A program made the translations under genes and the position numbers. The notes under the pieces were generated by a model. The model had not been told where the DNA came from, did not search any database, and was given only the letters and a program-made list of their open reading frames with translations. Shown here one piece after another: positions 1 to 64,000 of a DNA stretch of 64,000 bases (position 1 is the first letter of the stretch; every line of letters starts with the position of its first letter). Location: positions 2,480,001 to 2,544,000 of the forward strand of contig CP073750.1 in the NCBI GenBank assembly GCA_024398135.1, read 5' to 3'. The DNA comes from a bacterium SCSIO 12643. GTDB lineage: Bacteria; Bacteroidota; Bacteroidia; Flavobacteriales_G; Salibacteraceae.

Positions 1-480
1 GATGCGAATGGAGGAATTTTAGGTACAAATGGGTTGTATTCTGAAATTTATTTTGTGGAAAGAGGCTTTACGATGTCAGCTAAATTTGGCCAAATATTTA
101 ATGTGTTTTCAGCAAATCCAAATTCTGGTATTATGTTATTAGGTGGTGTTGGTCTCATGCAGCATCGTATCAAATTCGAAGATAAATTTAATGAAGTGCC
201 TCTACTTAGCGGTAAAGATTATTACCCTGGATATGATCGATTATCAAATGGCGTGATGTTTACAGAGTTTTTAGGTTACAGATTGTTGAGTGATAAACGT
301 TTGATAAATGTATTTATGGGGGTTGAGTTTACTCAGGCAATCACTCAGAATAGAAGAGAAATAAACTATGATACCGGACTTAAAGACGATACTCAACGTT
401 TGGATTTAACCATGGGATTAAAAATAGGCTTGTCATTACCATTATATAAGCCGACACCTCAGGAATTTTATTATAGATAA
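1..480 (+). CDS. C-terminal part of a probable outer-membrane beta-barrel protein (5' end outside window)
   Basis: The frame is open from base 1, so this is the 3' part of a gene that starts left of the window; the TTG at 34 is only an internal codon. About 159 residues are visible. They show alternating hydrophobic and polar stretches with aromatic residues, as in barrel strands, and the protein ends in Tyr-Tyr-Arg. The stop lies 3 bp before waaA, so the two are probably co-transcribed. That neighbour suggests an envelope role, but I cannot name the family. No conserved motif is recognised. Confidence 0.6.
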   Translation, partial: DANGGILGTNGLYSEIYFVERGFTMSAKFGQIFNVFSANPNSGIMLLGGVGLMQHRIKFEDKFNEVPLLSGKDYYPGYDRLSNGVMFTEFLGYRLLSDKRLINVFMGVEFTQAITQNRREINYDTGLKDDTQRLDLTMGLKIGLSLPLYKPTPQEFYYR

Positions 481-483
481 ATT

Positions 484-1716
484 ATGAGGTTAATATACCA
501 ATTGGGAATAAACTCATATGCGATTTTAGTTCGTTTGTTATCCCCGTTTGTGCGTAAGGCTAAAAAATGGTCAGAGGGGAGACAAGAACAATTATCAAAA
601 TGGAGGGCTATTCAGAATAACGAACCTTTAGTTTGGTTTCATTGTGCGTCTTTAGGGGAGTTCGAACAAGGAAAACCTGTTATTGAAGCCTTTAAAGAAT
701 CACATAAAAACTGGAAAATTCTGATAACATTTTTTTCTCCTTCTGGATATGATTTAAGGTCTGATTATGAATGGGCAGATTATGTCTTCTATTTACCGGT
801 AGAAAGAAAAACTAATGTGAGGCAATTTATTGATGCTTTTAACCCTCAAATTGCGGTGTTCGTAAAGTATGAATTCTGGTATGGGTATATGACAGAGTTA
901 AAAAAACGATCCATTCCATTGGTTTTTATTTCATCTACATTTAGACCTTACCATATATTCTTTAAGTCGTATGGAACCTGGTTTTTAAAACAATTGGTTT
1001 CGGTCAAAATGTTTTTTGTTCAGGATAAAGAATCAGAAAGTCTTTTGAAATCAAAATCAATCTTTAATGTCCAAATAAGTGGGGATACAAGATTTGACCG
1101 GGTCATTCGTACGGTTAAGGATAATGATGATTTGTCATTCATGCAAAGTTTTAGAGATCAAAACAAAGTTTTAATATTTGGAAGTGCATGGGAGCGGGAA
1201 ACAGATTATTTTTTGAGAATAGTGGACCGTATTCCGGAAGAATGGAAAGTGATTTATGCACCTCATGAAATTAATGAGAATAAATTCTCGAACATAGAGA
1301 ATAGACTGAATATTGACTCTATAAGGTATTCTGGGTTAAATGAGAATAACGCGCTCGAATCTAAAGTTCTATTGGTAGATACTGTGGGGCACCTGGCAAG
1401 GATGTATAAATATGCAGATGTTGCTTTTGTTGGAGGAGGATATCGTGATGGGATACACAACATCTTGGAGCCATTGTCTTTTGGAAACCCAGTATTTTTT
1501 GGTAGTAATCATAAAGGCTTTGGAGAGGGAAAGGAATCTATTGAAGCGGGAATAGGTACAGAGGTTACGCGATATGAGGATTTTGAAAATCAACTACTAA
1601 AATGGATAAACAATCCGGATCAATTGTTAGAAACTCAATTAAAGAGCAAAACCTATATTCAAGAACGTGTTGGGGCTACAGAAATGATTGTCGATTACTT
1701 AAGTAAGCTCACTTAA
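484..1716 (+). CDS. waaA: 3-deoxy-D-manno-octulosonic acid (Kdo) transferase
   Basis: WaaA/KdtA transfers Kdo from CMP-Kdo to lipid A precursor on the cytoplasmic face of the inner membrane. The 410 residues fit the family. The N-terminal half has the typical segment WFHCASLGEFEQGKP (about residues 50-65), and the C-terminal half has the GT-B nucleotide-sugar part with FVGGGYRDGIHNILEP (about 315-330), where conserved glycine, histidine and glutamate lie. The ATG follows the upstream gene's stop by only 3 bp. The 3' end converges on a small lipoprotein gene with one intervening base, and the stop codon lies inside a hairpin that looks like its terminator. Confidence 0.95.
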   Translation: MRLIYQLGINSYAILVRLLSPFVRKAKKWSEGRQEQLSKWRAIQNNEPLVWFHCASLGEFEQGKPVIEAFKESHKNWKILITFFSPSGYDLRSDYEWADYVFYLPVERKTNVRQFIDAFNPQIAVFVKYEFWYGYMTELKKRSIPLVFISSTFRPYHIFFKSYGTWFLKQLVSVKMFFVQDKESESLLKSKSIFNVQISGDTRFDRVIRTVKDNDDLSFMQSFRDQNKVLIFGSAWERETDYFLRIVDRIPEEWKVIYAPHEINENKFSNIENRLNIDSIRYSGLNENNALESKVLLVDTVGHLARMYKYADVAFVGGGYRDGIHNILEPLSFGNPVFFGSNHKGFGEGKESIEAGIGTEVTRYEDFENQLLKWINNPDQLLETQLKSKTYIQERVGATEMIVDYLSKLT

Positions 1717-1727
1717 GCTATTTTTTT
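1698..1727 (+). terminator. Probable intrinsic terminator of waaA overlapping its stop codon
   Basis: The arms CTTAAGT (1698-1704) and ACTTAAG (1711-1717) are perfectly complementary around a 6-nt loop and are followed by a T tract at 1721-1727. The stem is short and AU-rich, so it may be weak. The T tract is antisense to the last Lys-Lys codons of the convergent small lipoprotein gene. Confidence 0.5.
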
Positions 1728-1990
1728 CCGGATTTATTGGAAGAACTTCCTTTATGCTTTCTTTTTCTAAAGTTATTCTTTTGACTCCAACGTTTAGATT
1801 TTCTATTGGATTTTTTGTACTGTTGGTTGGAATATCCACGCTTTTTTAATCTTTTGTTTTGTTCAGCACGAGCATTGTAAACTCTTGTAGAAGAATAGTA
1901 TACAGGTCGTTTGCACGAGCTTGCAGCTACAGATAAAACTATTGTAGCTAGTAATAAGTATAATTTTATATGCCTGATTTGGCTGAACAT
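1718..1990 (-). CDS. Small, very basic putative lipoprotein
   Basis: A 90-residue protein with an N-terminal hydrophobic signal followed by AASSC, so Cys26 is a plausible lipidation site, although the lipobox lacks the usual Leu at -3. The mature part has about two dozen Lys/Arg and a single acidic residue, plus many Ser, Asn and Tyr. That composition would suit binding to a polyanion such as LPS, peptidoglycan-linked polymer or nucleic acid, but this is inference. The gene converges on waaA with one base between the stops. I recognise no named family. It could be a chance frame, but the signal peptide and composition argue for a real gene. Confidence 0.6.
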   Translation of the reverse strand: MFSQIRHIKLYLLLATIVLSVAASSCKRPVYYSSTRVYNARAEQNKRLKKRGYSNQQYKKSNRKSKRWSQKNNFRKRKHKGSSSNKSGKK

Positions 1991-2470
1991 TTCTTAAGTA
2001 TAAATAGTAAAATTATATTAATATAACGCGTTTTTCCAAGTTCTAGTTTGGAACGTTAAAAGTATTATTTTTTAATACGTCCCACTATTATTTTTTTGGA
2101 AGTTTTAAAATATCGATGTTAATATAAAAACTAAAATATTTATTGGGTAAACGTACATTTTTAATGCCAAACTGATATGAAAGAATGGTTAAATATGTTT
2201 AAAGAAAAATTCATTTGTTTAAAGCGTTTCCAGGAGGGGCAGAGAAAAATATAGCTCTGCTTCGTAAAAATGATTTTAAAATAAAACCCTCAATTGTAAT
2301 GTAGTTGAGATTTGGTATCCAAGATGGGATTAAAATCTATTTTTTTATTACAAGATTCAAGCTTAATTATTCATTCTTAAAAGCTAAATCAATGATTGGG
2401 TGGATTAAGTAGAGGAGAAAGAGCAAGAAGATATACTCCTTAGTAGCCTGACGTATACAGTATGTTAGCT
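1991..2470. other. 480-bp intergenic stretch without a supported gene
   Basis: AT-rich sequence between two minus-strand genes. It contains a small hairpin (GCAGAG at 2239-2244 with CTCTGC at 2255-2260) and a short open frame without a start, but no supported ORF, promoter match or RNA gene. It may hold decayed coding sequence. Confidence 0.4.
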
Positions 2471-3052
2471 TTATTCTTTTATTTGCCGAATCCACATATT
2501 TCCTTCACAGTCCACGTATTCAGTTATACCGATTTTTTGATTGAAAGTAAAAGAACAAATCTTTTCATTAATATTTATTCCGTTTTCAAAAGTTGACTCA
2601 GGTCCAATGGTAATTGATTCATTATTAGAGAGGTTTTTTAATGATTCTTTCTGAGAGGATAATCCAAGAAACATTAATTGAGTCATCGTAAAATCAGCAC
2701 CACTCATTCTACTAAGAATTACAAGCTTGTTTCTTTTTCCTGACAATTGGTGATAACTCCCTTTAGTAGTTTTGTAATCAACTGTCAATGTTTTTTTGTT
2801 ATAAAACCCTCTACTGAAATTCCTAACTGTATCTAATCTAGTTTTTACATTTTCAAAGATGATCGTGTCGTTTTCGAATTTGCTAGATATGTATACCACA
2901 GTGTCCCTATTATCATATGGTTTTATCAGTTTTAATAAGTGAGGTTCAATTGGGGCAATCTCCTTGTTAATGATACTTTGACACCCTAGGGTTAACAGAG
3001 CCAGTACAATCAAAAAGTGTATAAATATTCGTTTTAAAAAATCATGTGTCAT
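2471..3052 (-). CDS. Putative lipoprotein of unknown function
   Basis: About 193 residues from the ATG at 3052; an ATG nine bases further upstream is also possible. The N-terminus has Lys-Arg, a hydrophobic core and LTLGC, a clean lipobox giving Cys24 as the lipidated residue. The rest is predicted soluble, with mixed beta-like segments and no recognised motif. It lies downstream of another exported protein gene on the same strand with a gap of about 55 bp, and a hairpin sits in that gap. Likely periplasmic or surface-anchored by the lipid. Function unknown. Confidence 0.65.
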   Translation of the reverse strand: MTHDFLKRIFIHFLIVLALLTLGCQSIINKEIAPIEPHLLKLIKPYDNRDTVVYISSKFENDTIIFENVKTRLDTVRNFSRGFYNKKTLTVDYKTTKGSYHQLSGKRNKLVILSRMSGADFTMTQLMFLGLSSQKESLKNLSNNESITIGPESTFENGININEKICSFTFNQKIGITEYVDCEGNMWIRQIKE

Positions 3053-3069
3053 TATAACCAAGGTTCCAG

Positions 3070-3106
3070 CTAAACTGCGTTTTAATGCAGTTTAGATTTT
3101 TTTATT
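3070..3106 (+). terminator. Hairpin with T tract, oriented for the plus strand
   Basis: Perfect 9-bp arms CTAAACTGC (3070-3078) and GCAGTTTAG (3087-3095) with an 8-nt loop, followed by a run of seven T. It has the form of an intrinsic terminator on the plus strand, yet both flanking genes are on the minus strand. On the minus strand it would be a plain hairpin just before the next start codon. Confidence 0.45.
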
Positions 3107-3107
3107 C

Positions 3108-3560
3108 TTATTGCCACAGTCTAAAGCTAAGCACTTTATTAGTTGATCTATCAATTTCCAAGTTACCATCCTTTCCACTGGCATTACCATTGAAGTTAAT
3201 GACTGTTATAAGTTCTCTTTCTTTTCTGTCCTTATTAGCTTCAATGTTTTTTTCTTCCAAATCTTTCTTAAACACAAAACCATCATAATGGCAGATTGGG
3301 ATATAAATTGAACTGGAATCTTCTTGAACGTATGAAGTCCAAAACCAATAATCATTTAAATCCATTTTATTATTAGCCATATAATCTTTTATTGTAGTTA
3401 GATAAGGCTTGATTGATTCAGGTAATTCGTCCAAATTATTGAATCCAACGAATTCTTTTTGGTCATTTATGTAGTTTATAATTGTAGAGTCTTTTTCTAT
3501 CTGTCCATATGCATTATGAATCAAAATGAGAAAAGTCAAACCTGTAAAAAAGTGCTTCAT
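3108..3560 (-). CDS. Putative secreted protein of unknown function
   Basis: About 150 residues from the ATG at 3560, which directly precedes a classical Sec signal peptide ending in NAYGQ; an in-frame ATG five codons upstream is less likely. The mature protein is Asp-, Asn- and Lys-rich, without Cys pairs or a recognisable domain, and has no T9SS tail. A TATATTTG element (reverse complement of 3635-3642) lies about 75 bp upstream and could be the -7 part of its promoter. The next minus-strand gene, a lipoprotein, may be co-transcribed. Confidence 0.6.
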   Translation of the reverse strand: MKHFFTGLTFLILIHNAYGQIEKDSTIINYINDQKEFVGFNNLDELPESIKPYLTTIKDYMANNKMDLNDYWFWTSYVQEDSSSIYIPICHYDGFVFKKDLEEKNIEANKDRKERELITVINFNGNASGKDGNLEIDRSTNKVLSFRLWQ

Positions 3561-3575
3561 AGTGTTTATGATCAA

Positions 3576-3944
3576 TTGGTGCTAACTCAGATATATACGT
3601 ATTTGTACATATATATCCGCTATATGTTTCACTTCAAATATAGAGTATCTAAAGGATTTTTTATTTTTTAATGATCTTAATGCAAAATGTGTGAATTTTG
3701 GTTGTCCTGCTAGTCGGGATTAAGAGTAATCGCATGTTGGGGTTTGTGTTTCATGGTTATTCAAAAGTAGAATAACGGTTCAGTAAAAAATGGAAGTAAA
3801 TGATAATCATCTTTTATATGTGGCTACAAACGACCATAAATTTTTATAGAAGAAACAGAAACAGGTTAATTTTATTGAACATCTAATTTACTGATTAAGT
3901 TGGTGGCGACAATAAGTTTTTGATTCTTCAATCAATCGGTAGAA
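3576..3944. other. Intergenic stretch between a secreted-protein gene and the tRNA pair
   Basis: No supported gene. It holds a possible -7 promoter element for the leftward gene (CAAATATA at 3635-3642) and an inverted repeat GTTATTC (3756-3762) / GAATAAC (3770-3776). Open frames here lack plausible starts. Confidence 0.4.
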
Positions 3945-3980
3945 AACAAAAAAGCCTCAACTACAATTGTAATTGAGGCT
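3945..3980 (-). terminator. Intrinsic terminator downstream of the tRNA operon
   Basis: Read on the minus strand: AGCCTCAA (3980-3973), a 12-nt loop, TTGAGGCT (3960-3953), then a T-rich tract. It starts 6 bp after the 3' end of tRNA-Leu, so it ends the tRNA-Gly/tRNA-Leu transcript. Confidence 0.8.
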
Positions 3981-3985
3981 TTCAG

Positions 3986-4069
3986 TACCCGGGGCGGGAC
4001 TTGAACCCGCACGGACCAAGGTCCATTGGATTTTAAGTCCAACGTGTCTACCAATTCCACCACCCGGGC
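3986..4069 (-). tRNA. tRNA-Leu (anticodon TAA)
   Basis: The 84-nt sequence folds as a class II tRNA. The acceptor arm GCCCGGG pairs with CCCGGGT (first pair G-U), the anticodon arm carries TTAA with anticodon TAA, there is a short variable arm, and the T arm has GGTTCAAGTCC. The discriminator is A, and CCA is not encoded. It is second in a two-tRNA operon behind tRNA-Gly. Confidence 0.95.
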
Positions 4070-4096
4070 AGATATATACCGAAGTATATTGTCCTG

Positions 4097-4169
<73 letters not shown>

Positions 4170-4230
4170 AATATTTCAAAATTCATTTCCGATTTTAAAG
4201 TGCTTTTTACCACCCTTTGCAATCGGGCAA

Positions 4231-4260
4231 CAAAAGTACATTTTTTGGATCAACGACCAA
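4231..4260 (-). promoter_or_regulatory. Bacteroidota-type promoter for the tRNA-Gly/tRNA-Leu operon
   Basis: On the minus strand there is TTG (4260-4258), 19 nt, then TACTTTTG (4238-4231). This matches the phylum's -33 TTG / -7 TAnnTTTG pattern. Transcription should start near 4225, giving a leader of about 55 nt before tRNA-Gly. Confidence 0.75.
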
Positions 4261-4283
4261 GTGTTATTCGTGTTTTTTTGAAG

Positions 4284-6914
4284 TTAATTTAGTTTGTTTT
4301 TTATTTCATTTAATTTCATCAATGCTTCAATTGGAGTTAAAGTGTTGATATCCGTATCCATAATGATTTTTTTGAGGTCTAACAGCGTTGGATCATCTAA
4401 TTGAAAAAAACTGAGTTGAACATTTTCTTGTTCTTGTTGAACGACCTCTTTTATGGTTGTTGAGTCACTTTGATTACGCTGACTATTCTCCAAACGTGTC
4501 ATAATCTCTGTAGCTTTATTGACTACCTTTTTGGGCATTCCGGCCATCTTAGCTACATGAATTCCGAAACTATGATTACTTCCTCCTGGTTCTAGTTTAC
4601 GAATAAAAATGATTTTTTTATTGATTTCTTTAATGGAAACATTGTAATTGTAAACCCGGTCAAATGCATTGGCCATATCATTTAGTTCGTGATAATGTGT
4701 GGCAAAAAGCGTCTTAGGTTTAAACGGAGAATTATGAATATATTCAGCAATAGCCCAGGCTATGGATATTCCATCATAAGTGCTCGTACCTCTTCCAATT
4801 TCATCCAGGAGAATAAGACTTCTTTCAGATAGGTTGTTTAGAATACTTGCAGTTTCGTTCATTTCTACCATAAAAGTAGATTCCCCTTTTGAAATATTAT
4901 CTGATGCGCCCACTCTGGTGAAAATCTTATCTACAAGCCCAATTTTAGCTGATTTGGCAGGGACAAAAGATCCCATTTGAGCGAGTAATGTAATCAACGC
5001 AGTTTGTCTTAATAGCGCGGATTTTCCAGACATATTAGGACCGGTAATCATGATGAGTTGTTGTTCATCGTTATTGAGGCAAATGTTATTCGGCACATAT
5101 GTCTCTTCAACTGGTAAAAGTTGTTCAATAACTGGGTGTCTACCTTCTTCAATTTTAATTTCTAATGAATCATTGATTTCAGGTTGACAGTAATTATGAT
5201 TGATCGCCAGTTTAGCAAATGAAATCAAACAATCCAATTTAGCAATAGCGCGCGCATTGGTTTGAATAGGTTCGATGAAGTTGGTTAATTCTTGTAATAG
5301 ATCAGAGAAAATTCGAACTTCAATGGCATGAATCTTATCCTCAGCTCCCAGGATTTTTGCTTCGTATTCTTTTAGCTCTTCTGTGATATAGCGTTCGGCA
5401 TTCACCAGGGTTTGTTTTCTAATCCATTCAGAGGGAACTTTATCCTTATATGTATTTCTAACTTCAAAATAATAGCCGAATACATTATTAAACCCGATTT
5501 TTAAAGAGGCAATCCCAGATTGTTCGCATTCTCTTTCTTGTAAATTCTTAAGATACTCTTTCGAATTATTTAATAATAATCTTAATTCGTCCAGTTCATC
5601 AGAAACGCCATCTTTTATGGTGTTTCCTTTGATCAACTGAATAGGAGCTTCATCATTCAGTTCTGACTCAATTTTATTTCGAATAAAATCACAAGGATTT
5701 AATTGATTACCTAACGAGTCGAGTTGTTTGTTTTTTGATGTGGTAGTGTTTTTTATAACAGGTAGAATAGACTCCAGATTTTTCTTTAGCGTAACAACTT
5801 CCTTTGGATTGATTCTTTGTAAAGCTACCTTAGAGATAAGACGTTCTAAATCTCCCATTTGCTTTACGTGAAATTGAATTTCGTCTGTGAGTTCCGGATT
5901 TTCTATGAAATGCTTTACAATCGCTTGACGTTCTTCAATTGGTGCTTGATGTTTTAACGGTAAAGCCAACCATCTTTTCATTAGTCTGGAGCCCATTGGG
6001 CTGCAGTTACGATCCAATATGTTAATGAGTGTTTGCGCATTCTCATTAGAAGAATAGAAAAGCTCCAGATTTCTAATAGTAAACCGATCTAACCAAACAT
6101 GATCGTCTCTTTCAATTCTAGAAATTCTATTAATATGAGAAATTTGATGGTGTTGCGTATCTCTTAAATAATGGAGGCATGCCCCAGCTGAAATAATTCC
6201 CAGTGGTAACTCATGAATACCGTACCCTTTTAGCGTTTTTGAATTGAAATGTTTGAGTAAAGTCTCTGTGGCATATTCCTCGGTGAATACCCATTCATCT
6301 AGAAAATAGGTGTAATAACCAGTTCCAAAATGATCATTAAAGACCATTTTATTTTGTCGTTCTACAAGAATTTCATTTGGAGCAAAACTTTGGAGAAGTT
6401 TGTCGATATAATCGAAAGTACCCTGAGTGGTTAAAAACTCTCCGGTTGATATGTCAAGAAACGCTACCCCAGCTTCCTTTTTAGAGATATATACAGAAGC
6501 GAGATAATTATTTTTATTATGGTCAAAAGTATTTTCATGGGTAGATACACCAGGAGTAACTAATTCGGTAATTCCTCTTTTTACAATGTTTTTTGTATTC
6601 TTGGAAATACTAGAATCTTCTAATTGATCACATAATGCGACACGCTCCCCGGCACGAACAAGTTTTGGTAAGTATGTATCTAATGAATGGTGGGGAAAAC
6701 CTGCCAGCTCAATAGATGCTGCTGCACCATTTTTTCTTTTAGTTAATACAATGCCTAATATTTTAGAAGCTTTGATTGCATCGCTTCCAAATGTTTCATA
6801 AAAATCACCTACACGAAAAAGCAAAATAGCATCTGGATACTTGGCTTTGAAGCCATTGTATTGACGCATCAAAGGGGTTTCTTTATCGGTTTGTTTCTTT
6901 TTTTTTGTAGCCAT
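4284..6914 (-). CDS. mutS: DNA mismatch repair protein MutS
   Basis: MutS recognises mismatches and loops and starts methyl-independent or MutL-dependent repair. The start at 6914 (MATKKKK) gives 876 residues. The ATG 12 codons upstream would add an extension unlike the family. The mismatch-binding motif with Phe-x-Glu is in VGDFYETF near residue 35. The clamp and lever domains follow, then the ABC-type ATPase with Walker A GPNMSGKS near 623-631, the signature STFMVEMNE, and Walker B LILLDEIGRGTS. This is the full MutS1 architecture. It is divergent from a SpoU methyltransferase gene, with about 90 bp between them. Confidence 0.97.
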   Translation of the reverse strand: MATKKKKQTDKETPLMRQYNGFKAKYPDAILLFRVGDFYETFGSDAIKASKILGIVLTKRKNGAAASIELAGFPHHSLDTYLPKLVRAGERVALCDQLEDSSISKNTKNIVKRGITELVTPGVSTHENTFDHNKNNYLASVYISKKEAGVAFLDISTGEFLTTQGTFDYIDKLLQSFAPNEILVERQNKMVFNDHFGTGYYTYFLDEWVFTEEYATETLLKHFNSKTLKGYGIHELPLGIISAGACLHYLRDTQHHQISHINRISRIERDDHVWLDRFTIRNLELFYSSNENAQTLINILDRNCSPMGSRLMKRWLALPLKHQAPIEERQAIVKHFIENPELTDEIQFHVKQMGDLERLISKVALQRINPKEVVTLKKNLESILPVIKNTTTSKNKQLDSLGNQLNPCDFIRNKIESELNDEAPIQLIKGNTIKDGVSDELDELRLLLNNSKEYLKNLQERECEQSGIASLKIGFNNVFGYYFEVRNTYKDKVPSEWIRKQTLVNAERYITEELKEYEAKILGAEDKIHAIEVRIFSDLLQELTNFIEPIQTNARAIAKLDCLISFAKLAINHNYCQPEINDSLEIKIEEGRHPVIEQLLPVEETYVPNNICLNNDEQQLIMITGPNMSGKSALLRQTALITLLAQMGSFVPAKSAKIGLVDKIFTRVGASDNISKGESTFMVEMNETASILNNLSERSLILLDEIGRGTSTYDGISIAWAIAEYIHNSPFKPKTLFATHYHELNDMANAFDRVYNYNVSIKEINKKIIFIRKLEPGGSNHSFGIHVAKMAGMPKKVVNKATEIMTRLENSQRNQSDSTTIKEVVQQEQENVQLSFFQLDDPTLLDLKKIIMDTDINTLTPIEALMKLNEIKNKLN

Positions 6915-7007
6915 TATATTTTGCGTTCTTTTGTCGACATTAATCTTCAAATTAAGAAATATGAATGCTATTGATTCATTGCAATTTGTTGGGATTTTGG
7001 AATAGTT

Positions 7008-7541
7008 ATGAACAGAAAGTTAAAAACTACGGATTTAAATAGATTAGATGTTGACACGTATAAAACTACGGAAAAACATCCAATTATTGTTGTTCTGGAT
7101 AGTATCAGAAGTTTACATAATGTAGGGTCTGTATTTAGAACAGCAGATGCTTTTAGAATCGAAAAAGTAATCTTATGTGGTTTAACTGCACAACCTCCAC
7201 ATAAAGAGATTCATAAAACAGCATTAGGAGCAACAGAAACTGTAGATTGGGAGTATTATGAAGATATTCAAACGGCAGTTGCTCAATTAAAAGAGGAAGA
7301 GTACGAAATTGTTGCAGTTGAGCAAGCAGAAGAAACGGTCAAGCTGCAAGACCTAAACAAAAAAAGCAGTCTAAAAACTGCTTTTATTTTCGGTAATGAA
7401 GTGTTCGGTGTAAATCAAGAAATCGTTTCTCAAGCCGATTATGTACTTGAAATTCCACAATTCGGAACTAAACACTCATTTAATATTTCTGTTAGTGCCG
7501 GTATCGTATTATGGGAGGCTATGCGTAAGTATATTACTTAG
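7008..7541 (+). CDS. SpoU/TrmH-family RNA 2'-O-methyltransferase
   Basis: 177 residues that belong to the SPOUT fold methyltransferases, which use SAM to methylate ribose 2'-OH in tRNA or rRNA. Motif 1 is seen in LHNVGSVFRTADA (about residues 36-48), and motifs 2 and 3 in FIFGNEVFGV and FGTKHSFNISVSAGIVLWEA near the C-terminus, which form the SAM-binding knot. It is short, lacking the N-terminal extension of RlmB. Such small members often act on tRNA, but the exact target cannot be told here. Its 3' end overlaps the convergent small lipoprotein gene by 8 bp. Confidence 0.9.
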   Translation: MNRKLKTTDLNRLDVDTYKTTEKHPIIVVLDSIRSLHNVGSVFRTADAFRIEKVILCGLTAQPPHKEIHKTALGATETVDWEYYEDIQTAVAQLKEEEYEIVAVEQAEETVKLQDLNKKSSLKTAFIFGNEVFGVNQEIVSQADYVLEIPQFGTKHSFNISVSAGIVLWEAMRKYIT

Positions 7542-7728
7542 CCGCACAAGACCAGCCATTGTCCTCATGCACCTCAATGGCAGTTTTATATGCATTACCT
7601 GAACTACAAACTTCACTTGTAAGTGTACCTTTCTCTGCGTCATTATACGTACATGTCGCACATTTCTGACAGCTAGAAGTTACACTTGCAATTGCAATAA
7701 CACCAAGGAATAGTATAGTCTTTTTCAT
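7534..7728 (-). CDS. Small cysteine-rich lipoprotein
   Basis: The start at 7728 gives 64 residues and places a signal peptide (MKKTILFLG...) directly at the N-terminus, ending in TSSC with Cys20 as likely lipid anchor. A longer in-frame reading to 7845 would cross the terminator of the neighbouring gene and is rejected. The mature part carries five further cysteines, beginning CQKCATC (counting the lipidated one) and ending WSCAAK, so disulfides or metal binding are possible. Short Cys-rich lipoproteins of this type are common in the phylum, but I know no function. It overlaps the end of the SpoU gene by 8 bp. Confidence 0.7.
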   Translation of the reverse strand: MKKTILFLGVIAIASVTSSCQKCATCTYNDAEKGTLTSEVCSSGNAYKTAIEVHEDNGWSCAAK

Positions 7729-7803
7729 TTTATAAAATTTAGCTAACAAATATAGCGATTTGATAGAATAAGAAAAGTTTAAGCTCAACAGATATTTATG
7801 AAA

Positions 7804-7833
7804 TAAAAAAGCCGGAGAAACTTCTCCGGCTTT
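7804..7833 (-). terminator. Intrinsic terminator of the TPR lipoprotein gene
   Basis: On the minus strand GCCGGAGAA and TTCTCCGGC form a perfect 9-bp GC-rich stem (7830-7822 with 7819-7811), followed by TTTTTTATTT. It lies about 25 bp after the stop of the TPR gene. Confidence 0.9.
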
Positions 7834-7854
7834 CAATATCTTCAAGACTAAATA

Positions 7855-9564
7855 TTATAAGCTTGATAAATCTGCTTTGATAAATTCAACATCTTTTAAA
7901 GCTTTTTCTTTAAGAGAATTGTCTTTGTTGATAGCTAACTTAAGGTTTTTCATCATTAAGTCGTTGTTATCAGTTCTTGCGCCAACAATTGCTTTTAAGT
8001 AATATGCTTCAGCAGAAGTAGCATCTTCACTTGCATCAATGGTAGCTAAAGCAGCTTCAGCATTTCCATTTAAAATTTGAGCCAATGCCAGGTTTAATGT
8101 TTTGAATGAACCCATGTTGTTCACAGCAGAAGAATAATCTCCGTCCATGATGTTTAAGATACCCATGTTGTAGTTCACTTCATTTCCAGCACCATTTGCT
8201 TTTTGGTAAGCTTCTAAAGCAGCAGCTCTATCACCTTTTAATCTAGCGATAACACCTAAGTTGTTCATTACAACAGGAGTTGCCTGGATTGCTTTAGCTT
8301 TATTGAAGTTAGACTCAGCTTCACCTAATTTATTTTGTAATAAATAGATATACCCCATATTGTTAGTTGGTCTCCAATCAGAAGCATAAAGCTCAGCAGC
8401 TTTTGTATAAATGTTTAATTTCTCATTTAAATCATTTGTTAAAGTAGCCGCATAAAGGATTTCTTCAACGCTAAGTACAGAAGCATCAGATTTGAATGCG
8501 GCCATAATTTGCTCATCAGAACGTCCTACTTTTTCCATGTTTAAAACGATTTGAGAACGTCTTAATGGAGGAAGTACTTTTTCTTTAACCTCAACATAAG
8601 TTTCAGATAAGTTTTTGATTTCAGCCTCACGTTTAGCTGGATCAGAGTACATTTCTAAAACACGGATGATTAATTGCTTGTCTTCAATGTCAGAAGCTTG
8701 CATTTTTTGTTTGAAACCAGCCCAGTCTTCACCTTTACCTTCTAAGTTAAAGAAGTCTTCAGATTTCGCTGCTTCAACTTTATTTCTCTTTAATTGACGA
8801 GATACGGCAGAACTTGCAGTTTTTGCTCTGTTATCAGCTAAGCTTTCGTTTTTAGTTAATTCACCATCTGGAGAAGCGTATGCCTGAACAGTCATTCCTT
8901 TAAATACGATAGTCGTGTCTTTCGCATTTGTTTTAATGTTTGCCAATAGTGCTTTTACTTCCTCTTTGTTTAATTCAGAACTTCTTACGGTAGTAGATTG
9001 AATAGTATAAATGATTTCAGCGTTTTCAGAGAAAGGAACAATTCTTTGGAAAGCATCTTTTCCTAAAATTGGTTTATCATCACTTTGAACTAATTTTGGA
9101 GTGATGTTTGTTCCTTCAGCGATATCAAACATGCCAATCTCTTTAGTTTTAGTTTTGAATAAACCTTCAAGTTTAGCTTTTAAGACACCTCTTTCCATAC
9201 CGTCTTCATAAGCGTACTTATAATCGAATGAAAATGAACCACCTTCTTCAAATTTAATTTTCTTTCCTTCAAAGTCAGCACCTTCACCAACCAATACGAA
9301 AGGATCAAGAGATTTTACTACTGTTCCGTTTGCTTCAAAAACAGGAGTAACGCGAATAGCCGCTTTTTTAGCTAGATATTTCGTTGGGATTTTTCCTGAA
9401 ATAACTACAGCCACCGAATCTCCGTGCATTTCCAATGGGTTAGGGGCTGCCTTATAAGTTGCAGTCTCAGCATTCTTCTCCATTTTATTCAATGGGTTAC
9501 AGGCTACAATCGCCATAACGGCAATAACTGCAATTGAAATGTTTCTTAAAATTGATAGTTTCAT
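7855..9564 (-). CDS. TPR lipoprotein with an OmpA-like segment
   Basis: 569 residues. The N-terminus is a lipoprotein signal with Cys22 (AIVACNP). Residues about 40-170 form a beta-rich domain of unknown type. Residues about 175-250 contain YASPDGELTKNESLADNRA, which resembles the Gly-x-Ala-Ser...Asn-x-x-Leu-x-x-x-Arg-Ala core of OmpA-type peptidoglycan-binding domains but is interrupted. The C-terminal half (about 380-569) is made of tetratricopeptide units with NNMGYIYLLQNKLGEAESNF and NNLGVIARLKGDRAAALEAY as clear examples. Probably a periplasmic, lipid-anchored scaffold. It has its own promoter and terminator, so it is monocistronic. Function unknown. Confidence 0.8.
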   Translation of the reverse strand: MKLSILRNISIAVIAVMAIVACNPLNKMEKNAETATYKAAPNPLEMHGDSVAVVISGKIPTKYLAKKAAIRVTPVFEANGTVVKSLDPFVLVGEGADFEGKKIKFEEGGSFSFDYKYAYEDGMERGVLKAKLEGLFKTKTKEIGMFDIAEGTNITPKLVQSDDKPILGKDAFQRIVPFSENAEIIYTIQSTTVRSSELNKEEVKALLANIKTNAKDTTIVFKGMTVQAYASPDGELTKNESLADNRAKTASSAVSRQLKRNKVEAAKSEDFFNLEGKGEDWAGFKQKMQASDIEDKQLIIRVLEMYSDPAKREAEIKNLSETYVEVKEKVLPPLRRSQIVLNMEKVGRSDEQIMAAFKSDASVLSVEEILYAATLTNDLNEKLNIYTKAAELYASDWRPTNNMGYIYLLQNKLGEAESNFNKAKAIQATPVVMNNLGVIARLKGDRAAALEAYQKANGAGNEVNYNMGILNIMDGDYSSAVNNMGSFKTLNLALAQILNGNAEAALATIDASEDATSAEAYYLKAIVGARTDNNDLMMKNLKLAINKDNSLKEKALKDVEFIKADLSSL

Positions 9565-9599
9565 TTTATATAATTATTTGTGATTGAATTTATCGTGTG

Positions 9600-9629
9600 C
9601 AAAACTATTGTATTATAGCTCAAAACCAA
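9600..9629 (-). promoter_or_regulatory. Bacteroidota-type promoter of the TPR lipoprotein gene
   Basis: On the minus strand TTG (9629-9627), 19 nt, TAGTTTTG (9607-9600), about 35 bp before the start codon at 9564. Spacing and both boxes match the phylum consensus. Confidence 0.7.
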
Positions 9630-9644
9630 ATGGAATATGGAGTA

Positions 9645-10277
9645 TTAAAGTGTTAATTTGGATTGAGTTTTAGCCAACAATAAACGTTCTTTAACTAAAA
9701 AGTCAATTATTTTATGAATAGAGCCATTGAAATCGAGTCGTAAATCCTTGGCTTGTACCCTGAACATAGGGATTTTAAAGCTCGAATGATTAATGAGTTT
9801 AAGGTACTGTTGGTCAATAAATTTTAAATAGTCTAAAGAAACGTTAGTTTCAAGTTTTCGACCTCTGGATTGTACATGTTCCAGTGCTTCTTCAGGGGTT
9901 TGATCAATATAGATCAAAGCATCCGGTCGCGGGATCTGTTTTTTTACTGTTTCAAAAATTCTTTGAAACAAAATGAGTTCTTTATCTTCCAGATTGGTTT
10001 TAGCGAATAAACTTGTTTTATCGATCAGGTAATCGGAAATGATTAACTCGTTTTTCTCAAAAAGTTCAGGAGCTAACTGCTCGTACCTTTCCATTAAGAA
10101 AAAAACTTCGGCTGGAAACTTATTGTCCTTTTTATTTTCATACAATCCTTTTAGAAAAGGGTTGTTTAAAAAGGTTTCAAGAATCAGCTTTACTTCTAAA
10201 GTTGATGCTAACTTTTTAGCCAGAGTGGTTTTTCCAGCACCCAAATTTCCTTCTATGCAGATAAACTTCGTATTCAT
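9645..10277 (-). CDS. Deoxynucleoside kinase
   Basis: 210 residues of the dNK/dGK/dCK family, which phosphorylates deoxynucleosides for salvage with ATP. The P-loop GNLGAGKTT is at residues 10-18. The segment FFLMERYEQL matches the substrate-pocket helix of the family, SDYLIDKTSLFA is the equivalent of the DRS-type motif, and SRGRKLE is the lid with its arginines. Which base is preferred cannot be read from sequence. The start codon overlaps the folK stop in ATGA, so the two genes are translationally coupled. Confidence 0.88.
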   Translation of the reverse strand: MNTKFICIEGNLGAGKTTLAKKLASTLEVKLILETFLNNPFLKGLYENKKDNKFPAEVFFLMERYEQLAPELFEKNELIISDYLIDKTSLFAKTNLEDKELILFQRIFETVKKQIPRPDALIYIDQTPEEALEHVQSRGRKLETNVSLDYLKFIDQQYLKLINHSSFKIPMFRVQAKDLRLDFNGSIHKIIDFLVKERLLLAKTQSKLTL

Positions 10278-10774
10278 TTCTTTGTTACTGTACTGTGATC
10301 ATTACATATTTCTAATAACTCATTATTAGATTTTTGAAATATGGGATGCATAAAGCCTGAGCTAATTTCAACCAAAGGTAAAAGTGTAAATCTTCTATTT
10401 TGAATCTGAGGATGTGGGATCTTTAAATGATTTAATTCAAGAGTTATATCGTCATAATATAGAATGTCTATATCGATATTCCGTGATGTATATCCTTTGG
10501 ATTCTATATCTCGAGTTCTTCCAAGTTTATTCTCGATTATTTGTGTGGTTTTTAGTAATTCCTGAGGTGATAGAGAAGTGGAGATCAGAAGTACCTGATT
10601 CAAAAATGATTGTTCAGCTTCAAATCCCCAGGGAGGACTTTCATATAATCCACTGGACTTGATAATTTTACATTCTAATGCCTCTAGCTCATGGATTACT
10701 TTCTGAAAAGTCGTTTCAACTGCTCCCAGATTTCCTCCTAATAGAAGGTGTACATTATGATGCTGATTATCCAT
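10274..10774 (-). CDS. folK: 2-amino-4-hydroxy-6-hydroxymethyldihydropteridine pyrophosphokinase
   Basis: HPPK transfers pyrophosphate from ATP to hydroxymethyldihydropterin in folate synthesis. The 166 residues fit the family. Seen are LLLGGNLG at the start, YESPPWGF, and the hallmark SRNIDIDILYYDD followed by IPHPQIQNRRFTLLPL, which carry the metal-binding Asp pair and the ATP-binding Arg/His. It is first of a two-gene unit with a deoxynucleoside kinase (4-bp overlap). The folate enzyme FolC is encoded elsewhere in the window at 32134. Confidence 0.95.
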   Translation of the reverse strand: MDNQHHNVHLLLGGNLGAVETTFQKVIHELEALECKIIKSSGLYESPPWGFEAEQSFLNQVLLISTSLSPQELLKTTQIIENKLGRTRDIESKGYTSRNIDIDILYYDDITLELNHLKIPHPQIQNRRFTLLPLVEISSGFMHPIFQKSNNELLEICNDHSTVTKK

Positions 10775-10958
10775 TTGGCAAATGTAGATTTTGAATTGAT
10801 GAAATTAGAATCCTATGGGGTTCGGTTTGGATAAGTTATGCACATCACACCATATGAATCTTTGTTAAATTATCCGTTAATCTAATTGGGGCACCTTTGA
10901 TGTAATTCTCGTAATAGGAATGATTAAGCAATCTATTTTTGTAGAAAATAAATGTCCT

Positions 10959-12764
10959 ATGAGAAAATTTTTTAAATATGTGTTTGCCTCTATGGTTGGT
11001 TTTGTACTAGCCGGAGGTGTTTTATTGGCATTATTCTTTGGAGGAATATTTGCCATTATTAATACGGCTAAGAATGAGTTGAAACCTAATGATAAAGAAG
11101 TAGTCGTAAAAAGCAATTCAGTATATCATTTGAAGTTTAACCAGCAAATTGGCGAAAGAGCGGGAAATAATCCTTTTGAAAATATGGATTTAGGTCCTTT
11201 CTCCACTGAGTCTAAGATGAGTTTGAGAAATATTGTTCAGTCCATAGAGTATGCTGCAACAGATGATAACATCAAAGGGATATTTATTGAATTGGATGGT
11301 TTCCCTGGAGGATTGTCAAAATTAGAAGAAGTAAGAAATGCCTTATTGGATTTTAAGGAATCTGGAAAGTGGGTTGTGACTTTTGGAGAGAGTTTTTCCC
11401 AAGGAGGTTATTATATCGCATCTGTATCGGATAAAGTGTATTTGTATCCTGAAGGAAATATTTGGTTTAAAGGTTTGGCTACGAATATTATGTATATGAA
11501 AGGTCTTTTTGAGAAAATGGATATCGAAATGCAAGCAATCAAGGGCCCAAATAATATTTACAAGAGTGCTGTGGAGCCTTTTACTGCAGATAAGATGAGC
11601 GATGCAAATAGAGAGCAAATTCAAGCATATTTAAGTTCTATTTGGGGACATTGGCTAAAAGGTATTTCTAAGCAAAGAGGTATTTCAGTTGAAAAATTAG
11701 ATATGTATGCAGATTCTTTAACAATTAGAAACCCAGAGGCGGCAGAGGAACTTGGTTTGGTAGATGGATTGAAGTACAGAGATGAAGTAATTGCTGAAAT
11801 TTTGGATTTGGTAGAAGTGGAAAAAGAAAAGGATATGCATTTCGTTACCTATTCAAAGTATAAGAAAAAGAAGGCAAAGACCAGAAAAGAAGGTGTGTCA
11901 AGAAAGGATACAAAAAAAGTTGCGGTGATTTATGCTGAGGGAGAGATTAGATCTGGGAAGAATAGTGATGGGGTTATGGGCTCTGAGTCTATTGCAAAAG
12001 CGATTAAGAAAGCCAGATTGGACACAAATGTAAAAGCGATCGTATTACGCGTGAATTCACCTGGCGGAAGTGCTTTGGCATCGGATGTGATGTGGAGAGA
12101 AACTGAATTAGCTAAAAAAGAGAAGCCATTTATTGTTTCTATGGGTGATTTAGCAGCTTCTGGAGGTTATTTTATATCATGTGGTGCGGATAAGATTTAT
12201 GCGAGTGAAACGTCTATCACAGGATCAATTGGAGTATTTGGAATGATGCCGGTTACTGAGAAATTCTTTAAGAATAAATTGGGAATCATATTTGAAACAG
12301 AACAGACCAATACGCATTCGAAATATCCTAACGGGGTATCAAAATTAGATCAGGAAGCGTATGATGTAATTAATGAGTCTATTATAGATATTTACGATGA
12401 TTTCATATCTAAGGTGGCAGCCGGAAGAGGGATGACCAAAGAGCAGGTAAATGAAGTTGCCAGAGGTAGAGTTTGGACTGGTGCAGATGCAGTGGAAATT
12501 GGTTTGGTAGATGAAATCGGAGGATTGGATGATGCAATCGCATATGCGGTTGAGCAGGCGAATTTGGATGGTTATAAATTGAAAGAATTACCAGAGTTGA
12601 AAGATCCGATTGATGAGTTTATTAAAAACTTACAAAGTGAAATGTCAGTGAAATACCTAAAGAGTACGTTTGGCGATAGTTATAAGTACTTTAATATAAT
12701 TGACAATGTTCAGAATATGAAAGGGATTCAAGCCAGAATGCCTTACGTGATTGAGTTTTATTAA
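10959..12764 (+). CDS. sppA: Signal peptide peptidase SppA, long (67K) type
   Basis: 601 residues from the ATG at 10959, which directly precedes a membrane anchor (FFKYVFASMVGFVLAGG...); an ATG 13 codons upstream is unlikely. SppA degrades cleaved signal peptides in the inner membrane. Two tandem Clp-like domains are visible. The catalytic Lys lies in IYKSAVEPF (about residue 202) of the first, and the nucleophilic Ser in DLAASGGYF (about 401) of the second. Both residues of the Ser-Lys dyad are present. The gene stands alone, and a bidirectional terminator follows within 25 bp. Confidence 0.93.
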   Translation: MRKFFKYVFASMVGFVLAGGVLLALFFGGIFAIINTAKNELKPNDKEVVVKSNSVYHLKFNQQIGERAGNNPFENMDLGPFSTESKMSLRNIVQSIEYAATDDNIKGIFIELDGFPGGLSKLEEVRNALLDFKESGKWVVTFGESFSQGGYYIASVSDKVYLYPEGNIWFKGLATNIMYMKGLFEKMDIEMQAIKGPNNIYKSAVEPFTADKMSDANREQIQAYLSSIWGHWLKGISKQRGISVEKLDMYADSLTIRNPEAAEELGLVDGLKYRDEVIAEILDLVEVEKEKDMHFVTYSKYKKKKAKTRKEGVSRKDTKKVAVIYAEGEIRSGKNSDGVMGSESIAKAIKKARLDTNVKAIVLRVNSPGGSALASDVMWRETELAKKEKPFIVSMGDLAASGGYFISCGADKIYASETSITGSIGVFGMMPVTEKFFKNKLGIIFETEQTNTHSKYPNGVSKLDQEAYDVINESIIDIYDDFISKVAAGRGMTKEQVNEVARGRVWTGADAVEIGLVDEIGGLDDAIAYAVEQANLDGYKLKELPELKDPIDEFIKNLQSEMSVKYLKSTFGDSYKYFNIIDNVQNMKGIQARMPYVIEFY

Positions 12765-12784
12765 AACTGAATATATAGTAATGG

Positions 12785-12815
12785 AAAAGCGATTAGGTAA
12801 CTAATCGCTTTTTTT
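12785..12815. terminator. Bidirectional terminator between sppA and the kelch protein gene
   Basis: The arms AAGCGATTAG (12787-12796) and CTAATCGCTT (12801-12810) are perfectly paired around GTAA, with seven T on the plus side and A-rich sequence on the other. The right arm contains the stop and last two sense codons of the convergent kelch gene, so the terminator is partly coding. Confidence 0.85.
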
Positions 12816-14126
12816 ATGCTGTATAATTAGCTTTTCAATGTGTGTGTTTTCTTCGGATGTGATAGCCACGATATATAATCCGGAAGGTAAGTGTGATACA
12901 CGAATGTTTTCGTTTGGAGAAATGACTCCATTAAATTGAATCTGCCCATCCATATTATAAATGGATATTTGAAGATGAGGAGATAAGTCTCTTAATTTGA
13001 AATATTGATCAGAAGGATTTGGGTATAATGAACCTTGAGTTTTAGAAGCATCGGTTTTGGGTATCGAGTTGGATAAACATTCTAAATGTAGTGTTCGTGT
13101 ACTAACTGTTTGAGAACTATCTATACCGCCTACCAAAATCATATCACATCCAAAAGTGGCGATTCCTCGAAAATCCATGTTAATAGAATGAAATGATGTG
13201 GTGTCCCATGAGTCCGAATGCGGGTAGTAGGTAAGGATACGTCTATTGGGTTCCACCGGAATATTACCTGCATAGCCTATACCATTGTAATTATATGTAT
13301 GGTTGGAGCCACCAATCCAACGGATGGAATTATTGTAAGAAGATACAGCCATTCTGTAGCCTTCTAAATCTTGATCGATAGTATCAAGCGACCAGGTGAT
13401 TTGAGTAACGTTATTAGGGTTGATATAACCTTTTCGCACTTGAATTTGAATAGGGAAATTGTTTCCCATTTTGGCTCCACCAAAATAGTATATGGTATCA
13501 CCTATAATTTCTCCTGAGGCACCAAAGGATTTATATAAATGGTTGTTGGGAACAGGTGTGCCAATAAGCCATGTGTCTAGTTGAGGATTATAAATTTGGA
13601 CATTGGCAATATTTGCTGTGTTACTCCAGCCTGTGACTACAAATATCAGACTGTCTTTGTATACGGCCTGTACGTGATCATCAGTTGATTTAGGAAGTGG
13701 AGCTCCATTCGTTAAAAAAGTATCCGCTTTTGTATCGAATCGATGAACCAATGGGTGGGACTCTTCATGCCCATTTGGGAAAACATGATAACCACCAATA
13801 ATGTAGATAATGTCGTTTATGGTACTTGCTGCGGATGCAATGCGTGTAGGTGAACTGGGTAAGTCTGGAAGGGTAGACCAACTATCATTTTGAACATCGT
13901 ATTTGTAACATCTATTGTGAATTCCAGAGTGTACTTTAGATGTATCTATTCCTCCGAAAGTATAAACGTATTTCTGGTTGTTGACGATAGCTCCGCATAC
14001 TGCATTATTACTAATTGCTTCCGGAAGTGGTGCTAATTCATAGAAATTATATTGTCCTGTGACATCTGCTGAAAAAATGGACAAGGTGAAAATGAATAGA
14101 TATGTTTTGATTAAATAATGACCCAT
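12801..14126 (-). CDS. Secreted kelch-repeat protein with T9SS type A sorting tail
   Basis: The start at 14126 gives 441 residues with a signal peptide ending near DVTGQ. The longer frame to 14165 would begin inside the pdhC terminator and is rejected. Residues about 40-330 hold kelch-like units (YTFGGIDTS, IYIIGGYHVF, IYYFGGAKM, IRWIGGSNH), predicting a beta-propeller. The last ~80 residues form a T9SS C-terminal domain: SLYPNPSDQYFKL, then ISIYNMDGQI, then LPSGLYIVAI and a basic end. Such proteins are exported by Sec, then moved across the outer membrane by the T9SS and cleaved by PorU. The ligand is unknown. Confidence 0.85.
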   Translation of the reverse strand: MGHYLIKTYLFIFTLSIFSADVTGQYNFYELAPLPEAISNNAVCGAIVNNQKYVYTFGGIDTSKVHSGIHNRCYKYDVQNDSWSTLPDLPSSPTRIASAASTINDIIYIIGGYHVFPNGHEESHPLVHRFDTKADTFLTNGAPLPKSTDDHVQAVYKDSLIFVVTGWSNTANIANVQIYNPQLDTWLIGTPVPNNHLYKSFGASGEIIGDTIYYFGGAKMGNNFPIQIQVRKGYINPNNVTQITWSLDTIDQDLEGYRMAVSSYNNSIRWIGGSNHTYNYNGIGYAGNIPVEPNRRILTYYPHSDSWDTTSFHSINMDFRGIATFGCDMILVGGIDSSQTVSTRTLHLECLSNSIPKTDASKTQGSLYPNPSDQYFKLRDLSPHLQISIYNMDGQIQFNGVISPNENIRVSHLPSGLYIVAITSEENTHIEKLIIQHKKSD

Positions 14127-14140
14127 GATGCTAAAATAGG

Positions 14141-14180
14141 ATAAAAAAAAGAGGCTAACCATCATGTGATAGTTAGCCTC
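14141..14180 (-). terminator. Intrinsic terminator of pdhC
   Basis: On the minus strand GAGGCTAAC (14180-14172) and GTTAGCCTC (14159-14151) pair perfectly over a 12-nt loop and are followed by nine T. It lies between pdhC and the start of the kelch gene and decides that gene's start. Confidence 0.92.
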
Positions 14181-14202
14181 TTGTAATGTTGTTATTGTTG
14201 TA

Positions 14203-15456
14203 TTAAGCCATCATTAGAACTGGTTGTTCTAACATTGCTTTGAAAGTATTCAAGAATTCGGAACCCATTGCTCCGTCAACCACCCTGTGATCACAAGAAA
14301 GAGTTACGGTCATTCTATGTCCCGGTACGATTTGACCATTCTTTACAACTGGTTTTTCAATAATCCCTCCAATGGCCATAATTGCAGCATCAGGTGGATT
14401 GATAATCGCAGTGAAGGATTCAATTCCGTACATTCCCAGATTAGAAATAGAGAAAGTGTTTCCTTCCCATTCCTGAGGTTGAAGTTTTTTGTCTCTTGCT
14501 TTTCCTGCAAGTTCTTTTACTTCAGTTGAAATTTGCGGTAATGATTTAGTATCAGCAAATCTTACAACAGGAACTAAAAGTCCATCTTCTACAGCAACTG
14601 CTACACCAATATTCACATGCTCATTATAACGAATACTATCGCCTAACCACGAAGAATTAACTCCCGGGTGTTTTTTCAACGCTACAGCTGCAGCTTTAAC
14701 CACAAAGTCGTTGAAAGAAACTTTTGTATCCTGAGCAGCATTTACAGCTTTTCTTGCCGCAATCACATTATCCATATCTACTTCAATTGTTAGATAGAAA
14801 TGAGGCGCAGAGAATTTACTTTCTGATAATCTACGTGCAATGGTCTTACGCATTTGAGAAGTAGGAACTTCATTATAGGATTCTTGTCCGACAACTGTTG
14901 CAACAGACCCTTTATATGAGTTTGCACCAGGTGCACGATAATTATCAATATCTGCTTTTACGATACGTCCATTATCTCCAGAACCAGATACGGTATTTAA
15001 ATCAATACCTCTTTCGTTTGCTAATTTTCTAGCTAAAGGAGAAGCTTTAAATTCACCATCATTCACGATAGGTTGAACGTTGTTTTTAGGAGCTTCGGCA
15101 GCTGGAGTAGCAATTGGAGCAGTAGCAGTTTCAGTTTTACTGTCAGCAACTACTTCTGTTTTTTCTTCTGCAGCACTAGGAAGAGTATCATTGTCAATTA
15201 ATGATTGATATTCTTCTCCTTCTTCACCAAGAATTGCTAAGATGGAATCAACAGGTGCGGTTTTTCCTTTTTCAATACCGATATAAAGTAAAACACCGTC
15301 CTGGAAAGATTCGAATTCCATGGTTGCTTTATCTGTCTCGATATCTGCGATAAGGTCACCAGATTCTATTTTATCTCCTACTTTTTTATGCCATTCTGCA
15401 ACAACACCCTCAGTCATGGTGTCACTTAACTTCGGCATTCTAATAATTTCCGCCAT
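14203..15456 (-). CDS. pdhC: Pyruvate dehydrogenase E2, dihydrolipoyllysine acetyltransferase
   Basis: 417 residues. The N-terminal lipoyl domain has the modified Lys43 in ETDKATMEF. An Ala/Pro/Glu-rich linker follows, then a peripheral subunit-binding domain (SPLARKLANERGIDL, near 140-170) and the catalytic acetyltransferase domain ending in DHRVVDGAMG with catalytic His about 390. It transfers acetyl groups from E1 to CoA. The gene follows pdhA with 11 bp between, so the two are one operon. No E1 beta gene is next to them. Confidence 0.95.
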   Translation of the reverse strand: MAEIIRMPKLSDTMTEGVVAEWHKKVGDKIESGDLIADIETDKATMEFESFQDGVLLYIGIEKGKTAPVDSILAILGEEGEEYQSLIDNDTLPSAAEEKTEVVADSKTETATAPIATPAAEAPKNNVQPIVNDGEFKASPLARKLANERGIDLNTVSGSGDNGRIVKADIDNYRAPGANSYKGSVATVVGQESYNEVPTSQMRKTIARRLSESKFSAPHFYLTIEVDMDNVIAARKAVNAAQDTKVSFNDFVVKAAAVALKKHPGVNSSWLGDSIRYNEHVNIGVAVAVEDGLLVPVVRFADTKSLPQISTEVKELAGKARDKKLQPQEWEGNTFSISNLGMYGIESFTAIINPPDAAIMAIGGIIEKPVVKNGQIVPGHRMTVTLSCDHRVVDGAMGSEFLNTFKAMLEQPVLMMA

Positions 15457-15467
15457 AGTAAAATAAT

Positions 15468-16487
15468 TTAAAACTTATTATCCATCATATATGGATAATT
15501 GTCTTCAACATAAACATCTTCGTACAATTCAGAAGCTACCGGGTCCGGAGACTCCTCAGCAAATTTAACTGACTCTTCAACTGTAGCTTTTACACGGTCA
15601 GTAATTTCAGAAAGTTGTTCTTCTGTTATAAGTTTATTAGAAGTAAGTATGTCTTTAACAAACAAGATTGGATCTTGTTCTTTATACTGGTTTACCTCTT
15701 CTTTGGTTCTATATTTTTGTGGATCACTCATAGAGTGTCCTTTATAACGATAAGTTTTGATATCCAACAATACAGGCCCTTTTCCTGATCTGGCATGTTC
15801 AGCTGCCCATGCCATTGCATCATGAACTTCTGTTACTTTCATTCCATCAACAGACTTTGAAGGCATTTCGTAAGACGCTCCAATAACCGATAAATCTTTA
15901 ACATTTGTGGTACGATCTACAGAAGTACCCATAGCGTAATTGTTATTTTCAATTACGAATACCACAGGAAGTTTCCAGTTCATCGCCATGTTGAAAGTCT
16001 CATGTAAGATTCCCTGACGAACTGCACCATCTCCCATAGATGTGATACAGATTTTTCCTGTGTTTTTGTATTGCTCTGCAAAAGCAATGCCTGCACCCAT
16101 AGCGATTTGTGCGCCAACGATTCCATGACCTCCCATTAATCCGGTATCTTTATGGAACATGTGCATTGAACCACCTTTACCTTTAGACATTCCGGTTGTT
16201 TTACCATAAAGCTCGGCCATCATATATTTTGGGTGAACTCCAAGAGCAATTGGATGTGCGTGATCTCTATATGCTGTGATATGTTTATCTCCTTCTTGAG
16301 TTGCAGATACGGTTCCAGCTACAACAGCTTCCTGACCAATATAAAGGTGACAAAAACCGCCAAACTTTTGTTGAATATAAAGTTGTCCGGTTTTTTCTTC
16401 AATTTTACGCATAAGAAGCATGTCCTCGTACCACTTAAGATACTGCTCTTTCGTAAAAGGTAATTTAGTTGATTTACGTTTAGCCAT
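15468..16487 (-). CDS. pdhA: Pyruvate dehydrogenase E1 component, alpha subunit
   Basis: 339 residues of the thiamine-diphosphate-dependent alpha chain. The TPP motif runs from GDG (152-154) to NN (181-182) with the usual spacing, preceded by SMHMFHKDTGLMGGHGIVG. The phosphorylation-loop equivalent YRYKGHSMSDP is also present. It decarboxylates pyruvate together with an E1 beta chain, which must be encoded elsewhere. A TAAATTTG element upstream (about 16521-16528, minus strand) may be the -7 box, though no clean -33 TTG was seen. Confidence 0.95.
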   Translation of the reverse strand: MAKRKSTKLPFTKEQYLKWYEDMLLMRKIEEKTGQLYIQQKFGGFCHLYIGQEAVVAGTVSATQEGDKHITAYRDHAHPIALGVHPKYMMAELYGKTTGMSKGKGGSMHMFHKDTGLMGGHGIVGAQIAMGAGIAFAEQYKNTGKICITSMGDGAVRQGILHETFNMAMNWKLPVVFVIENNNYAMGTSVDRTTNVKDLSVIGASYEMPSKSVDGMKVTEVHDAMAWAAEHARSGKGPVLLDIKTYRYKGHSMSDPQKYRTKEEVNQYKEQDPILFVKDILTSNKLITEEQLSEITDRVKATVEESVKFAEESPDPVASELYEDVYVEDNYPYMMDNKF

Positions 16488-16588
16488 CTGTATTCAAATT
16501 ATCAGGGCGCAAATTTAATACAAAAGAAGTATTTAAAACTCTTCTTGAACAGATGGAATGCGATTAAAATAAAGAAATGAAAAAGACC

Positions 16589-17086
16589 TTATTTTATGCG
16601 GCCTACGTGAGGGGAAGAAAAGTAAAAAGGAATCAGGTTATTTACAGATTCGCTGACCCATATTTTTCCTTCATTTCCCATCATAATAACAGAAATAGGA
16701 TTCGACTGTTTGCTTTCAAATTCTATCATAACCTGGCGGCAGGCACCACATGGAGTTACAGGATCTGTTACATTACCATGAATACTTTTAGCAACAATAG
16801 CGATTGATTTGATTTCCTGATCGGGGAAATTGGTGCCGGCAGAGAATAGCGCAACTCGTTCAGCACATAAGCCAGATGGGTACGCAATATTTTCCTGATT
16901 ACTTCCAATAACAATGGTGCCATCGGATAACTCAACAGCAGCACCCACGCTAAATCCGGAATATGGTGAATAGGAAGAGACTAATGCTGCAGATGCTTTG
17001 GAAACAAGCAATTGCTGCTTATTAGATAATTCGTCCAAATGGTCAAATTCTTCAATCTCACTTATATGCTTGATTTTATTTCGCAT
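16589..17086 (-). CDS. cdd: Cytidine deaminase
   Basis: 165 residues of the zinc-dependent cytidine deaminase family, converting (deoxy)cytidine to (deoxy)uridine. The zinc ligands and proton-shuttling glutamate are in Cys74-Ala-Glu76 and Pro112-Cys113-Gly-Ala-Cys116-Arg-Gln. NQENIAYPSG provides substrate contacts. It lies between porV and pdhA on the same strand, about 45 bp after porV, the order I recall from other Flavobacteria around porV/porU/gldJ. Confidence 0.93.
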   Translation of the reverse strand: MRNKIKHISEIEEFDHLDELSNKQQLLVSKASAALVSSYSPYSGFSVGAAVELSDGTIVIGSNQENIAYPSGLCAERVALFSAGTNFPDQEIKSIAIVAKSIHGNVTDPVTPCGACRQVMIEFESKQSNPISVIMMGNEGKIWVSESVNNLIPFYFSSPHVGRIK

Positions 17087-17130
17087 TTAGGAATGTAGGT
17101 GCGTCTAATTTTTTCAGATTCTCCTTATAA

Positions 17131-18426
17131 TTAAAAGGAGTCTGTAGAGCTTGAGGAGTCGCTATTACCTGATGATTTATTTTTGTTGAAGGCAAACGAC
17201 ATGGTGAATTGTAGCGTATTAGCCAATGGAGATTGTCCATAAGATACTTGACTACCAATATAGAAAGGAACCAAATAGGCAATGTCCATAGCGAATACAT
17301 TGTATTTTAATCCAACTCCGAAGGATAAGTATTTTCTGTTCCCTTTTGTGTCATGTTCCGCAAAATATCCCATTCGGGCAGCAAATACTTTATTGTACCA
17401 ATATTCCATACCGAAACCAAAGTACAACTCTCGAAGTTCTTCATTTAGTACACTTCCTGACTCGATTTCAGCCATTCCATCAGCATTTAAGATATAATTC
17501 CCGCTATTGTCTTTTAACGGTTCTCCCGGTGCATCAGACCAACTTGAGAATATAGCGTTTGCAGGAGATCTATTCGGGTCTTTTCCCGCAACAATTTGAT
17601 TGGTAGAACCCACCTTTCCATAAATAGGAGGGGTAGGAACTAATAATTTATTCATATCGAAAACGATCGCAAAATCATTATAATCATCCAAGTGAATAGT
17701 TAAGCCACTACCAAACTTAAAGTTTTGAGGTAAAAAATCTTGTTGATTGATATCTGAATAGGCCATTTTATTTCCAATGTTGGAAATTCCCATTCCAAAA
17801 GTTAATGTAGCATCTTTATCTCCAACACTGATATCATCGTTTTGATAATAAGAGAAAATGTCTGAAGCGACAGCTAGCCCAGCTTTAGTATCTGCTCCAC
17901 CAACGCTTTGACCACCTGTAAGGTTCGAATAAATAAATCGTAATGAAATACTCATGGAAAATCTTTCAGATAGTTTTCTAGAATAAGCACCATCTAATGC
18001 AAATTCATTAGGTTGATGCGAAATGGTTGGGTTTCCAAACTCATCCGTAAATTGAATTTCTCCCAAAGTAAAGTATCTTAATGACCCACCAATGGCAGAC
18101 ATTTTATCGATTTTTTTAACACCCGTTAAATAGGATAAACTAATTCCAGGAACCAGAGTGGATAACCATGGGGTATATGAAAGACCTAAAACGGCATCTT
18201 CTTCTATGAAAGAAAGTTTCGCTGGATTGTGGTAATTGTCGTATACATCAGGACTTGTTGCTGCTCCGGCCGAACCTAAAGCTCCATGTCTAGCATCAGG
18301 GTTGATGGTTAAAAATGGTACAGCTGTAGTAATTGGATTTTGTCTTTGATCTTGCCCAAATGTTTCAACTGAATAGCAACTGATTAGTACAGCTGATAGA
18401 ATAAAAACTATTTTTTTCGAATTCAT
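17131..18426 (-). CDS. porV: T9SS outer-membrane shuttle protein PorV (LptO)
   Basis: 431 residues with a signal peptide and a FadL-like barrel. The mature start TTAVPFLTINPDARHGALG, with the Pro-Asp-Ala-Arg core, is diagnostic of PorV. PorV collects T9SS cargo at the outer membrane and carries it to the PorU sortase-like complex. The protein ends in a Ser-rich tail. It is 64 bp downstream of porU on the same strand. A TATATTTG (minus strand, 18457-18450) lies about 25 bp before the start, so it may also have its own promoter. Confidence 0.93.
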   Translation of the reverse strand: MNSKKIVFILSAVLISCYSVETFGQDQRQNPITTAVPFLTINPDARHGALGSAGAATSPDVYDNYHNPAKLSFIEEDAVLGLSYTPWLSTLVPGISLSYLTGVKKIDKMSAIGGSLRYFTLGEIQFTDEFGNPTISHQPNEFALDGAYSRKLSERFSMSISLRFIYSNLTGGQSVGGADTKAGLAVASDIFSYYQNDDISVGDKDATLTFGMGISNIGNKMAYSDINQQDFLPQNFKFGSGLTIHLDDYNDFAIVFDMNKLLVPTPPIYGKVGSTNQIVAGKDPNRSPANAIFSSWSDAPGEPLKDNSGNYILNADGMAEIESGSVLNEELRELYFGFGMEYWYNKVFAARMGYFAEHDTKGNRKYLSFGVGLKYNVFAMDIAYLVPFYIGSQVSYGQSPLANTLQFTMSFAFNKNKSSGNSDSSSSTDSF

Positions 18427-18489
18427 TATATAGATAATATATAGTCTGGCAAATATAGAGAGATAAACGACACTTTTTAAAGGATGTTA

Positions 18490-21400
18490 TTATAGAATGA
18501 CAATTTTTTCGAATTTTTCGACTGTTTGGCCAAAACTATTGGTAACCTTTACCTTATAAACATAGGTGCCTTTACCTATTCTGTCTCCGTATTCATCTCT
18601 ACCATCCCAGTTAATAGGACCAACTCTATAGCTGTCACCTTGCTCAATGTGGTCAATGGTCTTAACCAGCTTTCCACTAATTGTGAAAATCTGAATACGT
18701 ACATCCAGTTGTTGACCTAATGCATTGTGATCAAAATAAAAGTCAGTATTGGTAGTAAATGGATTTGGATAATTTAGAACGTGATCAATATTAAAGGTTG
18801 CCGATTTACTTACATAAAATTCAATTTCGGCTTCACTGGAATTATTATAAACGTCCCAAACTTTTAATCTTAGTGTATGTTTACCTTCTGATAAGTTATT
18901 TAGATTATAAGATATGGTGCCTCTTTGATAGGAGTTGAGATCGGACTCATAATAATCATTTAAGATTAGAGAGTTAGCCGTATTGTTATCAATAATCGCA
19001 ACGATATCGTGTCCAATTCCATTCCCTACAGTATTAATTCCGTTTTCATCGAATACTTTGGCATAAATCATTGGATTTTCATCTGTCATACCTCCCATAA
19101 CAAAAGACTCATCATTCATCCACAAGTTGATAGTCGGTCCCACTTTATCTGCGTCAGGATTTCCATCTCTACCACCAATTTGGAAAGTCTCATCACTCCC
19201 AGTGGCATCAGTAATGCCATTTTCAGCATAATAACTAATTTTTCCGGCACCATATTTAAAATCTATGTCTTTTGGTACGATGAAAGAGAACTCGAAGTTT
19301 CCGTTTTTTACAGATGCTTTTCCATTAAACAGCGCATTGTTTTGCGTTTCGAATACCATAACCCCATGTCCATCATTGTTTAATGTGGACTGTTTTTTTC
19401 TTTGGCTGTAAATAGTTGGATAAACCACACCATTAAAATTTTCCAGTTTTTGCCCGAACTGGTCTGTAACAATACCTGAAATGGTCACTTTTTGGAGTGA
19501 TTTAATGGTGTCAGGAACCGAAGTGGATTGAACCACATGTTCAGGATATGACATTTGAGCCGCAGGATCTCCCAGTAAAGAGAAGTTTCTGTAATTAATA
19601 TTTGATCCTCCAACTTTTGAAATTCTTAGAAGATCTCCTAACCGTGGCCATTCCCCATCTACTTTTTCAAAAGCCACCGCAAAGAATTTTTGCGTTAATT
19701 CAAAATTTGGAGAAGAATAAACCAGTCTGGTGGTGGTTAATAAGCCCATAGCTGCACCTTCTGGGTTTAATAACGTGAACTCTCCGGCTGATGTTCTCTC
19801 CGGGTCATCGAATCGACTAAACTCACACGTAGCGGTAACATATAATGCTAAGGCGTCTAGATTTTGATAACCTTTGATTTGAGTTAGTCCCAGAATTCGC
19901 TCGTGTGCGAGACCCAATTCTCCACCATGTCCCACATAATTGATGATTTTACTACCTTTCTCGGTAGCTTTATCAATGGCAATATTGACATCCGGGTAAG
20001 TACTTCCTCCGGCATTACTGACTTGTTGATATGCATCCAGATAGATTTTATTAATGTTATAATTAGGATATGTGGTATCAATCTTTGTGGCCAGAAAGTC
20101 GGATTGTTTCATATGAACGTTTCCATCTTCATCATCTCCTATAAAAGTGAGACGATTTCTCCAGGGACGCATGCAAGATGGACTAGACATATAATGGATG
20201 GTCTTATTGATTACATCCTGCGCCTGGGTAGTATTGTTAACCATGATACGACCAATACCAATATCCAAAGTAGAGGAGAGCTGATCACTTTCATTATCAT
20301 CTAAAAAACCGACATAGTCATCACTTACATAGGATCCTAATGGGGAATGAGAGTTCCAGGATTGATATGCAGGTACAAAGTTGGTATTACCCGGAAGGCG
20401 ATTTTTATAGTCATAAGAAGCATCTCCCAGAAGCAAAACATACTTCAACATTTTTGATGGATCATTTCCTGCTCGGTCATAAAGCATTTTATTAAACGAT
20501 TTGATAGCAGTAATGTCCTGACTTCCAGAAGAAAACTCATTGTAAAGTTGCTGTGTAGTCACTACCACCGTGTTTAGATTACTATTGTTTCTATGAAAAT
20601 TTGCAAGTTGGTTCGCCTGACTAATAAAATCTGGGTGTGTTACAATAACATAATCTGCAGATTGGATACTGTGAAGGTCTTGGTTGGCCACTTTACCAAA
20701 GTTCTTAACTTTCAAAAAGTTTGAATTACTAAAGGCTACAAATTCATTGATTTGTCCACCAGAGGCCTTAAAGCTATTTGCGGTAACAGTCACCTCATTG
20801 ACTTCCGTTGGTTTTGTTACATTCCAAATGCGATGGCCATTCAATCCGGTCATATTATACTGGATAATATTCGCGCTTTGGGATTGAATATTTCTAAAAG
20901 GCATTTGATTTCCGACCATAGTTAACTGACGGTCACAGATGATTTCAATATAATCCAGCCACCCATTTGCAGAGGTACTTTGATCGCTAAATTGAATTCG
21001 AACATCAAAATTGTCAGATGGAACATTAAAATTATTTCTACCAGCTACAATAGCAGCATAGTCCGCATAATAACCACCAGATACTCCCGGATGAGAAATA
21101 TTCAGAATATTTGTCCCGCCTACACTAAAAGCGAAAGTAGATGCACGTCCAATAACACGAAAGGCCATATTAGATTTGATTTCAGCAGTAGATCCGATAG
21201 CGTTTGGAAATGAAAAACTAAAAGATTGATCCTTATTAAATGCGAAAGCTTCACCATACCAGTTACGTCCAGATTTAACAAAGTTGAGTAAGTCAACCTC
21301 ATGATATTGAAAATCTGTAAATGAATTTACAGTTAAATCAGGAGAAGCAGTAACATTTTGCTTTGCGATTCTTTTCGGTTGTCCAATTTCATAATCTCGA

Positions 21401-22263
21401 GTGATAAAATAATATGTGGTATCAGAGAATAAATGAACTACGTGATTGAAACGATTATTTACATATTTCCAACGGTGTGGATCTTGTCCGTAAAAAAGGA
21501 TGTAATCGCCTGAATTGATAATACCATCGCCACCATCAACCACTTCGATGGCGTTTTCTTCTAAATCATCTAATCTGGGTTTTGAATTATTAAAAGGTAA
21601 GTGTCCTCCACCATTTCCAAAAACTCGTATTTGATCAGATTTTAAATCAGTAACATTAATCCCCAGAGATTGTAACTCACTATACGTGATTTGATATATA
21701 CCATCTTGAGTAACACCAACTTTCACCCAATCACCGTACCTCAACACAGAATTAACTTTAAAGTTCATTTGAGCCGCTGTGCTGCTTCTTTCATTTGTTG
21801 GAGTAATATCATAAGAAAATGAAGTGACTTTATAAATTTCACCAGTAGCCGGATTCTTATAAAGCGGATTGAATGAAATGGTTACAATAGGTTTCTTACG
21901 ATACCACGTTACCTGAGATTTAGATTCTACTTTATAAGGAATATTTTTATTTAGTAGTGCAGATTGTTCTTCAAAAGAAAGAGGTTCGGATGATTCTATA
22001 TTAATATTTACTTGAGCATTATTCGCAGAAGAAGGTAAAAAAATGGTTTTAGAAAATAGAGGTAATGAATCGTAGGGGAAGTTGAAAGTTGCATGGTCAA
22101 ATTGTAATAAAGTGATATCAGATTCATCAAAATCTTTAAAAGTTATTGGGTTTAACCAATTGATATCTACTCGTTTATTTAAAGATCTATCGATGGTGGA
22201 CAACTGTCCAAATGCACTTGCAGCCACGAAAAGAATAAGGAAATTGAGCAATATTTTTCTCAT
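18490..22263 (-). CDS. porU: T9SS C-terminal-signal peptidase/sortase PorU
   Basis: 1257 residues, close to the usual length. A signal peptide is followed by a long N-terminal region and a gingipain-like C25 peptidase domain. The catalytic His779 is in YVGHGGELG and Cys813 in VTATCEFSRF. The C-terminus has YPNPFTTNTDFYFDH and a FlgD-like end with GTYVYKVKVT, as PorU itself carries a CTD-like domain. It removes the C-terminal signal of T9SS cargo at the cell surface. It is upstream of porV and divergent from a PorP/SprF gene. Confidence 0.95.
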   Translation of the reverse strand: MRKILLNFLILFVAASAFGQLSTIDRSLNKRVDINWLNPITFKDFDESDITLLQFDHATFNFPYDSLPLFSKTIFLPSSANNAQVNINIESSEPLSFEEQSALLNKNIPYKVESKSQVTWYRKKPIVTISFNPLYKNPATGEIYKVTSFSYDITPTNERSSTAAQMNFKVNSVLRYGDWVKVGVTQDGIYQITYSELQSLGINVTDLKSDQIRVFGNGGGHLPFNNSKPRLDDLEENAIEVVDGGDGIINSGDYILFYGQDPHRWKYVNNRFNHVVHLFSDTTYYFITRDYEIGQPKRIAKQNVTASPDLTVNSFTDFQYHEVDLLNFVKSGRNWYGEAFAFNKDQSFSFSFPNAIGSTAEIKSNMAFRVIGRASTFAFSVGGTNILNISHPGVSGGYYADYAAIVAGRNNFNVPSDNFDVRIQFSDQSTSANGWLDYIEIICDRQLTMVGNQMPFRNIQSQSANIIQYNMTGLNGHRIWNVTKPTEVNEVTVTANSFKASGGQINEFVAFSNSNFLKVKNFGKVANQDLHSIQSADYVIVTHPDFISQANQLANFHRNNSNLNTVVVTTQQLYNEFSSGSQDITAIKSFNKMLYDRAGNDPSKMLKYVLLLGDASYDYKNRLPGNTNFVPAYQSWNSHSPLGSYVSDDYVGFLDDNESDQLSSTLDIGIGRIMVNNTTQAQDVINKTIHYMSSPSCMRPWRNRLTFIGDDEDGNVHMKQSDFLATKIDTTYPNYNINKIYLDAYQQVSNAGGSTYPDVNIAIDKATEKGSKIINYVGHGGELGLAHERILGLTQIKGYQNLDALALYVTATCEFSRFDDPERTSAGEFTLLNPEGAAMGLLTTTRLVYSSPNFELTQKFFAVAFEKVDGEWPRLGDLLRISKVGGSNINYRNFSLLGDPAAQMSYPEHVVQSTSVPDTIKSLQKVTISGIVTDQFGQKLENFNGVVYPTIYSQRKKQSTLNNDGHGVMVFETQNNALFNGKASVKNGNFEFSFIVPKDIDFKYGAGKISYYAENGITDATGSDETFQIGGRDGNPDADKVGPTINLWMNDESFVMGGMTDENPMIYAKVFDENGINTVGNGIGHDIVAIIDNNTANSLILNDYYESDLNSYQRGTISYNLNNLSEGKHTLRLKVWDVYNNSSEAEIEFYVSKSATFNIDHVLNYPNPFTTNTDFYFDHNALGQQLDVRIQIFTISGKLVKTIDHIEQGDSYRVGPINWDGRDEYGDRIGKGTYVYKVKVTNSFGQTVEKFEKIVIL

Positions 22264-22424
22264 CTTATAGTTTATTTTGTCTTTAAATTAATTATCACAA
22301 TTTAATATGTGGTCTGAAAACGAAAGTATAGTTTAAATATTGCCAAAGATCAATTTGAGCTGAAATTCTGGTTTCACAAGTAAAAATAATTCGCTATACT
22401 TGCCACGTGCAACACAAAATAGAT

Positions 22425-23408
22425 ATGCTTAAAAATAAAACACTCCACATCACTTTGGCGTTATTGCTGGTGTTTGGACTTGTGTCGAGGTCTTTCGCGC
22501 AGGATCCTCAGTTTTCGCAATTTTATGCTAATCCGTTGTACACAAACCCTGCTTTTGCAGGTTCTGAGATTTGTCCACGTGTTGTCTTAAACTATCGTAA
22601 TCAGTGGCCAAAGTTACCAGGTGGATTTACAACTTATAGTCTTTCAGCCGACCAATATGTTGATTTTTTAAAGGGTGGATTAGGTTTGCAGATTTATCAG
22701 GATAATGCAGGAAATAATACAATCAAGACATTCAATGTTTCGTTATCCTATGCTTATACTTTAGAAATCAATAGAGATTTATCTTTGAAATTTGGAGCCC
22801 AGGGAGCGTATTGGCAAAAATCTTTGGAATGGGATCAATTGACTTTTGGAGATATGATTGATCCAAGATATGGCTTTGTATATTCTACAAATGAACCTTT
22901 TGGAGATGAAAGTGTGAATGCTCCTGATTTTTCTGCGGGAATGTTATTATATAGCCATGATTGGTTTATTGGTGGTTCTGTACATCACCTGGCACAGCCG
23001 GTAGAGAGTTTCTTTGGATTGAATGATGCAGTATTATATAGAAAGTACACTTTTCAAGCTGGAGCAACTTTTGCTATAGACAAAAGACACCCGGATGAAG
23101 GGTCTATTTCTCCTAATGTAATTTATATGCAGCAAGGAGAATCTCAGCAATTCAATATGGGTATGTATGGACGAATGAGTGTCTTTACAGTTGGATTCTG
23201 GTATCGATTTAATACATTGAATAGTGATGCAATGATTATATTGGTAGGATTACAAAATGACGATTTTAAATTTGGATATAGTTACGATATAACAGTTTCG
23301 AAATTAAATAATTCTACAGGTGGCGCACATGAGTTGTCGCTAGGATTAAAACTTAAATGTCACAAGAAAAAACGTAGACTTCGTAAGCTGCCATGTCCAA
23401 CTTGGTAG
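22425..23408 (+). CDS. PorP/SprF-family T9SS outer-membrane protein
   Basis: 327 residues from the ATG at 22425; a GTG six codons upstream is less convincing. A signal peptide ends in RSFAQ, and the mature protein begins DPQFSQFYANPLYTNPAFAG, the hallmark of the PorP/SprF family. The rest is a 14-strand-like barrel. Family members help attach or secrete particular cargo, often one encoded next to them, especially SprB-like proteins with type B tails. Here no such cargo is adjacent. The gene sits between porU and gldJ, 52 bp before gldJ, so it may belong to the core apparatus. A specific pairing with the adhesin at 36891 is possible but unproven. Confidence 0.9.
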   Translation: MLKNKTLHITLALLLVFGLVSRSFAQDPQFSQFYANPLYTNPAFAGSEICPRVVLNYRNQWPKLPGGFTTYSLSADQYVDFLKGGLGLQIYQDNAGNNTIKTFNVSLSYAYTLEINRDLSLKFGAQGAYWQKSLEWDQLTFGDMIDPRYGFVYSTNEPFGDESVNAPDFSAGMLLYSHDWFIGGSVHHLAQPVESFFGLNDAVLYRKYTFQAGATFAIDKRHPDEGSISPNVIYMQQGESQQFNMGMYGRMSVFTVGFWYRFNTLNSDAMIILVGLQNDDFKFGYSYDITVSKLNNSTGGAHELSLGLKLKCHKKKRRLRKLPCPTW

Positions 23409-23460
23409 TGAAAATTAAAATATTAATTTTACAACTGCGTTATAGCGTACTAAAACAAGC

Positions 23461-24936
23461 ATGATGAAAAAGACAATATTAGCTTTAACTGCTGTTTCTT
23501 TGATAATGGCTTCTTGTAATTATGAGCAATCTGCGGTTACAGGATGGGATTATGATAACAAAGAAAATGGTGATTTTCAGAAGGCTCCGTTTGTAGAGCA
23601 AGAAACCGGTCCTAATTTAGTGTTAATCGAAGGTGGTACCTTTACTATGGGTAGGGTAACCGATGATGTAATGCGCAATTGGGAAAATACACCAAGACGT
23701 GTTTCTGTTTCTTCTTTTTATATTGACGAAACCGAGGTTCGTAATCTGGACTGGTTAGAATATATGTACTGGGTAAAGAGAATTTATCAGGATGATTATC
23801 CGGAAGTTTACGAAGCGTCTTTACCAGATACTTTAGTATGGCGTGATAAGTTGGCTTATAACGAGCCTTACGTAGATTATTATTTACGTCACCCGGCTAC
23901 CAGAGATTATCCGGTTGTTGGTGTAAGTTGGAAACAAGCAACTGAATTTTGTGCATGGAGAACTGATCGTGTGAATGAGCAAATCATGATTCGCGAAGGT
24001 TTTTACAATCACAATCCAAATCAAGTTTCTGATGATAACTTTAATACTGATGCGTATTTATATGGACAGTATGAAGGAGATAAGAATACTGATGGGGTAG
24101 ATTGGGATGGTCCGAATAGTCCGGGATACAGAAATGTAAAAATGGAAGATGGTATTTTATTACCAAAATACAGACTTCCTACCGAAGCTGAATGGGAATT
24201 TGCGGCATATGGATTGATTGGAAATTCATTCGGTGAAAATGTGTTAGAAGGAAGACAATGGCCTTGGAATGGTCATGCAATGCGTAATCCTGAAGATGCG
24301 TATATGGGGGCTATGTTAGCAAACTACAAAAGAGGTAGAGGTGATAACATGGGACTTGCAGGTGCTTTAAATGATAATGCAGATATTACAGCTCCAGTAT
24401 ATCAATATTGGCCAAATGATTATGGACTTTATAACATGGCTGGTAACGTAAATGAGTGGGTGATGGACGTATATCGTGCGGCTACTTCAGAAGATGAGTC
24501 TGATTTTAGATCTTTTAGAGGTAATGTTTATAAGAAGATTGCAAGAGATGAAGATGGTTATGTTGCGGAAAAAGATTCTTTAGGTAGAATGATCTATGTG
24601 GATGTTGAAGCTGCAGATGCAAAAGATCGTAGAAACTATAGAAGAGCTGATAATATTAATTATCTGGATGGTGATTTTGAATCTCAATATAACGAGTCTG
24701 TTTGGAAAGATGCTGAGGTTGAGGGGACAGAAACAAACGGTATGTATGAGTATGGTGTGACATCTTTGGTGACTGACCATTCAAGAGTGTATAAAGGAGG
24801 TTCCTGGAAAGACAGAGCGTACTGGTTACACCCAGGTACAAGAAGATTCTTAAATGAGGAATTATCTACTGATCATATTGGATTTAGATGTGCAATGGAT
24901 CGTTTAGGTTCTCCAACAGGATTAGGATCTAGATAA
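23461..24936 (+). CDS. gldJ: Gliding motility/T9SS lipoprotein GldJ
   Basis: 491 residues with a lipoprotein signal (IMASC, Cys19) and a formylglycine-generating-enzyme-like domain: LVLIEGGTFTMGR near 60, YRLPTEAEWEFAAYG, MAGNVNEWVMDV and GFRCAMD at the end. GldJ is a periplasmic, outer-membrane-anchored relative of GldK that stabilises the T9SS core. Its position beside porU/porV and murF supports GldJ over GldK, which normally sits with gldL, gldM and gldN. A strong terminator follows. Confidence 0.93.
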   Translation: MMKKTILALTAVSLIMASCNYEQSAVTGWDYDNKENGDFQKAPFVEQETGPNLVLIEGGTFTMGRVTDDVMRNWENTPRRVSVSSFYIDETEVRNLDWLEYMYWVKRIYQDDYPEVYEASLPDTLVWRDKLAYNEPYVDYYLRHPATRDYPVVGVSWKQATEFCAWRTDRVNEQIMIREGFYNHNPNQVSDDNFNTDAYLYGQYEGDKNTDGVDWDGPNSPGYRNVKMEDGILLPKYRLPTEAEWEFAAYGLIGNSFGENVLEGRQWPWNGHAMRNPEDAYMGAMLANYKRGRGDNMGLAGALNDNADITAPVYQYWPNDYGLYNMAGNVNEWVMDVYRAATSEDESDFRSFRGNVYKKIARDEDGYVAEKDSLGRMIYVDVEAADAKDRRNYRRADNINYLDGDFESQYNESVWKDAEVEGTETNGMYEYGVTSLVTDHSRVYKGGSWKDRAYWLHPGTRRFLNEELSTDHIGFRCAMDRLGSPTGLGSR

Positions 24937-24955
24937 GAATTAGAAACAAACTTAT

Positions 24956-24982
24956 AAGCCTCGCATTTGCGGGGCTTTTTTT
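24956..24982 (+). terminator. Intrinsic terminator of gldJ
   Basis: AAGCCTCGC (24956-24964) and GCGGGGCTT (24969-24977) pair with one G-U over a 4-nt loop, then a T tract. The loop and right arm also carry the TTG box of the murF promoter. Confidence 0.88.
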
Positions 24983-24996
24983 ATGGTATAAATTTG
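24967..24996 (+). promoter_or_regulatory. Promoter of murF, overlapping the gldJ terminator
   Basis: TTG (24967-24969), 19 nt, TAAATTTG (24989-24996). The predicted start of transcription near 25002 leaves a 17-nt leader before the ATG at 25019 and excludes the upstream TTG codon at 25001 as a start. Confidence 0.75.
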
Positions 24997-25018
24997 GACT
25001 TTGATAAATAATAACGCA

Positions 25019-26299
25019 ATGATAGAGGCACTTTATTCAGTTTATTTGGAATGTAAAGTTGTTAATACGGATACAAGAAGTATTGAACAGGGAAGTATGT
25101 TTTTTGCTCTTAAAGGGGCAAACTTTGATGGGAATAAATTTGCTGACCAGGCGATTCAATCCGGAGCGAGATATGCAGTTATTGACAATTCAGATTATCA
25201 CATTGAAGGAAAAACGATTCTGGTTGATGACGTATTAAATGCGCTTCAGGAATTAGCTAAGTATCATAGAAAACAGTTAAATATCCCAGTTATTGCAGTG
25301 ACCGGTTCTAATGGTAAGACAACTACTAAAGAATTGCTAAATGCGGTTTTATCTAAGAAGTATAATGTTGCTTTTACAAAGGGAAATCTAAACAATCATA
25401 TTGGAGTTCCTTTAACCTTATTGAGTATTGACTCTAAGCATGAAATGGCTTTGATTGAGATGGGAGATAATCATCCTAAGGAAGTGGAGTTTTTATGTGA
25501 AATTGCGTCTCCGGATTATGGCTTCGTAACGAACGTAGGAAAGGATCACTTGGAAGGGTTTGGTTCATTTGAAAGGAATATTGAAGCAAAAAAAGAAGTA
25601 TTTGATTATTTAAATCAAAATGCCGGAACCATATTTTTAGATTTATCAGATGAACTGGTGGTCAGTATGGTTGAACAAGAAGAGCGGGTAATTACTTATG
25701 GGGTGTCTCAGGCATATTCTTCGGTTGATTTTTTAGGTTCTGATCCATTATTAAGATTTAAGGATGAGTTGGGGCAGGAGATTGAAACCAATCTATTCGG
25801 TGCGTTTAATTTCAATAATATTAAACTAGCCTATTGTATAGGTAAGTATTTTGAGGTGAAATTAGAAAATATTTCAGAAGCCTTAAAAGATTACCAGCCT
25901 GATAATAATCGCTCTCAAGTTCTAAAAACAGACAAAAACACCTTGATCATGGATGCTTACAATGCGAATCCTTCTTCGGTAGAACAAGCGGTAAACAGTT
26001 TTTCAGAGATGCAAACTCAACAAGCTAAATGGGTTATTCTGGGTGATATGTATGAGTTAGGTAGTTTTAGTGAAGAGGAGCATGAAAATATGTCTAAACT
26101 GGTCGCGGAGAAAAGTTTTGAAGAGGCTTTGTTAGTTGGGGAAAACTACGCGAAAACTCGAGTGAATTCTGATGTGAAGAAATTTGAGAATAAAGAGGAT
26201 GCTGAAGTGTACATAAAAAAAATCGCCCCCGAAGGAGCGATAATTTTATTAAAAGGTTCCAGAGGTATGCGTCTGGAAACCTTTAAAGAAGTTTTGTAA
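25019..26299 (+). CDS. murF: UDP-N-acetylmuramoyl-tripeptide--D-alanyl-D-alanine ligase
   Basis: 426 residues. MurF adds D-Ala-D-Ala to the UDP-MurNAc tripeptide. The Mur ligase ATP loop VTGSNGKTTTKE is near residue 100. KGNLNNHIGVPLTLL, the central-domain FVTNVGKDHLEGFGS and the C-terminal VILGDMYELG and LLKGSRGMRLE are all conserved. The short form without long N-terminal additions is typical of the phylum. It follows gldJ and converges on an acyl-CoA dehydrogenase gene with two bases between the stops. Its 3' end carries the antisense terminator of that neighbour. Confidence 0.95.
   Translation: MIEALYSVYLECKVVNTDTRSIEQGSMFFALKGANFDGNKFADQAIQSGARYAVIDNSDYHIEGKTILVDDVLNALQELAKYHRKQLNIPVIAVTGSNGKTTTKELLNAVLSKKYNVAFTKGNLNNHIGVPLTLLSIDSKHEMALIEMGDNHPKEVEFLCEIASPDYGFVTNVGKDHLEGFGSFERNIEAKKEVFDYLNQNAGTIFLDLSDELVVSMVEQEERVITYGVSQAYSSVDFLGSDPLLRFKDELGQEIETNLFGAFNFNNIKLAYCIGKYFEVKLENISEALKDYQPDNNRSQVLKTDKNTLIMDAYNANPSSVEQAVNSFSEMQTQQAKWVILGDMYELGSFSEEEHENMSKLVAEKSFEEALLVGENYAKTRVNSDVKKFENKEDAEVYIKKIAPEGAIILLKGSRGMRLETFKEVL
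26215..26241 (-). terminator. Terminator of the acyl-CoA dehydrogenase gene, inside murF
   Basis: On the minus strand ATCGCTCC (26241-26234), loop TTCG, GGGGCGAT (26229-26222) form an 8-bp stem with one G-U, followed by seven T (26221-26215). It lies about 60 bp past the stop of the leftward gene and is wholly inside the murF coding sequence. Confidence 0.8.
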
Positions 26300-26301
26300 T
26301 A

Positions 26302-27444
26302 CTATTCTTTAAGAACAGAACGACTGATTACTATTTTCTGAATTTCAGAAGTCCCCTCATAGATTTGAGTGATTTTTGCATCACGCATCATACGCTCTAC
26401 ATGGTATTCTTTTACGTATCCATAACCACCATGTACCTGAACGGCTTCAACTGTTACTTGCATCGCTACTCTAGAAGCAAATTCTTTGGCCATAGCACCT
26501 GCTTTAGTAATCGGTAAATGTTGGTCTTTCAACCATGCAGCCTGAAGACACAATAATCTTGCTGCTTCAATTTCTGTAGCCATATCAGCTAATTTAAAAC
26601 CTATTGCCTGGTGATCCGCAATTGGTTTACCGAAAGCTGTTCTTGTTTTAGCATATTCAACAGATAACTCGTATGCACCTGATGCAATTCCTAAAGCTTG
26701 AGAGGCAATACCAATTCTACCACCTTCCAAAATCATCATGGCGAATTTGAATCCAAATCCTTCATCACCGATTCTATTTTCAACCGGAACTTTACAATCG
26801 TTGAATAACAAAGTGTGGGTATCAGAACTACGGATTCCCATTTTGTTTTCTTTAGCACCAACAACGAAACCTTCCATATCTTTTTCAACGATAAAAGCAC
26901 TAATTCCTTTGTGACCTAACTCTGGATTTGTTTGTGCAATTACGATATAAGTAGAAGCGCTACCGCCATTTGTAATCCAGTTTTTAGTTCCGTTTAAGAT
27001 GTAGTGATCACCATCTCTAACAGCCATTGTTCTTTGAGACGTTGCGTCAGAACCTGCTTCCGGCTCAGATAAACAGAAAGCTCCAATTTTCTGACCTGAA
27101 GCTAAAGGAACCAAATACTTCATTTTTTGTTCCTCTGTTCCGTATTTTTCAAGGCCCCAACAAACCAATGAATTGTTCACAGACATCGCAACTGAGATCG
27201 AAGCATCTACTTTTGAGATTTCTTCCATAGCCAAAACATAGGAAACAGTATCCATACCACTACCTCCGTATTTTGGGTCTACCATCATCCCCATAAAACC
27301 TAGTTCACCTAACTGACGGATCTCTTCAGCTCCAAATTTTTGGCTTTCATCTCTTTCTAATACTGTTTTAGCCACCACATTCTGTGCGAAATCACGTGCG
27401 GCATCTCTTACTGCAATTTGCTCTTCTGTTAATTGAAAATCCAT
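26302..27444 (-). CDS. Acyl-CoA dehydrogenase (short-chain/butyryl-type)
   Basis: 380 residues of the FAD-dependent acyl-CoA dehydrogenase family, which oxidises acyl-CoA to trans-2-enoyl-CoA and passes electrons to ETF. Visible are FCLSEPEAGSDA and YILNGTKNWITNGG (FAD and substrate contacts), RTAFGKPIADHQAIGFKLAD, QVHGGYGYVKEYHVER, and the catalytic base Glu363 in IYEGTSEIQ. The position of this Glu is that of short- and medium-chain enzymes, not of isovaleryl- or long-chain ones. Chain-length preference is not certain. It is monocistronic, convergent with murF. Confidence 0.92.
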   Translation of the reverse strand: MDFQLTEEQIAVRDAARDFAQNVVAKTVLERDESQKFGAEEIRQLGELGFMGMMVDPKYGGSGMDTVSYVLAMEEISKVDASISVAMSVNNSLVCWGLEKYGTEEQKMKYLVPLASGQKIGAFCLSEPEAGSDATSQRTMAVRDGDHYILNGTKNWITNGGSASTYIVIAQTNPELGHKGISAFIVEKDMEGFVVGAKENKMGIRSSDTHTLLFNDCKVPVENRIGDEGFGFKFAMMILEGGRIGIASQALGIASGAYELSVEYAKTRTAFGKPIADHQAIGFKLADMATEIEAARLLCLQAAWLKDQHLPITKAGAMAKEFASRVAMQVTVEAVQVHGGYGYVKEYHVERMMRDAKITQIYEGTSEIQKIVISRSVLKE

Positions 27445-27536
27445 TATTTTGTAATTATAATTTCGTATTTCTGTTTGCTGCGAAAATAAGATTTCTCAAT
27501 GGATATTTCCTATGAGCTAAATCAACAAATTATTCT

Positions 27537-28589
27537 ATGAAATATAGTGTTATAGGTTTAATGTCAGGAACATCTATGGATGGACTGGATCTGGCGTGGT
27601 GTGAGTTTGAATATCAAAATGGAAAATGGGGTTTTGACTTGAAAAAAGCAATAACTCTGGGATATGATGAATATTGGGAGAATAAACTGAGAAATGCACG
27701 TGAATTAACTGATGTAGAATTAAATAATCTTGATCTGGAATACGGAGAATGGCTGGCTCATGTGGTTCAAACTTTTATTAGAAAAAATGATATTAAGCAA
27801 GTTGATTTTATTGCGAGCCATGGGCATACCATTCATCATCGACCGGAAGAAGGTATTACTGTTCAGATTGGAAACGGGGAAATAATGTCTGAAGAGTTGA
27901 ATGCTAAGGTGGTCTATGATTTTAGAATTCAGGATGTATTATTAGGAGGTCAGGGAGCTCCGTTAGTCCCGATCGGGGATCAAATGATTTTTTACGAATA
28001 CGAAAGTTGCTTGAATTTAGGCGGTTTTGCCAATATTTCCTTTGAATGGGAAGGTCAACGAGTTGCGTTTGATATCTGCCCAGTGAATATTGTCATGAAT
28101 CACTTCGCAAGGAAGCTAGGAAAGAAATATGACAAAGGAGGTGAACTTGCACAAAAAGGGAAATTATTACCTGAAGTATTGTCTCAATTAAATGATCTTG
28201 AGTATTATGATACAGGTATACCAAAATCTCTTGGTATTGAATGGGTAGAGAAATTTGTATCACCGATTTTGACTTCACATTATAGAGTTGAAGATGTTTT
28301 AAGAACATTTGTGGAGCATATTGTAATTCAAATTGATAAGGTATTAAGACGTTATAATGTAAAGAACCTAATGATCACCGGAGGAGGCGCATTTAACTCC
28401 TATTTAATCCAAAAGCTAAAAGAGAAATCGTCAGCTAAAATTACCGTGCCCGAAGATCAAATTGTTGACTTTAAAGAAGCTTTGATTTTTGCCTTTTTGG
28501 GCGTCTTAAAAGTAAGGGGAGAGGTGAATGTTTTAAAATCTGTTACCGGAGCAAGTCAAGATCATAGCTCAGGTAAAATTGCAGGATAG
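27537..28589 (+). CDS. anmK: Anhydro-N-acetylmuramic acid kinase
   Basis: 350 residues. AnmK opens and phosphorylates 1,6-anhydro-MurNAc released in wall recycling. Seen are GLMSGTSMDGLDLA at the N-terminus (ATP loop), the conserved GQGAPLVPIGD, LNLGGFANISF, FDICPVNIVMNHFA and the C-terminal MITGGGAFNSYL. It is divergent from the acyl-CoA dehydrogenase and close to murF, so two wall-precursor genes lie together, though in different transcripts. Confidence 0.94.
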   Translation: MKYSVIGLMSGTSMDGLDLAWCEFEYQNGKWGFDLKKAITLGYDEYWENKLRNARELTDVELNNLDLEYGEWLAHVVQTFIRKNDIKQVDFIASHGHTIHHRPEEGITVQIGNGEIMSEELNAKVVYDFRIQDVLLGGQGAPLVPIGDQMIFYEYESCLNLGGFANISFEWEGQRVAFDICPVNIVMNHFARKLGKKYDKGGELAQKGKLLPEVLSQLNDLEYYDTGIPKSLGIEWVEKFVSPILTSHYRVEDVLRTFVEHIVIQIDKVLRRYNVKNLMITGGGAFNSYLIQKLKEKSSAKITVPEDQIVDFKEALIFAFLGVLKVRGEVNVLKSVTGASQDHSSGKIAG

Positions 28590-28618
28590 GAAAGCTTAAA
28601 ATTCTGGATTTTTATGGG

Positions 28619-28670
28619 GGAATATTTTAATATTCCAATGTTAACAAGTATTGTTAAAAATCATTGTTAA
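28619..28670. promoter_or_regulatory. Inverted repeats upstream of nhaD, possible operator
   Basis: GGAATATT/AATATTCC (28619-28626, 28629-28636) is a perfect 8+2+8 inverted repeat. It is followed by TTAACAA/TTGTTAA (28641-28647, 28651-28657) and a further TTGTTAA half-site at 28664-28670, which overlaps the promoter TTG. Such an arrangement suits a dimeric regulator, but no regulator is known here. Confidence 0.4.
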
Positions 28671-28692
28671 ATATGGTCGAAAGTTATCTTTG
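28664..28692 (+). promoter_or_regulatory. Promoter of nhaD
   Basis: TTG (28664-28666), 18 nt, TATCTTTG (28685-28692). The start of transcription would be near 28698, about 68 nt before the ATG. Confidence 0.7.
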
Positions 28693-28765
28693 GATTTGTT
28701 TAATTAATGTTTTTTTGAAGCTTCATAAAAAATAGATTATAAATAGATAAAAATTTAGTGCTGAT

Positions 28766-30202
28766 ATGTATACGTTAATGATTGTAGTATTTGTAATAGG
28801 CTATTTACTGATAGCTTTAGAACACAATATTCACATTGATAAAGGCGCTTCTGCTCTGTTAACCGGAGTTTTGGTGTGGACGATATTAATTTTTGGAGCG
28901 GATAGTATTTGGGGAATTGATTATGGCTGGAGTGTAGCGGAGTTGTATTCCCATTCTGAAGGCTTTCTAAAAGGATTTACAGAGTATTTGATTGCGGATA
29001 AAGATGCGATAATGGCATCGGGAGAAGATGTACACATGATCACTAATCATTTTATTGGTCATGAACTTTCGCATCACGTAATTGATATTGCGGAAATCTT
29101 ATTTTTCTTATTAGGTGCCATGACTATCGTGGAGGTAATTGATGCACATGATGGTTTTGCCGTAATTACTGATCGTATTAAAACAGCGAATAAGGTAAAG
29201 TTGATCTGGGTTCTAAGTATGATCACATTCTTTTTCTCAGCAGCGTTGGATAACTTAACCACAGCGATTGTAATGTCAGCATTGTTAAAGAAATTGATCA
29301 AAGACAAAAATGATTTATGGTTGTTTGCTGGAATGATCATTGTGGCTGCAAACGCGGGTGGAGCATGGTCTCCAATTGGTGATGTAACTACGATTATGTT
29401 GTGGATTGGTGGAAATATTACCGCAGGACATATTGTGACTGGTATTTTTATTCCATCGATGATTGCGTTAATTGTCCCATTAGTGATTTTAACATTCACA
29501 TTAAAAGGTGAGGTAGCAAGACCAGAACGATTAGATGGTGATGATGTAAGAATTACAACAGATGGAGAAAGAAATCTGGTATTCACTTTAGGTGTGGGTA
29601 GTTTATTATTTGTTCCGGTATATAAAACCATTACACATATGCCTCCATTCATGGGTGTTTTACTTGGGTTAGGCTTGATGTGGACCGTGACAGAAATTAT
29701 CCATAAACGTAAAAATATTCAAGCGAAATCGAAATTATCAGTAAGTGGTGTAATTAGAAAAGTAGATACACCTTCAGTAATGTTCTTTCTGGGGATTTTA
29801 TTGGCAGTAGGTGCTTTATCTAGTGCGGGTCAGTTATTGGATTTAGCATCTTGGTTAGAGGTTTCTATGGAAGGAAATATCTATGCCATTAATGTCATTA
29901 TTGGTTTATTATCTTCAATTGTGGATAATGTGCCATTGGTAGCTGGTGCTATGGGAATGTATGAAGTAGGTCCATTCGAACCTGGGTTGGCATATCCGGT
30001 AAATCACCCATTCTGGGAGTTCTTGGCTTATTGTGCTGGAACCGGAGGTAGTGCATTAATCATTGGATCTGCAGCAGGTGTTGCTGTAATGGGAATCTTG
30101 AAAATAGATTTTATGTGGTATCTAAAACGTATCAGTTTATTGGCGCTGTCAGGATACCTGGCTGGAGCTTTATTTTATTACCTGGAAAACACATTTTTAT
30201 AA
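28766..30202 (+). CDS. nhaD: NhaD-type sodium/proton antiporter
   Basis: 478 residues of the ion transporter superfamily, inner membrane, with about 12 predicted helices. DNLTTAIVMSALLKKLI and GGAWSPIGDVTTIMLWIGG are the conserved pore segments with charged and polar residues in helices, and SSIVDNVPLVAGAMGMY is the matching second repeat. It exchanges Na+ for H+, which suits a marine or brackish lifestyle (inference). A His-rich stretch, NHFIGHELSHH near residues 92-102, precedes a membrane helix and is notable. It lies upstream of the exbB operon, with 40 bp between. Confidence 0.92.
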   Translation: MYTLMIVVFVIGYLLIALEHNIHIDKGASALLTGVLVWTILIFGADSIWGIDYGWSVAELYSHSEGFLKGFTEYLIADKDAIMASGEDVHMITNHFIGHELSHHVIDIAEILFFLLGAMTIVEVIDAHDGFAVITDRIKTANKVKLIWVLSMITFFFSAALDNLTTAIVMSALLKKLIKDKNDLWLFAGMIIVAANAGGAWSPIGDVTTIMLWIGGNITAGHIVTGIFIPSMIALIVPLVILTFTLKGEVARPERLDGDDVRITTDGERNLVFTLGVGSLLFVPVYKTITHMPPFMGVLLGLGLMWTVTEIIHKRKNIQAKSKLSVSGVIRKVDTPSVMFFLGILLAVGALSSAGQLLDLASWLEVSMEGNIYAINVIIGLLSSIVDNVPLVAGAMGMYEVGPFEPGLAYPVNHPFWEFLAYCAGTGGSALIIGSAAGVAVMGILKIDFMWYLKRISLLALSGYLAGALFYYLENTFL

Positions 30203-30242
30203 TAGATTGTATTAAAAAACGTTATCAACTCAATTTAATCAA

Positions 30243-30935
30243 ATGATGAATCAAGGATTGTTTTTACAAATTACTACAGCAGCAGAAGGAGCTGATGTAA
30301 TGCCTCACGAAGAGACTTTATCAATCATGAGTCTACTTTTAGGAGGAGGATGGTATATCATGATTCCTTTAGGGTTTTTATCCATTGTTGCAGTATATAT
30401 CTTCATTGAAAGATATTTATCTGTGGCAAGAGTAGTTAAAGGGGATACCAGTTTTATGGATCGTGTAAAAGAATCTGTTCTCAAAGGTGAAATTGAAAAT
30501 GCACGTAGAATTTGCAAAGACGTAGATAATCCATATTCAAGAATGATCGAGAAAGGATTAATGCGTGTAGGTAAACCCATGCCGGATATTAGTTTAGCTA
30601 TAGAAAATGAAGGTAAGCTCGAAATTACCAAGTTAGAACAATCATTGTCTATGGAAGCAACGATTGCTGGTGCTGCACCAATGATTGGATTCCTGGGAAC
30701 TGTAATCGGTATGATGGCTGCTTTTCATGAGATGAACACGTCTGGAAATAGTGTGGAGTTGAATCAATTGGCTGGAGGTATTATGCAGGCAATGGTAACC
30801 ACTGCAGCAGGTTTGGTTATTGGTATTGTGGCATACCTTGGCTACAATATTTTAGTAGGTAGAATTGATAAGGTAGCATATAAAATGGATGAATTATCCG
30901 TTCGTTTTATTGATATGTTACAAGAACCAGCATAA
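30243..30935 (+). CDS. exbB: MotA/TolQ/ExbB proton-channel protein
   Basis: 230 residues with three predicted membrane helices: one at about 38-58 and two in the C-terminal half, containing GAAPMIGFLGTVIGMM and MQAMVTTAAGLVIGIVAYLGYN, the conserved channel segment with Thr and Gly. With ExbD it converts proton motive force to mechanical energy for TonB. It is first of four closely packed genes, with 3 bp to exbD. Confidence 0.92.
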   Translation: MMNQGLFLQITTAAEGADVMPHEETLSIMSLLLGGGWYIMIPLGFLSIVAVYIFIERYLSVARVVKGDTSFMDRVKESVLKGEIENARRICKDVDNPYSRMIEKGLMRVGKPMPDISLAIENEGKLEITKLEQSLSMEATIAGAAPMIGFLGTVIGMMAAFHEMNTSGNSVELNQLAGGIMQAMVTTAAGLVIGIVAYLGYNILVGRIDKVAYKMDELSVRFIDMLQEPA

Positions 30936-30938
30936 GAC

Positions 30939-31331
30939 ATGGCAGTAAAAGGAAGAAATAAAGTAAGTCCGGAATTCAATATGTCGTCCATGACGGATAT
31001 TGTATTCTTACTACTCGTATTCTTTATTATTGCGTCTACAATGATTAGCCCTAATGGAGTAGATGTATTGCTCCCTAAAGGAAGTACGAGAACAACTAAA
31101 AAAAATCAGGTTTCGGTTTCGATTACCAAAGATTTAAAATATTACGTTGGACAACGTGAAGTAAAGTTTGAACAATTGGAACGTACTTTGCAATCGATGT
31201 TAGAAGGCGAAGAAAAACCAGGTTTTTTATTACGTCCTGAGGAAACTGTGGATGTACAATACGTAGTTTCTGTAATGGAAATTGCGAATCGAAATAAATA
31301 TCAAATGGTACTGGCTACCAGAGGAAAATAA
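30939..31331 (+). CDS. exbD: Biopolymer transport protein ExbD/TolR
   Basis: 130 residues. A short cytoplasmic N-terminus leads to one membrane helix beginning MSSMTDIVFLLLVFF, with the conserved Asp of the proton path (about residue 20), followed by a periplasmic domain. It works with the preceding ExbB. The stop overlaps the next start in TAATG. Confidence 0.93.
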   Translation: MAVKGRNKVSPEFNMSSMTDIVFLLLVFFIIASTMISPNGVDVLLPKGSTRTTKKNQVSVSITKDLKYYVGQREVKFEQLERTLQSMLEGEEKPGFLLRPEETVDVQYVVSVMEIANRNKYQMVLATRGK

Positions 31332-32134
31332 TGATTGCATTACCAAAAGAAAGAGAAAAAAGAGAAGGGCTGATTGGGACAATACTGTTCCACGCTATTC
31401 TTATTGGTTTTTTTCTTTTCTATGGTTTGACTCATACTGTTCCAATCCCCGAACAGGGGTTAACAGTAAATTTTGGTACTTCGGAAGTAGGAAGTGGAGA
31501 TAACCAGCCAGAAGTGGCACAAACAGAATCTGATCCACAACCGGATCCTGTGGAAGAAGTGGTCCCGCCAGTTGATGCACAACCTGCTGAAAGTACTCCT
31601 GACGTGGCAACGCAAGATGTTCAGGATGCAATAGAAGTTCCAAAGACAAAGACTCCGGAGGAAATTGAAGCAGAAAAGGCTGCTGAGGCTGAAGCCAAAA
31701 AGAAAGCAGAGCAAGAAGCTCAAAGGAAAAGAATGGAGGCCATTGCCAATAAACTAAACAATCCAAGTTCAAATGGAGGTGGTGATGGTCCGGATGATCA
31801 ACCCGGGGATAAAGGACAAACTGATGGTGGTCCGGATGGAGCATATTCCGGAGGTGGTCAGGGAGATGGAAATTATTCATTAGGAGGTCGTGCCGCATTG
31901 ACAAAGCCTAAACCTGTGTATAACTGTCAGGAAGAAGGTAAGGTAGTCGTAGATATCAAAGTTGATCGTAATGGCAAGGTAGTATATGCTTCAATTGGTA
32001 AGGGTACTACGAATACTGCAGAATGTTTAACGCAGAAAGCATTACAAGCAGCGTATAAAACAAAATGGCAACCAAAGGATGGGGCGCCAATCGAACAAAG
32101 AGGTAAGATTACTTACGACTTCCAAATTCACTAA
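31331..32134 (+). CDS. TonB-like energy transducer
   Basis: 267 residues. A membrane helix at about 14-33 is followed by a Pro/Glu/Ala-rich span and a Lys/Glu/Ala coiled-coil-like stretch (EAEAKKKAEQEAQRKRMEA), then a Gly/Asp-rich linker near 140-180. The C-terminal TonB fold has VYNCQEEGKVVVDIKVDRNG and ends GKITYDFQIH. It would couple ExbB/ExbD to outer-membrane receptors such as the one at 44689. It shares single-base overlaps with exbD and folC. Confidence 0.85.
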   Translation: MIALPKEREKREGLIGTILFHAILIGFFLFYGLTHTVPIPEQGLTVNFGTSEVGSGDNQPEVAQTESDPQPDPVEEVVPPVDAQPAESTPDVATQDVQDAIEVPKTKTPEEIEAEKAAEAEAKKKAEQEAQRKRMEAIANKLNNPSSNGGGDGPDDQPGDKGQTDGGPDGAYSGGGQGDGNYSLGGRAALTKPKPVYNCQEEGKVVVDIKVDRNGKVVYASIGKGTTNTAECLTQKALQAAYKTKWQPKDGAPIEQRGKITYDFQIH

Positions 32135-33357
32135 TGGATTATCAAGAGACAATTGCGTTTTTATTTTCGCAGCTGCCTATGTACCAACGCAAGGGAAAGG
32201 CTGCCTATAAAGCTGATCTTTCTAATACTATTGAACTATGTAAGCGCCTTGGAAACCCTGAAAGAGGGTTTAAATCCATCCATATAGCAGGAACAAATGG
32301 CAAGGGTTCAACATCGCATTTTGTAGCTTCTATGTTACAAGAGGCAGGGTATAAGGTTGGATTATATACGTCACCTCATCTATTAGACTTTAGAGAGCGA
32401 ATTCGATTGAATGGGAAAATGATCCCGGAAGAATATGTTGTAGAGTTTGTTGAGAAAAGACAGGAATTACTAGAAGATATTCATCCCTCATTTTTTGAAT
32501 GGACAGTTGCTTTGGCTTTTACTTATTTTTCTGATCAGGATGTAGATATTGCGGTGATTGAAACAGGATTGGGAGGGAGATTAGATTCTACGAATGTGAT
32601 TCAACCTTTGGTATCGGTAATTACAAATATTGGATATGATCACATGCAATTCCTGGGAGATACGTTACCAAAAATTGCATGGGAAAAGGCTGGTATTATC
32701 AAACCAGAGGTTCCTGTGGTGATTGGAGAGACGCAAGAGGAAGTGAAAGATATTTTTGTTCAGAAGGCAAAGGAAGAAAATGCGCCAATACAGTTTGCAG
32801 ATGAACAGTCCGAATTGATAGCTTCAACCCAATTGGTCAATTATCAAAAAAAGAATGCGCAAACAGCAGTTGTAGCAGTAAAAGAGTTGCGGGCATTTGG
32901 ATTTGATGTAAGTAATAACCATATGGTAAAAGGTGTGGAACAAATGGCTCGAAATACTGGGTTAAGAGGTCGCTGGGAAATATTAGGACAGAATCCTTTA
33001 ATTGTAGCCGATACAGCGCATAATAAAGAAGGGTTGATATATACCATGGAACAAGTCTCAAAAGAGGATTATCATCAATTGAGAATTGTATTTGGAATGG
33101 TGAATGACAAGAATGCGGAATCCATATTGGATCTATTGCCTAATGATGCCATATATTACTTATGTCAACCGGGTATTGAAAGAGCGATGCCGGTGGATGA
33201 GTTGAAAGATTTATTTTTAATTCAGAAAAAAAATATAAAAATTTTCGATTCGGTTTTAGATGCAAAAAACGCGGCTATTGCTGATTCTCAAGAAGATGAC
33301 TTTGTGTACATCGGAGGGAGTACATTTGTAGTTGCGGATTCATTAAAAATAATTTGA
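32134..33357 (+). CDS. folC: Folylpolyglutamate synthase / dihydrofolate synthase
   Basis: 407 residues of the Mur-ligase-like FolC family, which adds glutamate to dihydropteroate and folates. The ATP loop IAGTNGKGSTSHF is near residue 50, followed by LYTSPHLLDFRERI, ETGLGGRLDSTN, NIGYDHMQFLG and VADTAHNKEG, all typical. It is the last gene of the exbB operon; its start overlaps the stop of the tonB-like gene by one base (TAATG). Coupling a folate enzyme to exbBD-tonB is probably just operon convenience. Confidence 0.94.
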   Translation: MDYQETIAFLFSQLPMYQRKGKAAYKADLSNTIELCKRLGNPERGFKSIHIAGTNGKGSTSHFVASMLQEAGYKVGLYTSPHLLDFRERIRLNGKMIPEEYVVEFVEKRQELLEDIHPSFFEWTVALAFTYFSDQDVDIAVIETGLGGRLDSTNVIQPLVSVITNIGYDHMQFLGDTLPKIAWEKAGIIKPEVPVVIGETQEEVKDIFVQKAKEENAPIQFADEQSELIASTQLVNYQKKNAQTAVVAVKELRAFGFDVSNNHMVKGVEQMARNTGLRGRWEILGQNPLIVADTAHNKEGLIYTMEQVSKEDYHQLRIVFGMVNDKNAESILDLLPNDAIYYLCQPGIERAMPVDELKDLFLIQKKNIKIFDSVLDAKNAAIADSQEDDFVYIGGSTFVVADSLKII

Positions 33358-33365
33358 AAAAAGTC

Positions 33366-33395
33366 TTGGTAGGTTAGAAACATGGAGTATATTTG
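33366..33395 (+). promoter_or_regulatory. Promoter of tRNA-Val
   Basis: TTG (33366-33368), 19 nt, TATATTTG (33388-33395). The start of transcription would be near 33401, about 36 nt before the tRNA. Confidence 0.78.
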
Positions 33396-33436
33396 CACTC
33401 CCAATCGGGAAACGAGTTGAGAAACTCACAAAGATT

Positions 33437-33511
33437 GGGCGATTAGCTCAGCTGGTTCAGAGCACCTCGTTTACACCGAGGGGGTCGGGGGTTCGAATCC
33501 CTCATCGCCCA
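33437..33511 (+). tRNA. tRNA-Val (anticodon TAC)
   Basis: 75 nt. The acceptor arm GGGCGAT pairs with ATCGCCC, the D arm is AGCTCAGCTGGTTCAGAGC, the anticodon loop is TTTACAC with TAC, and the T arm has GGTTCGAATCC. The discriminator is A, with no encoded CCA. It has its own promoter and terminator. Confidence 0.97.
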
Positions 33512-33519
33512 CAGAAGGA

Positions 33520-33550
33520 AAGCCTATCACGAAAGTGATAGGCTTTTTTT
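33520..33550 (+). terminator. Intrinsic terminator of tRNA-Val
   Basis: AAGCCTATCAC (33520-33530) and GTGATAGGCTT (33535-33545) form a perfect 11-bp stem over GAAA, then seven T. The T tract also forms the start of a second, longer inverted repeat. Confidence 0.92.
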
Positions 33551-33596
33551 GTATCCAAATGTCCAAACGAAGTTTGAGAATTTGGATACAAAAAAA
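33544..33596. repeat. Long inverted repeat after the tRNA-Val terminator
   Basis: The arms 33544-33560 (seven T then GTATCCAAAT) and 33580-33596 (ATTTGGATAC then seven A) are perfectly complementary over 17 bp. The 19-nt centre contains a further CAAAC/GTTTG stem (33564-33568, 33572-33576). It could act as a terminator for minus-strand transcription or as part of the structured block that follows. Confidence 0.7.
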
Positions 33597-33830
33597 GGTG
33601 TAATTCTGCGTTAGCGGAATTGGCATTCCTTCTACAAATAAACTTGGCGAACAGAGGGAATGCGTAGCAATCCTATAGGTTGTTAAGGTGTTTTGTAAGA
33701 AATAGAGTTGGGCAAAGTAATAATGCGCGTTAGGGATAGAAGTGGTACCCCACAGTAAACCGAAGTGGTGCGAGGAGTAAAGCGGAAAGCCCGGCCGAAA
33801 TGATTGAAAAGAATTGAGGTAACGCCCAAA
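33597..33830 (+). ncRNA. Probable structured non-coding RNA element
   Basis: No supported ORF. Nested complementarities are visible: AATTC/GAATT around GCGTTAGC (33602-33622), GCATTCC/GGAATGC (near 33627 and 33656), and an outer stem GCGTTA (33727-33732) with TAACGC (33820-33825). The outer stem encloses GGGATAGAAG (33733-33742) and AGCGGAAAGCCC (33781-33792), whose GGG and CCC can pair, around an inner hairpin with CCAC/GTGG. GATAGAAG...AGCGGAAAGCCCG with a variable hairpin between is, to my recollection, a motif recurring in Bacteroidota intergenic regions; I could not test the match to Rfam (for example Flavo-1). Strand is inferred from the tRNA upstream. It ends before a bidirectional terminator. 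Confidence 0.5.
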
Positions 33831-33850
33831 ACAAAAAAATATAAAGTCAC

Positions 33851-33883
33851 AAAAAAGCCGCTAGAAACTCTAGCGGCTTTTTT
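33851..33883. terminator. Bidirectional terminator between the non-coding block and mdh
   Basis: GCCGCTAGA (33857-33865) and TCTAGCGGC (33869-33877) form a perfect 9-bp stem, with six A before it and six T after it. It serves mdh on the minus strand and the non-coding block on the plus strand. Confidence 0.9.
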
Positions 33884-33907
33884 ATTTAATAAGCTTAAAT
33901 GGGATGA

Positions 33908-34840
33908 TTAGATGTCCATTCCATCTAAAATATCTTTAACACCACGAACAGCTACAGAAGACTCTTCTAAAAGCGCTTTTTCATCACTGTTTAGGTCTAA
34001 TTCGATAATTTTCTCAATACCGTTTTTACCTAAAATTACAGGTACACCCAAGTAAATATCATTTTGATCATACTCACCGGTTAACCATGCACACACAGGG
34101 AAAACTCTTTTTTGATCTCTAACGATAGCTTCTACCATTTGTGCAGCAGCAGCACCAGGCGCATACCATGCAGAAGTTCCTAGTAATTTAACGATTTCAC
34201 CACCACCAGTTTTTGTGCGATCAACAATAGCTTGTAGTTTATCATCATCAATTAATTCAGTTACAGGAATACCCCCTACAGTTGTATATCTTGGAAGTGG
34301 TACCATAGTATCACCATGACCACCCATTAATACAGCTTGAATATCTTTTGGAGAAACGTTTAATTCTAAAGCAAGGAAAGAGCGGTAACGTGCTGTATCT
34401 AAGATACCAGCCATACCAAATACTCTACTTGAATCAATACCAGCAGTTTTAAATGCTTGATAAGTCATTACATCTAATGGGTTAGACACAATGATGATAA
34501 TTGCATCAGGAGAATGTTTAATCACTTGTTCAGTTACTGATTTTACAATTCCTGCGTTAGTTGCGATTAAGTCGTCACGACTCATCCCAGGTTTACGTGG
34601 CAGCCCTGAAGTAATAACAACAACTTCAGAACCTGCTGTAGCTTCGTAATCATTGGTTACACCAATGGTTCTTGAATCATACATGTTAATTGGAGAAGTC
34701 TCCCACATGTCTAAAGCTTTACCTTCGGCAACGCCATCTTTAATATCAAGAAGAATAATTTCATTAGCCACTTCATTGTGAGCTAATACATTGGCACAAG
34801 TAGCGCCTACGTTTCCGGCACCTACAACGGTTACTTTCAT
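33908..34840 (-). CDS. mdh: Malate dehydrogenase
   Basis: 310 residues of the LDH/MDH superfamily, interconverting malate and oxaloacetate with NAD in the TCA cycle. The Rossmann loop is GAGNVGAT (7-14). The substrate loop has RKPGMSRDD with the Arg that selects malate over lactate (near 82). Also present are VSNPLDVMTY and catalytic His175 in MGGHGDTMV. A TACATTTG element lies about 50 bp upstream (minus strand, 34898-34891) as a likely -7 box. The gene ends at a strong bidirectional terminator. Confidence 0.96.
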   Translation of the reverse strand: MKVTVVGAGNVGATCANVLAHNEVANEIILLDIKDGVAEGKALDMWETSPINMYDSRTIGVTNDYEATAGSEVVVITSGLPRKPGMSRDDLIATNAGIVKSVTEQVIKHSPDAIIIIVSNPLDVMTYQAFKTAGIDSSRVFGMAGILDTARYRSFLALELNVSPKDIQAVLMGGHGDTMVPLPRYTTVGGIPVTELIDDDKLQAIVDRTKTGGGEIVKLLGTSAWYAPGAAAAQMVEAIVRDQKRVFPVCAWLTGEYDQNDIYLGVPVILGKNGIEKIIELDLNSDEKALLEESSVAVRGVKDILDGMDI

Positions 34841-34989
34841 CTTAGTTTATTTGTATAAATGTATTATTAATTCGCTATTTTTAGCAGCTCCAAATGTAGC
34901 ATTTTTGATAAATGCACGAAATGATGTGTGTTAACTTTTTAACATGTTATAAGTATATTTTTTTTATATACTATATTAAAAATTAGAGT

Positions 34990-36291
34990 TTAAAAAGCAG
35001 GAGCAGTAATAGGATTAAATCTATAATAATAATTTGCTGTGGTGACGTGGAAGTATCCGTAGATTAGTGAATTGGTTTTACCGTAAAATCGTCCATTAGT
35101 TTTGGCTCTTTGATAAACACCAGGATATTTTGTTAATACTGAAACTGGTCCCATAAGGTTTCCAAAATAGTCAAGACTCTGAGATACAATTGCAATATCA
35201 GCATTTCCATATGTCCAACTGCTGTTATTGTTTTGAGCCCATAAAATTTCAATTTGATTGTTACTTGAATAAGATACATCTTCTAGTTTACAAGCTCCAC
35301 TTGTTATTGTTTGAGTTAAGGAAGAACCAGTGTTATCGGATGTTATTGAGATTATTTGATTTCCAGAAGATCCGGCTACATCAAATACAACTGTGCGATC
35401 AGTTCCTATAACATATAAAGGATTCCAAGTTGATGGAGAATTTGGAGTTAGAACTCCTAGATTCCCGGGACTACAGATTCTAACTTTTGGAATTGAAAAA
35501 TTTGAAGAATATACCTGATTAAGACTTTGCGTAGTCAATGAACTACTATTAAAGCCGATAGAGTTTTCCCAAACTTGTGCTTGACCACTTGCAGTAGCTA
35601 CAGAAAAAGCCAAAATGATTTGACCATTGCTTGTTTGAGAGTGTGTGCAAGTATGATCAAAAGAGTTAATAGCATCTCCAGGGTTTAAAGATGTAAGTTG
35701 CGAAATTGGAGGATTAGCCTGCTGGTTTATGGGTGTATTCCAGTTAATTAAAAAACCATAGATATTATTATTCGAGACATATGTTAAGACAGCATATAAA
35801 TCTCCAAATGTTTCAAGGCTTATTTTTTCCGGAACCATATTTAGATTAATACCGGCTATGGTGACAGCCGCTTGTGTACTAGAATATGAAAATCCACTGG
35901 GAACTCTGTGTTCTAAAATCAATTGCCCATTCTCTACAATAGCAATCAAAGCATTACCTGTTTTTGGGTTAATCACTATATCCGAGCTAGAAGCATTATA
36001 ATTAAGCACTTCAGAGGAGTTTAGTAATGGTGAGGAAGAAAGATTTGTTGTGCTGCCCCAATAGTATTCTAATGGACCAGAAGCTAAATTTTTCAGAATA
36101 TTGGCTACATAATGAGCGGTTCCTGAGTTGTAAATTTCAGCACAATAGACATTTGAATGGCTAATATCTTGTGAGCCAGCTACACTTGGGTTTGTAGAAG
36201 GAAGAGTTATTTGAGAAATACTTTTAACGGAAAGAATCACCAGAAGAAAAAAAATAGATGTAAGGTGTTTTAAGTAATATTGATTTTTCAT
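34990..36291 (-). CDS. Secreted protein of unknown function, beta-rich
   Basis: The start at 36291 gives 433 residues with a signal peptide ending in KSISQ; an ATG 12 codons upstream would spoil it. The mature protein is rich in Ser, Asn, Thr and Gly, poor in Lys, and shows repeated beta-type stretches such as NALIAIVENGQLILEH and DLYAVLTYVSNNNIYGF, compatible with a beta-propeller. It ends FNPITAPAF, and no T9SS C-terminal signal is recognisable, so it may stay in the periplasm or use another route. It is divergent from a two-gene unit for a small secreted protein and a large adhesin. Confidence 0.7.
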   Translation of the reverse strand: MKNQYYLKHLTSIFFLLVILSVKSISQITLPSTNPSVAGSQDISHSNVYCAEIYNSGTAHYVANILKNLASGPLEYYWGSTTNLSSSPLLNSSEVLNYNASSSDIVINPKTGNALIAIVENGQLILEHRVPSGFSYSSTQAAVTIAGINLNMVPEKISLETFGDLYAVLTYVSNNNIYGFLINWNTPINQQANPPISQLTSLNPGDAINSFDHTCTHSQTSNGQIILAFSVATASGQAQVWENSIGFNSSSLTTQSLNQVYSSNFSIPKVRICSPGNLGVLTPNSPSTWNPLYVIGTDRTVVFDVAGSSGNQIISITSDNTGSSLTQTITSGACKLEDVSYSSNNQIEILWAQNNNSSWTYGNADIAIVSQSLDYFGNLMGPVSVLTKYPGVYQRAKTNGRFYGKTNSLIYGYFHVTTANYYYRFNPITAPAF

Positions 36292-36451
36292 ATTGGTTAT
36301 ATTTAAATATATTAGAATTAGACTCAAAGGTAGATGTTTTTTTTCAATATTATTGTGATACTAAATCAAAATGGTTACTTTGCTGAAAAGCATAGACATC
36401 TATTTTAAACTTATTACGTCTGGCATAGGAGAAACAGTTTTGGAACGGAAA

Positions 36452-36889
36452 ATGAATTTTAAAGGAAAAGAATATTACATCTTATTATTTGCTCTTTGCA
36501 GCTCGTTTATTGTATTTGCACAATCTAATGGAATAGATAAGAGAATTGTAGATATGTATGGGCCTACAATGGTAGCACAGATGGAAACTGAACAACCTCA
36601 AACATTAGCATACTTAAATTATTATATTCAGTATGGATATAAGATTATAACAGATTTACCTCAAGAAAAAGTATCTAATTTTCCTGATATAAGTTCTTTG
36701 AAATTTAAGCAATCTCAAAAAACTGTTACTATAGAAGACATTGAAAACTTGAACATACTAATGCTGGATATTATTCGTGAGCATGACCAGTTTTTAACCT
36801 ATCGAATTGGAGATACAGGTAAAGTAATAGTGTTTATTGCACCAGACCAAGTGTTGAGTGGATATTTGCTAACTCAAGAAAACAAATAA
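36452..36889 (+). CDS. Small secreted protein of unknown function upstream of the adhesin gene
   Basis: 145 residues from the ATG at 36452, which is followed by a signal peptide ending in IVFAQ; an upstream in-frame start at 36371 would add 27 residues before the signal and is less likely. The mature part is mixed alpha/beta with many Glu, Ile and Tyr (YLNYYIQYGYKIITDL), with no recognised domain. Only one base separates its stop from the next gene, so the two are translationally linked and it may be a partner or chaperone of the adhesin (inference). Confidence 0.65.
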   Translation: MNFKGKEYYILLFALCSSFIVFAQSNGIDKRIVDMYGPTMVAQMETEQPQTLAYLNYYIQYGYKIITDLPQEKVSNFPDISSLKFKQSQKTVTIEDIENLNILMLDIIREHDQFLTYRIGDTGKVIVFIAPDQVLSGYLLTQENK

Positions 36890-36890
36890 G

Positions 36891-39800
36891 ATGAAGAAGT
36901 ATTTGGTTGTTATATTGAGTTTGATTGTTTCGCTTGCTGGTTATTCGCAAACTATTCTAATGAATACTGGAACGTATAATACATGTTCTACCCAATTTGA
37001 ATCGAGCACCGGATTTGGTTCTGGTGGTCCAGGAACTCCCGGGTATACAAATAATGAAAACTATACATTGACCTTTTGTCCGTCAATAGCGGGAAATATC
37101 ATTTCAGTAAACTTTGCCTCATTTGTAATGGGACCGGGTGATGTTCTTACCGTGTATAATGGAAGCTCAACAGCAGCGCCTCTATTAGGCGTGTATGATG
37201 CTACAAATCCTGTTTTTGGAACGATTTCGGCAATATCAAGTACAAACCCAGGAGGATGTTTGACCTTTCATTTTATTTCTGATACAGCGGGTATTGGAAA
37301 TGGGTGGACTGCTTCGGTTTCGTGTAGTATTCCATGTCAACAATATACAATAGAAACTGTTTCAATTGATCCTGATACTTCTATTGGTGGATTTATTGAT
37401 ATATGTGATCTAGATACTGCGGAGATTACTGTTGCTGGAATTTATCCAAATAACAATTTGAATTACAATCAAAATGATTCAAATGTGAATTTCTATTGGT
37501 ATTATGATTCGACTTTAATTGATTCAGGAACTACCTTGAACTTCCCTCCAGATAGTGCAGGTGCTTTTAGGGTCTCCGTTTTTGCAATCGATAGTTTAGG
37601 ATGTGAAGCGGAGTATAATTTGAACTATTGGTTAAGAGTTTCTACAGAACCAGATTTTACGCCTACATTTTTTGAGTCAGACACAATCTGTTTAGGAGAT
37701 TCTAATATTTTGACATACGGTGCAATTTCGCAAACCTGGAGTAATGCGGATTCAGGAACATCTCAGCCAACCACGTTTTTACCTGATGTTCCGTTTGGTA
37801 GTTCTTCTGCAGTTTATTCTAATACGATTACATTTAGTAAATTTAATTCTGGTGATACGGTTAGTTCACTAGCTGATATCAGTAAGTTTTGGGCTGTGAT
37901 GGAACATACTTTTATTGGAGATTTATCGATTACTATGACTTGCCCAAATGGAAGTAGTGTAATATTAAAGTCATTTCCAGGAGGCGGAGGAACTAACATG
38001 GGGGAGCCGTGTACTGGGACTGGAATAGGAAACGGCTATCTATATGAATGGAAACCAACAGGTAATAACCAAACCAATATGATCAACTATGCTTGTGGGT
38101 GTCCTCCGGTAATTTCACCATGTACTGGATTTAATATTGGGGCGTCTTTACCTGCAAATAGCTATGCACCATTCCAAACAATGAATAATATGATTGGATG
38201 TCCATTGAATGGAACCTGGACTTTAACCATTGTGGATCAATGGGCTGGTGATGATGGTTATCTGTTTTCCTGGGGAATAGACTTAGATTCAAGTTTGTAT
38301 CCTTCGACCGTTGTAACATATAACCCGGGGATTGATTCTATTTGGGTAGATACGGCTGCAAATGCACCTGTAACAATGGTGGGGAATGATTCTTTAATAT
38401 CATATCCTCAAGTGGATAGTGCATCATATTGTTATACGGTAAATATATTGGATGGCTTTGGTTGTACGCATGATACCACTATTTGCTTCTTTGTAAGAGA
38501 TATGTGTGATCCTGCATGTTATACACCTGTGAGCCCCGCATGGACAACGAGTAAGGTGAGTTGTCCTGGTGGATCTGATGGAAGTATTATTGCCACACCA
38601 AATCCGCTGGACATTCCTTATCCATGGACGTTTATATGGACAGACAATTCAGGTAACGTAGTTCAAACTACAGTAGGTTCTACTGTTCCGGATTCTGTTG
38701 GAGGATTAACGCAAGGTTTATATCATTTAGAAATTATTGATGGTAATGGGTGTTCAAGTAACTGGAGTCGAAACGTAGGCACAAAACTTCCATTACAAGT
38801 TTCAGTACCGGTTGTCGGACAAACCAGCTGTGCGGGATCTACCTGTGATGCGAATGCAACCGCAGTTGTATTTTATGGAACACCTCCATATTCATTTTTA
38901 TGGAGTAGTGGAGATACATTATCTAACGCAACTACTTTATGTGTGGGAAGTAATATGGTAACAGTTACAGATGCTAAAGGATGTCAGGAAACATTTGCGT
39001 TTAATGTGACCGAACCTGCTCCAATTGACGCGAGTGCTTCAGGATCTACTTTAATATGTGTGGGTAATTCAACGAATATTACAGGATCTGCAACGGGCGG
39101 AACCCCACCGTATTCTTATACCTGGAGTACCGGAGCAATTACAGCTACTACAGGGGTATCTCCAACGTTGGATCAGTCATTTACCGTTGTGGTTACAGAT
39201 GCAAATAACTGTCCTCCGGATAGTGCTGATGTAACAGTATATGTTAGACCTCCATTGAGTATATCATTTGATAGTCCGGATACATTATGTCCGGGAGATA
39301 CTGTTGGTCTTTTGGCATTTGGACATGGTGGAGATAGTTTATATAATTATCAATGGGAACAAGGCTTAGGAAATACAGCTGCAGTTCAGACTTTGGTAAC
39401 GACTTCTCAATTTTACACTGTAACTGTAACAGATGCTTGTGGAACTGTTCCGGCTGTAGATTCAGTATGGGTTCAAATTGGTGGTTATGCACCATTAAAA
39501 GTGTCAACAACACCTAGTGATACGATTTGTATTGGAGAGCAATTCTATATGTATGCAAAAGCTTCAGGTGGAGATGGGAAGTTCACTTATACTTGGGATA
39601 ATGGTTTAGGAAATGGTCAGGCACATTTGGTAGTACCGACTCAAGCAACCAGTTATACGGTAACAGTTGTGGATGAGTGTTTGACACCAGCAGGTATTGC
39701 AACCATAAATGTGGATGTTGGCAATTTTGAGGATTTTGAAGCGTGGGTGGATACTGCGGTTAATTGTGATCCTGGAACCTTTGAATTTGGATTTGATACG

Positions 39801-40517
39801 GTGAACTCGGCATTTAATTATGAATTGAATTTCGGTAAGGGATATGAAACTGTAGATCCAAGACAAAAGATTGAGCGTTTGTTTACTGCGGATGGATGTC
39901 ATGATGTAACAGTGAGATTAACCTCTCAATATGGATGTATTACTAAAAAGCAATATCCATGTATGTTTAAAGTATTACCAACTCCAATTGCTGATTTTGA
40001 TTTTAAATCGCATCAACCGGATATTCTAGAGCATTATGTAGATTTCTGGGATAAGAGTAAAGGTGCAACCACCTGGTCATGGTATTCCAATGGATCGGAT
40101 TCTGCAATTAGTACGGAAGATCAGTTCAGTTATCCATTCCCGGTTGAAGGTGTATATAACATTAAACTTGTTGTAAGTAATGAGTTTGGTTGTGCCGATT
40201 CAACGAACACGGATTTACCGGTGGCTTATGTAACGACATATTATTATCCAACAGCATTTACTCCAGATGGTAATGGCCATAATGAAGAGTTTAAAATTGT
40301 TGGAGAAGGTGTTATGGATGAAGATTATGACTTGCAAATCTTTGATAGATGGGGAGGCCTGGTATTTAAAACTTCATCGAAAGATCAAGGGTGGAATGGT
40401 AGAATGAACAATACTGGTGATATGATGATGACGGGAGTGTATATGTATACTTATACGTTAAGGCTACATGATGGTAGAAAAATCACGGATTACGGACAAG
40501 TACATCTATTGAAATAA
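36891..40517 (+). CDS. Large SprB-like surface adhesin with CUB, P-domain and gliding-type C-terminal domain
   Basis: 1208 residues. A signal peptide (to about 20) is followed by a CUB-like domain (about 25-150; GDVLTVYNGSS), and a proprotein-convertase P-like domain (about 290-480; HTFIGDLSITMTCPNG and NGTWTLTIVDQWAGDDG). SprB-type and related immunoglobulin-like repeats follow (about 550-930; SCPGGSDGSI, GGTPPYSYTWSTG), with Cys-rich edges, then a PKD-like domain (about 1010-1105). The end, YYPTAFTPDGNGHNEEF with FDRWGGLVF and GVYMYTYTL, is the gliding-motility-associated (T9SS type B) tail. Expected on the cell surface or released by the T9SS. It probably serves adhesion, gliding or particle capture; no catalytic domain is seen. 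Confidence 0.9.
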   Translation: MKKYLVVILSLIVSLAGYSQTILMNTGTYNTCSTQFESSTGFGSGGPGTPGYTNNENYTLTFCPSIAGNIISVNFASFVMGPGDVLTVYNGSSTAAPLLGVYDATNPVFGTISAISSTNPGGCLTFHFISDTAGIGNGWTASVSCSIPCQQYTIETVSIDPDTSIGGFIDICDLDTAEITVAGIYPNNNLNYNQNDSNVNFYWYYDSTLIDSGTTLNFPPDSAGAFRVSVFAIDSLGCEAEYNLNYWLRVSTEPDFTPTFFESDTICLGDSNILTYGAISQTWSNADSGTSQPTTFLPDVPFGSSSAVYSNTITFSKFNSGDTVSSLADISKFWAVMEHTFIGDLSITMTCPNGSSVILKSFPGGGGTNMGEPCTGTGIGNGYLYEWKPTGNNQTNMINYACGCPPVISPCTGFNIGASLPANSYAPFQTMNNMIGCPLNGTWTLTIVDQWAGDDGYLFSWGIDLDSSLYPSTVVTYNPGIDSIWVDTAANAPVTMVGNDSLISYPQVDSASYCYTVNILDGFGCTHDTTICFFVRDMCDPACYTPVSPAWTTSKVSCPGGSDGSIIATPNPLDIPYPWTFIWTDNSGNVVQTTVGSTVPDSVGGLTQGLYHLEIIDGNGCSSNWSRNVGTKLPLQVSVPVVGQTSCAGSTCDANATAVVFYGTPPYSFLWSSGDTLSNATTLCVGSNMVTVTDAKGCQETFAFNVTEPAPIDASASGSTLICVGNSTNITGSATGGTPPYSYTWSTGAITATTGVSPTLDQSFTVVVTDANNCPPDSADVTVYVRPPLSISFDSPDTLCPGDTVGLLAFGHGGDSLYNYQWEQGLGNTAAVQTLVTTSQFYTVTVTDACGTVPAVDSVWVQIGGYAPLKVSTTPSDTICIGEQFYMYAKASGGDGKFTYTWDNGLGNGQAHLVVPTQATSYTVTVVDECLTPAGIATINVDVGNFEDFEAWVDTAVNCDPGTFEFGFDTVNSAFNYELNFGKGYETVDPRQKIERLFTADGCHDVTVRLTSQYGCITKKQYPCMFKVLPTPIADFDFKSHQPDILEHYVDFWDKSKGATTWSWYSNGSDSAISTEDQFSYPFPVEGVYNIKLVVSNEFGCADSTNTDLPVAYVTTYYYPTAFTPDGNGHNEEFKIVGEGVMDEDYDLQIFDRWGGLVFKTSSKDQGWNGRMNNTGDMMMTGVYMYTYTLRLHDGRKITDYGQVHLLK

Positions 40518-40536
40518 GAAAAAGTTAAGTAAAAGA

Positions 40537-40566
40537 AAAGGCGATGAAATTTTCATCGCCTTTTTT
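40537..40566. terminator. Bidirectional terminator after the adhesin gene
   Basis: GGCGATGA and TCATCGCC (within 40540-40560) form a perfect stem over a short AT loop, flanked by A-rich and T-rich tracts. It separates the adhesin gene from the convergent DUF6438 lipoprotein gene. Confidence 0.88.
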
Positions 40567-40575
40567 GTTTTTTTG

Positions 40576-41061
40576 TTATTGGTTTTTCTGCCAATCTATT
40601 TTTTGAGAAACCTCGTAAAGGTATTTAATATAGTCCGCCAGTTCTTTTGGATATTCGGCATAAGCTTTAACCTGATGCTTTTTATTCCCATCTTTAATAT
40701 AAATGATAGAAGTAGGTAAATCCGTTACAGGAGCAGTATATTCAGCCTCTAATTCAAAGAAATTGATGGCATTTGCTTTGTCAATGATTTCAGCAAGCTG
40801 TTTTGGCGAAACATTCGCTATAAAATCGCCTTTAAACTTTACGTTTCGGTCTCCGTGATATTTGGCATTACCTCTACCATAGATTTCCATTTTATGAACC
40901 GGACAGGTGCCAAAACAAGCGGTTTGCTCAAATGATACAACAACTTCATTTACATCATAGGTATTCTTTGATTTAGAATCCGTAGAATAGGCTGCTTCGT
41001 TTTGGTTGGAGCAACCTATAAAAATTAGTAATACAAAGAGTAATGAAGGTAAATGTCTCAT
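40576..41061 (-). CDS. DUF6438-type lipoprotein
   Basis: 161 residues with a lipoprotein signal (IFIGC, Cys17). The mature protein has the DUF6438 hallmark EQTACFGTCPVHKMEIYGRG with two cysteines, followed by a beta-rich stretch that repeats the same pattern seen in this family. The function of the family is not known to me. It lies 1 bp downstream of yidC on the same strand, so it is probably co-transcribed with pyrG and yidC. Confidence 0.8.
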   Translation of the reverse strand: MRHLPSLLFVLLIFIGCSNQNEAAYSTDSKSKNTYDVNEVVVSFEQTACFGTCPVHKMEIYGRGNAKYHGDRNVKFKGDFIANVSPKQLAEIIDKANAINFFELEAEYTAPVTDLPTSIIYIKDGNKKHQVKAYAEYPKELADYIKYLYEVSQKIDWQKNQ

Positions 41062-41062
41062 T

Positions 41063-42949
41063 TTATTTGTTTTTTCTTCTTACCTGACGATTTTGAGCAA
41101 TGTTTTGTGCTTCATTCATTTTGTCAAGTTGCTTCGCAAACATGCCTTTCTTTTTAGGCTTGGCTTTATTTGCCTGTAATTTAGCATGAATTTTATCCTC
41201 GTCAATAAAAAACTTCTTGATGATGAATTGTTGAGCCATTGTAGTCATGTTAGCGGTGAAATAGTACAACGTAAGACCCGCTGCGAAGCTATTTAAGAAT
41301 ACCGCCATCATGATTGGCATCATCCACATCATAATCTTCATTTGCGACTCTTGAGCAGCTCCCATACCACCGCCCATACTCATTTGAGAGTTGTTACGTG
41401 TGTAGAAAATCATGGAAATCGCCATTAACAAAGTAAAACCACTTACATGATCGCCATACATAGGAATATTAAAACCTAGACTCAAAATAGAATCGTATGC
41501 AGATAAATCATCCGCCCATAAGAAGCTTTTCTGACGGAGTTCCAATGCTGCAGGGAAGAATCGGAACATCGCATAAAGAATCGGCATTTGGATCAACATT
41601 GGAACACAACCGGCCATAGGATTTACTCCGGTCTGTTTATAGAGTTCCATGATCGCTTGTTGTTTCTTCATGTTATCTCCATCCTTAAACTTGTTATTGA
41701 TTTCTTCAATTTCAGGTTTAAGAACTTTCATCTTCGCACTACTTAAATAAGTCTTATAGGTAATTGGAGAAAGAATCAGTTTAATGAAGATCGTAAGAAT
41801 TAGAATAATAATTCCGTATGACAATCCTGAGCCATCTAATACGTTAAATACAGGGATTACCAGGAATCTATTTACCCATCCGAAGATTCCCCATCCTAAA
41901 TCGATTTGCTTATCTAATTTAATTCCATATTCTGCCAACATAGAATACCCGTTTGGACCTAAATACATGTCCATATCAATACCACCATTGGTTAATTCTG
42001 CATCAATCTTAGCGGTAAGATCAGCGATATAATCTGTTGATTCAAGGGTTTTGGTAGTTAATACTGTTGAATTCGCCTTGAATTTGTTGTCAGAGATTAA
42101 AGCAACTGAAAAGAATTGTTGTTTGAATGAAATCCATTGCGCAGGAAGTTCTAAAGCTTCTTCATCATCACGACCCTCAGAAAGATAATCTGTATCTCCA
42201 TCATTTGTACGATAGAAGAATGTCGTTTTTTGCTTTTGAAGTGATAATCCTTTTTCCTTGTTTAATGGCTTCATTTGCCAGTTCAACATGATACTGTTAT
42301 TGTTCTCAGCAATCACATCATTCATTCCAACAAAGTTGATTGCATATTTAGACATGTAATCATCCGGGAAAAAGGTGTAACGTTGCTCAATATATCTAGA
42401 GTTATTTCCTGCGTAAGCGCGATAAATAACCACCGTAGAATCATTTTGCGAAGTCGGCTCAATTATCTCAGATTTGAAATAGAAATCCGAAGCTTTAAGC
42501 GTTCTATTTTCAAAGTTGAACGCAAAATCCAGTTTAGTTGAATCTTCAGTAAACAGTAAAAGTGGAAGACTATCATATGTTTGATAATCGTTTAATTCTA
42601 CAGAAACCATTCGACCACCGACATTGCTAAATGTAGCTGTAATCAGTGGGGTTTTTATGGTAGTAAATTCTTCCTTACCAATGGCATTTGCAGCCAGTGT
42701 ACCATATTTAGATTGTAACTCTACATTCTGAATAGAATCAGCATTAACACTCTGATTCGTATCTGCTGGAATAATCTGTTTTGCAGTTTCTACCTTAGGT
42801 TGGCTATTTTGAGCAGCAAGATGTATAGAGTCCTGTTTTGCTTGCGCTTTCATTTGCGCAATTTCTTCAGGGCTTGGCTGATTCAAATATTGCCAAAACA
42901 TGAATATACCTGCGATAAGCAGTAAACCTGTTAGTCCTTTTTTGTCCAT
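41063..42949 (-). CDS. yidC: Membrane protein insertase YidC
   Basis: 628 residues from the ATG at 42949, one base after the pyrG stop; an upstream start would overlap pyrG. YidC inserts and folds inner-membrane proteins with or without SecYEG. An N-terminal helix (about 5-20) is followed by a large periplasmic beta domain (about 60-340), then the five-helix insertase core with GGCVPMLIQMP-like sequence (NPMAGCVPMLIQMPILYAMF) and MMPIMMAVFLNSFAAGL. The C-terminus is strongly basic (Lys/Arg), as expected for ribosome contact. Confidence 0.95.
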   Translation of the reverse strand: MDKKGLTGLLLIAGIFMFWQYLNQPSPEEIAQMKAQAKQDSIHLAAQNSQPKVETAKQIIPADTNQSVNADSIQNVELQSKYGTLAANAIGKEEFTTIKTPLITATFSNVGGRMVSVELNDYQTYDSLPLLLFTEDSTKLDFAFNFENRTLKASDFYFKSEIIEPTSQNDSTVVIYRAYAGNNSRYIEQRYTFFPDDYMSKYAINFVGMNDVIAENNNSIMLNWQMKPLNKEKGLSLQKQKTTFFYRTNDGDTDYLSEGRDDEEALELPAQWISFKQQFFSVALISDNKFKANSTVLTTKTLESTDYIADLTAKIDAELTNGGIDMDMYLGPNGYSMLAEYGIKLDKQIDLGWGIFGWVNRFLVIPVFNVLDGSGLSYGIIILILTIFIKLILSPITYKTYLSSAKMKVLKPEIEEINNKFKDGDNMKKQQAIMELYKQTGVNPMAGCVPMLIQMPILYAMFRFFPAALELRQKSFLWADDLSAYDSILSLGFNIPMYGDHVSGFTLLMAISMIFYTRNNSQMSMGGGMGAAQESQMKIMMWMMPIMMAVFLNSFAAGLTLYYFTANMTTMAQQFIIKKFFIDEDKIHAKLQANKAKPKKKGMFAKQLDKMNEAQNIAQNRQVRRKNK

Positions 42950-42950
42950 T

Positions 42951-44591
<1,641 letters not shown>

Positions 44592-44688
44592 TTATTTACG
44601 GGGCACAAAATTAATATTAAAAGTGTACTTGCTCAGTAATGATAGAAATTATTTGAAGATTTTAACTGATTATAGAAGCTTCAATTTT

Positions 44689-47004
44689 CTAGAATTTCAG
44701 ACTAGCTCCAACACTTGGTAAAAACGGAAGTTGATTTACTCTGGTGTACGTGTTTCTGTCGAAATAGAAGATATTTTCTCTATCCAGGATATTGGTTACA
44801 CCTACATTCACTTCCAGGATGGTGTATTGCGAAATAGAGAATGTCTTAGCAATATCAACATCAAAACGCGCATAATCAGGTAGACGACCCTGGTTGATAG
44901 GAGCGAACTCTGTACCTAATGTTCCGTTACCCGTAATAAAGTCAGTTCCTAAACCTCCAGTGAAATCAAATTTCTCAAAATAACCATCCACTTGTGTGAA
45001 CGGGAATCCGGAACCAAAGTTGAAACGAGAGTTAATAGTCCAGTCTTTGTTTTCACCAAACTCATAACTACCTACAAGGTTTACATTATGTCTTCTGTCA
45101 AATACAGGTGCATATTCCTGGATACCGTCCCATCTTCTGGTATACCCATAAGAGTAAACTGCCCATAGGCTTAATCCTTTGTGTTTATAGCTTAAAGTGA
45201 AATCAGCACCGTAAGCATATCCATCCTCTACGATAAAGTCTTTTCTTAAGATTTCAGGTTGTGATCTGTTGTCTGCGTTATCCTCAAATATTTTGTAACG
45301 ATTAATTCCAATCAATTGGATGTAATCTTTATAATATCCTTCAATGTTAACAGAGAACCTTTTGTTGATGTCCCATTCCGCACCAAAAATGTAATGAATT
45401 GATTTCTGTAATCCAGAATTTACATCCTTAACCTCGCCATCTTTTGTAGTAAATGTGGAAGGTAAGTTTTCTGGACTGGATAAATAACCATTGAATAAGT
45501 TTACTACATCCTTATCCGAATTAGAACTAATTAGGTTTTGAGAATATAAACCCGTAGCTGCTTTTAAACGCACTTTTTTAGAAACGTTATATTTTGTTCC
45601 TAAACGTGGTTCAATTGAGAATTCATTTAACGAAGAATAATAGATTGCACGAACGGAAGGCTCAATTACCCATTTACCCGCTACAATTTTGTAATCAAAA
45701 TAACCAGAGAATTGAGTGGTATTTTGTACATCTTCAATTCTACGACCTAAGGTGTTGACATAATTGAAATCGGTTTTCATTCCAAGAATGTCGATACCGT
45801 ATTTGATTGCATTTTCTCCCTGGAAGTTTGTGAAATCTAAACCAACTTCGAAACCACCCACTTCAGATGCTCTATTACGATCTGCTTCTTGTTGTTCCAC
45901 TTTATAGTTGGAGAATGAGAAGTTACCTTCTAATAAAAGCGGAGAACCGGAAGGAACCAATACGAAATTACTACCTGCTCCATAAGATTTCCAATCTAGT
46001 TTAGATGAATTGTAATCTACATTATCATTAAAAGAGAATCCAAAAACGTTGAATTTACTACCATTAGATCCATGGAAGGCGATTTTACCATAACCATCAA
46101 CAAATGAATATGGCAGGCCTTCACCATCATTTACATATGAGTAAATGTTTTGACTGGTTTGATCCAAGTAAGAAGTTTTTGCTGCAAGTACATATGTAAT
46201 AGCTGAACCACCAATTTCAGTTGGTTTCTTTAAAGGACCGTTTAACATCAATTTCGCACCGAAAGTACTCGCACCTACTTTTCCTTCCATACGGCTTTTG
46301 TTTCCGTCAATGGTGCTAATGTTAATTGCCGAAGAAATTGCATTTCCGTGTTCTGCATTAAAACCACCAGTGCTTACATCAGCATTTTTGATGATATCAG
46401 TTTCAAATACAGAATACAAACCGATAGAGTGGAAAGGATTGTAGACATTCATTCCGTCCAACTGAACTCTATTTTGAACCGGGGAACCACCACGAATATA
46501 TAATTGTCCACCTTGATCACCAGTGAAAACCACCCCTGGTAAAACTTGCAGGTATTGCGCAATATCAGCTTCACCACCAACAGATGGAAGCTTTTGGATA
46601 TCCTTAACAGTGACTTTGATTTCAGAAACCTTTACCTCAGTTCTTTGTTCTTGTTGTTTTGCAGAAACCTCAAAAGCATCTAACTGCATAGTGGTTTCTT
46701 TGATTACCAATTTGATATTAACGATTTTACCCTTCTGAACATTCACCTGAACACGAGCAGTATCATATCCCAGAGCAGTACATATCACAGTGTGATTCCC
46801 TACAGGAGCTTTAGAAATCTGGAAATATCCATTGTCATCTGTTGTGGCACCAGTCGTTGTTCCTTCTAAGAAAACATTGGTGAAAATAATTGCTTCACCG
46901 GAAGCACCATCATATACGAAACCACGAATGACTCCTGTGTTTTGGGCTAATGCGAATGAAGAAAATAAAATGGATAAAATGAATAAAGTAAATTTTGATT
47001 TCAT
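44689..47004 (-). CDS. TonB-dependent outer-membrane receptor with CarboxypepD regulatory-like domain
   Basis: The start at 47004 gives 771 residues with a signal peptide ending SFALAQ; an ATG 12 codons upstream lies within the promoter region. Residues about 25-105 form a carboxypeptidase-D regulatory-like domain (GVIRGFVYDGASGEAI...TTDDNGYF). Next come the plug (about 130-240; LPSVGGEADIAQYLQVLPGV and LYIRGGSPVQNRVQLDGM) and a 22-strand-like barrel ending in Phe. No SusD gene is next to it, so a polysaccharide-utilisation role is not indicated. The ligand is unknown. It would be driven by an ExbB/ExbD/TonB system such as that at 30243-32134. Confidence 0.9.
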   Translation of the reverse strand: MKSKFTLFILSILFSSFALAQNTGVIRGFVYDGASGEAIIFTNVFLEGTTTGATTDDNGYFQISKAPVGNHTVICTALGYDTARVQVNVQKGKIVNIKLVIKETTMQLDAFEVSAKQQEQRTEVKVSEIKVTVKDIQKLPSVGGEADIAQYLQVLPGVVFTGDQGGQLYIRGGSPVQNRVQLDGMNVYNPFHSIGLYSVFETDIIKNADVSTGGFNAEHGNAISSAINISTIDGNKSRMEGKVGASTFGAKLMLNGPLKKPTEIGGSAITYVLAAKTSYLDQTSQNIYSYVNDGEGLPYSFVDGYGKIAFHGSNGSKFNVFGFSFNDNVDYNSSKLDWKSYGAGSNFVLVPSGSPLLLEGNFSFSNYKVEQQEADRNRASEVGGFEVGLDFTNFQGENAIKYGIDILGMKTDFNYVNTLGRRIEDVQNTTQFSGYFDYKIVAGKWVIEPSVRAIYYSSLNEFSIEPRLGTKYNVSKKVRLKAATGLYSQNLISSNSDKDVVNLFNGYLSSPENLPSTFTTKDGEVKDVNSGLQKSIHYIFGAEWDINKRFSVNIEGYYKDYIQLIGINRYKIFEDNADNRSQPEILRKDFIVEDGYAYGADFTLSYKHKGLSLWAVYSYGYTRRWDGIQEYAPVFDRRHNVNLVGSYEFGENKDWTINSRFNFGSGFPFTQVDGYFEKFDFTGGLGTDFITGNGTLGTEFAPINQGRLPDYARFDVDIAKTFSISQYTILEVNVGVTNILDRENIFYFDRNTYTRVNQLPFLPSVGASLKF

Positions 47005-47027
47005 ATTGTATTCTAGCTCGATTGTGG

Positions 47028-47057
47028 CAAATATACCCAAATAAGGATATCACGCAA
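47028..47057 (-). promoter_or_regulatory. Promoter of the TonB-dependent receptor gene
   Basis: On the minus strand TTG (47057-47055), 19 nt, TATATTTG (47035-47028), about 24 bp before the ATG at 47004. The position supports that start codon. Confidence 0.78.
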
Positions 47058-47127
47058 CATATATAGTATGATCGGAATTGTACGGGTATAAACGACTATT
47101 ATTTAAGGAAGTTGGGCAATGGACGAT

Positions 47128-48132
47128 TTAATTTTTTAAAATTTTAAATATTAATTCTTTGAGCAGCTCTCCAGCGGGGGTGCTCCCAGTATTTACGCCT
47201 TTTGATTTGAGATCATATTCTCGAATAAGTTCGATGGCTTTAACTGCTGCCTGGGCTGTAAAATTGGATTTTGCACTGAAATATTCATCAACAAAATACG
47301 GATTCACGCCAATCATTCGTGCAATGTCTTGTTTGCTGGACTTAGGCGAAAAATACATTAAAACCAGATTGGTAAAATACTTCCCTAAAATACCCAAAGT
47401 CATAACCAGTGGGTGCTCTTTTTGATGACTGGCAAAATAGGTGGCAATTTGCATTGCTTTTGGGAAATTCCGCGCTCCAAGCGCACGTTGCAATTCAAAG
47501 TTATTGTAGTCTTTGTTGATTCCAATGACTTCGTCAACCGTGGTATCTTCAATGAGTTCCCCTTTTGGAATGGAGATGAAAAGCTTTTCGATTTCGTTTG
47601 CTGCAAGCGATAGATTTGTACCTATTGATTCACTAATCAATAAAGTGGCTTTTGGCGAAATTTTCCTTTGATGTTGGTGGACGTAATCGGAGATCCATTT
47701 TTGCATTTGATTCTCATAGATCATTTTGCTTTCAAATGAAATCCCGTTTTTTTTGATGTGTTTAAATACCTTCTTACGACCATCTGGTTTTTTGTATTTA
47801 TACGCAAGAACCAATAGAGTAGAAGCTACGGGTTGACTCATATAATCTTCAAGACCTTCTACCTTTTTTAGATCCTGAGCTTCTTTAACGATGACTACCT
47901 GTTTCTCAGCCATCATGGGGTAACGTTTGGCTGTTTCTATGATGGAACCTACATCTGCATCTCTACCGTAAAAAACAGTTTGGTTAAATCCCTTTTCCGC
48001 TTCGGTAAGTACATTGTTGGCAATATAATCGGTGATTTTATCAATAAAAAAAGGTTCGTCACCGTATAATAAGTATACCGGTTTGTATTGACCTTGTTGG
48101 AGTTGTGTGATAATTTCAGGATATGTTGCCAT
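47128..48132 (-). CDS. holA: DNA polymerase III subunit delta
   Basis: 334 residues of the clamp-loader delta subunit, which opens the sliding clamp. The N-terminal PVYLLYGDEPFFIDKITDYI and FYGRDADVGSIIETAKRYPMM are characteristic, and the C-terminal third is helical with LGKYFTNLVLMYF. A TATTTTTG element just upstream may be its -7 box. It is divergent from the HsdR-N-type gene, an arrangement I recall from other members of the phylum. Confidence 0.93.
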   Translation of the reverse strand: MATYPEIITQLQQGQYKPVYLLYGDEPFFIDKITDYIANNVLTEAEKGFNQTVFYGRDADVGSIIETAKRYPMMAEKQVVIVKEAQDLKKVEGLEDYMSQPVASTLLVLAYKYKKPDGRKKVFKHIKKNGISFESKMIYENQMQKWISDYVHQHQRKISPKATLLISESIGTNLSLAANEIEKLFISIPKGELIEDTTVDEVIGINKDYNNFELQRALGARNFPKAMQIATYFASHQKEHPLVMTLGILGKYFTNLVLMYFSPKSSKQDIARMIGVNPYFVDEYFSAKSNFTAQAAVKAIELIREYDLKSKGVNTGSTPAGELLKELIFKILKN

Positions 48133-48266
48133 TCTCTAATTCTTGCGGTCAAAAATAGAATAGCAAATGATTTGTTGATGGGTTTTTGAGGAAATTATTT
48201 AGAACAAAAACGATTGAGAAAATTCTAGGTTTCTCAAGTCATTAAATTATTAATATAAAACATAAA

Positions 48267-48297
48267 TTGCCCGAATCTAAAAATGAAATTACATTTG
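48267..48297 (+). promoter_or_regulatory. Promoter of the HsdR-N-type gene
   Basis: TTG (48267-48269), 20 nt, TACATTTG (48290-48297). The -7 box ends five bases before the ATG at 48303, so the transcript may be leaderless or nearly so. The TTG at 48267 is therefore better read as the -33 box than as a start codon. Confidence 0.65.
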
Positions 48298-48302
48298 TGA
48301 GA

Positions 48303-48758
48303 ATGGCAGAAATAAGAGAACACGGAGGGTTTAAATTTAAAACCGATGCTGAGGGGAGAATCAGAATTTTTGATGAAATTCGAAATCAATTTGTAGTTAA
48401 TACACCAGAGGAGTGGGTCCGTCAAAATACGGTGAAGTATTTTCATGAAGATTTGGGATATCCCAAAAGTTTGATGGTTCTGGAAAAACAATTCCAACTT
48501 CATAGAAGAATCAAACGTACTGATATAGTAGTATATGATAATTCGGGTGCGCCACAAATTTTGGTAGAATGTAAACGTCCGAGTATCAAAATTACACAGT
48601 CCACTTTTGATCAGGCTTTTCGATACAATATCGTATTGAAAATACCGTACCTGGTGATTACCAATGGAGAAGAGTTGTATTGCTGCTATGTGGATGGTGA
48701 ACAAGTAACATTTATTAAAGACATTCCTTCGTATGCAGATTTTAAATATGAGAAATAA
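48303..48758 (+). CDS. Stand-alone HsdR-N-terminal-like (PD-(D/E)xK) protein
   Basis: 151 residues from the ATG at 48303. It matches the N-terminal nuclease domain of type I restriction R subunits (HSDR_N) but has no helicase part and no hsdM/hsdS neighbours. The nuclease-type core is Asp74 in KRTDIVVYD and Glu89-Cys-Lys91 in LVECKRP. TPEEWVRQNTVKYF before it is conserved in these small proteins. It is likely cytoplasmic, perhaps a DNA repair or editing nuclease, since its neighbour is holA; the role is unproven. Its 3' end overlaps the following protease gene by 11 bp. Confidence 0.85.
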   Translation: MAEIREHGGFKFKTDAEGRIRIFDEIRNQFVVNTPEEWVRQNTVKYFHEDLGYPKSLMVLEKQFQLHRRIKRTDIVVYDNSGAPQILVECKRPSIKITQSTFDQAFRYNIVLKIPYLVITNGEELYCCYVDGEQVTFIKDIPSYADFKYEK

Positions 48759-51519
48759 AATATGGAGTCTTGCGCTTCTGAGTATGTTGTCTTCATTGAT
48801 GTTACTTGGACAAGGACGAGTGAAAACGGATTTTGTCGCACAGAAGCTGGTGGTAAAGCTAAAGCCATCTCAAGCTGATTATTTTGAATCTCAAAGACGC
48901 GAAAGTGTGTTTAAGTTTTTGGTTGATCATCAGGAACGAATGTTTTCGAAATCACAACCATTGGCTTTTAAGACTGCAACAGAAAATCAGGTGGATTTAA
49001 GTCTTATTTATACTTTAAGTGTATTTCAAAATGTAGACCTGATGGATGTTAAACGAGAGTTGGAAAGTTTAAATGTCTTTGAATATGTAGAAAGAATACC
49101 GGTTAGATATACCACCGCAACACCAAATGATCCGAATCTGAATCTTCAAAACTATCTTGCTCAAATTAATGCCTTCACGGCTTGGGATGTAACTACCGGT
49201 AGTGCAACTGTAAAAGTGGGGATTGTGGATACCGGAACGGATATGGACCATCCCGACCTACAGTCTAAAATGTCAGAAAACGCAAATGATCCGATCAATG
49301 GAATTGATGATGATGGTGATGGGTATATTGACAATTTTAATGGATGGGATTTTGTAGATCAGGATGGAGAACCTCAAATTGTCGGAGGTTCACACGGGGT
49401 GCATGTAGCCGGTATCGCTGCGGCAGCAACAAATAATGGAGAAGGTGTGGCATCTATTGGGTATGAAACCGTATTTATGCCGATTCGAGCGGGAGATGGA
49501 AATATCATTACACATGGTTACGAGGGAATTGTATATGCGGCAGATATGGGTTGTGATATTATTAATTGCTCATGGGGCGGTTTTGATGCGTCTTCGTTAG
49601 AGCAGGATGTAATTAATTATGCGACATACAATAAAGGTGCTTTGGTAGTTTGTGCTGCAGGAAATCAAAATAGGGATCAAGCTTATTACCCGGCAGCATA
49701 CGAAAATGCATTTGCCGTTGCCGCAGTAAGTGGTGTGGATAAAAAGTCTACCATTTCTAATTATGGTTACTGGGTGGATATGACTGCTCCGGGAGAAAGT
49801 ATTTACTCTACAGTGAATGATGGTGGCTATAATAGCAATACGGGAACGTCAATGGCCGCACCAATGGTAGCTGGAGCTGCGGCTTTGGTGAAAGCGGTGT
49901 ATCCGCAATTATCCGGAAAACAAATTGCTGAAAAGCTGAAATTGGCTGGGAATGATATTTATGGAAGCAATCCAGCATATGCGAATAAACTGGGTAAAAG
50001 CAGATTGAATGTAGGAAATGCCGTAAGTGGAAGTATTCAGCAAGCATCTGTGATTTTTGAGAATATGAAAATCACCAACAAAACAGATGATGTATTCAAA
50101 GGAAATGATAGTCTTTTTGTTTCTGGAACTTTTACCAACTATTTGTCGCAATCGGGTAATGTCATCGCAACTATACAAACGAGTTCTCCTTATGTAACGG
50201 TTAATCATGATCAGGAAGATTTAGGAGTGATGAACGCTTTATTGCAGTTGGATAATTACGATACCCCTTTTTCGTTTAAAATTTCGGATACAGCTCCAAT
50301 CAATTCTATAGTGACTTTTGAGGTGGTGATTTCTGATGGAGTGTTTACAAACTCTCATTTTTTTGATGTGGTTGTAAATGTGGATTATCTCAACATTGCA
50401 ATAAACAATATTGCAATGAGTTTGGGATCAAAAGGTCAAGTTGGATACAACGGAAGAAATCAGAATCAGGGATTAGGAGTTCAGTATAAAGGTGGAATAT
50501 CTCAACTTTTTGAAGGCGGATTAATGATCGGTACCAATCAGAATGGATTTGTTCGGGTAGTGGATCGCGTTCGAAATGGAAATAATTCCTGGGATGATGA
50601 TTTTAAGTCAGAAGGGATTATTCAACGAAAAATACCGGCACCTATCGGAGCGTATTATTTGGAAGGCGTTTTTAATGATTCAAATGCACAAGCAGATACG
50701 ATTGGGCTTCAGGTGTTGTATAATGGATATGCATATACCGATGAGAAACATCAAAACTATGTGGTGTTAGAATATGAAGTGGTTAATACAAATAATACCG
50801 CATTAAACGATTTGCATGTAGGGTTATTTGCTGATTTTGATGTGTCAGATTATACGCATAATAAATCTCATACAGATTTAAAACGATATATGACCTATAC
50901 CAAAGATACTCAACTAAACACACCTTGTTTTGGCGTGCAATTATTGACTCCGGGAGAATTCCATAGTTATTGTATGGATAATGTGGATGGAGGTGCCGGA
51001 GGAGTAGATATTTATAATGGATATAATAATTCTAAAAAATACACCACGTTAAGTTCAAATAGATACTCTTCCGGAATCGGGAGTACAGATGGTAATGATG
51101 TGATTCAGGTAACTTCTATGGGAAATATTTCAATTGCCTCTGGAGATACGTTTAAAGTTGCATTTGCAATTTTGGCTGCGGATGCAGTGGTAATGCTGGA
51201 AGAAACTGCAGATTCTGCTTATTATAGATATAATGGAAGTTTGCCAACCTCAATTATAGAAAATGATCAGCCTGAAGTTTCCGTGAAAATGTATCCAAAT
51301 CCAACTGATGAGGTAGTGTTTATTGAAGTGCCGGAAACCGAGGGGAGAATTCAACAGGTTCGAATTTGGGATGTTACCGGAAAACAGGTTTATAGATTAG
51401 AAGGCGTAAATAATAGACACCAGATAAATATGTCTAATTTTATTGAGGGTGTGTATTTGGTTGAGGTACAGGTTGAAAGTGGGGTGTGGCGAAGTAAGTT
51501 GGTGAAAAATTCCAATTGA
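48748..51519 (+). CDS. Secreted subtilisin-family (S8) peptidase with T9SS type A tail
   Basis: 923 residues from the ATG at 48748, followed by a signal peptide (to about LLGQG). A prodomain-like part (about 25-125) precedes the S8 catalytic domain with Asp161 in GIVDTGTDMDHPDL, His216 in GGSHGVHVAG and Ser368 in GTSMAAPMVAG, so the triad is complete. Beta-rich domains follow to about 830. The last 80 residues form a T9SS C-terminal domain (VKMYPNPTDEVVFIEV, VRIWDVTGKQV, EGVYLVEVQ). Probably a surface or released protease for nutrient uptake. The start lies within the end of the HsdR-N-type gene, in another frame. Confidence 0.92.
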   Translation: MRNKIWSLALLSMLSSLMLLGQGRVKTDFVAQKLVVKLKPSQADYFESQRRESVFKFLVDHQERMFSKSQPLAFKTATENQVDLSLIYTLSVFQNVDLMDVKRELESLNVFEYVERIPVRYTTATPNDPNLNLQNYLAQINAFTAWDVTTGSATVKVGIVDTGTDMDHPDLQSKMSENANDPINGIDDDGDGYIDNFNGWDFVDQDGEPQIVGGSHGVHVAGIAAAATNNGEGVASIGYETVFMPIRAGDGNIITHGYEGIVYAADMGCDIINCSWGGFDASSLEQDVINYATYNKGALVVCAAGNQNRDQAYYPAAYENAFAVAAVSGVDKKSTISNYGYWVDMTAPGESIYSTVNDGGYNSNTGTSMAAPMVAGAAALVKAVYPQLSGKQIAEKLKLAGNDIYGSNPAYANKLGKSRLNVGNAVSGSIQQASVIFENMKITNKTDDVFKGNDSLFVSGTFTNYLSQSGNVIATIQTSSPYVTVNHDQEDLGVMNALLQLDNYDTPFSFKISDTAPINSIVTFEVVISDGVFTNSHFFDVVVNVDYLNIAINNIAMSLGSKGQVGYNGRNQNQGLGVQYKGGISQLFEGGLMIGTNQNGFVRVVDRVRNGNNSWDDDFKSEGIIQRKIPAPIGAYYLEGVFNDSNAQADTIGLQVLYNGYAYTDEKHQNYVVLEYEVVNTNNTALNDLHVGLFADFDVSDYTHNKSHTDLKRYMTYTKDTQLNTPCFGVQLLTPGEFHSYCMDNVDGGAGGVDIYNGYNNSKKYTTLSSNRYSSGIGSTDGNDVIQVTSMGNISIASGDTFKVAFAILAADAVVMLEETADSAYYRYNGSLPTSIIENDQPEVSVKMYPNPTDEVVFIEVPETEGRIQQVRIWDVTGKQVYRLEGVNNRHQINMSNFIEGVYLVEVQVESGVWRSKLVKNSN

Positions 51520-51574
51520 AATGCTTTTTAATTGGTTTGAATAATAATCTTTGCAGGCAAATTCAAAAAATACA

Positions 51575-52018
51575 ATGGGATTACAAGATATTTTATCTAT
51601 TTCAGGAAAGGGAGGCCTATTTAAGTTAGTTGGGTCAATGAAAAATGGAGTAATAGTAGAGTCTTTATTAGATGGTAAGAAATCTCCGGCTCATGCGCAC
51701 AACAGAATTAGTGCATTGTCAGATATCAGCATTTATGGTGAGGATGAAGAAAAGCCATTAGCTGAGATTATTAAGGCTATTGTAATTAAATTTAACGGAG
51801 AGCCGGTTCCATATAAAAAATGGAATGGAGCTGAGTTAAAAGCTGAATTTGCTGAAATATTTCCAGAGTTTGATGAGGATCGTGTGTATACTTCTGATTT
51901 AAAGAAGATCTATCAGTGGTCTAATCTTTTGATGGAAAAAGGTTTTGTGGATCTGGAGTGGGCAAATGCCTCTGAGGAAACTGAAGAGCCGAAAGAAGAG
52001 GTCAAAGAAGAAGAGTAG
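51575..52018 (+). CDS. DUF5606-family protein
   Basis: 147 residues from the ATG at 51575 (MGLQDILSISGKGGLFKLV), the characteristic start of the family; an upstream TTG is unlikely. The protein is soluble, with a helical middle and a Glu/Lys-rich acidic tail after about residue 130. DUF5606 proteins are confined to the Bacteroidota as far as I know, and their function is unknown. No signal peptide, so it is cytoplasmic. Confidence 0.85.
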   Translation: MGLQDILSISGKGGLFKLVGSMKNGVIVESLLDGKKSPAHAHNRISALSDISIYGEDEEKPLAEIIKAIVIKFNGEPVPYKKWNGAELKAEFAEIFPEFDEDRVYTSDLKKIYQWSNLLMEKGFVDLEWANASEETEEPKEEVKEEE

Positions 52019-52021
52019 ATT

Positions 52022-52429
52022 TTAGTCTAAAAAGAATTCTTTTTCATGCGGTTGAGGAATTCTACAGGTACTAAGCTGCCCAAACCATCGATAACGGTTT
52101 TTGGATATAAACCGATATATTGAATCTCTGATTATCGTTGGAATAAAAATAAAATAGGAAAGGAGCTTCCATGGAAATGGGAGCTTTTTTGTTATGTGAA
52201 GTATGGCTGTGGAGTGAGAATATGTTTGCCCATGATCAAAATAAATGATGGTTTCGTAATTACTTTGATCTGGTGATGAGATGTTTAGAGATTTTGCGGT
52301 TGGACCTTGAATCGGAGCGTATTTAAATATTTGTTTATTGTCTTTTTGAATAATCCAATCCACAGATTTATTACACAAGCCGCAATATCCGTCAAAGAAT
52401 ATTATGTTTTGGTTCTCGTTTGAAGCCAT
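52022..52429 (-). CDS. DCC-family thiol-disulfide oxidoreductase-like protein
   Basis: 135 residues of the DUF393/DCC family. The N-terminal IIFFDGYCGLCNKSVDWI contains the Cys16-x-x-Cys19 pair and the Asp-Gly preceding it, and YRWFGQLSTCRIP near the end has a further Cys. A membrane-like stretch lies at about 85-105. The family resembles thioredoxin folds, but reactions are poorly known. It is convergent with the DUF5606 gene with three bases between. Confidence 0.85.
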   Translation of the reverse strand: MASNENQNIIFFDGYCGLCNKSVDWIIQKDNKQIFKYAPIQGPTAKSLNISSPDQSNYETIIYFDHGQTYSHSTAILHITKKLPFPWKLLSYFIFIPTIIRDSIYRFISKNRYRWFGQLSTCRIPQPHEKEFFLD

Positions 52430-52513
52430 TTTACAAAAGTATAGTTTGTGGAAGTCAGGCTACGTTATTCAAATAGTGAAATACGTAAAAATATTTAGAT
52501 AACCTGAATTACA

Positions 52514-52544
52514 TTGGTTTAATTCGATTGAAATTTTATATTTG
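52514..52544 (+). promoter_or_regulatory. Promoter of secDF
   Basis: TTG (52514-52516), 20 nt, TATATTTG (52537-52544). The leader to the ATG at 52596 is about 46 nt. Confidence 0.7.
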
Positions 52545-52595
52545 CGCTCCTAAATTTTAAGGGGATATAATGCCCTAAAAATAAGTTAAATATAG

Positions 52596-55500
52596 ATGCA
52601 AAATAAAACGTTTATCTGGGGATTCGCTATACTGTTAGTCCTCGCAAGTTTGTACCAGTTGTCATTTACATGGGTAGCTGATAGTGTTGAAAGCCAAGCT
52701 GTTGAAGTGGCTCAGCAAAAAGCGGATTCATTAAATCAAAATGGTGAGTTAACCTTATTCGAGTTGGATTCAGCCAAACAAAGTTTTGAGACTGAATATT
52801 TGTTGTTACAAGGCCCTGTTAGTGTGTATCCAGTATTGGAGCATACTTATTCTTATGTGAAAAAACGTGAGATCAACCTAGGGTTGGACCTTCAAGGAGG
52901 TATGCACGTAACATTGGAAGTTTCAGAAGCTGATTTGGTAAGAGAAATGGCGGGAAGTAACCGTACGAACCCAACATTCGTAAAAATTATTAATCAAGCA
53001 ATTGCTGATCAAAGAAACAGTTCTGAAAACTTTGTGACGCTTTTCGCGAATGCACATCAAGAGGTAGCTCCTGATTTTAAATTAGCAGCAGTTTTCCATA
53101 ACCTGGAGAATAAAGACAAGATTAAGCCGGATGCTACAGATGAAGAAATCATTAGTATCATCGCTACAGAGTCTGAAGATGCAATTACAAGAACTGAGCA
53201 AGTATTGAGAAAAAGGGTAGATAACTTAGGAGTTGTTCAACCTAAAATCCAACGTTTGTCAGGTTCTGGTAGAATCATCGTAGAGCTTCCTGGGATCAAG
53301 GATAAAAAGAGAGCAAGAAAATTCTTACAAGGTACTGCACGTTTAGAGTTCTGGGAGTGTTATGACAATACTCAAATCATTGGAGCTTTAGATCAGGCAA
53401 ACACTGTTTTAAGAGCGACTTTCAAAAGTGATAAAGGAGAAGCTTCAGATGTGGAGGCTCCGATTACTGCAGAAGAAGTTCCGGATAATGATATTGCTGA
53501 CTTACAAAATTCTACAGAAATAGAAGGTGATACTGCCGTAGCTGATTCAACTGAGAAATCAATTGATGATTTGATGGCAGAGGTGGAAGAGCAAAGTCCG
53601 GATTCATTGGATTATGCTTCAATGTCTGATGCAGAGAAAGAAGCGCAAAATCCATTATTCTACCACCTGTCCCCAATGGTGACTCAAGAAGGTGGCGCTG
53701 CATTTGGACCTCGTGTAGGTTATGCACGTGTAGCAGATACGGCTATTGTAAACAAGTATTTAAAGAGAAAAGATGTGAAGCAATTGTTTCCTCCAAGAAC
53801 CAGATTCTTATGGGAAGCAAAAGCAATTGAAGGAACAGAAGACTTATTCTATTTATACGCGATCAAAGTTCCTAAAGGTGGTACCGCTGAGTTAGAAGGT
53901 GATGTAGTTACTGACGCACGTGTGGGTGCTGATCCACTTGGTAATGCAGTAGTAAATATGAACATGAACTCTACTGGTGCAAACATCTGGAAAAAGATGA
54001 CTGCGCGTTTATCTAAACCGGATGCAAACGGAACAAAGAGAGCCGTAGCAGTAGTTTTAGATGGTTTGGTATATTCTGCACCAACTGTACAAGGTGAGAT
54101 TCCCGGTGGTCAAACTGAGATTACCGGAAACTTTACACAACAAGAAGCAAGTGATTTGGCAGGTGTGTTAAAAGCAGGTAAATTACCAGCTCCATTACAT
54201 ATCATTGAAGAAGCAATTGTTGGTCCTTCATTAGGTCAGGAAGCAATTGATTCGGGATGGAGTTCATTCATGATTGCATTGATGGTGATTCTAGTTTATA
54301 TGATATTCTATTATTCATCAGCAGGTGTGGTAGCGGATATTGCTTTAGCAGCTAACTTATTCTTCATATTAGGTTTCTTAGCGTCTTTAAGAGCTACTTT
54401 GACATTACCAGGTATCGCGGGTATCGTGTTAACAATCGGTATGTCTGTTGATGCGAACGTACTGATTTATGAGCGTATTAGAGAAGAGTTGAGAGGAGGA
54501 AAAGGATTCAAACAAGCCATCAACGATGGTTACAAAGCAGCGTATAGTTCAATTTTGGATTCGAACATTACCACAATGCTTACCGGTATTATTCTTTTCG
54601 TATTCGGAACAGGACCAATTCAAGGTTTCGCAACTACTTTGATCATTGGTATTATTACTTCTTTATTCTCTGCGATTTTTGTTACTCGTTTGATTTTTGA
54701 ATGGGCAATGGGAATGGATAAGAAAATAAGCTTCTCCACCAAGTTAACAGAAAATGCATTCCAGAATCTAAGCATTAACTTCTTAGGAAAACGTAAAATG
54801 TTCTATTTGGTTTCATTGATTATTGTAATCATTGGTGCAGGTTCATTATTGACAAGAGGATTGAATTATGGTGTTGACTTTACTGGAGGTCGTTCTTATA
54901 TCGTAAGGTTCGATAAGCCGGTAAATGTATCTGAAGTGTCTGCGGCATTAGCTGATCAGTTTGTGAACGAAGATGGATTGAAAAATGCACCGGAAGTGAA
55001 GACATTTGGTTCTACAAACCAGGTGAAAATCACTACGAAATATATGATTGAGAACACAGATAACGATGTAGATGATATTCTGGAAGATAAATTATACGCT
55101 GGGTTATCAGTTTTCTATGATGAAGCTATTTCTGCGGGTGATTTTAAAGATGAGTTAACATCACAAAAAGTAGAGCCAACAATTGCGGATGATATTAAAG
55201 AGTCTGCTTTGATTGCGGTGATCTTCTCATTGATTGTGATTTTTGCTTACATTTTGATCAGATTCTCAAAATGGCAATTCTCAGCAGGTGCAATTGCTGC
55301 ACTGGCGCATGATGTGATCATTGTATTGTCTATTTTCTCTATCCTTTACGGGATGTTGCCATTCTCATTAGAAATTGATCAGGCATTTATTGCAGCAATT
55401 CTAACTGTGGTGGGTTATTCGATTAACGATACCGTGGTGGTATTTGATAGATTGAGAGAGTATTTAGGATTACATCCAAATAAAGATTCTAAGGATGTAA

Positions 55501-55712
55501 TCAATAGTGCATTGAACAGCACAATTAGTAGAACGGTAAATACATCGTTAAGTACATTTGTGGTGTTGTTGATCATTTTCTTCTTCGGAGGAGAGATGAT
55601 TAGAGGATTCATCTTTGCGATGATCGTTGGTGTGGTAGTTGGAACATATTCTTCATTGTTCATTGCAACTCCAATTTCTTACGATTTGAGTAAAGGAGAA
55701 ATGAAGCACTAG
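52596..55712 (+). CDS. secDF: Fused protein translocase subunit SecD-SecF
   Basis: 1038 residues with both halves in one chain, as is usual in this phylum. The SecD half has an N-terminal helix, the periplasmic part with INLGLDLQGGMHVTLEV, an acidic insertion (about 275-350) and six helices containing GIVLTIGMSVDANVLIYERI. The SecF half begins near 740 with LNYGVDFTGGRSY and has VVGYSINDTVVVFDRL. SecDF pulls preproteins out of the Sec channel with proton motive force, which is needed by all T9SS cargo. A terminator follows. Confidence 0.96.
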   Translation: MQNKTFIWGFAILLVLASLYQLSFTWVADSVESQAVEVAQQKADSLNQNGELTLFELDSAKQSFETEYLLLQGPVSVYPVLEHTYSYVKKREINLGLDLQGGMHVTLEVSEADLVREMAGSNRTNPTFVKIINQAIADQRNSSENFVTLFANAHQEVAPDFKLAAVFHNLENKDKIKPDATDEEIISIIATESEDAITRTEQVLRKRVDNLGVVQPKIQRLSGSGRIIVELPGIKDKKRARKFLQGTARLEFWECYDNTQIIGALDQANTVLRATFKSDKGEASDVEAPITAEEVPDNDIADLQNSTEIEGDTAVADSTEKSIDDLMAEVEEQSPDSLDYASMSDAEKEAQNPLFYHLSPMVTQEGGAAFGPRVGYARVADTAIVNKYLKRKDVKQLFPPRTRFLWEAKAIEGTEDLFYLYAIKVPKGGTAELEGDVVTDARVGADPLGNAVVNMNMNSTGANIWKKMTARLSKPDANGTKRAVAVVLDGLVYSAPTVQGEIPGGQTEITGNFTQQEASDLAGVLKAGKLPAPLHIIEEAIVGPSLGQEAIDSGWSSFMIALMVILVYMIFYYSSAGVVADIALAANLFFILGFLASLRATLTLPGIAGIVLTIGMSVDANVLIYERIREELRGGKGFKQAINDGYKAAYSSILDSNITTMLTGIILFVFGTGPIQGFATTLIIGIITSLFSAIFVTRLIFEWAMGMDKKISFSTKLTENAFQNLSINFLGKRKMFYLVSLIIVIIGAGSLLTRGLNYGVDFTGGRSYIVRFDKPVNVSEVSAALADQFVNEDGLKNAPEVKTFGSTNQVKITTKYMIENTDNDVDDILEDKLYAGLSVFYDEAISAGDFKDELTSQKVEPTIADDIKESALIAVIFSLIVIFAYILIRFSKWQFSAGAIAALAHDVIIVLSIFSILYGMLPFSLEIDQAFIAAILTVVGYSINDTVVVFDRLREYLGLHPNKDSKDVINSALNSTISRTVNTSLSTFVVLLIIFFFGGEMIRGFIFAMIVGVVVGTYSSLFIATPISYDLSKGEMKH

Positions 55713-55734
55713 AAACAAAGAGTTCAGTAAAAGG

Positions 55735-55770
55735 AAGCCCTTTTAGGTATATACCTGAAAGGGCTTTTGT
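55735..55770 (+). terminator. Intrinsic terminator of secDF
   Basis: AAGCCCTTT and AAAGGGCTT arms (55735-55743, 55758-55766), with an inner AGGTATATACCT palindrome, followed by a short T tract. The -7 box TATATTTG of the next gene (55770-55777) begins where it ends. Confidence 0.75.
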
Positions 55771-55798
55771 ATATTTGGCTGTTCTAAATCGATAGGAT

Positions 55799-56161
55799 AT
55801 GATTTTTGCGTTTTTTAATTTAGGATTTGGAGAGTTGTTCGTCATATTTGTCGTGGTATTGTTGCTTTTTGGTGCAGATAAAATTCCGGAATTTGCCAGA
55901 AGTTTGGGAAAAGGAATTCGCTATGTTAAAGATGCAACAGATAGTGTGAAAAGGGATATCCAATCTTCAGTAGATGAGGTGAAGAGTGATGTGGATACCA
56001 ATGTTCAGGAATTTAGAAGGAATTTAGAAGTGACTAATACAGTTGGTCGTCAAGCAAATCAGGGGATGAAATCTGTCTATAAAGATATTGTGGACGCAGT
56101 AGATGATGTGGCAGATGAGGTTTCTGATACGGAAAAAAATAATAACCCGAAAAAAAGCTAG
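55799..56161 (+). CDS. tatA: Sec-independent protein translocase subunit TatA/TatB
   Basis: 120 residues. A single N-terminal helix (about 8-24) is followed by the hinge FGADKIPEFARSLGKGIRYV and an amphipathic helix, then a long charged tail with many Asp, Glu and Lys. The order Phe-Gly-x-x-x-x-Pro-x-x-x-Arg is the TatA/B hallmark. It forms the pore for folded proteins with twin-arginine signals. No tatC gene is in the window. A TATATTTG at 55770-55777 is a likely -7 box. An antiporter gene follows after 6 bp. Confidence 0.9.
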   Translation: MIFAFFNLGFGELFVIFVVVLLLFGADKIPEFARSLGKGIRYVKDATDSVKRDIQSSVDEVKSDVDTNVQEFRRNLEVTNTVGRQANQGMKSVYKDIVDAVDDVADEVSDTEKNNNPKKS

Positions 56162-56167
56162 AATACT

Positions 56168-57145
56168 GTGAATGTACTTTTGATTGTTGCAGGTATTTTG
56201 GCTCTGGTAGCTGGTGGTGAGCTATTAGTGAGAGGCGCGGTGAATGTAGCGCTTAGATTTCATATATCTACATTGGTAGTAGGGATGACGGTGGTGTCGT
56301 TTGGTACATCTGCTCCTGAATTGTTGGTGAGTTTGGAAGCTATGTTTGAAGGGCATCCAGGTATTGCCATGGGAAATGTAGTTGGATCAAACATTGCAAA
56401 TATTGCTTTAGTATTAGGGATTACAGCTTTGATATTTCCAATCGAAGTAAGTCGAAATTCATATAGAATAGATTGGCCGGTACTCATGTTGAGTAGTCTA
56501 ATGGTTTTTGGCTTTCTATGGATGAATTATGATGGGACCATGACAGGTGATTATGTGACATCTATTAACTGGATCAATGGAATCATTATGGTCACCGTTT
56601 TATTAAGCTTTAGTTACTTCCTGATTTGGATGTCAAGAAAGAAAACAAAGGCAGCTCACGCAGAAAATGGAGAGGTACCAGAATTACCAGAATCATCTGT
56701 ATTTAAAGATGTACTTTTTATTATAGTAGGTTCAGTAGGTCTGAGCTATGGGGCACATTTATTAGTGGAAGGTACTGTTGGGTTAGCAACTGTTTTAGGA
56801 ATTAGTGATTATGTGATTAGTGTAACTGTCGTTGCGTTCGGTACATCATTACCTGAGTTGATGACTTCAGTGGTGGCAGCCTTTAAACGTCATTCTGATT
56901 TATCTGTTGGAAACCTGATCGGTTCTAATATTTTTAATATTCTTGGGATTTTGGGAATAACTTCACTTTTTAAAACCATTCCGGTATCAGAATTGGTATT
57001 AAGAGTAGATATGTGGTGGGTGTTAGGAATCACCTTGATTGTTTTACCAATGATGATTACCCGGAAACGAATTTCTAAAGTGGAAGGATTTATACTTTTT
57101 GCCATGTATTGTGCATATGTTTACTTCACTGTGATGAGAAATTGA
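56168..57145 (+). CDS. Calcium/sodium antiporter, YrbG type
   Basis: 325 residues starting with GTG. About ten membrane helices form two inverted repeats, each with the CaCA alpha motif: VSFGTSAPELLVSLEA then GNVVGSNIANIALVLG, and VAFGTSLPELMTSVVAA then GNLIGSNIFNILGILG. It exports Ca2+ (or K+) in exchange for Na+. It lies 6 bp after tatA and is probably co-transcribed with it. Ion specificity cannot be told from sequence. Confidence 0.92.
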   Translation: MNVLLIVAGILALVAGGELLVRGAVNVALRFHISTLVVGMTVVSFGTSAPELLVSLEAMFEGHPGIAMGNVVGSNIANIALVLGITALIFPIEVSRNSYRIDWPVLMLSSLMVFGFLWMNYDGTMTGDYVTSINWINGIIMVTVLLSFSYFLIWMSRKKTKAAHAENGEVPELPESSVFKDVLFIIVGSVGLSYGAHLLVEGTVGLATVLGISDYVISVTVVAFGTSLPELMTSVVAAFKRHSDLSVGNLIGSNIFNILGILGITSLFKTIPVSELVLRVDMWWVLGITLIVLPMMITRKRISKVEGFILFAMYCAYVYFTVMRN

Positions 57146-57169
57146 TAAAAAACCGACACCCCCCCCCTG

Positions 57170-57200
57170 TAAAAATCATGCCCTCTTAATAAAAATCATG
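57170..57200. repeat. Tandem direct repeat upstream of the glnN promoter
   Basis: TAAAAATCATG occurs at 57170-57180 and again at 57190-57200, exactly 20 bp (about two helical turns) apart. The second copy ends 10 bp before the promoter's TTG. The positions, about -75 and -55, suit binding sites for an activator. It may be an operator for nitrogen control, but no regulator is known. Confidence 0.45.
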
Positions 57201-57210
57201 TTTTTTTAAT

Positions 57211-57239
57211 TTGCACCCTTGTTTTTTAGGGTATATTTG
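57211..57239 (+). promoter_or_regulatory. Promoter of glnN
   Basis: TTG (57211-57213), 18 nt, TATATTTG (57232-57239). The leader to the ATG at 57265 is about 20 nt. Confidence 0.75.
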
Positions 57240-57264
57240 CGAAAATTATTAAAAAATTGATTTT

Positions 57265-59457
57265 ATGGCTTCATTAAGATTAAAGGCGCTAGAGCAAACT
57301 ATGAATCGTGCGCCTAAAGATGTTGAGACACCTTCACATCGTATATCAGATTATTTCGGGCAAAATTCGTTCAATCAAAAAGCTATGCGTCAGTTCCTGT
57401 CAGAAGGGGCGTATAAAAGTGTAAATGAGGCAATAAATCATGGGTCTACTTTAGATCGTAAAGTAGCAGATTTGGTAGCTTCAGGAATGAAATCCTGGGC
57501 GATGTCCAAAGGGGCAACGCATTACACGCACTGGTTTCAACCATTAACAGGAAGAACTGCTGAAAAGCATGATTCTTTTAATACACCAGCTGGAGATGGA
57601 ACTTCATTTGAAACATTTGATGGTGCACAGTTAATTCAACAAGAGCCGGATGCATCTTCATTTCCGAATGGAGGAATTCGTAATACGTTTGAAGCAAGAG
57701 GGTATACTGCCTGGGATCCAACATCACCGGCATTCATTATTGGTGAAACTTTATGTATTCCAACGGTATTTATTTCTTATACAGGTGAAGCATTAGATTA
57801 TAAAACACCATTATTACGAGCATTACATGCTGTAGATAAAGCGGCAACAGATGTATGTCAGTATTTTGATAAGAGTATTACTAAAGTATCTGCAACTTTA
57901 GGATGGGAGCAAGAATACTTTTTGGTAGATTCTGCTTTGGCTGCAGCACGTCCGGATTTACTTTTAACCGGAAGAACTCTATTTGGACATTCCTCTTCAA
58001 AAGGACAGCAGCTAGATGATCACTATTTTGGTGCAATTCCATCAAGAGCGAATGCATTTATTCGTGATTTTGAATATGAAGTTCATAGATTAGGTATTCC
58101 GGTGATGACGCGTCACAATGAGGTAGCACCAAACCAGTTTGAATGTGCCCCTTTATTTGAAGAATGTAACCTGGCCGTGGATCACAATTCATTATTAATG
58201 GATGTGATGGAAAGAGTTGCGGAACGTCATAACTTTAAAGTGTTGCTACATGAAAAACCATTTGCAGGGATTAATGGTTCAGGTAAGCATAATAACTGGT
58301 CTTTAAGTACGAATTCTCCAAAGCATAGAAATCTTTTAAATCCAGGAAATACTCCTAAAACCAATTTAAGATTCCTGACTTTCTTTATTAATACGATTCG
58401 TGCAGTATGTGAGCATGATGATTTATTAAGAGCGTCAATTGCAAGCGCGGGAAACGATCATAGACTGGGAGCGAACGAAGCTCCTCCAGCGATTATTTCT
58501 ATTTTCATTGGTTCTCAATTAAGTAAAATCTTGAATGAGGTTGAGAGTAAAGTGTCGAATAAGGAATTGTCGTCTGATGAGAAAACAGAATTGAAACTAA
58601 ACATTGGTAAGATTCCGGAATTGTTGTTAGATAACACAGACAGAAACAGAACTTCACCATTTGCATTCACAGGTAATAAATTTGAGTTTAGAGCGGTAGG
58701 TTCTACTGCAAACTGTGCAAATCCAATGACTGTATTGAATACAGCAATGGCACAGCAACTAAAGAGATTTAAATCTGAAGTTGATGCTTTAGTAGATCAA
58801 GGTAAGAAAAAGGATGATGCGATCATTGCTATCTTGAGAGAGTATATTATTGAGTCTAAAAAAATCATTTTCGATGGGAATGGTTATGGTGACGAATGGG
58901 TGAAAATTGCTGAAGAAAGAGGTTTAAATAATAAAAAGACCACTCCTGAAGCATTGGATTTCTTTGTAACCGATAAAGCAAAGAAGCTGTTTTCTGAGCA
59001 AGATGTTTTAACTGAAGTAGAATTAGAGGCGAGACATGAAATCGATTTAGAGAAATACAAATTGAGTATTCAAATAGAGTCTCGTGTAATGGCTGATATG
59101 GGATTAAACCATATTATTCCTACAGTATTGGAATATCAGAATGTATTGATTCAAAACGTAAAAGGACTGAAGGATATTTTTGGAGATTCTTACGAAGAAC
59201 ATGCAACGGAGCAAATCGGGATGCTAAAAGAAGTGTCTCTACGTGTGCAACAAATCAAGAAGAATATTACAGAGATGACGCAAGCACGAAAAGATGCAAA
59301 TGCTTTAACTGAGGTTAAAGATCAGGCGGCAGCTTATTGTAATAATGTGATCCCTTATTTCGAAAAAATAAGATACGATGTAGATAAGTTAGAGCTGATA
59401 GTAGATAATAAATATTGGCCATTACCTAAATACAGGGAACTGTTATTTACCAAGTAG
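57265..59457 (+). CDS. glnN: Glutamine synthetase, type III
   Basis: 730 residues, the length of the long type III enzyme, which makes glutamine from glutamate, ammonia and ATP. Type III features are the N-terminal part with TPSHRISDYFGQNSFNQKAM, THYTHWFQPLTGRTAEKHDSF and GWEQEYFLVD (metal-binding Glu), GSGKHNNWSL, and the C-terminal helical extension. There is no Tyr adenylylation loop of type I. It is preceded by a promoter with a tandem repeat and followed by a terminator, so it is monocistronic. Confidence 0.95.
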   Translation: MASLRLKALEQTMNRAPKDVETPSHRISDYFGQNSFNQKAMRQFLSEGAYKSVNEAINHGSTLDRKVADLVASGMKSWAMSKGATHYTHWFQPLTGRTAEKHDSFNTPAGDGTSFETFDGAQLIQQEPDASSFPNGGIRNTFEARGYTAWDPTSPAFIIGETLCIPTVFISYTGEALDYKTPLLRALHAVDKAATDVCQYFDKSITKVSATLGWEQEYFLVDSALAAARPDLLLTGRTLFGHSSSKGQQLDDHYFGAIPSRANAFIRDFEYEVHRLGIPVMTRHNEVAPNQFECAPLFEECNLAVDHNSLLMDVMERVAERHNFKVLLHEKPFAGINGSGKHNNWSLSTNSPKHRNLLNPGNTPKTNLRFLTFFINTIRAVCEHDDLLRASIASAGNDHRLGANEAPPAIISIFIGSQLSKILNEVESKVSNKELSSDEKTELKLNIGKIPELLLDNTDRNRTSPFAFTGNKFEFRAVGSTANCANPMTVLNTAMAQQLKRFKSEVDALVDQGKKKDDAIIAILREYIIESKKIIFDGNGYGDEWVKIAEERGLNNKKTTPEALDFFVTDKAKKLFSEQDVLTEVELEARHEIDLEKYKLSIQIESRVMADMGLNHIIPTVLEYQNVLIQNVKGLKDIFGDSYEEHATEQIGMLKEVSLRVQQIKKNITEMTQARKDANALTEVKDQAAAYCNNVIPYFEKIRYDVDKLELIVDNKYWPLPKYRELLFTK

Positions 59458-59466
59458 ATATTTAGC

Positions 59467-59500
59467 AAAGCCTCTTTTACTCCAAAAAGAGGCTTTTTAT
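59467..59500 (+). terminator. Intrinsic terminator of glnN
   Basis: AAAGCCTCTTTT (59467-59478) and AAAAGAGGCTTT (59485-59496) are perfectly paired over a 6-nt loop and are followed by a T-rich tract. Confidence 0.92.
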
Positions 59501-59590
59501 TTTTTTGAGATTTAAAATAATTACTTACTTTGGAGGCCTTATAAATCTCATGTAAAATTGGATTTATTTCAAAAACTTAAAGAAAAATAT

Positions 59591-61645
59591 ATGAAACTTA
59601 ATGTACTTCGTTTGCCGCTCTTTTTGATTTTTATCTTCTTGGGTAATAGTCTTTTAGCCCAGAAAAAGGCGACTGCAGCTGCTGATGCTCAGTATGAATC
59701 TCAATCCTATTTTGAAGCTATTTCATTATATAAATCTTCTTACACAAAAGAGAAATCTGCTGCTGGAAAGAAGAAAATTCTGTATAGAATAGGTCATTCA
59801 TACTTCATGATTCAGGATTATGATAATGCAAAAAGTTGGTTAAGTAAAGCAATAAAAGCGGGATACAAAGACCCAATTGCACAGTATTATTATGCAGAAA
59901 CATTAAAAAGACAAGGACTTTATGATGAGGCAATTGTGGAGTTTAAAAAGTATCAGGAGCTAGATTCTTCAGACAAAAGAGCAGAACAAAGTATTAAGGA
60001 GTGTGAGAAAGCACAGGAGTGGTTAGATAACCCAACGAGATATATCGTTGAAAAGGACCCGGTATTAAATTCAAAAAAATCTGATTTCTCACCAATTTGG
60101 GGAGATAAGAGACACCAGTCTTTAATGTTTACTTCAACTAGAGAAGGTAGTGTAGGAGATAACGTTGACCCAATTACCGGGCAAAGTTTTTCTTCAATTT
60201 GGTCTACTACTCAAGATAAGAAAAGTAAAAAATGGATGGTGCCAAACATTATTGATGAAGGTGTCATTAATAATGGTGAAGCAAACGAAGGTAGTGCTTG
60301 TTTCGATTCTCGTTTCAAGACGGTATACTTTACAAGATGTATGACTAAGAAGAAAACACGTTTAGGTTGTGCAATCTATACTTCTAAAAAGGTGGGCTCT
60401 CAATGGGGAGAAACAGAAATGTTGCCATTAGTGAAAAATGACACTTCAATTGCAGGTCACCCATCAATTGGTTTAAAAGACCAGTATTTATTCTTTGCTT
60501 CTGATATGCCAGGTGGTTTTGGAGGTAAAGATATTTGGTATGTGAAATACAATAAAAAAGGAAAGACATGGAGTGATCCTGTGAACTTAGGTTCTGAGAT
60601 TAATACTTCTGGAAATGAAATGTTCCCTTACATCCATGAAGATGGAAGATTATTCTTTGCATCTGATGGTCACCCAGGAATGGGTAGTTTAGACATCTTT
60701 GTTTCTGATCGTGTGGGAACAACTGATAAGTGGAACAATGTACAAAATATGAGATCTCCTATTAACTCATCTTACAATGATTTTGGAATCGTGTTTGATG
60801 GATTAAAAGACAGAGGATATATTACTACTGACCGTCCTGGTGGTAGAGGTTCAGATGATATTTGGTCATTCAGAATTCCACCATTGAAATTTATCTTGGC
60901 AGGTACAATTACAGATGTAGGTGATGGTAGTGCAATTCCAGGTGTAAATGTAAAATTGATTGGAACTGACGGTTCAACTGTTGAAGTGAAAACAGACGAA
61001 TTAGGTTACTATGAGTTTGATCAAATTCCAGGTGGAACACAACGTTATATTAACAACGAAACGTCTTATACAATTGAAGTTTCTAAAGAAAGTTACTTGA
61101 ATGGTAAAGGACAGGAAACAACTGTTGGTTTAACAGAGTCTACAAAATTGGTGCACGACTTTAAGTTACAAGGTTTCTCTCCAGATGTGGCAATTGTATT
61201 CCCTGAGGTAAGATATGATTTAGCAAAAGCGGAGTTACAGGTAAACGATGAAGTGAATTCAAAAGATTCATTAGACTTCCTTTATAATACTTTGATTGAT
61301 AACCCAACAATTGTAATTGAGTTGATGGCACATACCGATTCACGTGGTAAAGATGCTGCCAATATGAAGTTATCACAAAGACGTGCGCAAAGTTGTGTGG
61401 ATTACTTGATTTCAAAAGGGATTCCTGCAGATAGAATGGTGGCAAAAGGATATGGTGAGTCTAAGCCAAAAATTGATGACGCTACGATTAAAGCACTTCC
61501 AACTAGGGAAGAGCAAGAAGCAGCACACCAGAAAAACAGACGTACAGAATTTAGAGTATTACGAGATGATTACGTCCCAGCTCCAACACCAGAACAAGCT
61601 CCTGGAGAAGGAACCGAATCTGAGGGAGACGGAACAGGTAATTAG
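59591..61645 (+). CDS. PorE-like OmpA-family protein (TPR, beta-propeller, regulatory domain, OmpA)
   Basis: 684 residues from the ATG at 59591, which precedes a signal peptide ending NSLLAQ; a TTG 11 codons upstream is not needed. Domains in order: TPR units (about 25-140), WD40/PD40-like propeller (about 165-430; SLMFTSTREG, LFFASDMPGGFGGKDIWYV, LFFASDGHPGMGSLDIFV), carboxypeptidase regulatory-like fold (about 435-525; ILAGTITDVGDGSAIPGV), and OmpA peptidoglycan-binding domain (about 535-660; MAHTDSRGKDAAN, LSQRRAQSCVDYL). This order is that of PorE, a T9SS component of Porphyromonas, but OmpA proteins with the same layout occur in several copies per genome. A T9SS role is an inference. Confidence 0.85.
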   Translation: MKLNVLRLPLFLIFIFLGNSLLAQKKATAAADAQYESQSYFEAISLYKSSYTKEKSAAGKKKILYRIGHSYFMIQDYDNAKSWLSKAIKAGYKDPIAQYYYAETLKRQGLYDEAIVEFKKYQELDSSDKRAEQSIKECEKAQEWLDNPTRYIVEKDPVLNSKKSDFSPIWGDKRHQSLMFTSTREGSVGDNVDPITGQSFSSIWSTTQDKKSKKWMVPNIIDEGVINNGEANEGSACFDSRFKTVYFTRCMTKKKTRLGCAIYTSKKVGSQWGETEMLPLVKNDTSIAGHPSIGLKDQYLFFASDMPGGFGGKDIWYVKYNKKGKTWSDPVNLGSEINTSGNEMFPYIHEDGRLFFASDGHPGMGSLDIFVSDRVGTTDKWNNVQNMRSPINSSYNDFGIVFDGLKDRGYITTDRPGGRGSDDIWSFRIPPLKFILAGTITDVGDGSAIPGVNVKLIGTDGSTVEVKTDELGYYEFDQIPGGTQRYINNETSYTIEVSKESYLNGKGQETTVGLTESTKLVHDFKLQGFSPDVAIVFPEVRYDLAKAELQVNDEVNSKDSLDFLYNTLIDNPTIVIELMAHTDSRGKDAANMKLSQRRAQSCVDYLISKGIPADRMVAKGYGESKPKIDDATIKALPTREEQEAAHQKNRRTEFRVLRDDYVPAPTPEQAPGEGTESEGDGTGN

Positions 61646-61664
61646 ATCCTAAATAGATATTGAG

Positions 61665-61700
61665 AAAGCATTCCTAAATTTTTAGGAATGCTTTTTTTTA
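61665..61700 (+). terminator. Intrinsic terminator of the PorE-like gene
   Basis: AAAGCATTCCTAAA (61665-61678) and TTTAGGAATGCTTT (61681-61694) pair perfectly, followed by T-rich sequence. Confidence 0.92.
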
Positions 61701-61809
61701 TGTGTATAATTTAAGTATAACGCTTTGGGGAGAATTATCCCGTATATCAAATATTGTACGGATATTTGCACGAGATTAAGAATTGCATCAAAAAGTAAAA
61801 AGAAAGGAT

Positions 61810-62973
61810 ATGGCATCTAAGTATGAGAAGAGAGGAGTATCGGCAGAAAAAACCGATGTTCATAAAGCCATTGCGAATATTGATAAAGGATTATATCCAA
61901 AAGCATTTTGTAAAATCGTTCCGGATTATTTGACGGGAGATGATAATCATTGTGTGGTGATGCATGCAGATGGGGCTGGTACAAAGTCTTCATTGGCATA
62001 TGCATACTGGAAAGAAACGGGAGATATTTCTGTATGGAAAGGTATTGCGCAGGATGCTCTAATTATGAATATAGATGACCTACTTTGTGTTGGTGCTACC
62101 GGACCAATAATGTTATCTTCAACTATTGGTCGTAATAAAGGTTTGATTCCGGGAGAGGTGATCAAAGCGATCATTGAGGGAACGGAAGAGCTGATTGAAG
62201 ATTTACGTCAGTATGGGGTAGATATTATATCAACTGGTGGAGAAACAGCGGATGTCGGAGATTTGGTAAGAACCATTATTGTGGATTCTACTGTGGTGGC
62301 TAGAATGAAGAAGTCTGATGTTGTGGATAATGCCAATATTAAACCTGGGAATGTCATCGTTGGTTTGGCTTCTTTTGGTCAGGCGACATATGAAAAAGAA
62401 TACAATGGTGGTATGGGAAGTAATGGATTGACTTCTGCTCGCCATGATGTATTTAATAAAGAAACGGCTGAGAAATACCCGGAAACTTATGATGCATCCA
62501 TCGATAATGATTTGGTTTATTCAGGATCAATGGGTTTGACGTCAGAGGTAGAAGATGCACCATTAGATGCGGGTAAGTTGGTGTTGTCACCAACAAGAAC
62601 ATATGCACCAGTAATAGCGGCTATTTTAGAAAAGTATAGAGACCAGTTAGATGGTATGGTACATTGTTCAGGAGGAGCACAGACAAAAATTTTACACTTT
62701 GTTGGTGAACATCGTGTAATCAAAGACAATTTGTTTGAGGTACCTCCACTATTTAAATTGATCAAAGAGCAGTCAGAGACAGAGTGGAAAGAAATGTATC
62801 AGGTGTTTAATATGGGACACCGTATGGAAATCTACACGGATGAAGATACGGCCCAGAAAATAATTGAAATATCAAATTCATTTAATATCCCAGCTCAAAT
62901 AGTGGGTAGAGTAGAAGAAGCTGAAAAAAGAGAGCTCATTATTAAATCTGAATTTGGTGAATTTACCTATTAA
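61810..62973 (+). CDS. purM: Phosphoribosylformylglycinamidine cyclo-ligase (AIR synthase) family protein
   Basis: 387 residues from the ATG at 61810 (MASKYEKRGVSAEKTDVH), typical of the family; an upstream TTG is not needed. PurM closes FGAM to AIR with ATP in purine synthesis. Seen are HADGAGTKSSLAYAY, MNIDDLLCVGATGP, STGGETADVGDLV, GLASFGQATYEKEYNGGMGSNG and VFNMGHRMEIY. The sequence is the diverged form usual in Bacteroidota, so the exact reaction rests on homology. It is 12 bp before prfA. Confidence 0.88.
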   Translation: MASKYEKRGVSAEKTDVHKAIANIDKGLYPKAFCKIVPDYLTGDDNHCVVMHADGAGTKSSLAYAYWKETGDISVWKGIAQDALIMNIDDLLCVGATGPIMLSSTIGRNKGLIPGEVIKAIIEGTEELIEDLRQYGVDIISTGGETADVGDLVRTIIVDSTVVARMKKSDVVDNANIKPGNVIVGLASFGQATYEKEYNGGMGSNGLTSARHDVFNKETAEKYPETYDASIDNDLVYSGSMGLTSEVEDAPLDAGKLVLSPTRTYAPVIAAILEKYRDQLDGMVHCSGGAQTKILHFVGEHRVIKDNLFEVPPLFKLIKEQSETEWKEMYQVFNMGHRMEIYTDEDTAQKIIEISNSFNIPAQIVGRVEEAEKRELIIKSEFGEFTY

Positions 62974-62985
62974 AAAGGCTAAGAT

Positions 62986-64000
62986 ATGATTGAGAAATTA
63001 GAGTTGATTAAAGAGCGGTTTGGAGAAGTTTCTAAAATGATCGTTGATCCGGAAGTTATAGCGGACATGAAGCGTTATGTGAAACTGAACAAGGAATATA
63101 AAAGCTTAGGTAAGATTGTTGAAGAATATGACAAGTACCAGGAGGTCATTGAAAATATTAGTAACAATAAAGAGATCATTGCTACAGAGGATGATCCGGA
63201 ATTTAAGCAAATGGCCGAAGAGGATCTAAAAGAATTAGAACCTCGTAAAGTGGAGTTGGAAGAAAACTTGAAGCAGTTGTTAATTCCTAAAGATCCAGAA
63301 GATGAAAAGAACTGTGTAATGGAATTCCGTGCGGGAACAGGTGGCGATGAAGCATCTATTTTTGCGGGTGATCTGTTTAGAATGTATACCAAGTACTGTG
63401 AAAGTCGTGGTTGGACGGTATCTGTGATGGATGTGAATTACGGGACACAAGGAGGGTACAAAGAGGTAATCATGGAAGTGTCCGGAGAGGATGTGTATGG
63501 TGATTTGAAGTTTGAAGCCGGAGTACACCGTGTGCAACGTGTGCCGCAAACAGAAACCCAGGGTCGGGTGCATACCTCTGCTGCAACGGTAATGGTATTA
63601 CCTGAAGCAGATGAGTTCGATGTAGAGATAAAAACCTCAGATATTAGAAAAGATTTATACTGTGCATCAGGACCTGGTGGGCAATCAGTAAATACAACAT
63701 ATTCAGCGGTTAGATTGACGCATATTCCAACAGGAATTGTCGCGCAATGTCAGGATCAAAAATCACAACCTAGAAACTATGAAAAAGCACTACAGGTTTT
63801 GAGATCAAGAATCTATGACATGGAGCTTCAAAAGAAATTGGAAGCGGATTCTGAGAAAAGAAAAGGAATGGTTTCCAGTGGTGATAGGTCTGCAAAGATT
63901 AGAACCTATAACTATCCGCAAGGACGTGTAACTGATCATAGAATTGGTCTAACGCTTTATAACTTGTCATCGGTTATGGATGGAGACATTCAGAAATTGG
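62986..64000 (+). CDS. prfA: Peptide chain release factor 1 (3' end outside window)
   Basis: 338 codons are visible from the ATG at 62986 to the right edge. RF1 releases the nascent chain at UAA and UAG. The codon-reading tripeptide Pro-Gln-Thr at 187-189 ([15 protein letters not shown]) is the PxT form of RF1, not the SPF of RF2, and the catalytic Gly-Gly-Gln is at 231-233 ([17 protein letters not shown]). The peptide [18 protein letters not shown] is also diagnostic. The frame is open to the end, so only the last few dozen residues are missing. Confidence 0.95.

Follow-up and report, generated by a model that had tools for sequence, protein, structure and literature searches.

The window, by which we mean the whole 64,000-nt stretch of DNA analysed, holds a plus-strand tRNA-Val gene with anticodon TAC at 33437-33512 (ARAGORN; Rfam RF00005, 69 bits), which is the upstream neighbour of the block studied here and is followed by an intrinsic terminator (AAGCCTATCA-CGAAAG-TGATAGGCTTTTTTT; 33520-33550, plus strand) that can be read from the letters and that returns as the same hairpin after tRNA-Val in a congener, G001 (L025). 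On the other side, downstream of a bidirectional terminator common to both (33851-33883; z = -7.89, terminator scan), the block is neighboured by a minus-strand gene (33908-34840) that, from general protein knowledge, we take to be mdh, encoding malate dehydrogenase. A sequence-only reading of this DNA had described the 300 nt in between as an ORF-free, hairpin-rich block with a conserved core, possibly a structured RNA. Consistent with its first two claims, we see no plausible gene in 33513-33907, where two ORFs on the minus strand, of just 51 and 55 aa, are without support, the hairpins are found where it placed them, and the plus strand of the block folds better than its shuffles (z = -4.15; 0/200 shuffles), the excess on the minus strand being weak (z = -1.72). 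A search of the window at the Rfam gathering score returned tRNAs only, and a repeat search of its own genome showed the block to be single-copy. DNA searches of 60 relatives matched its halves separately, not as one unit, which speaks against the view that it is a single entity: the block is real, non-coding and hairpin-rich, yet made of two unrelated modules, A and B.

Module A, a hairpin cluster beside tRNA-Val

Module A (33543-33700) lies directly 3' of the tRNA-Val terminator and is the source of nearly all of the block's folding excess. It comprises hairpin H1 (33543-33597; z = -8.94), a near-perfect palindrome of CTTTTTTTGTATCCAAAT...ATTTGGATACAAAAAAAG, and hairpins H2-H4 (33601-33685), which include GAGGGAATGCGTAGCAATCC and for which 33598-33700 gives z = -3.28. 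A counterpart was found in congener G001 only, at the same tRNA-Val and as two tandem copies; H2-H4 are kept there, and the arms of H1 differ from those of the window in most letters with their complementarity preserved. Judged from these matches, module A is a predicted hairpin cluster separate from module B and found in this genus only.

The tandem duplication in G001 runs over L025 1501-1631 and L031 1501-1597 (window counterpart 33543-33685), and a 1001-aa ORF that is missing from the window (L154 2511-6904) sits between the mdh-side element described below and module A with its tRNA-Val. On contig C3 of the same genome (L032, L033), an H1-like hairpin and a terminator stand in tandem, with a unit of about 176 bp that also carries an apparent remnant of a tRNA-Ser 3' end, next to a complete tRNA-Ser.

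Module B and its predicted three-way junction

Module B (33727-33829, plus strand) is a divergent Flavo-1-like element whose parts, from stem P1 through a CCCAA tail, would form a three-way junction. In P1, the 5' arm GCGTT (33727-33731) pairs with AACGC (33821-33825), and these five pairs covary; the sequence-only reading had drawn the outer stem as GCGTTA/TAACGC, and its sixth pair, A33732-T33820, forms here but not across the family. Next comes P2a, whose GGG (33733-33735) pairs with CCC at 33790-33792 and shows GC/AU/CG exchanges between copies, followed by the conserved first strand of an internal loop (33736-33746, ATAGAAGTGGT; ATNGNAGYGGN in the family), of which positions 10, 11, 13, 15, 16, 18 and 19 are nearly invariant in 73 copies. 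The P2b hairpin (33747-33778) is variable in length according to alignment A2 and its pair counts; the window has an ACCCC...GGAGT variant of what is ATCC-TTTTT...AAAAA-GAT in most other copies, and the apical part differs in length and sequence from copy to copy. The second conserved strand of the internal loop, AGCGGAAAGCCCG, reaches into the 3' arm of P2a (33781-33793; alignments A2 and A5) and, like GGGATAGAAG at 33733-33742, is the sole exact match to its motif within the window. Hairpin P3 (33795-33819), with CC...GG closing pairs and double changes in 4/4 pairs (helix 5 of A5), lies beyond the Rfam model, and the element ends with the 3' arm of P1 and a conserved unpaired CCAA tail (33821-33829), as seen in the alignments and the conservation profile. 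As a separate observation, P2b apical loops (e.g. L077, L079, L089, L097) often contain a palindrome-like CTGAG...TCGAAG, as if a smaller repeat were nested inside.

Support for this fold comes from two sets of copies. Sixteen long-form copies that align well (A2) were fitted by hand with a 19-pair structure of P1 (five pairs), P2a, P2b and P3; they are 93.6% paired, show double changes in 14 pairs and give a covariation of 0.465 as opposed to 0.06-0.14 when the structure is slid. From the same 16 copies we built the covariance model R1, against which the window copy, itself one of the training rows, scores 71.7 bits. In a second set of 84 copies from named genomes the 19-pair fold is 96.1% paired with double changes in 17/19 pairs and a covariation of 0.318 (0.034-0.068 slid), figures to be taken with caution since this alignment is fitted to the model. 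These copies had been fetched by an exact 5'-core pattern, so the core letters are fixed in most rows; P1 and P3, which the pattern does not touch, have double changes in all nine pairs. In the raw sequences P1 occurs as GCGTT/AACGC, GCATG/CATGC, GCGCG/CGCGC, GGGTT/AACCC and GCAAA/TTTGC, and both P1 and the GGG/CCC pair of P2a covary across copies. Covariation of the outer stem, which the sequence-only reading had proposed to look for, is thus present in the 84-copy and the 16-copy set alike. The element has sharp ends: information falls to background within some two bases before P1 and a few past CCCAA, and the 5' flank is uninformative except for two pyrimidines. An extension of P1 that would pair past CC with these pyrimidines was weak (one position, z = 3.2) and was not adopted.

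Since the energy of module B's own fold is at the level of shuffled sequence (z = -0.16 as RNA, 0.0 as DNA), its significance derives from the comparison of homologues alone. The proposal to judge the block by its folding energy hence holds for the block as a whole, by virtue of 33543-33685, and not for the core. On these alignments, what marks the element is a three-way-junction fold, a conserved unpaired CCCAA 3' end and copies that match only between its ends.

Relation to Rfam Flavo-1

To our knowledge, Flavo-1 (RF01705), a candidate small RNA on record since 2010, has not been given a function. The lead to this family given by the sequence-only reading was right: window positions 33718-33800 align to model positions 1-76, i.e. 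full length and with the core motifs present, albeit at 17.8 bits (E = 0.52) and so below the gathering score of 42, and its own genome has no Flavo-1 match above the cut-off. For module B, a single place was matched in each of G001, G002, G026 and, more distant, G049; all four have the core between ends that read GCGTTA...TAACGCCC or almost so, and they likewise align to Flavo-1 in full length and below threshold (24.2-31.2 bits). R1 detected 20 further copies, and 17 of these pass the Flavo-1 cut-off of 42 bits; therefore, the long form is what Rfam already partly detects. R1 in turn also recovers many classical Flavo-1 loci, several of them weakly or partially.

Module B and Flavo-1 have the same conserved core, GGGATNGNAGYGGNATCC ... 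AGCGGANAGCCCG. The 76-position Flavo-1 model, however, ends after CCCGACC and so lacks the 3' half with P3, the 3' arm of P1 and the CCCAA end. Going by the alignments, the Rfam model falls short of the full element, which adds a closed outer stem (P1) and a putative third helix (P3). The window copy differs from Flavo-1 in its ACCCC/GGAGT version of P2b, which probably accounts for its low Rfam score. Classical short-form copies from Flavobacterium, compared by eye, are without P3, and their P1 is seemingly replaced by AGC/GCT.

Distribution and dispersal

A Flavo-1 search was positive in 113/295 genomes of the class (controls 0/14) and R1 in 156/395 genomes and 75/196 genera, copy numbers from the 395-genome survey being lower bounds, to be read as at least so many. 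Sixteen of 41 relatives carry R1 matches: one in the own genome, seven and eight in congeners, and 13, 26, 36 and 40 in G024, G041, G049 and G039, respectively. Among the matches listed by a core-pattern scan of named genomes, nearly all fall in Bacteroidota (Flavobacteriaceae, Weeksellaceae, Sphingobacteriaceae, Chitinophagaceae, Bacteroidales and others), and copies are mostly intergenic and in either orientation, which bears out the earlier statement that such cores recur between genes of this phylum. Pattern matches in one Dormiibacterota and one Rhizobiales MAG had no R1 match. Plasmids gave no match to the element; the core pattern picked out 36 viral contigs (L399-L434), 18 of which have an R1 match, and these may be host flanks of proviruses.

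Within single genomes, copies can be closely similar. Seven in G246, where the element has 93 nt, show 75-92% identity from about position 1 to 95 and have unrelated flanks, three in G129 agree at about 96% over about -17..101 (one pair further), and eight in G155 (L435-L442) agree over about -6..112 or more, some arrayed in tandem, one unit about every 130 nt, and others dispersed. The G246 and G129 copies are thus dispersed and short, with defined ends and unrelated flanks, as is the mark of MITEs. Target-site duplication was not evident, flank matches being no commoner than in shuffles. Other short dispersed repeats, matching many places in related genomes, occur in genus g26 (L268 7073-7240, 11140-11254).

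Placement and orthologous sites

Relative to genes, the element lies 16 times sense and 16 times antisense in each of two sets (32 vs 32 in total). The supposed association of the cores with tRNA and rRNA genes was not borne out: none of 77 named copies is within 500 nt of a tRNA gene, and no rRNA turned up when 20 copies, taken with flanks of up to about 1.5 kb, were scanned with Rfam. A replichore orientation bias is expected of some single-strand DNA transposons; 42/77 copies from six single-contig genomes show none, the origin position having been checked in one genome, and a hint from the first 15 copies of G229 (11/15) was gone with 77 copies. In genus g26, each of the five species for which one orthologous site could be compared has the element there, although one species has it inverted and a second has it decayed, and therefore this site has no empty allele; a clean empty site, resolved to the base, was not caught. 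Among 26 loci scanned, an element adjoining mdh is found in the own genome and G001 only, in the same relative orientation and with a compensatory P1 change from GCGTT/AACGC to GCATT/AATGC. Because of this ortholog at mdh in G001, the window copy has not been recently mobile, and this single copy is probably inert.

A compensatory change in a copy kept by two species may also be taken to mean that module B is a DNA site used by the host (e.g. by a nucleoid or topology protein, cf. BIME/REP), selected and immobile today. Strong conservation of the core with free loops agrees with this, as does the preference for convergent over divergent gaps (9 to 6), given that these loci have a background ratio of 11 to 27 by crude ORF calls. 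Nonetheless, within the class, and likewise within its own family, most genomes lack the element, which argues against a general housekeeping site, decayed copies exist, and bursts of similar copies occur inside single genomes. So to our minds, such a host-used site is improbable.

DNA or RNA

RNA helices commonly change via G-U pairs. In P1 and P2a of both copy sets we counted 1276 Watson-Crick, 11 G-T and 4 A-C cells, whereas tRNA stems from the same sequences gave 281 Watson-Crick and 21 G-T cells (p = 7e-9 for the difference), with 14 tRNA genes making a small yardstick. Such near-exclusive Watson-Crick pairing would, short of proof, suit DNA.

The main rival to a DNA element sees module B as a structured RNA - an sRNA or 3'-UTR element - made by read-through transcription, with its internal loop as the binding site of a protein or ligand, close to what the sequence-only reading had in mind. 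It draws on the conserved loop sequences inside a covarying fold, which is the type of evidence from which Flavo-1 was originally called (PMC2864571), and on Flavobacterium psychrophilum, where some 5' transcribed regions overlap Flavo-1 matches (PMC9723704). The same study, however, finds these matches indistinctly sense or antisense to transcribed regions and many of them outside such regions (PMC9723704), in keeping with our 32 to 32 placements. G-T cells do outnumber A-C cells, yet not significantly, and G-U pairs are few; presence and copy number are patchy, and the window copy has a terminator on each side, while a scan of its surroundings for Bacteroidota-type patterns gave it no recognisable promoter. 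Hence a discrete structured RNA is not favoured by the strand-neutral, dispersed and patchy copies, and we regard this reading as unlikely. Rfam classes Flavo-1 among sRNA genes, but our evidence is in favour of a dispersed DNA element: its spread, its strand-neutral placement and its covariation, nearly all of it Watson-Crick, suggest when taken together that it is a mobile DNA hairpin and not an RNA gene. In the literature on dispersed hairpin repeats of Flavobacteriaceae we found none that names the element as DNA.

A candidate mobile DNA hairpin and its possible mobiliser

We consider it fairly probable that module B represents a dispersed mobile DNA hairpin element of Bacteroidota, non-autonomous and kin to Flavo-1, of which the window has one old copy; the element as such most likely exists at the DNA level and is mobile in genomes other than this. 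A mechanism may be envisaged in which the DNA of the element, when single-stranded, folds on itself, and a recombinase from another gene, recognising this fold along with the loop and tail that are conserved, relocates or copies the element into new intergenic sites without target duplication.

Y1/HUH transposases (Y1_Tnp) were considered as candidates, and REP/BIME sequences with their RAYTs are alike in being intergenic, dispersed, of high copy, in either orientation, without target duplication and non-autonomous. In 41 relatives, however, Y1_Tnp genes do not track the copy number of the element. Among 30 Y1_Tnp loci fetched, the flanks of one hold an element, and this exception is an IS200-type gene in a genome with 40 copies. 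Moreover, G049 (36), G041 (26), G037 (9) and G001 (7) carry elements without a Y1_Tnp match.

A related alternative makes module B, with its core GGGATAGNAG...AGCGGANAGCCCG, an atypical REP of the Bacteroidetes RAYT/TnpA-REP subclass 2.6, the lead offered by the literature and one from the same phylum, whose genes are reported to be flanked by unusual structures with copies elsewhere in the genome (PMC6006769). Subclass-2.6-like RAYT genes with the signature NHVH...YIH[QN]NP do occur in the own family (L219, L222-L225), but their 1.5 kb flanks have no Flavo-1 or R1 match, and the four genomes above do with no Y1_Tnp at all that our search could match, which renders this alternative highly improbable. 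In the absence of any association with the element, RAYT/IS200 as mobiliser was rejected, and an autonomous partner was not found in these searches.

REPs are palindromes of 20-40 nt (PMC3733652), whereas the element is a three-way junction of about 80-190 nt. Nor is the GTAG/CGTC foot of REPs seen in it, and it shows no link to Y1 transposase genes in 41 genomes. MITEs resemble it as short non-autonomous repeats with inverted ends; in the element, though, the terminal inverted repeat P1 is not fixed but covaries, and target-site duplication is not found. Integron attC sites combine conserved boxes, placed around a spacer that stays unpaired, with an extrahelical C and a terminal structure that varies. 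Here, the resemblance is one of working only, and the element is unlike them in having a third helix and five variable P1 pairs instead of fixed R boxes.

Going beyond the window, we tentatively put forward, as a possibility that we ourselves hold to be somewhat doubtful, that Flavo-1 and the long form are no RNAs and make up a phylum-wide family of mobile DNA three-way junctions, moved in single-stranded form by a structure-recognising recombinase that would be neither a RAYT nor a classical IS200 transposase.

Overall, the sequence-only reading was confirmed in what it observed and partly supported in how it interpreted this. For the window itself the result is modest, namely one old and probably inert copy. 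If, however, Flavo-1 were shown to be such a longer element, covarying almost solely in Watson-Crick pairs and dispersed in both orientations, this would explain why an RNA function of Flavo-1 has not been found, would correct many genome annotations and would point to a DNA mobiliser in Bacteroidota.
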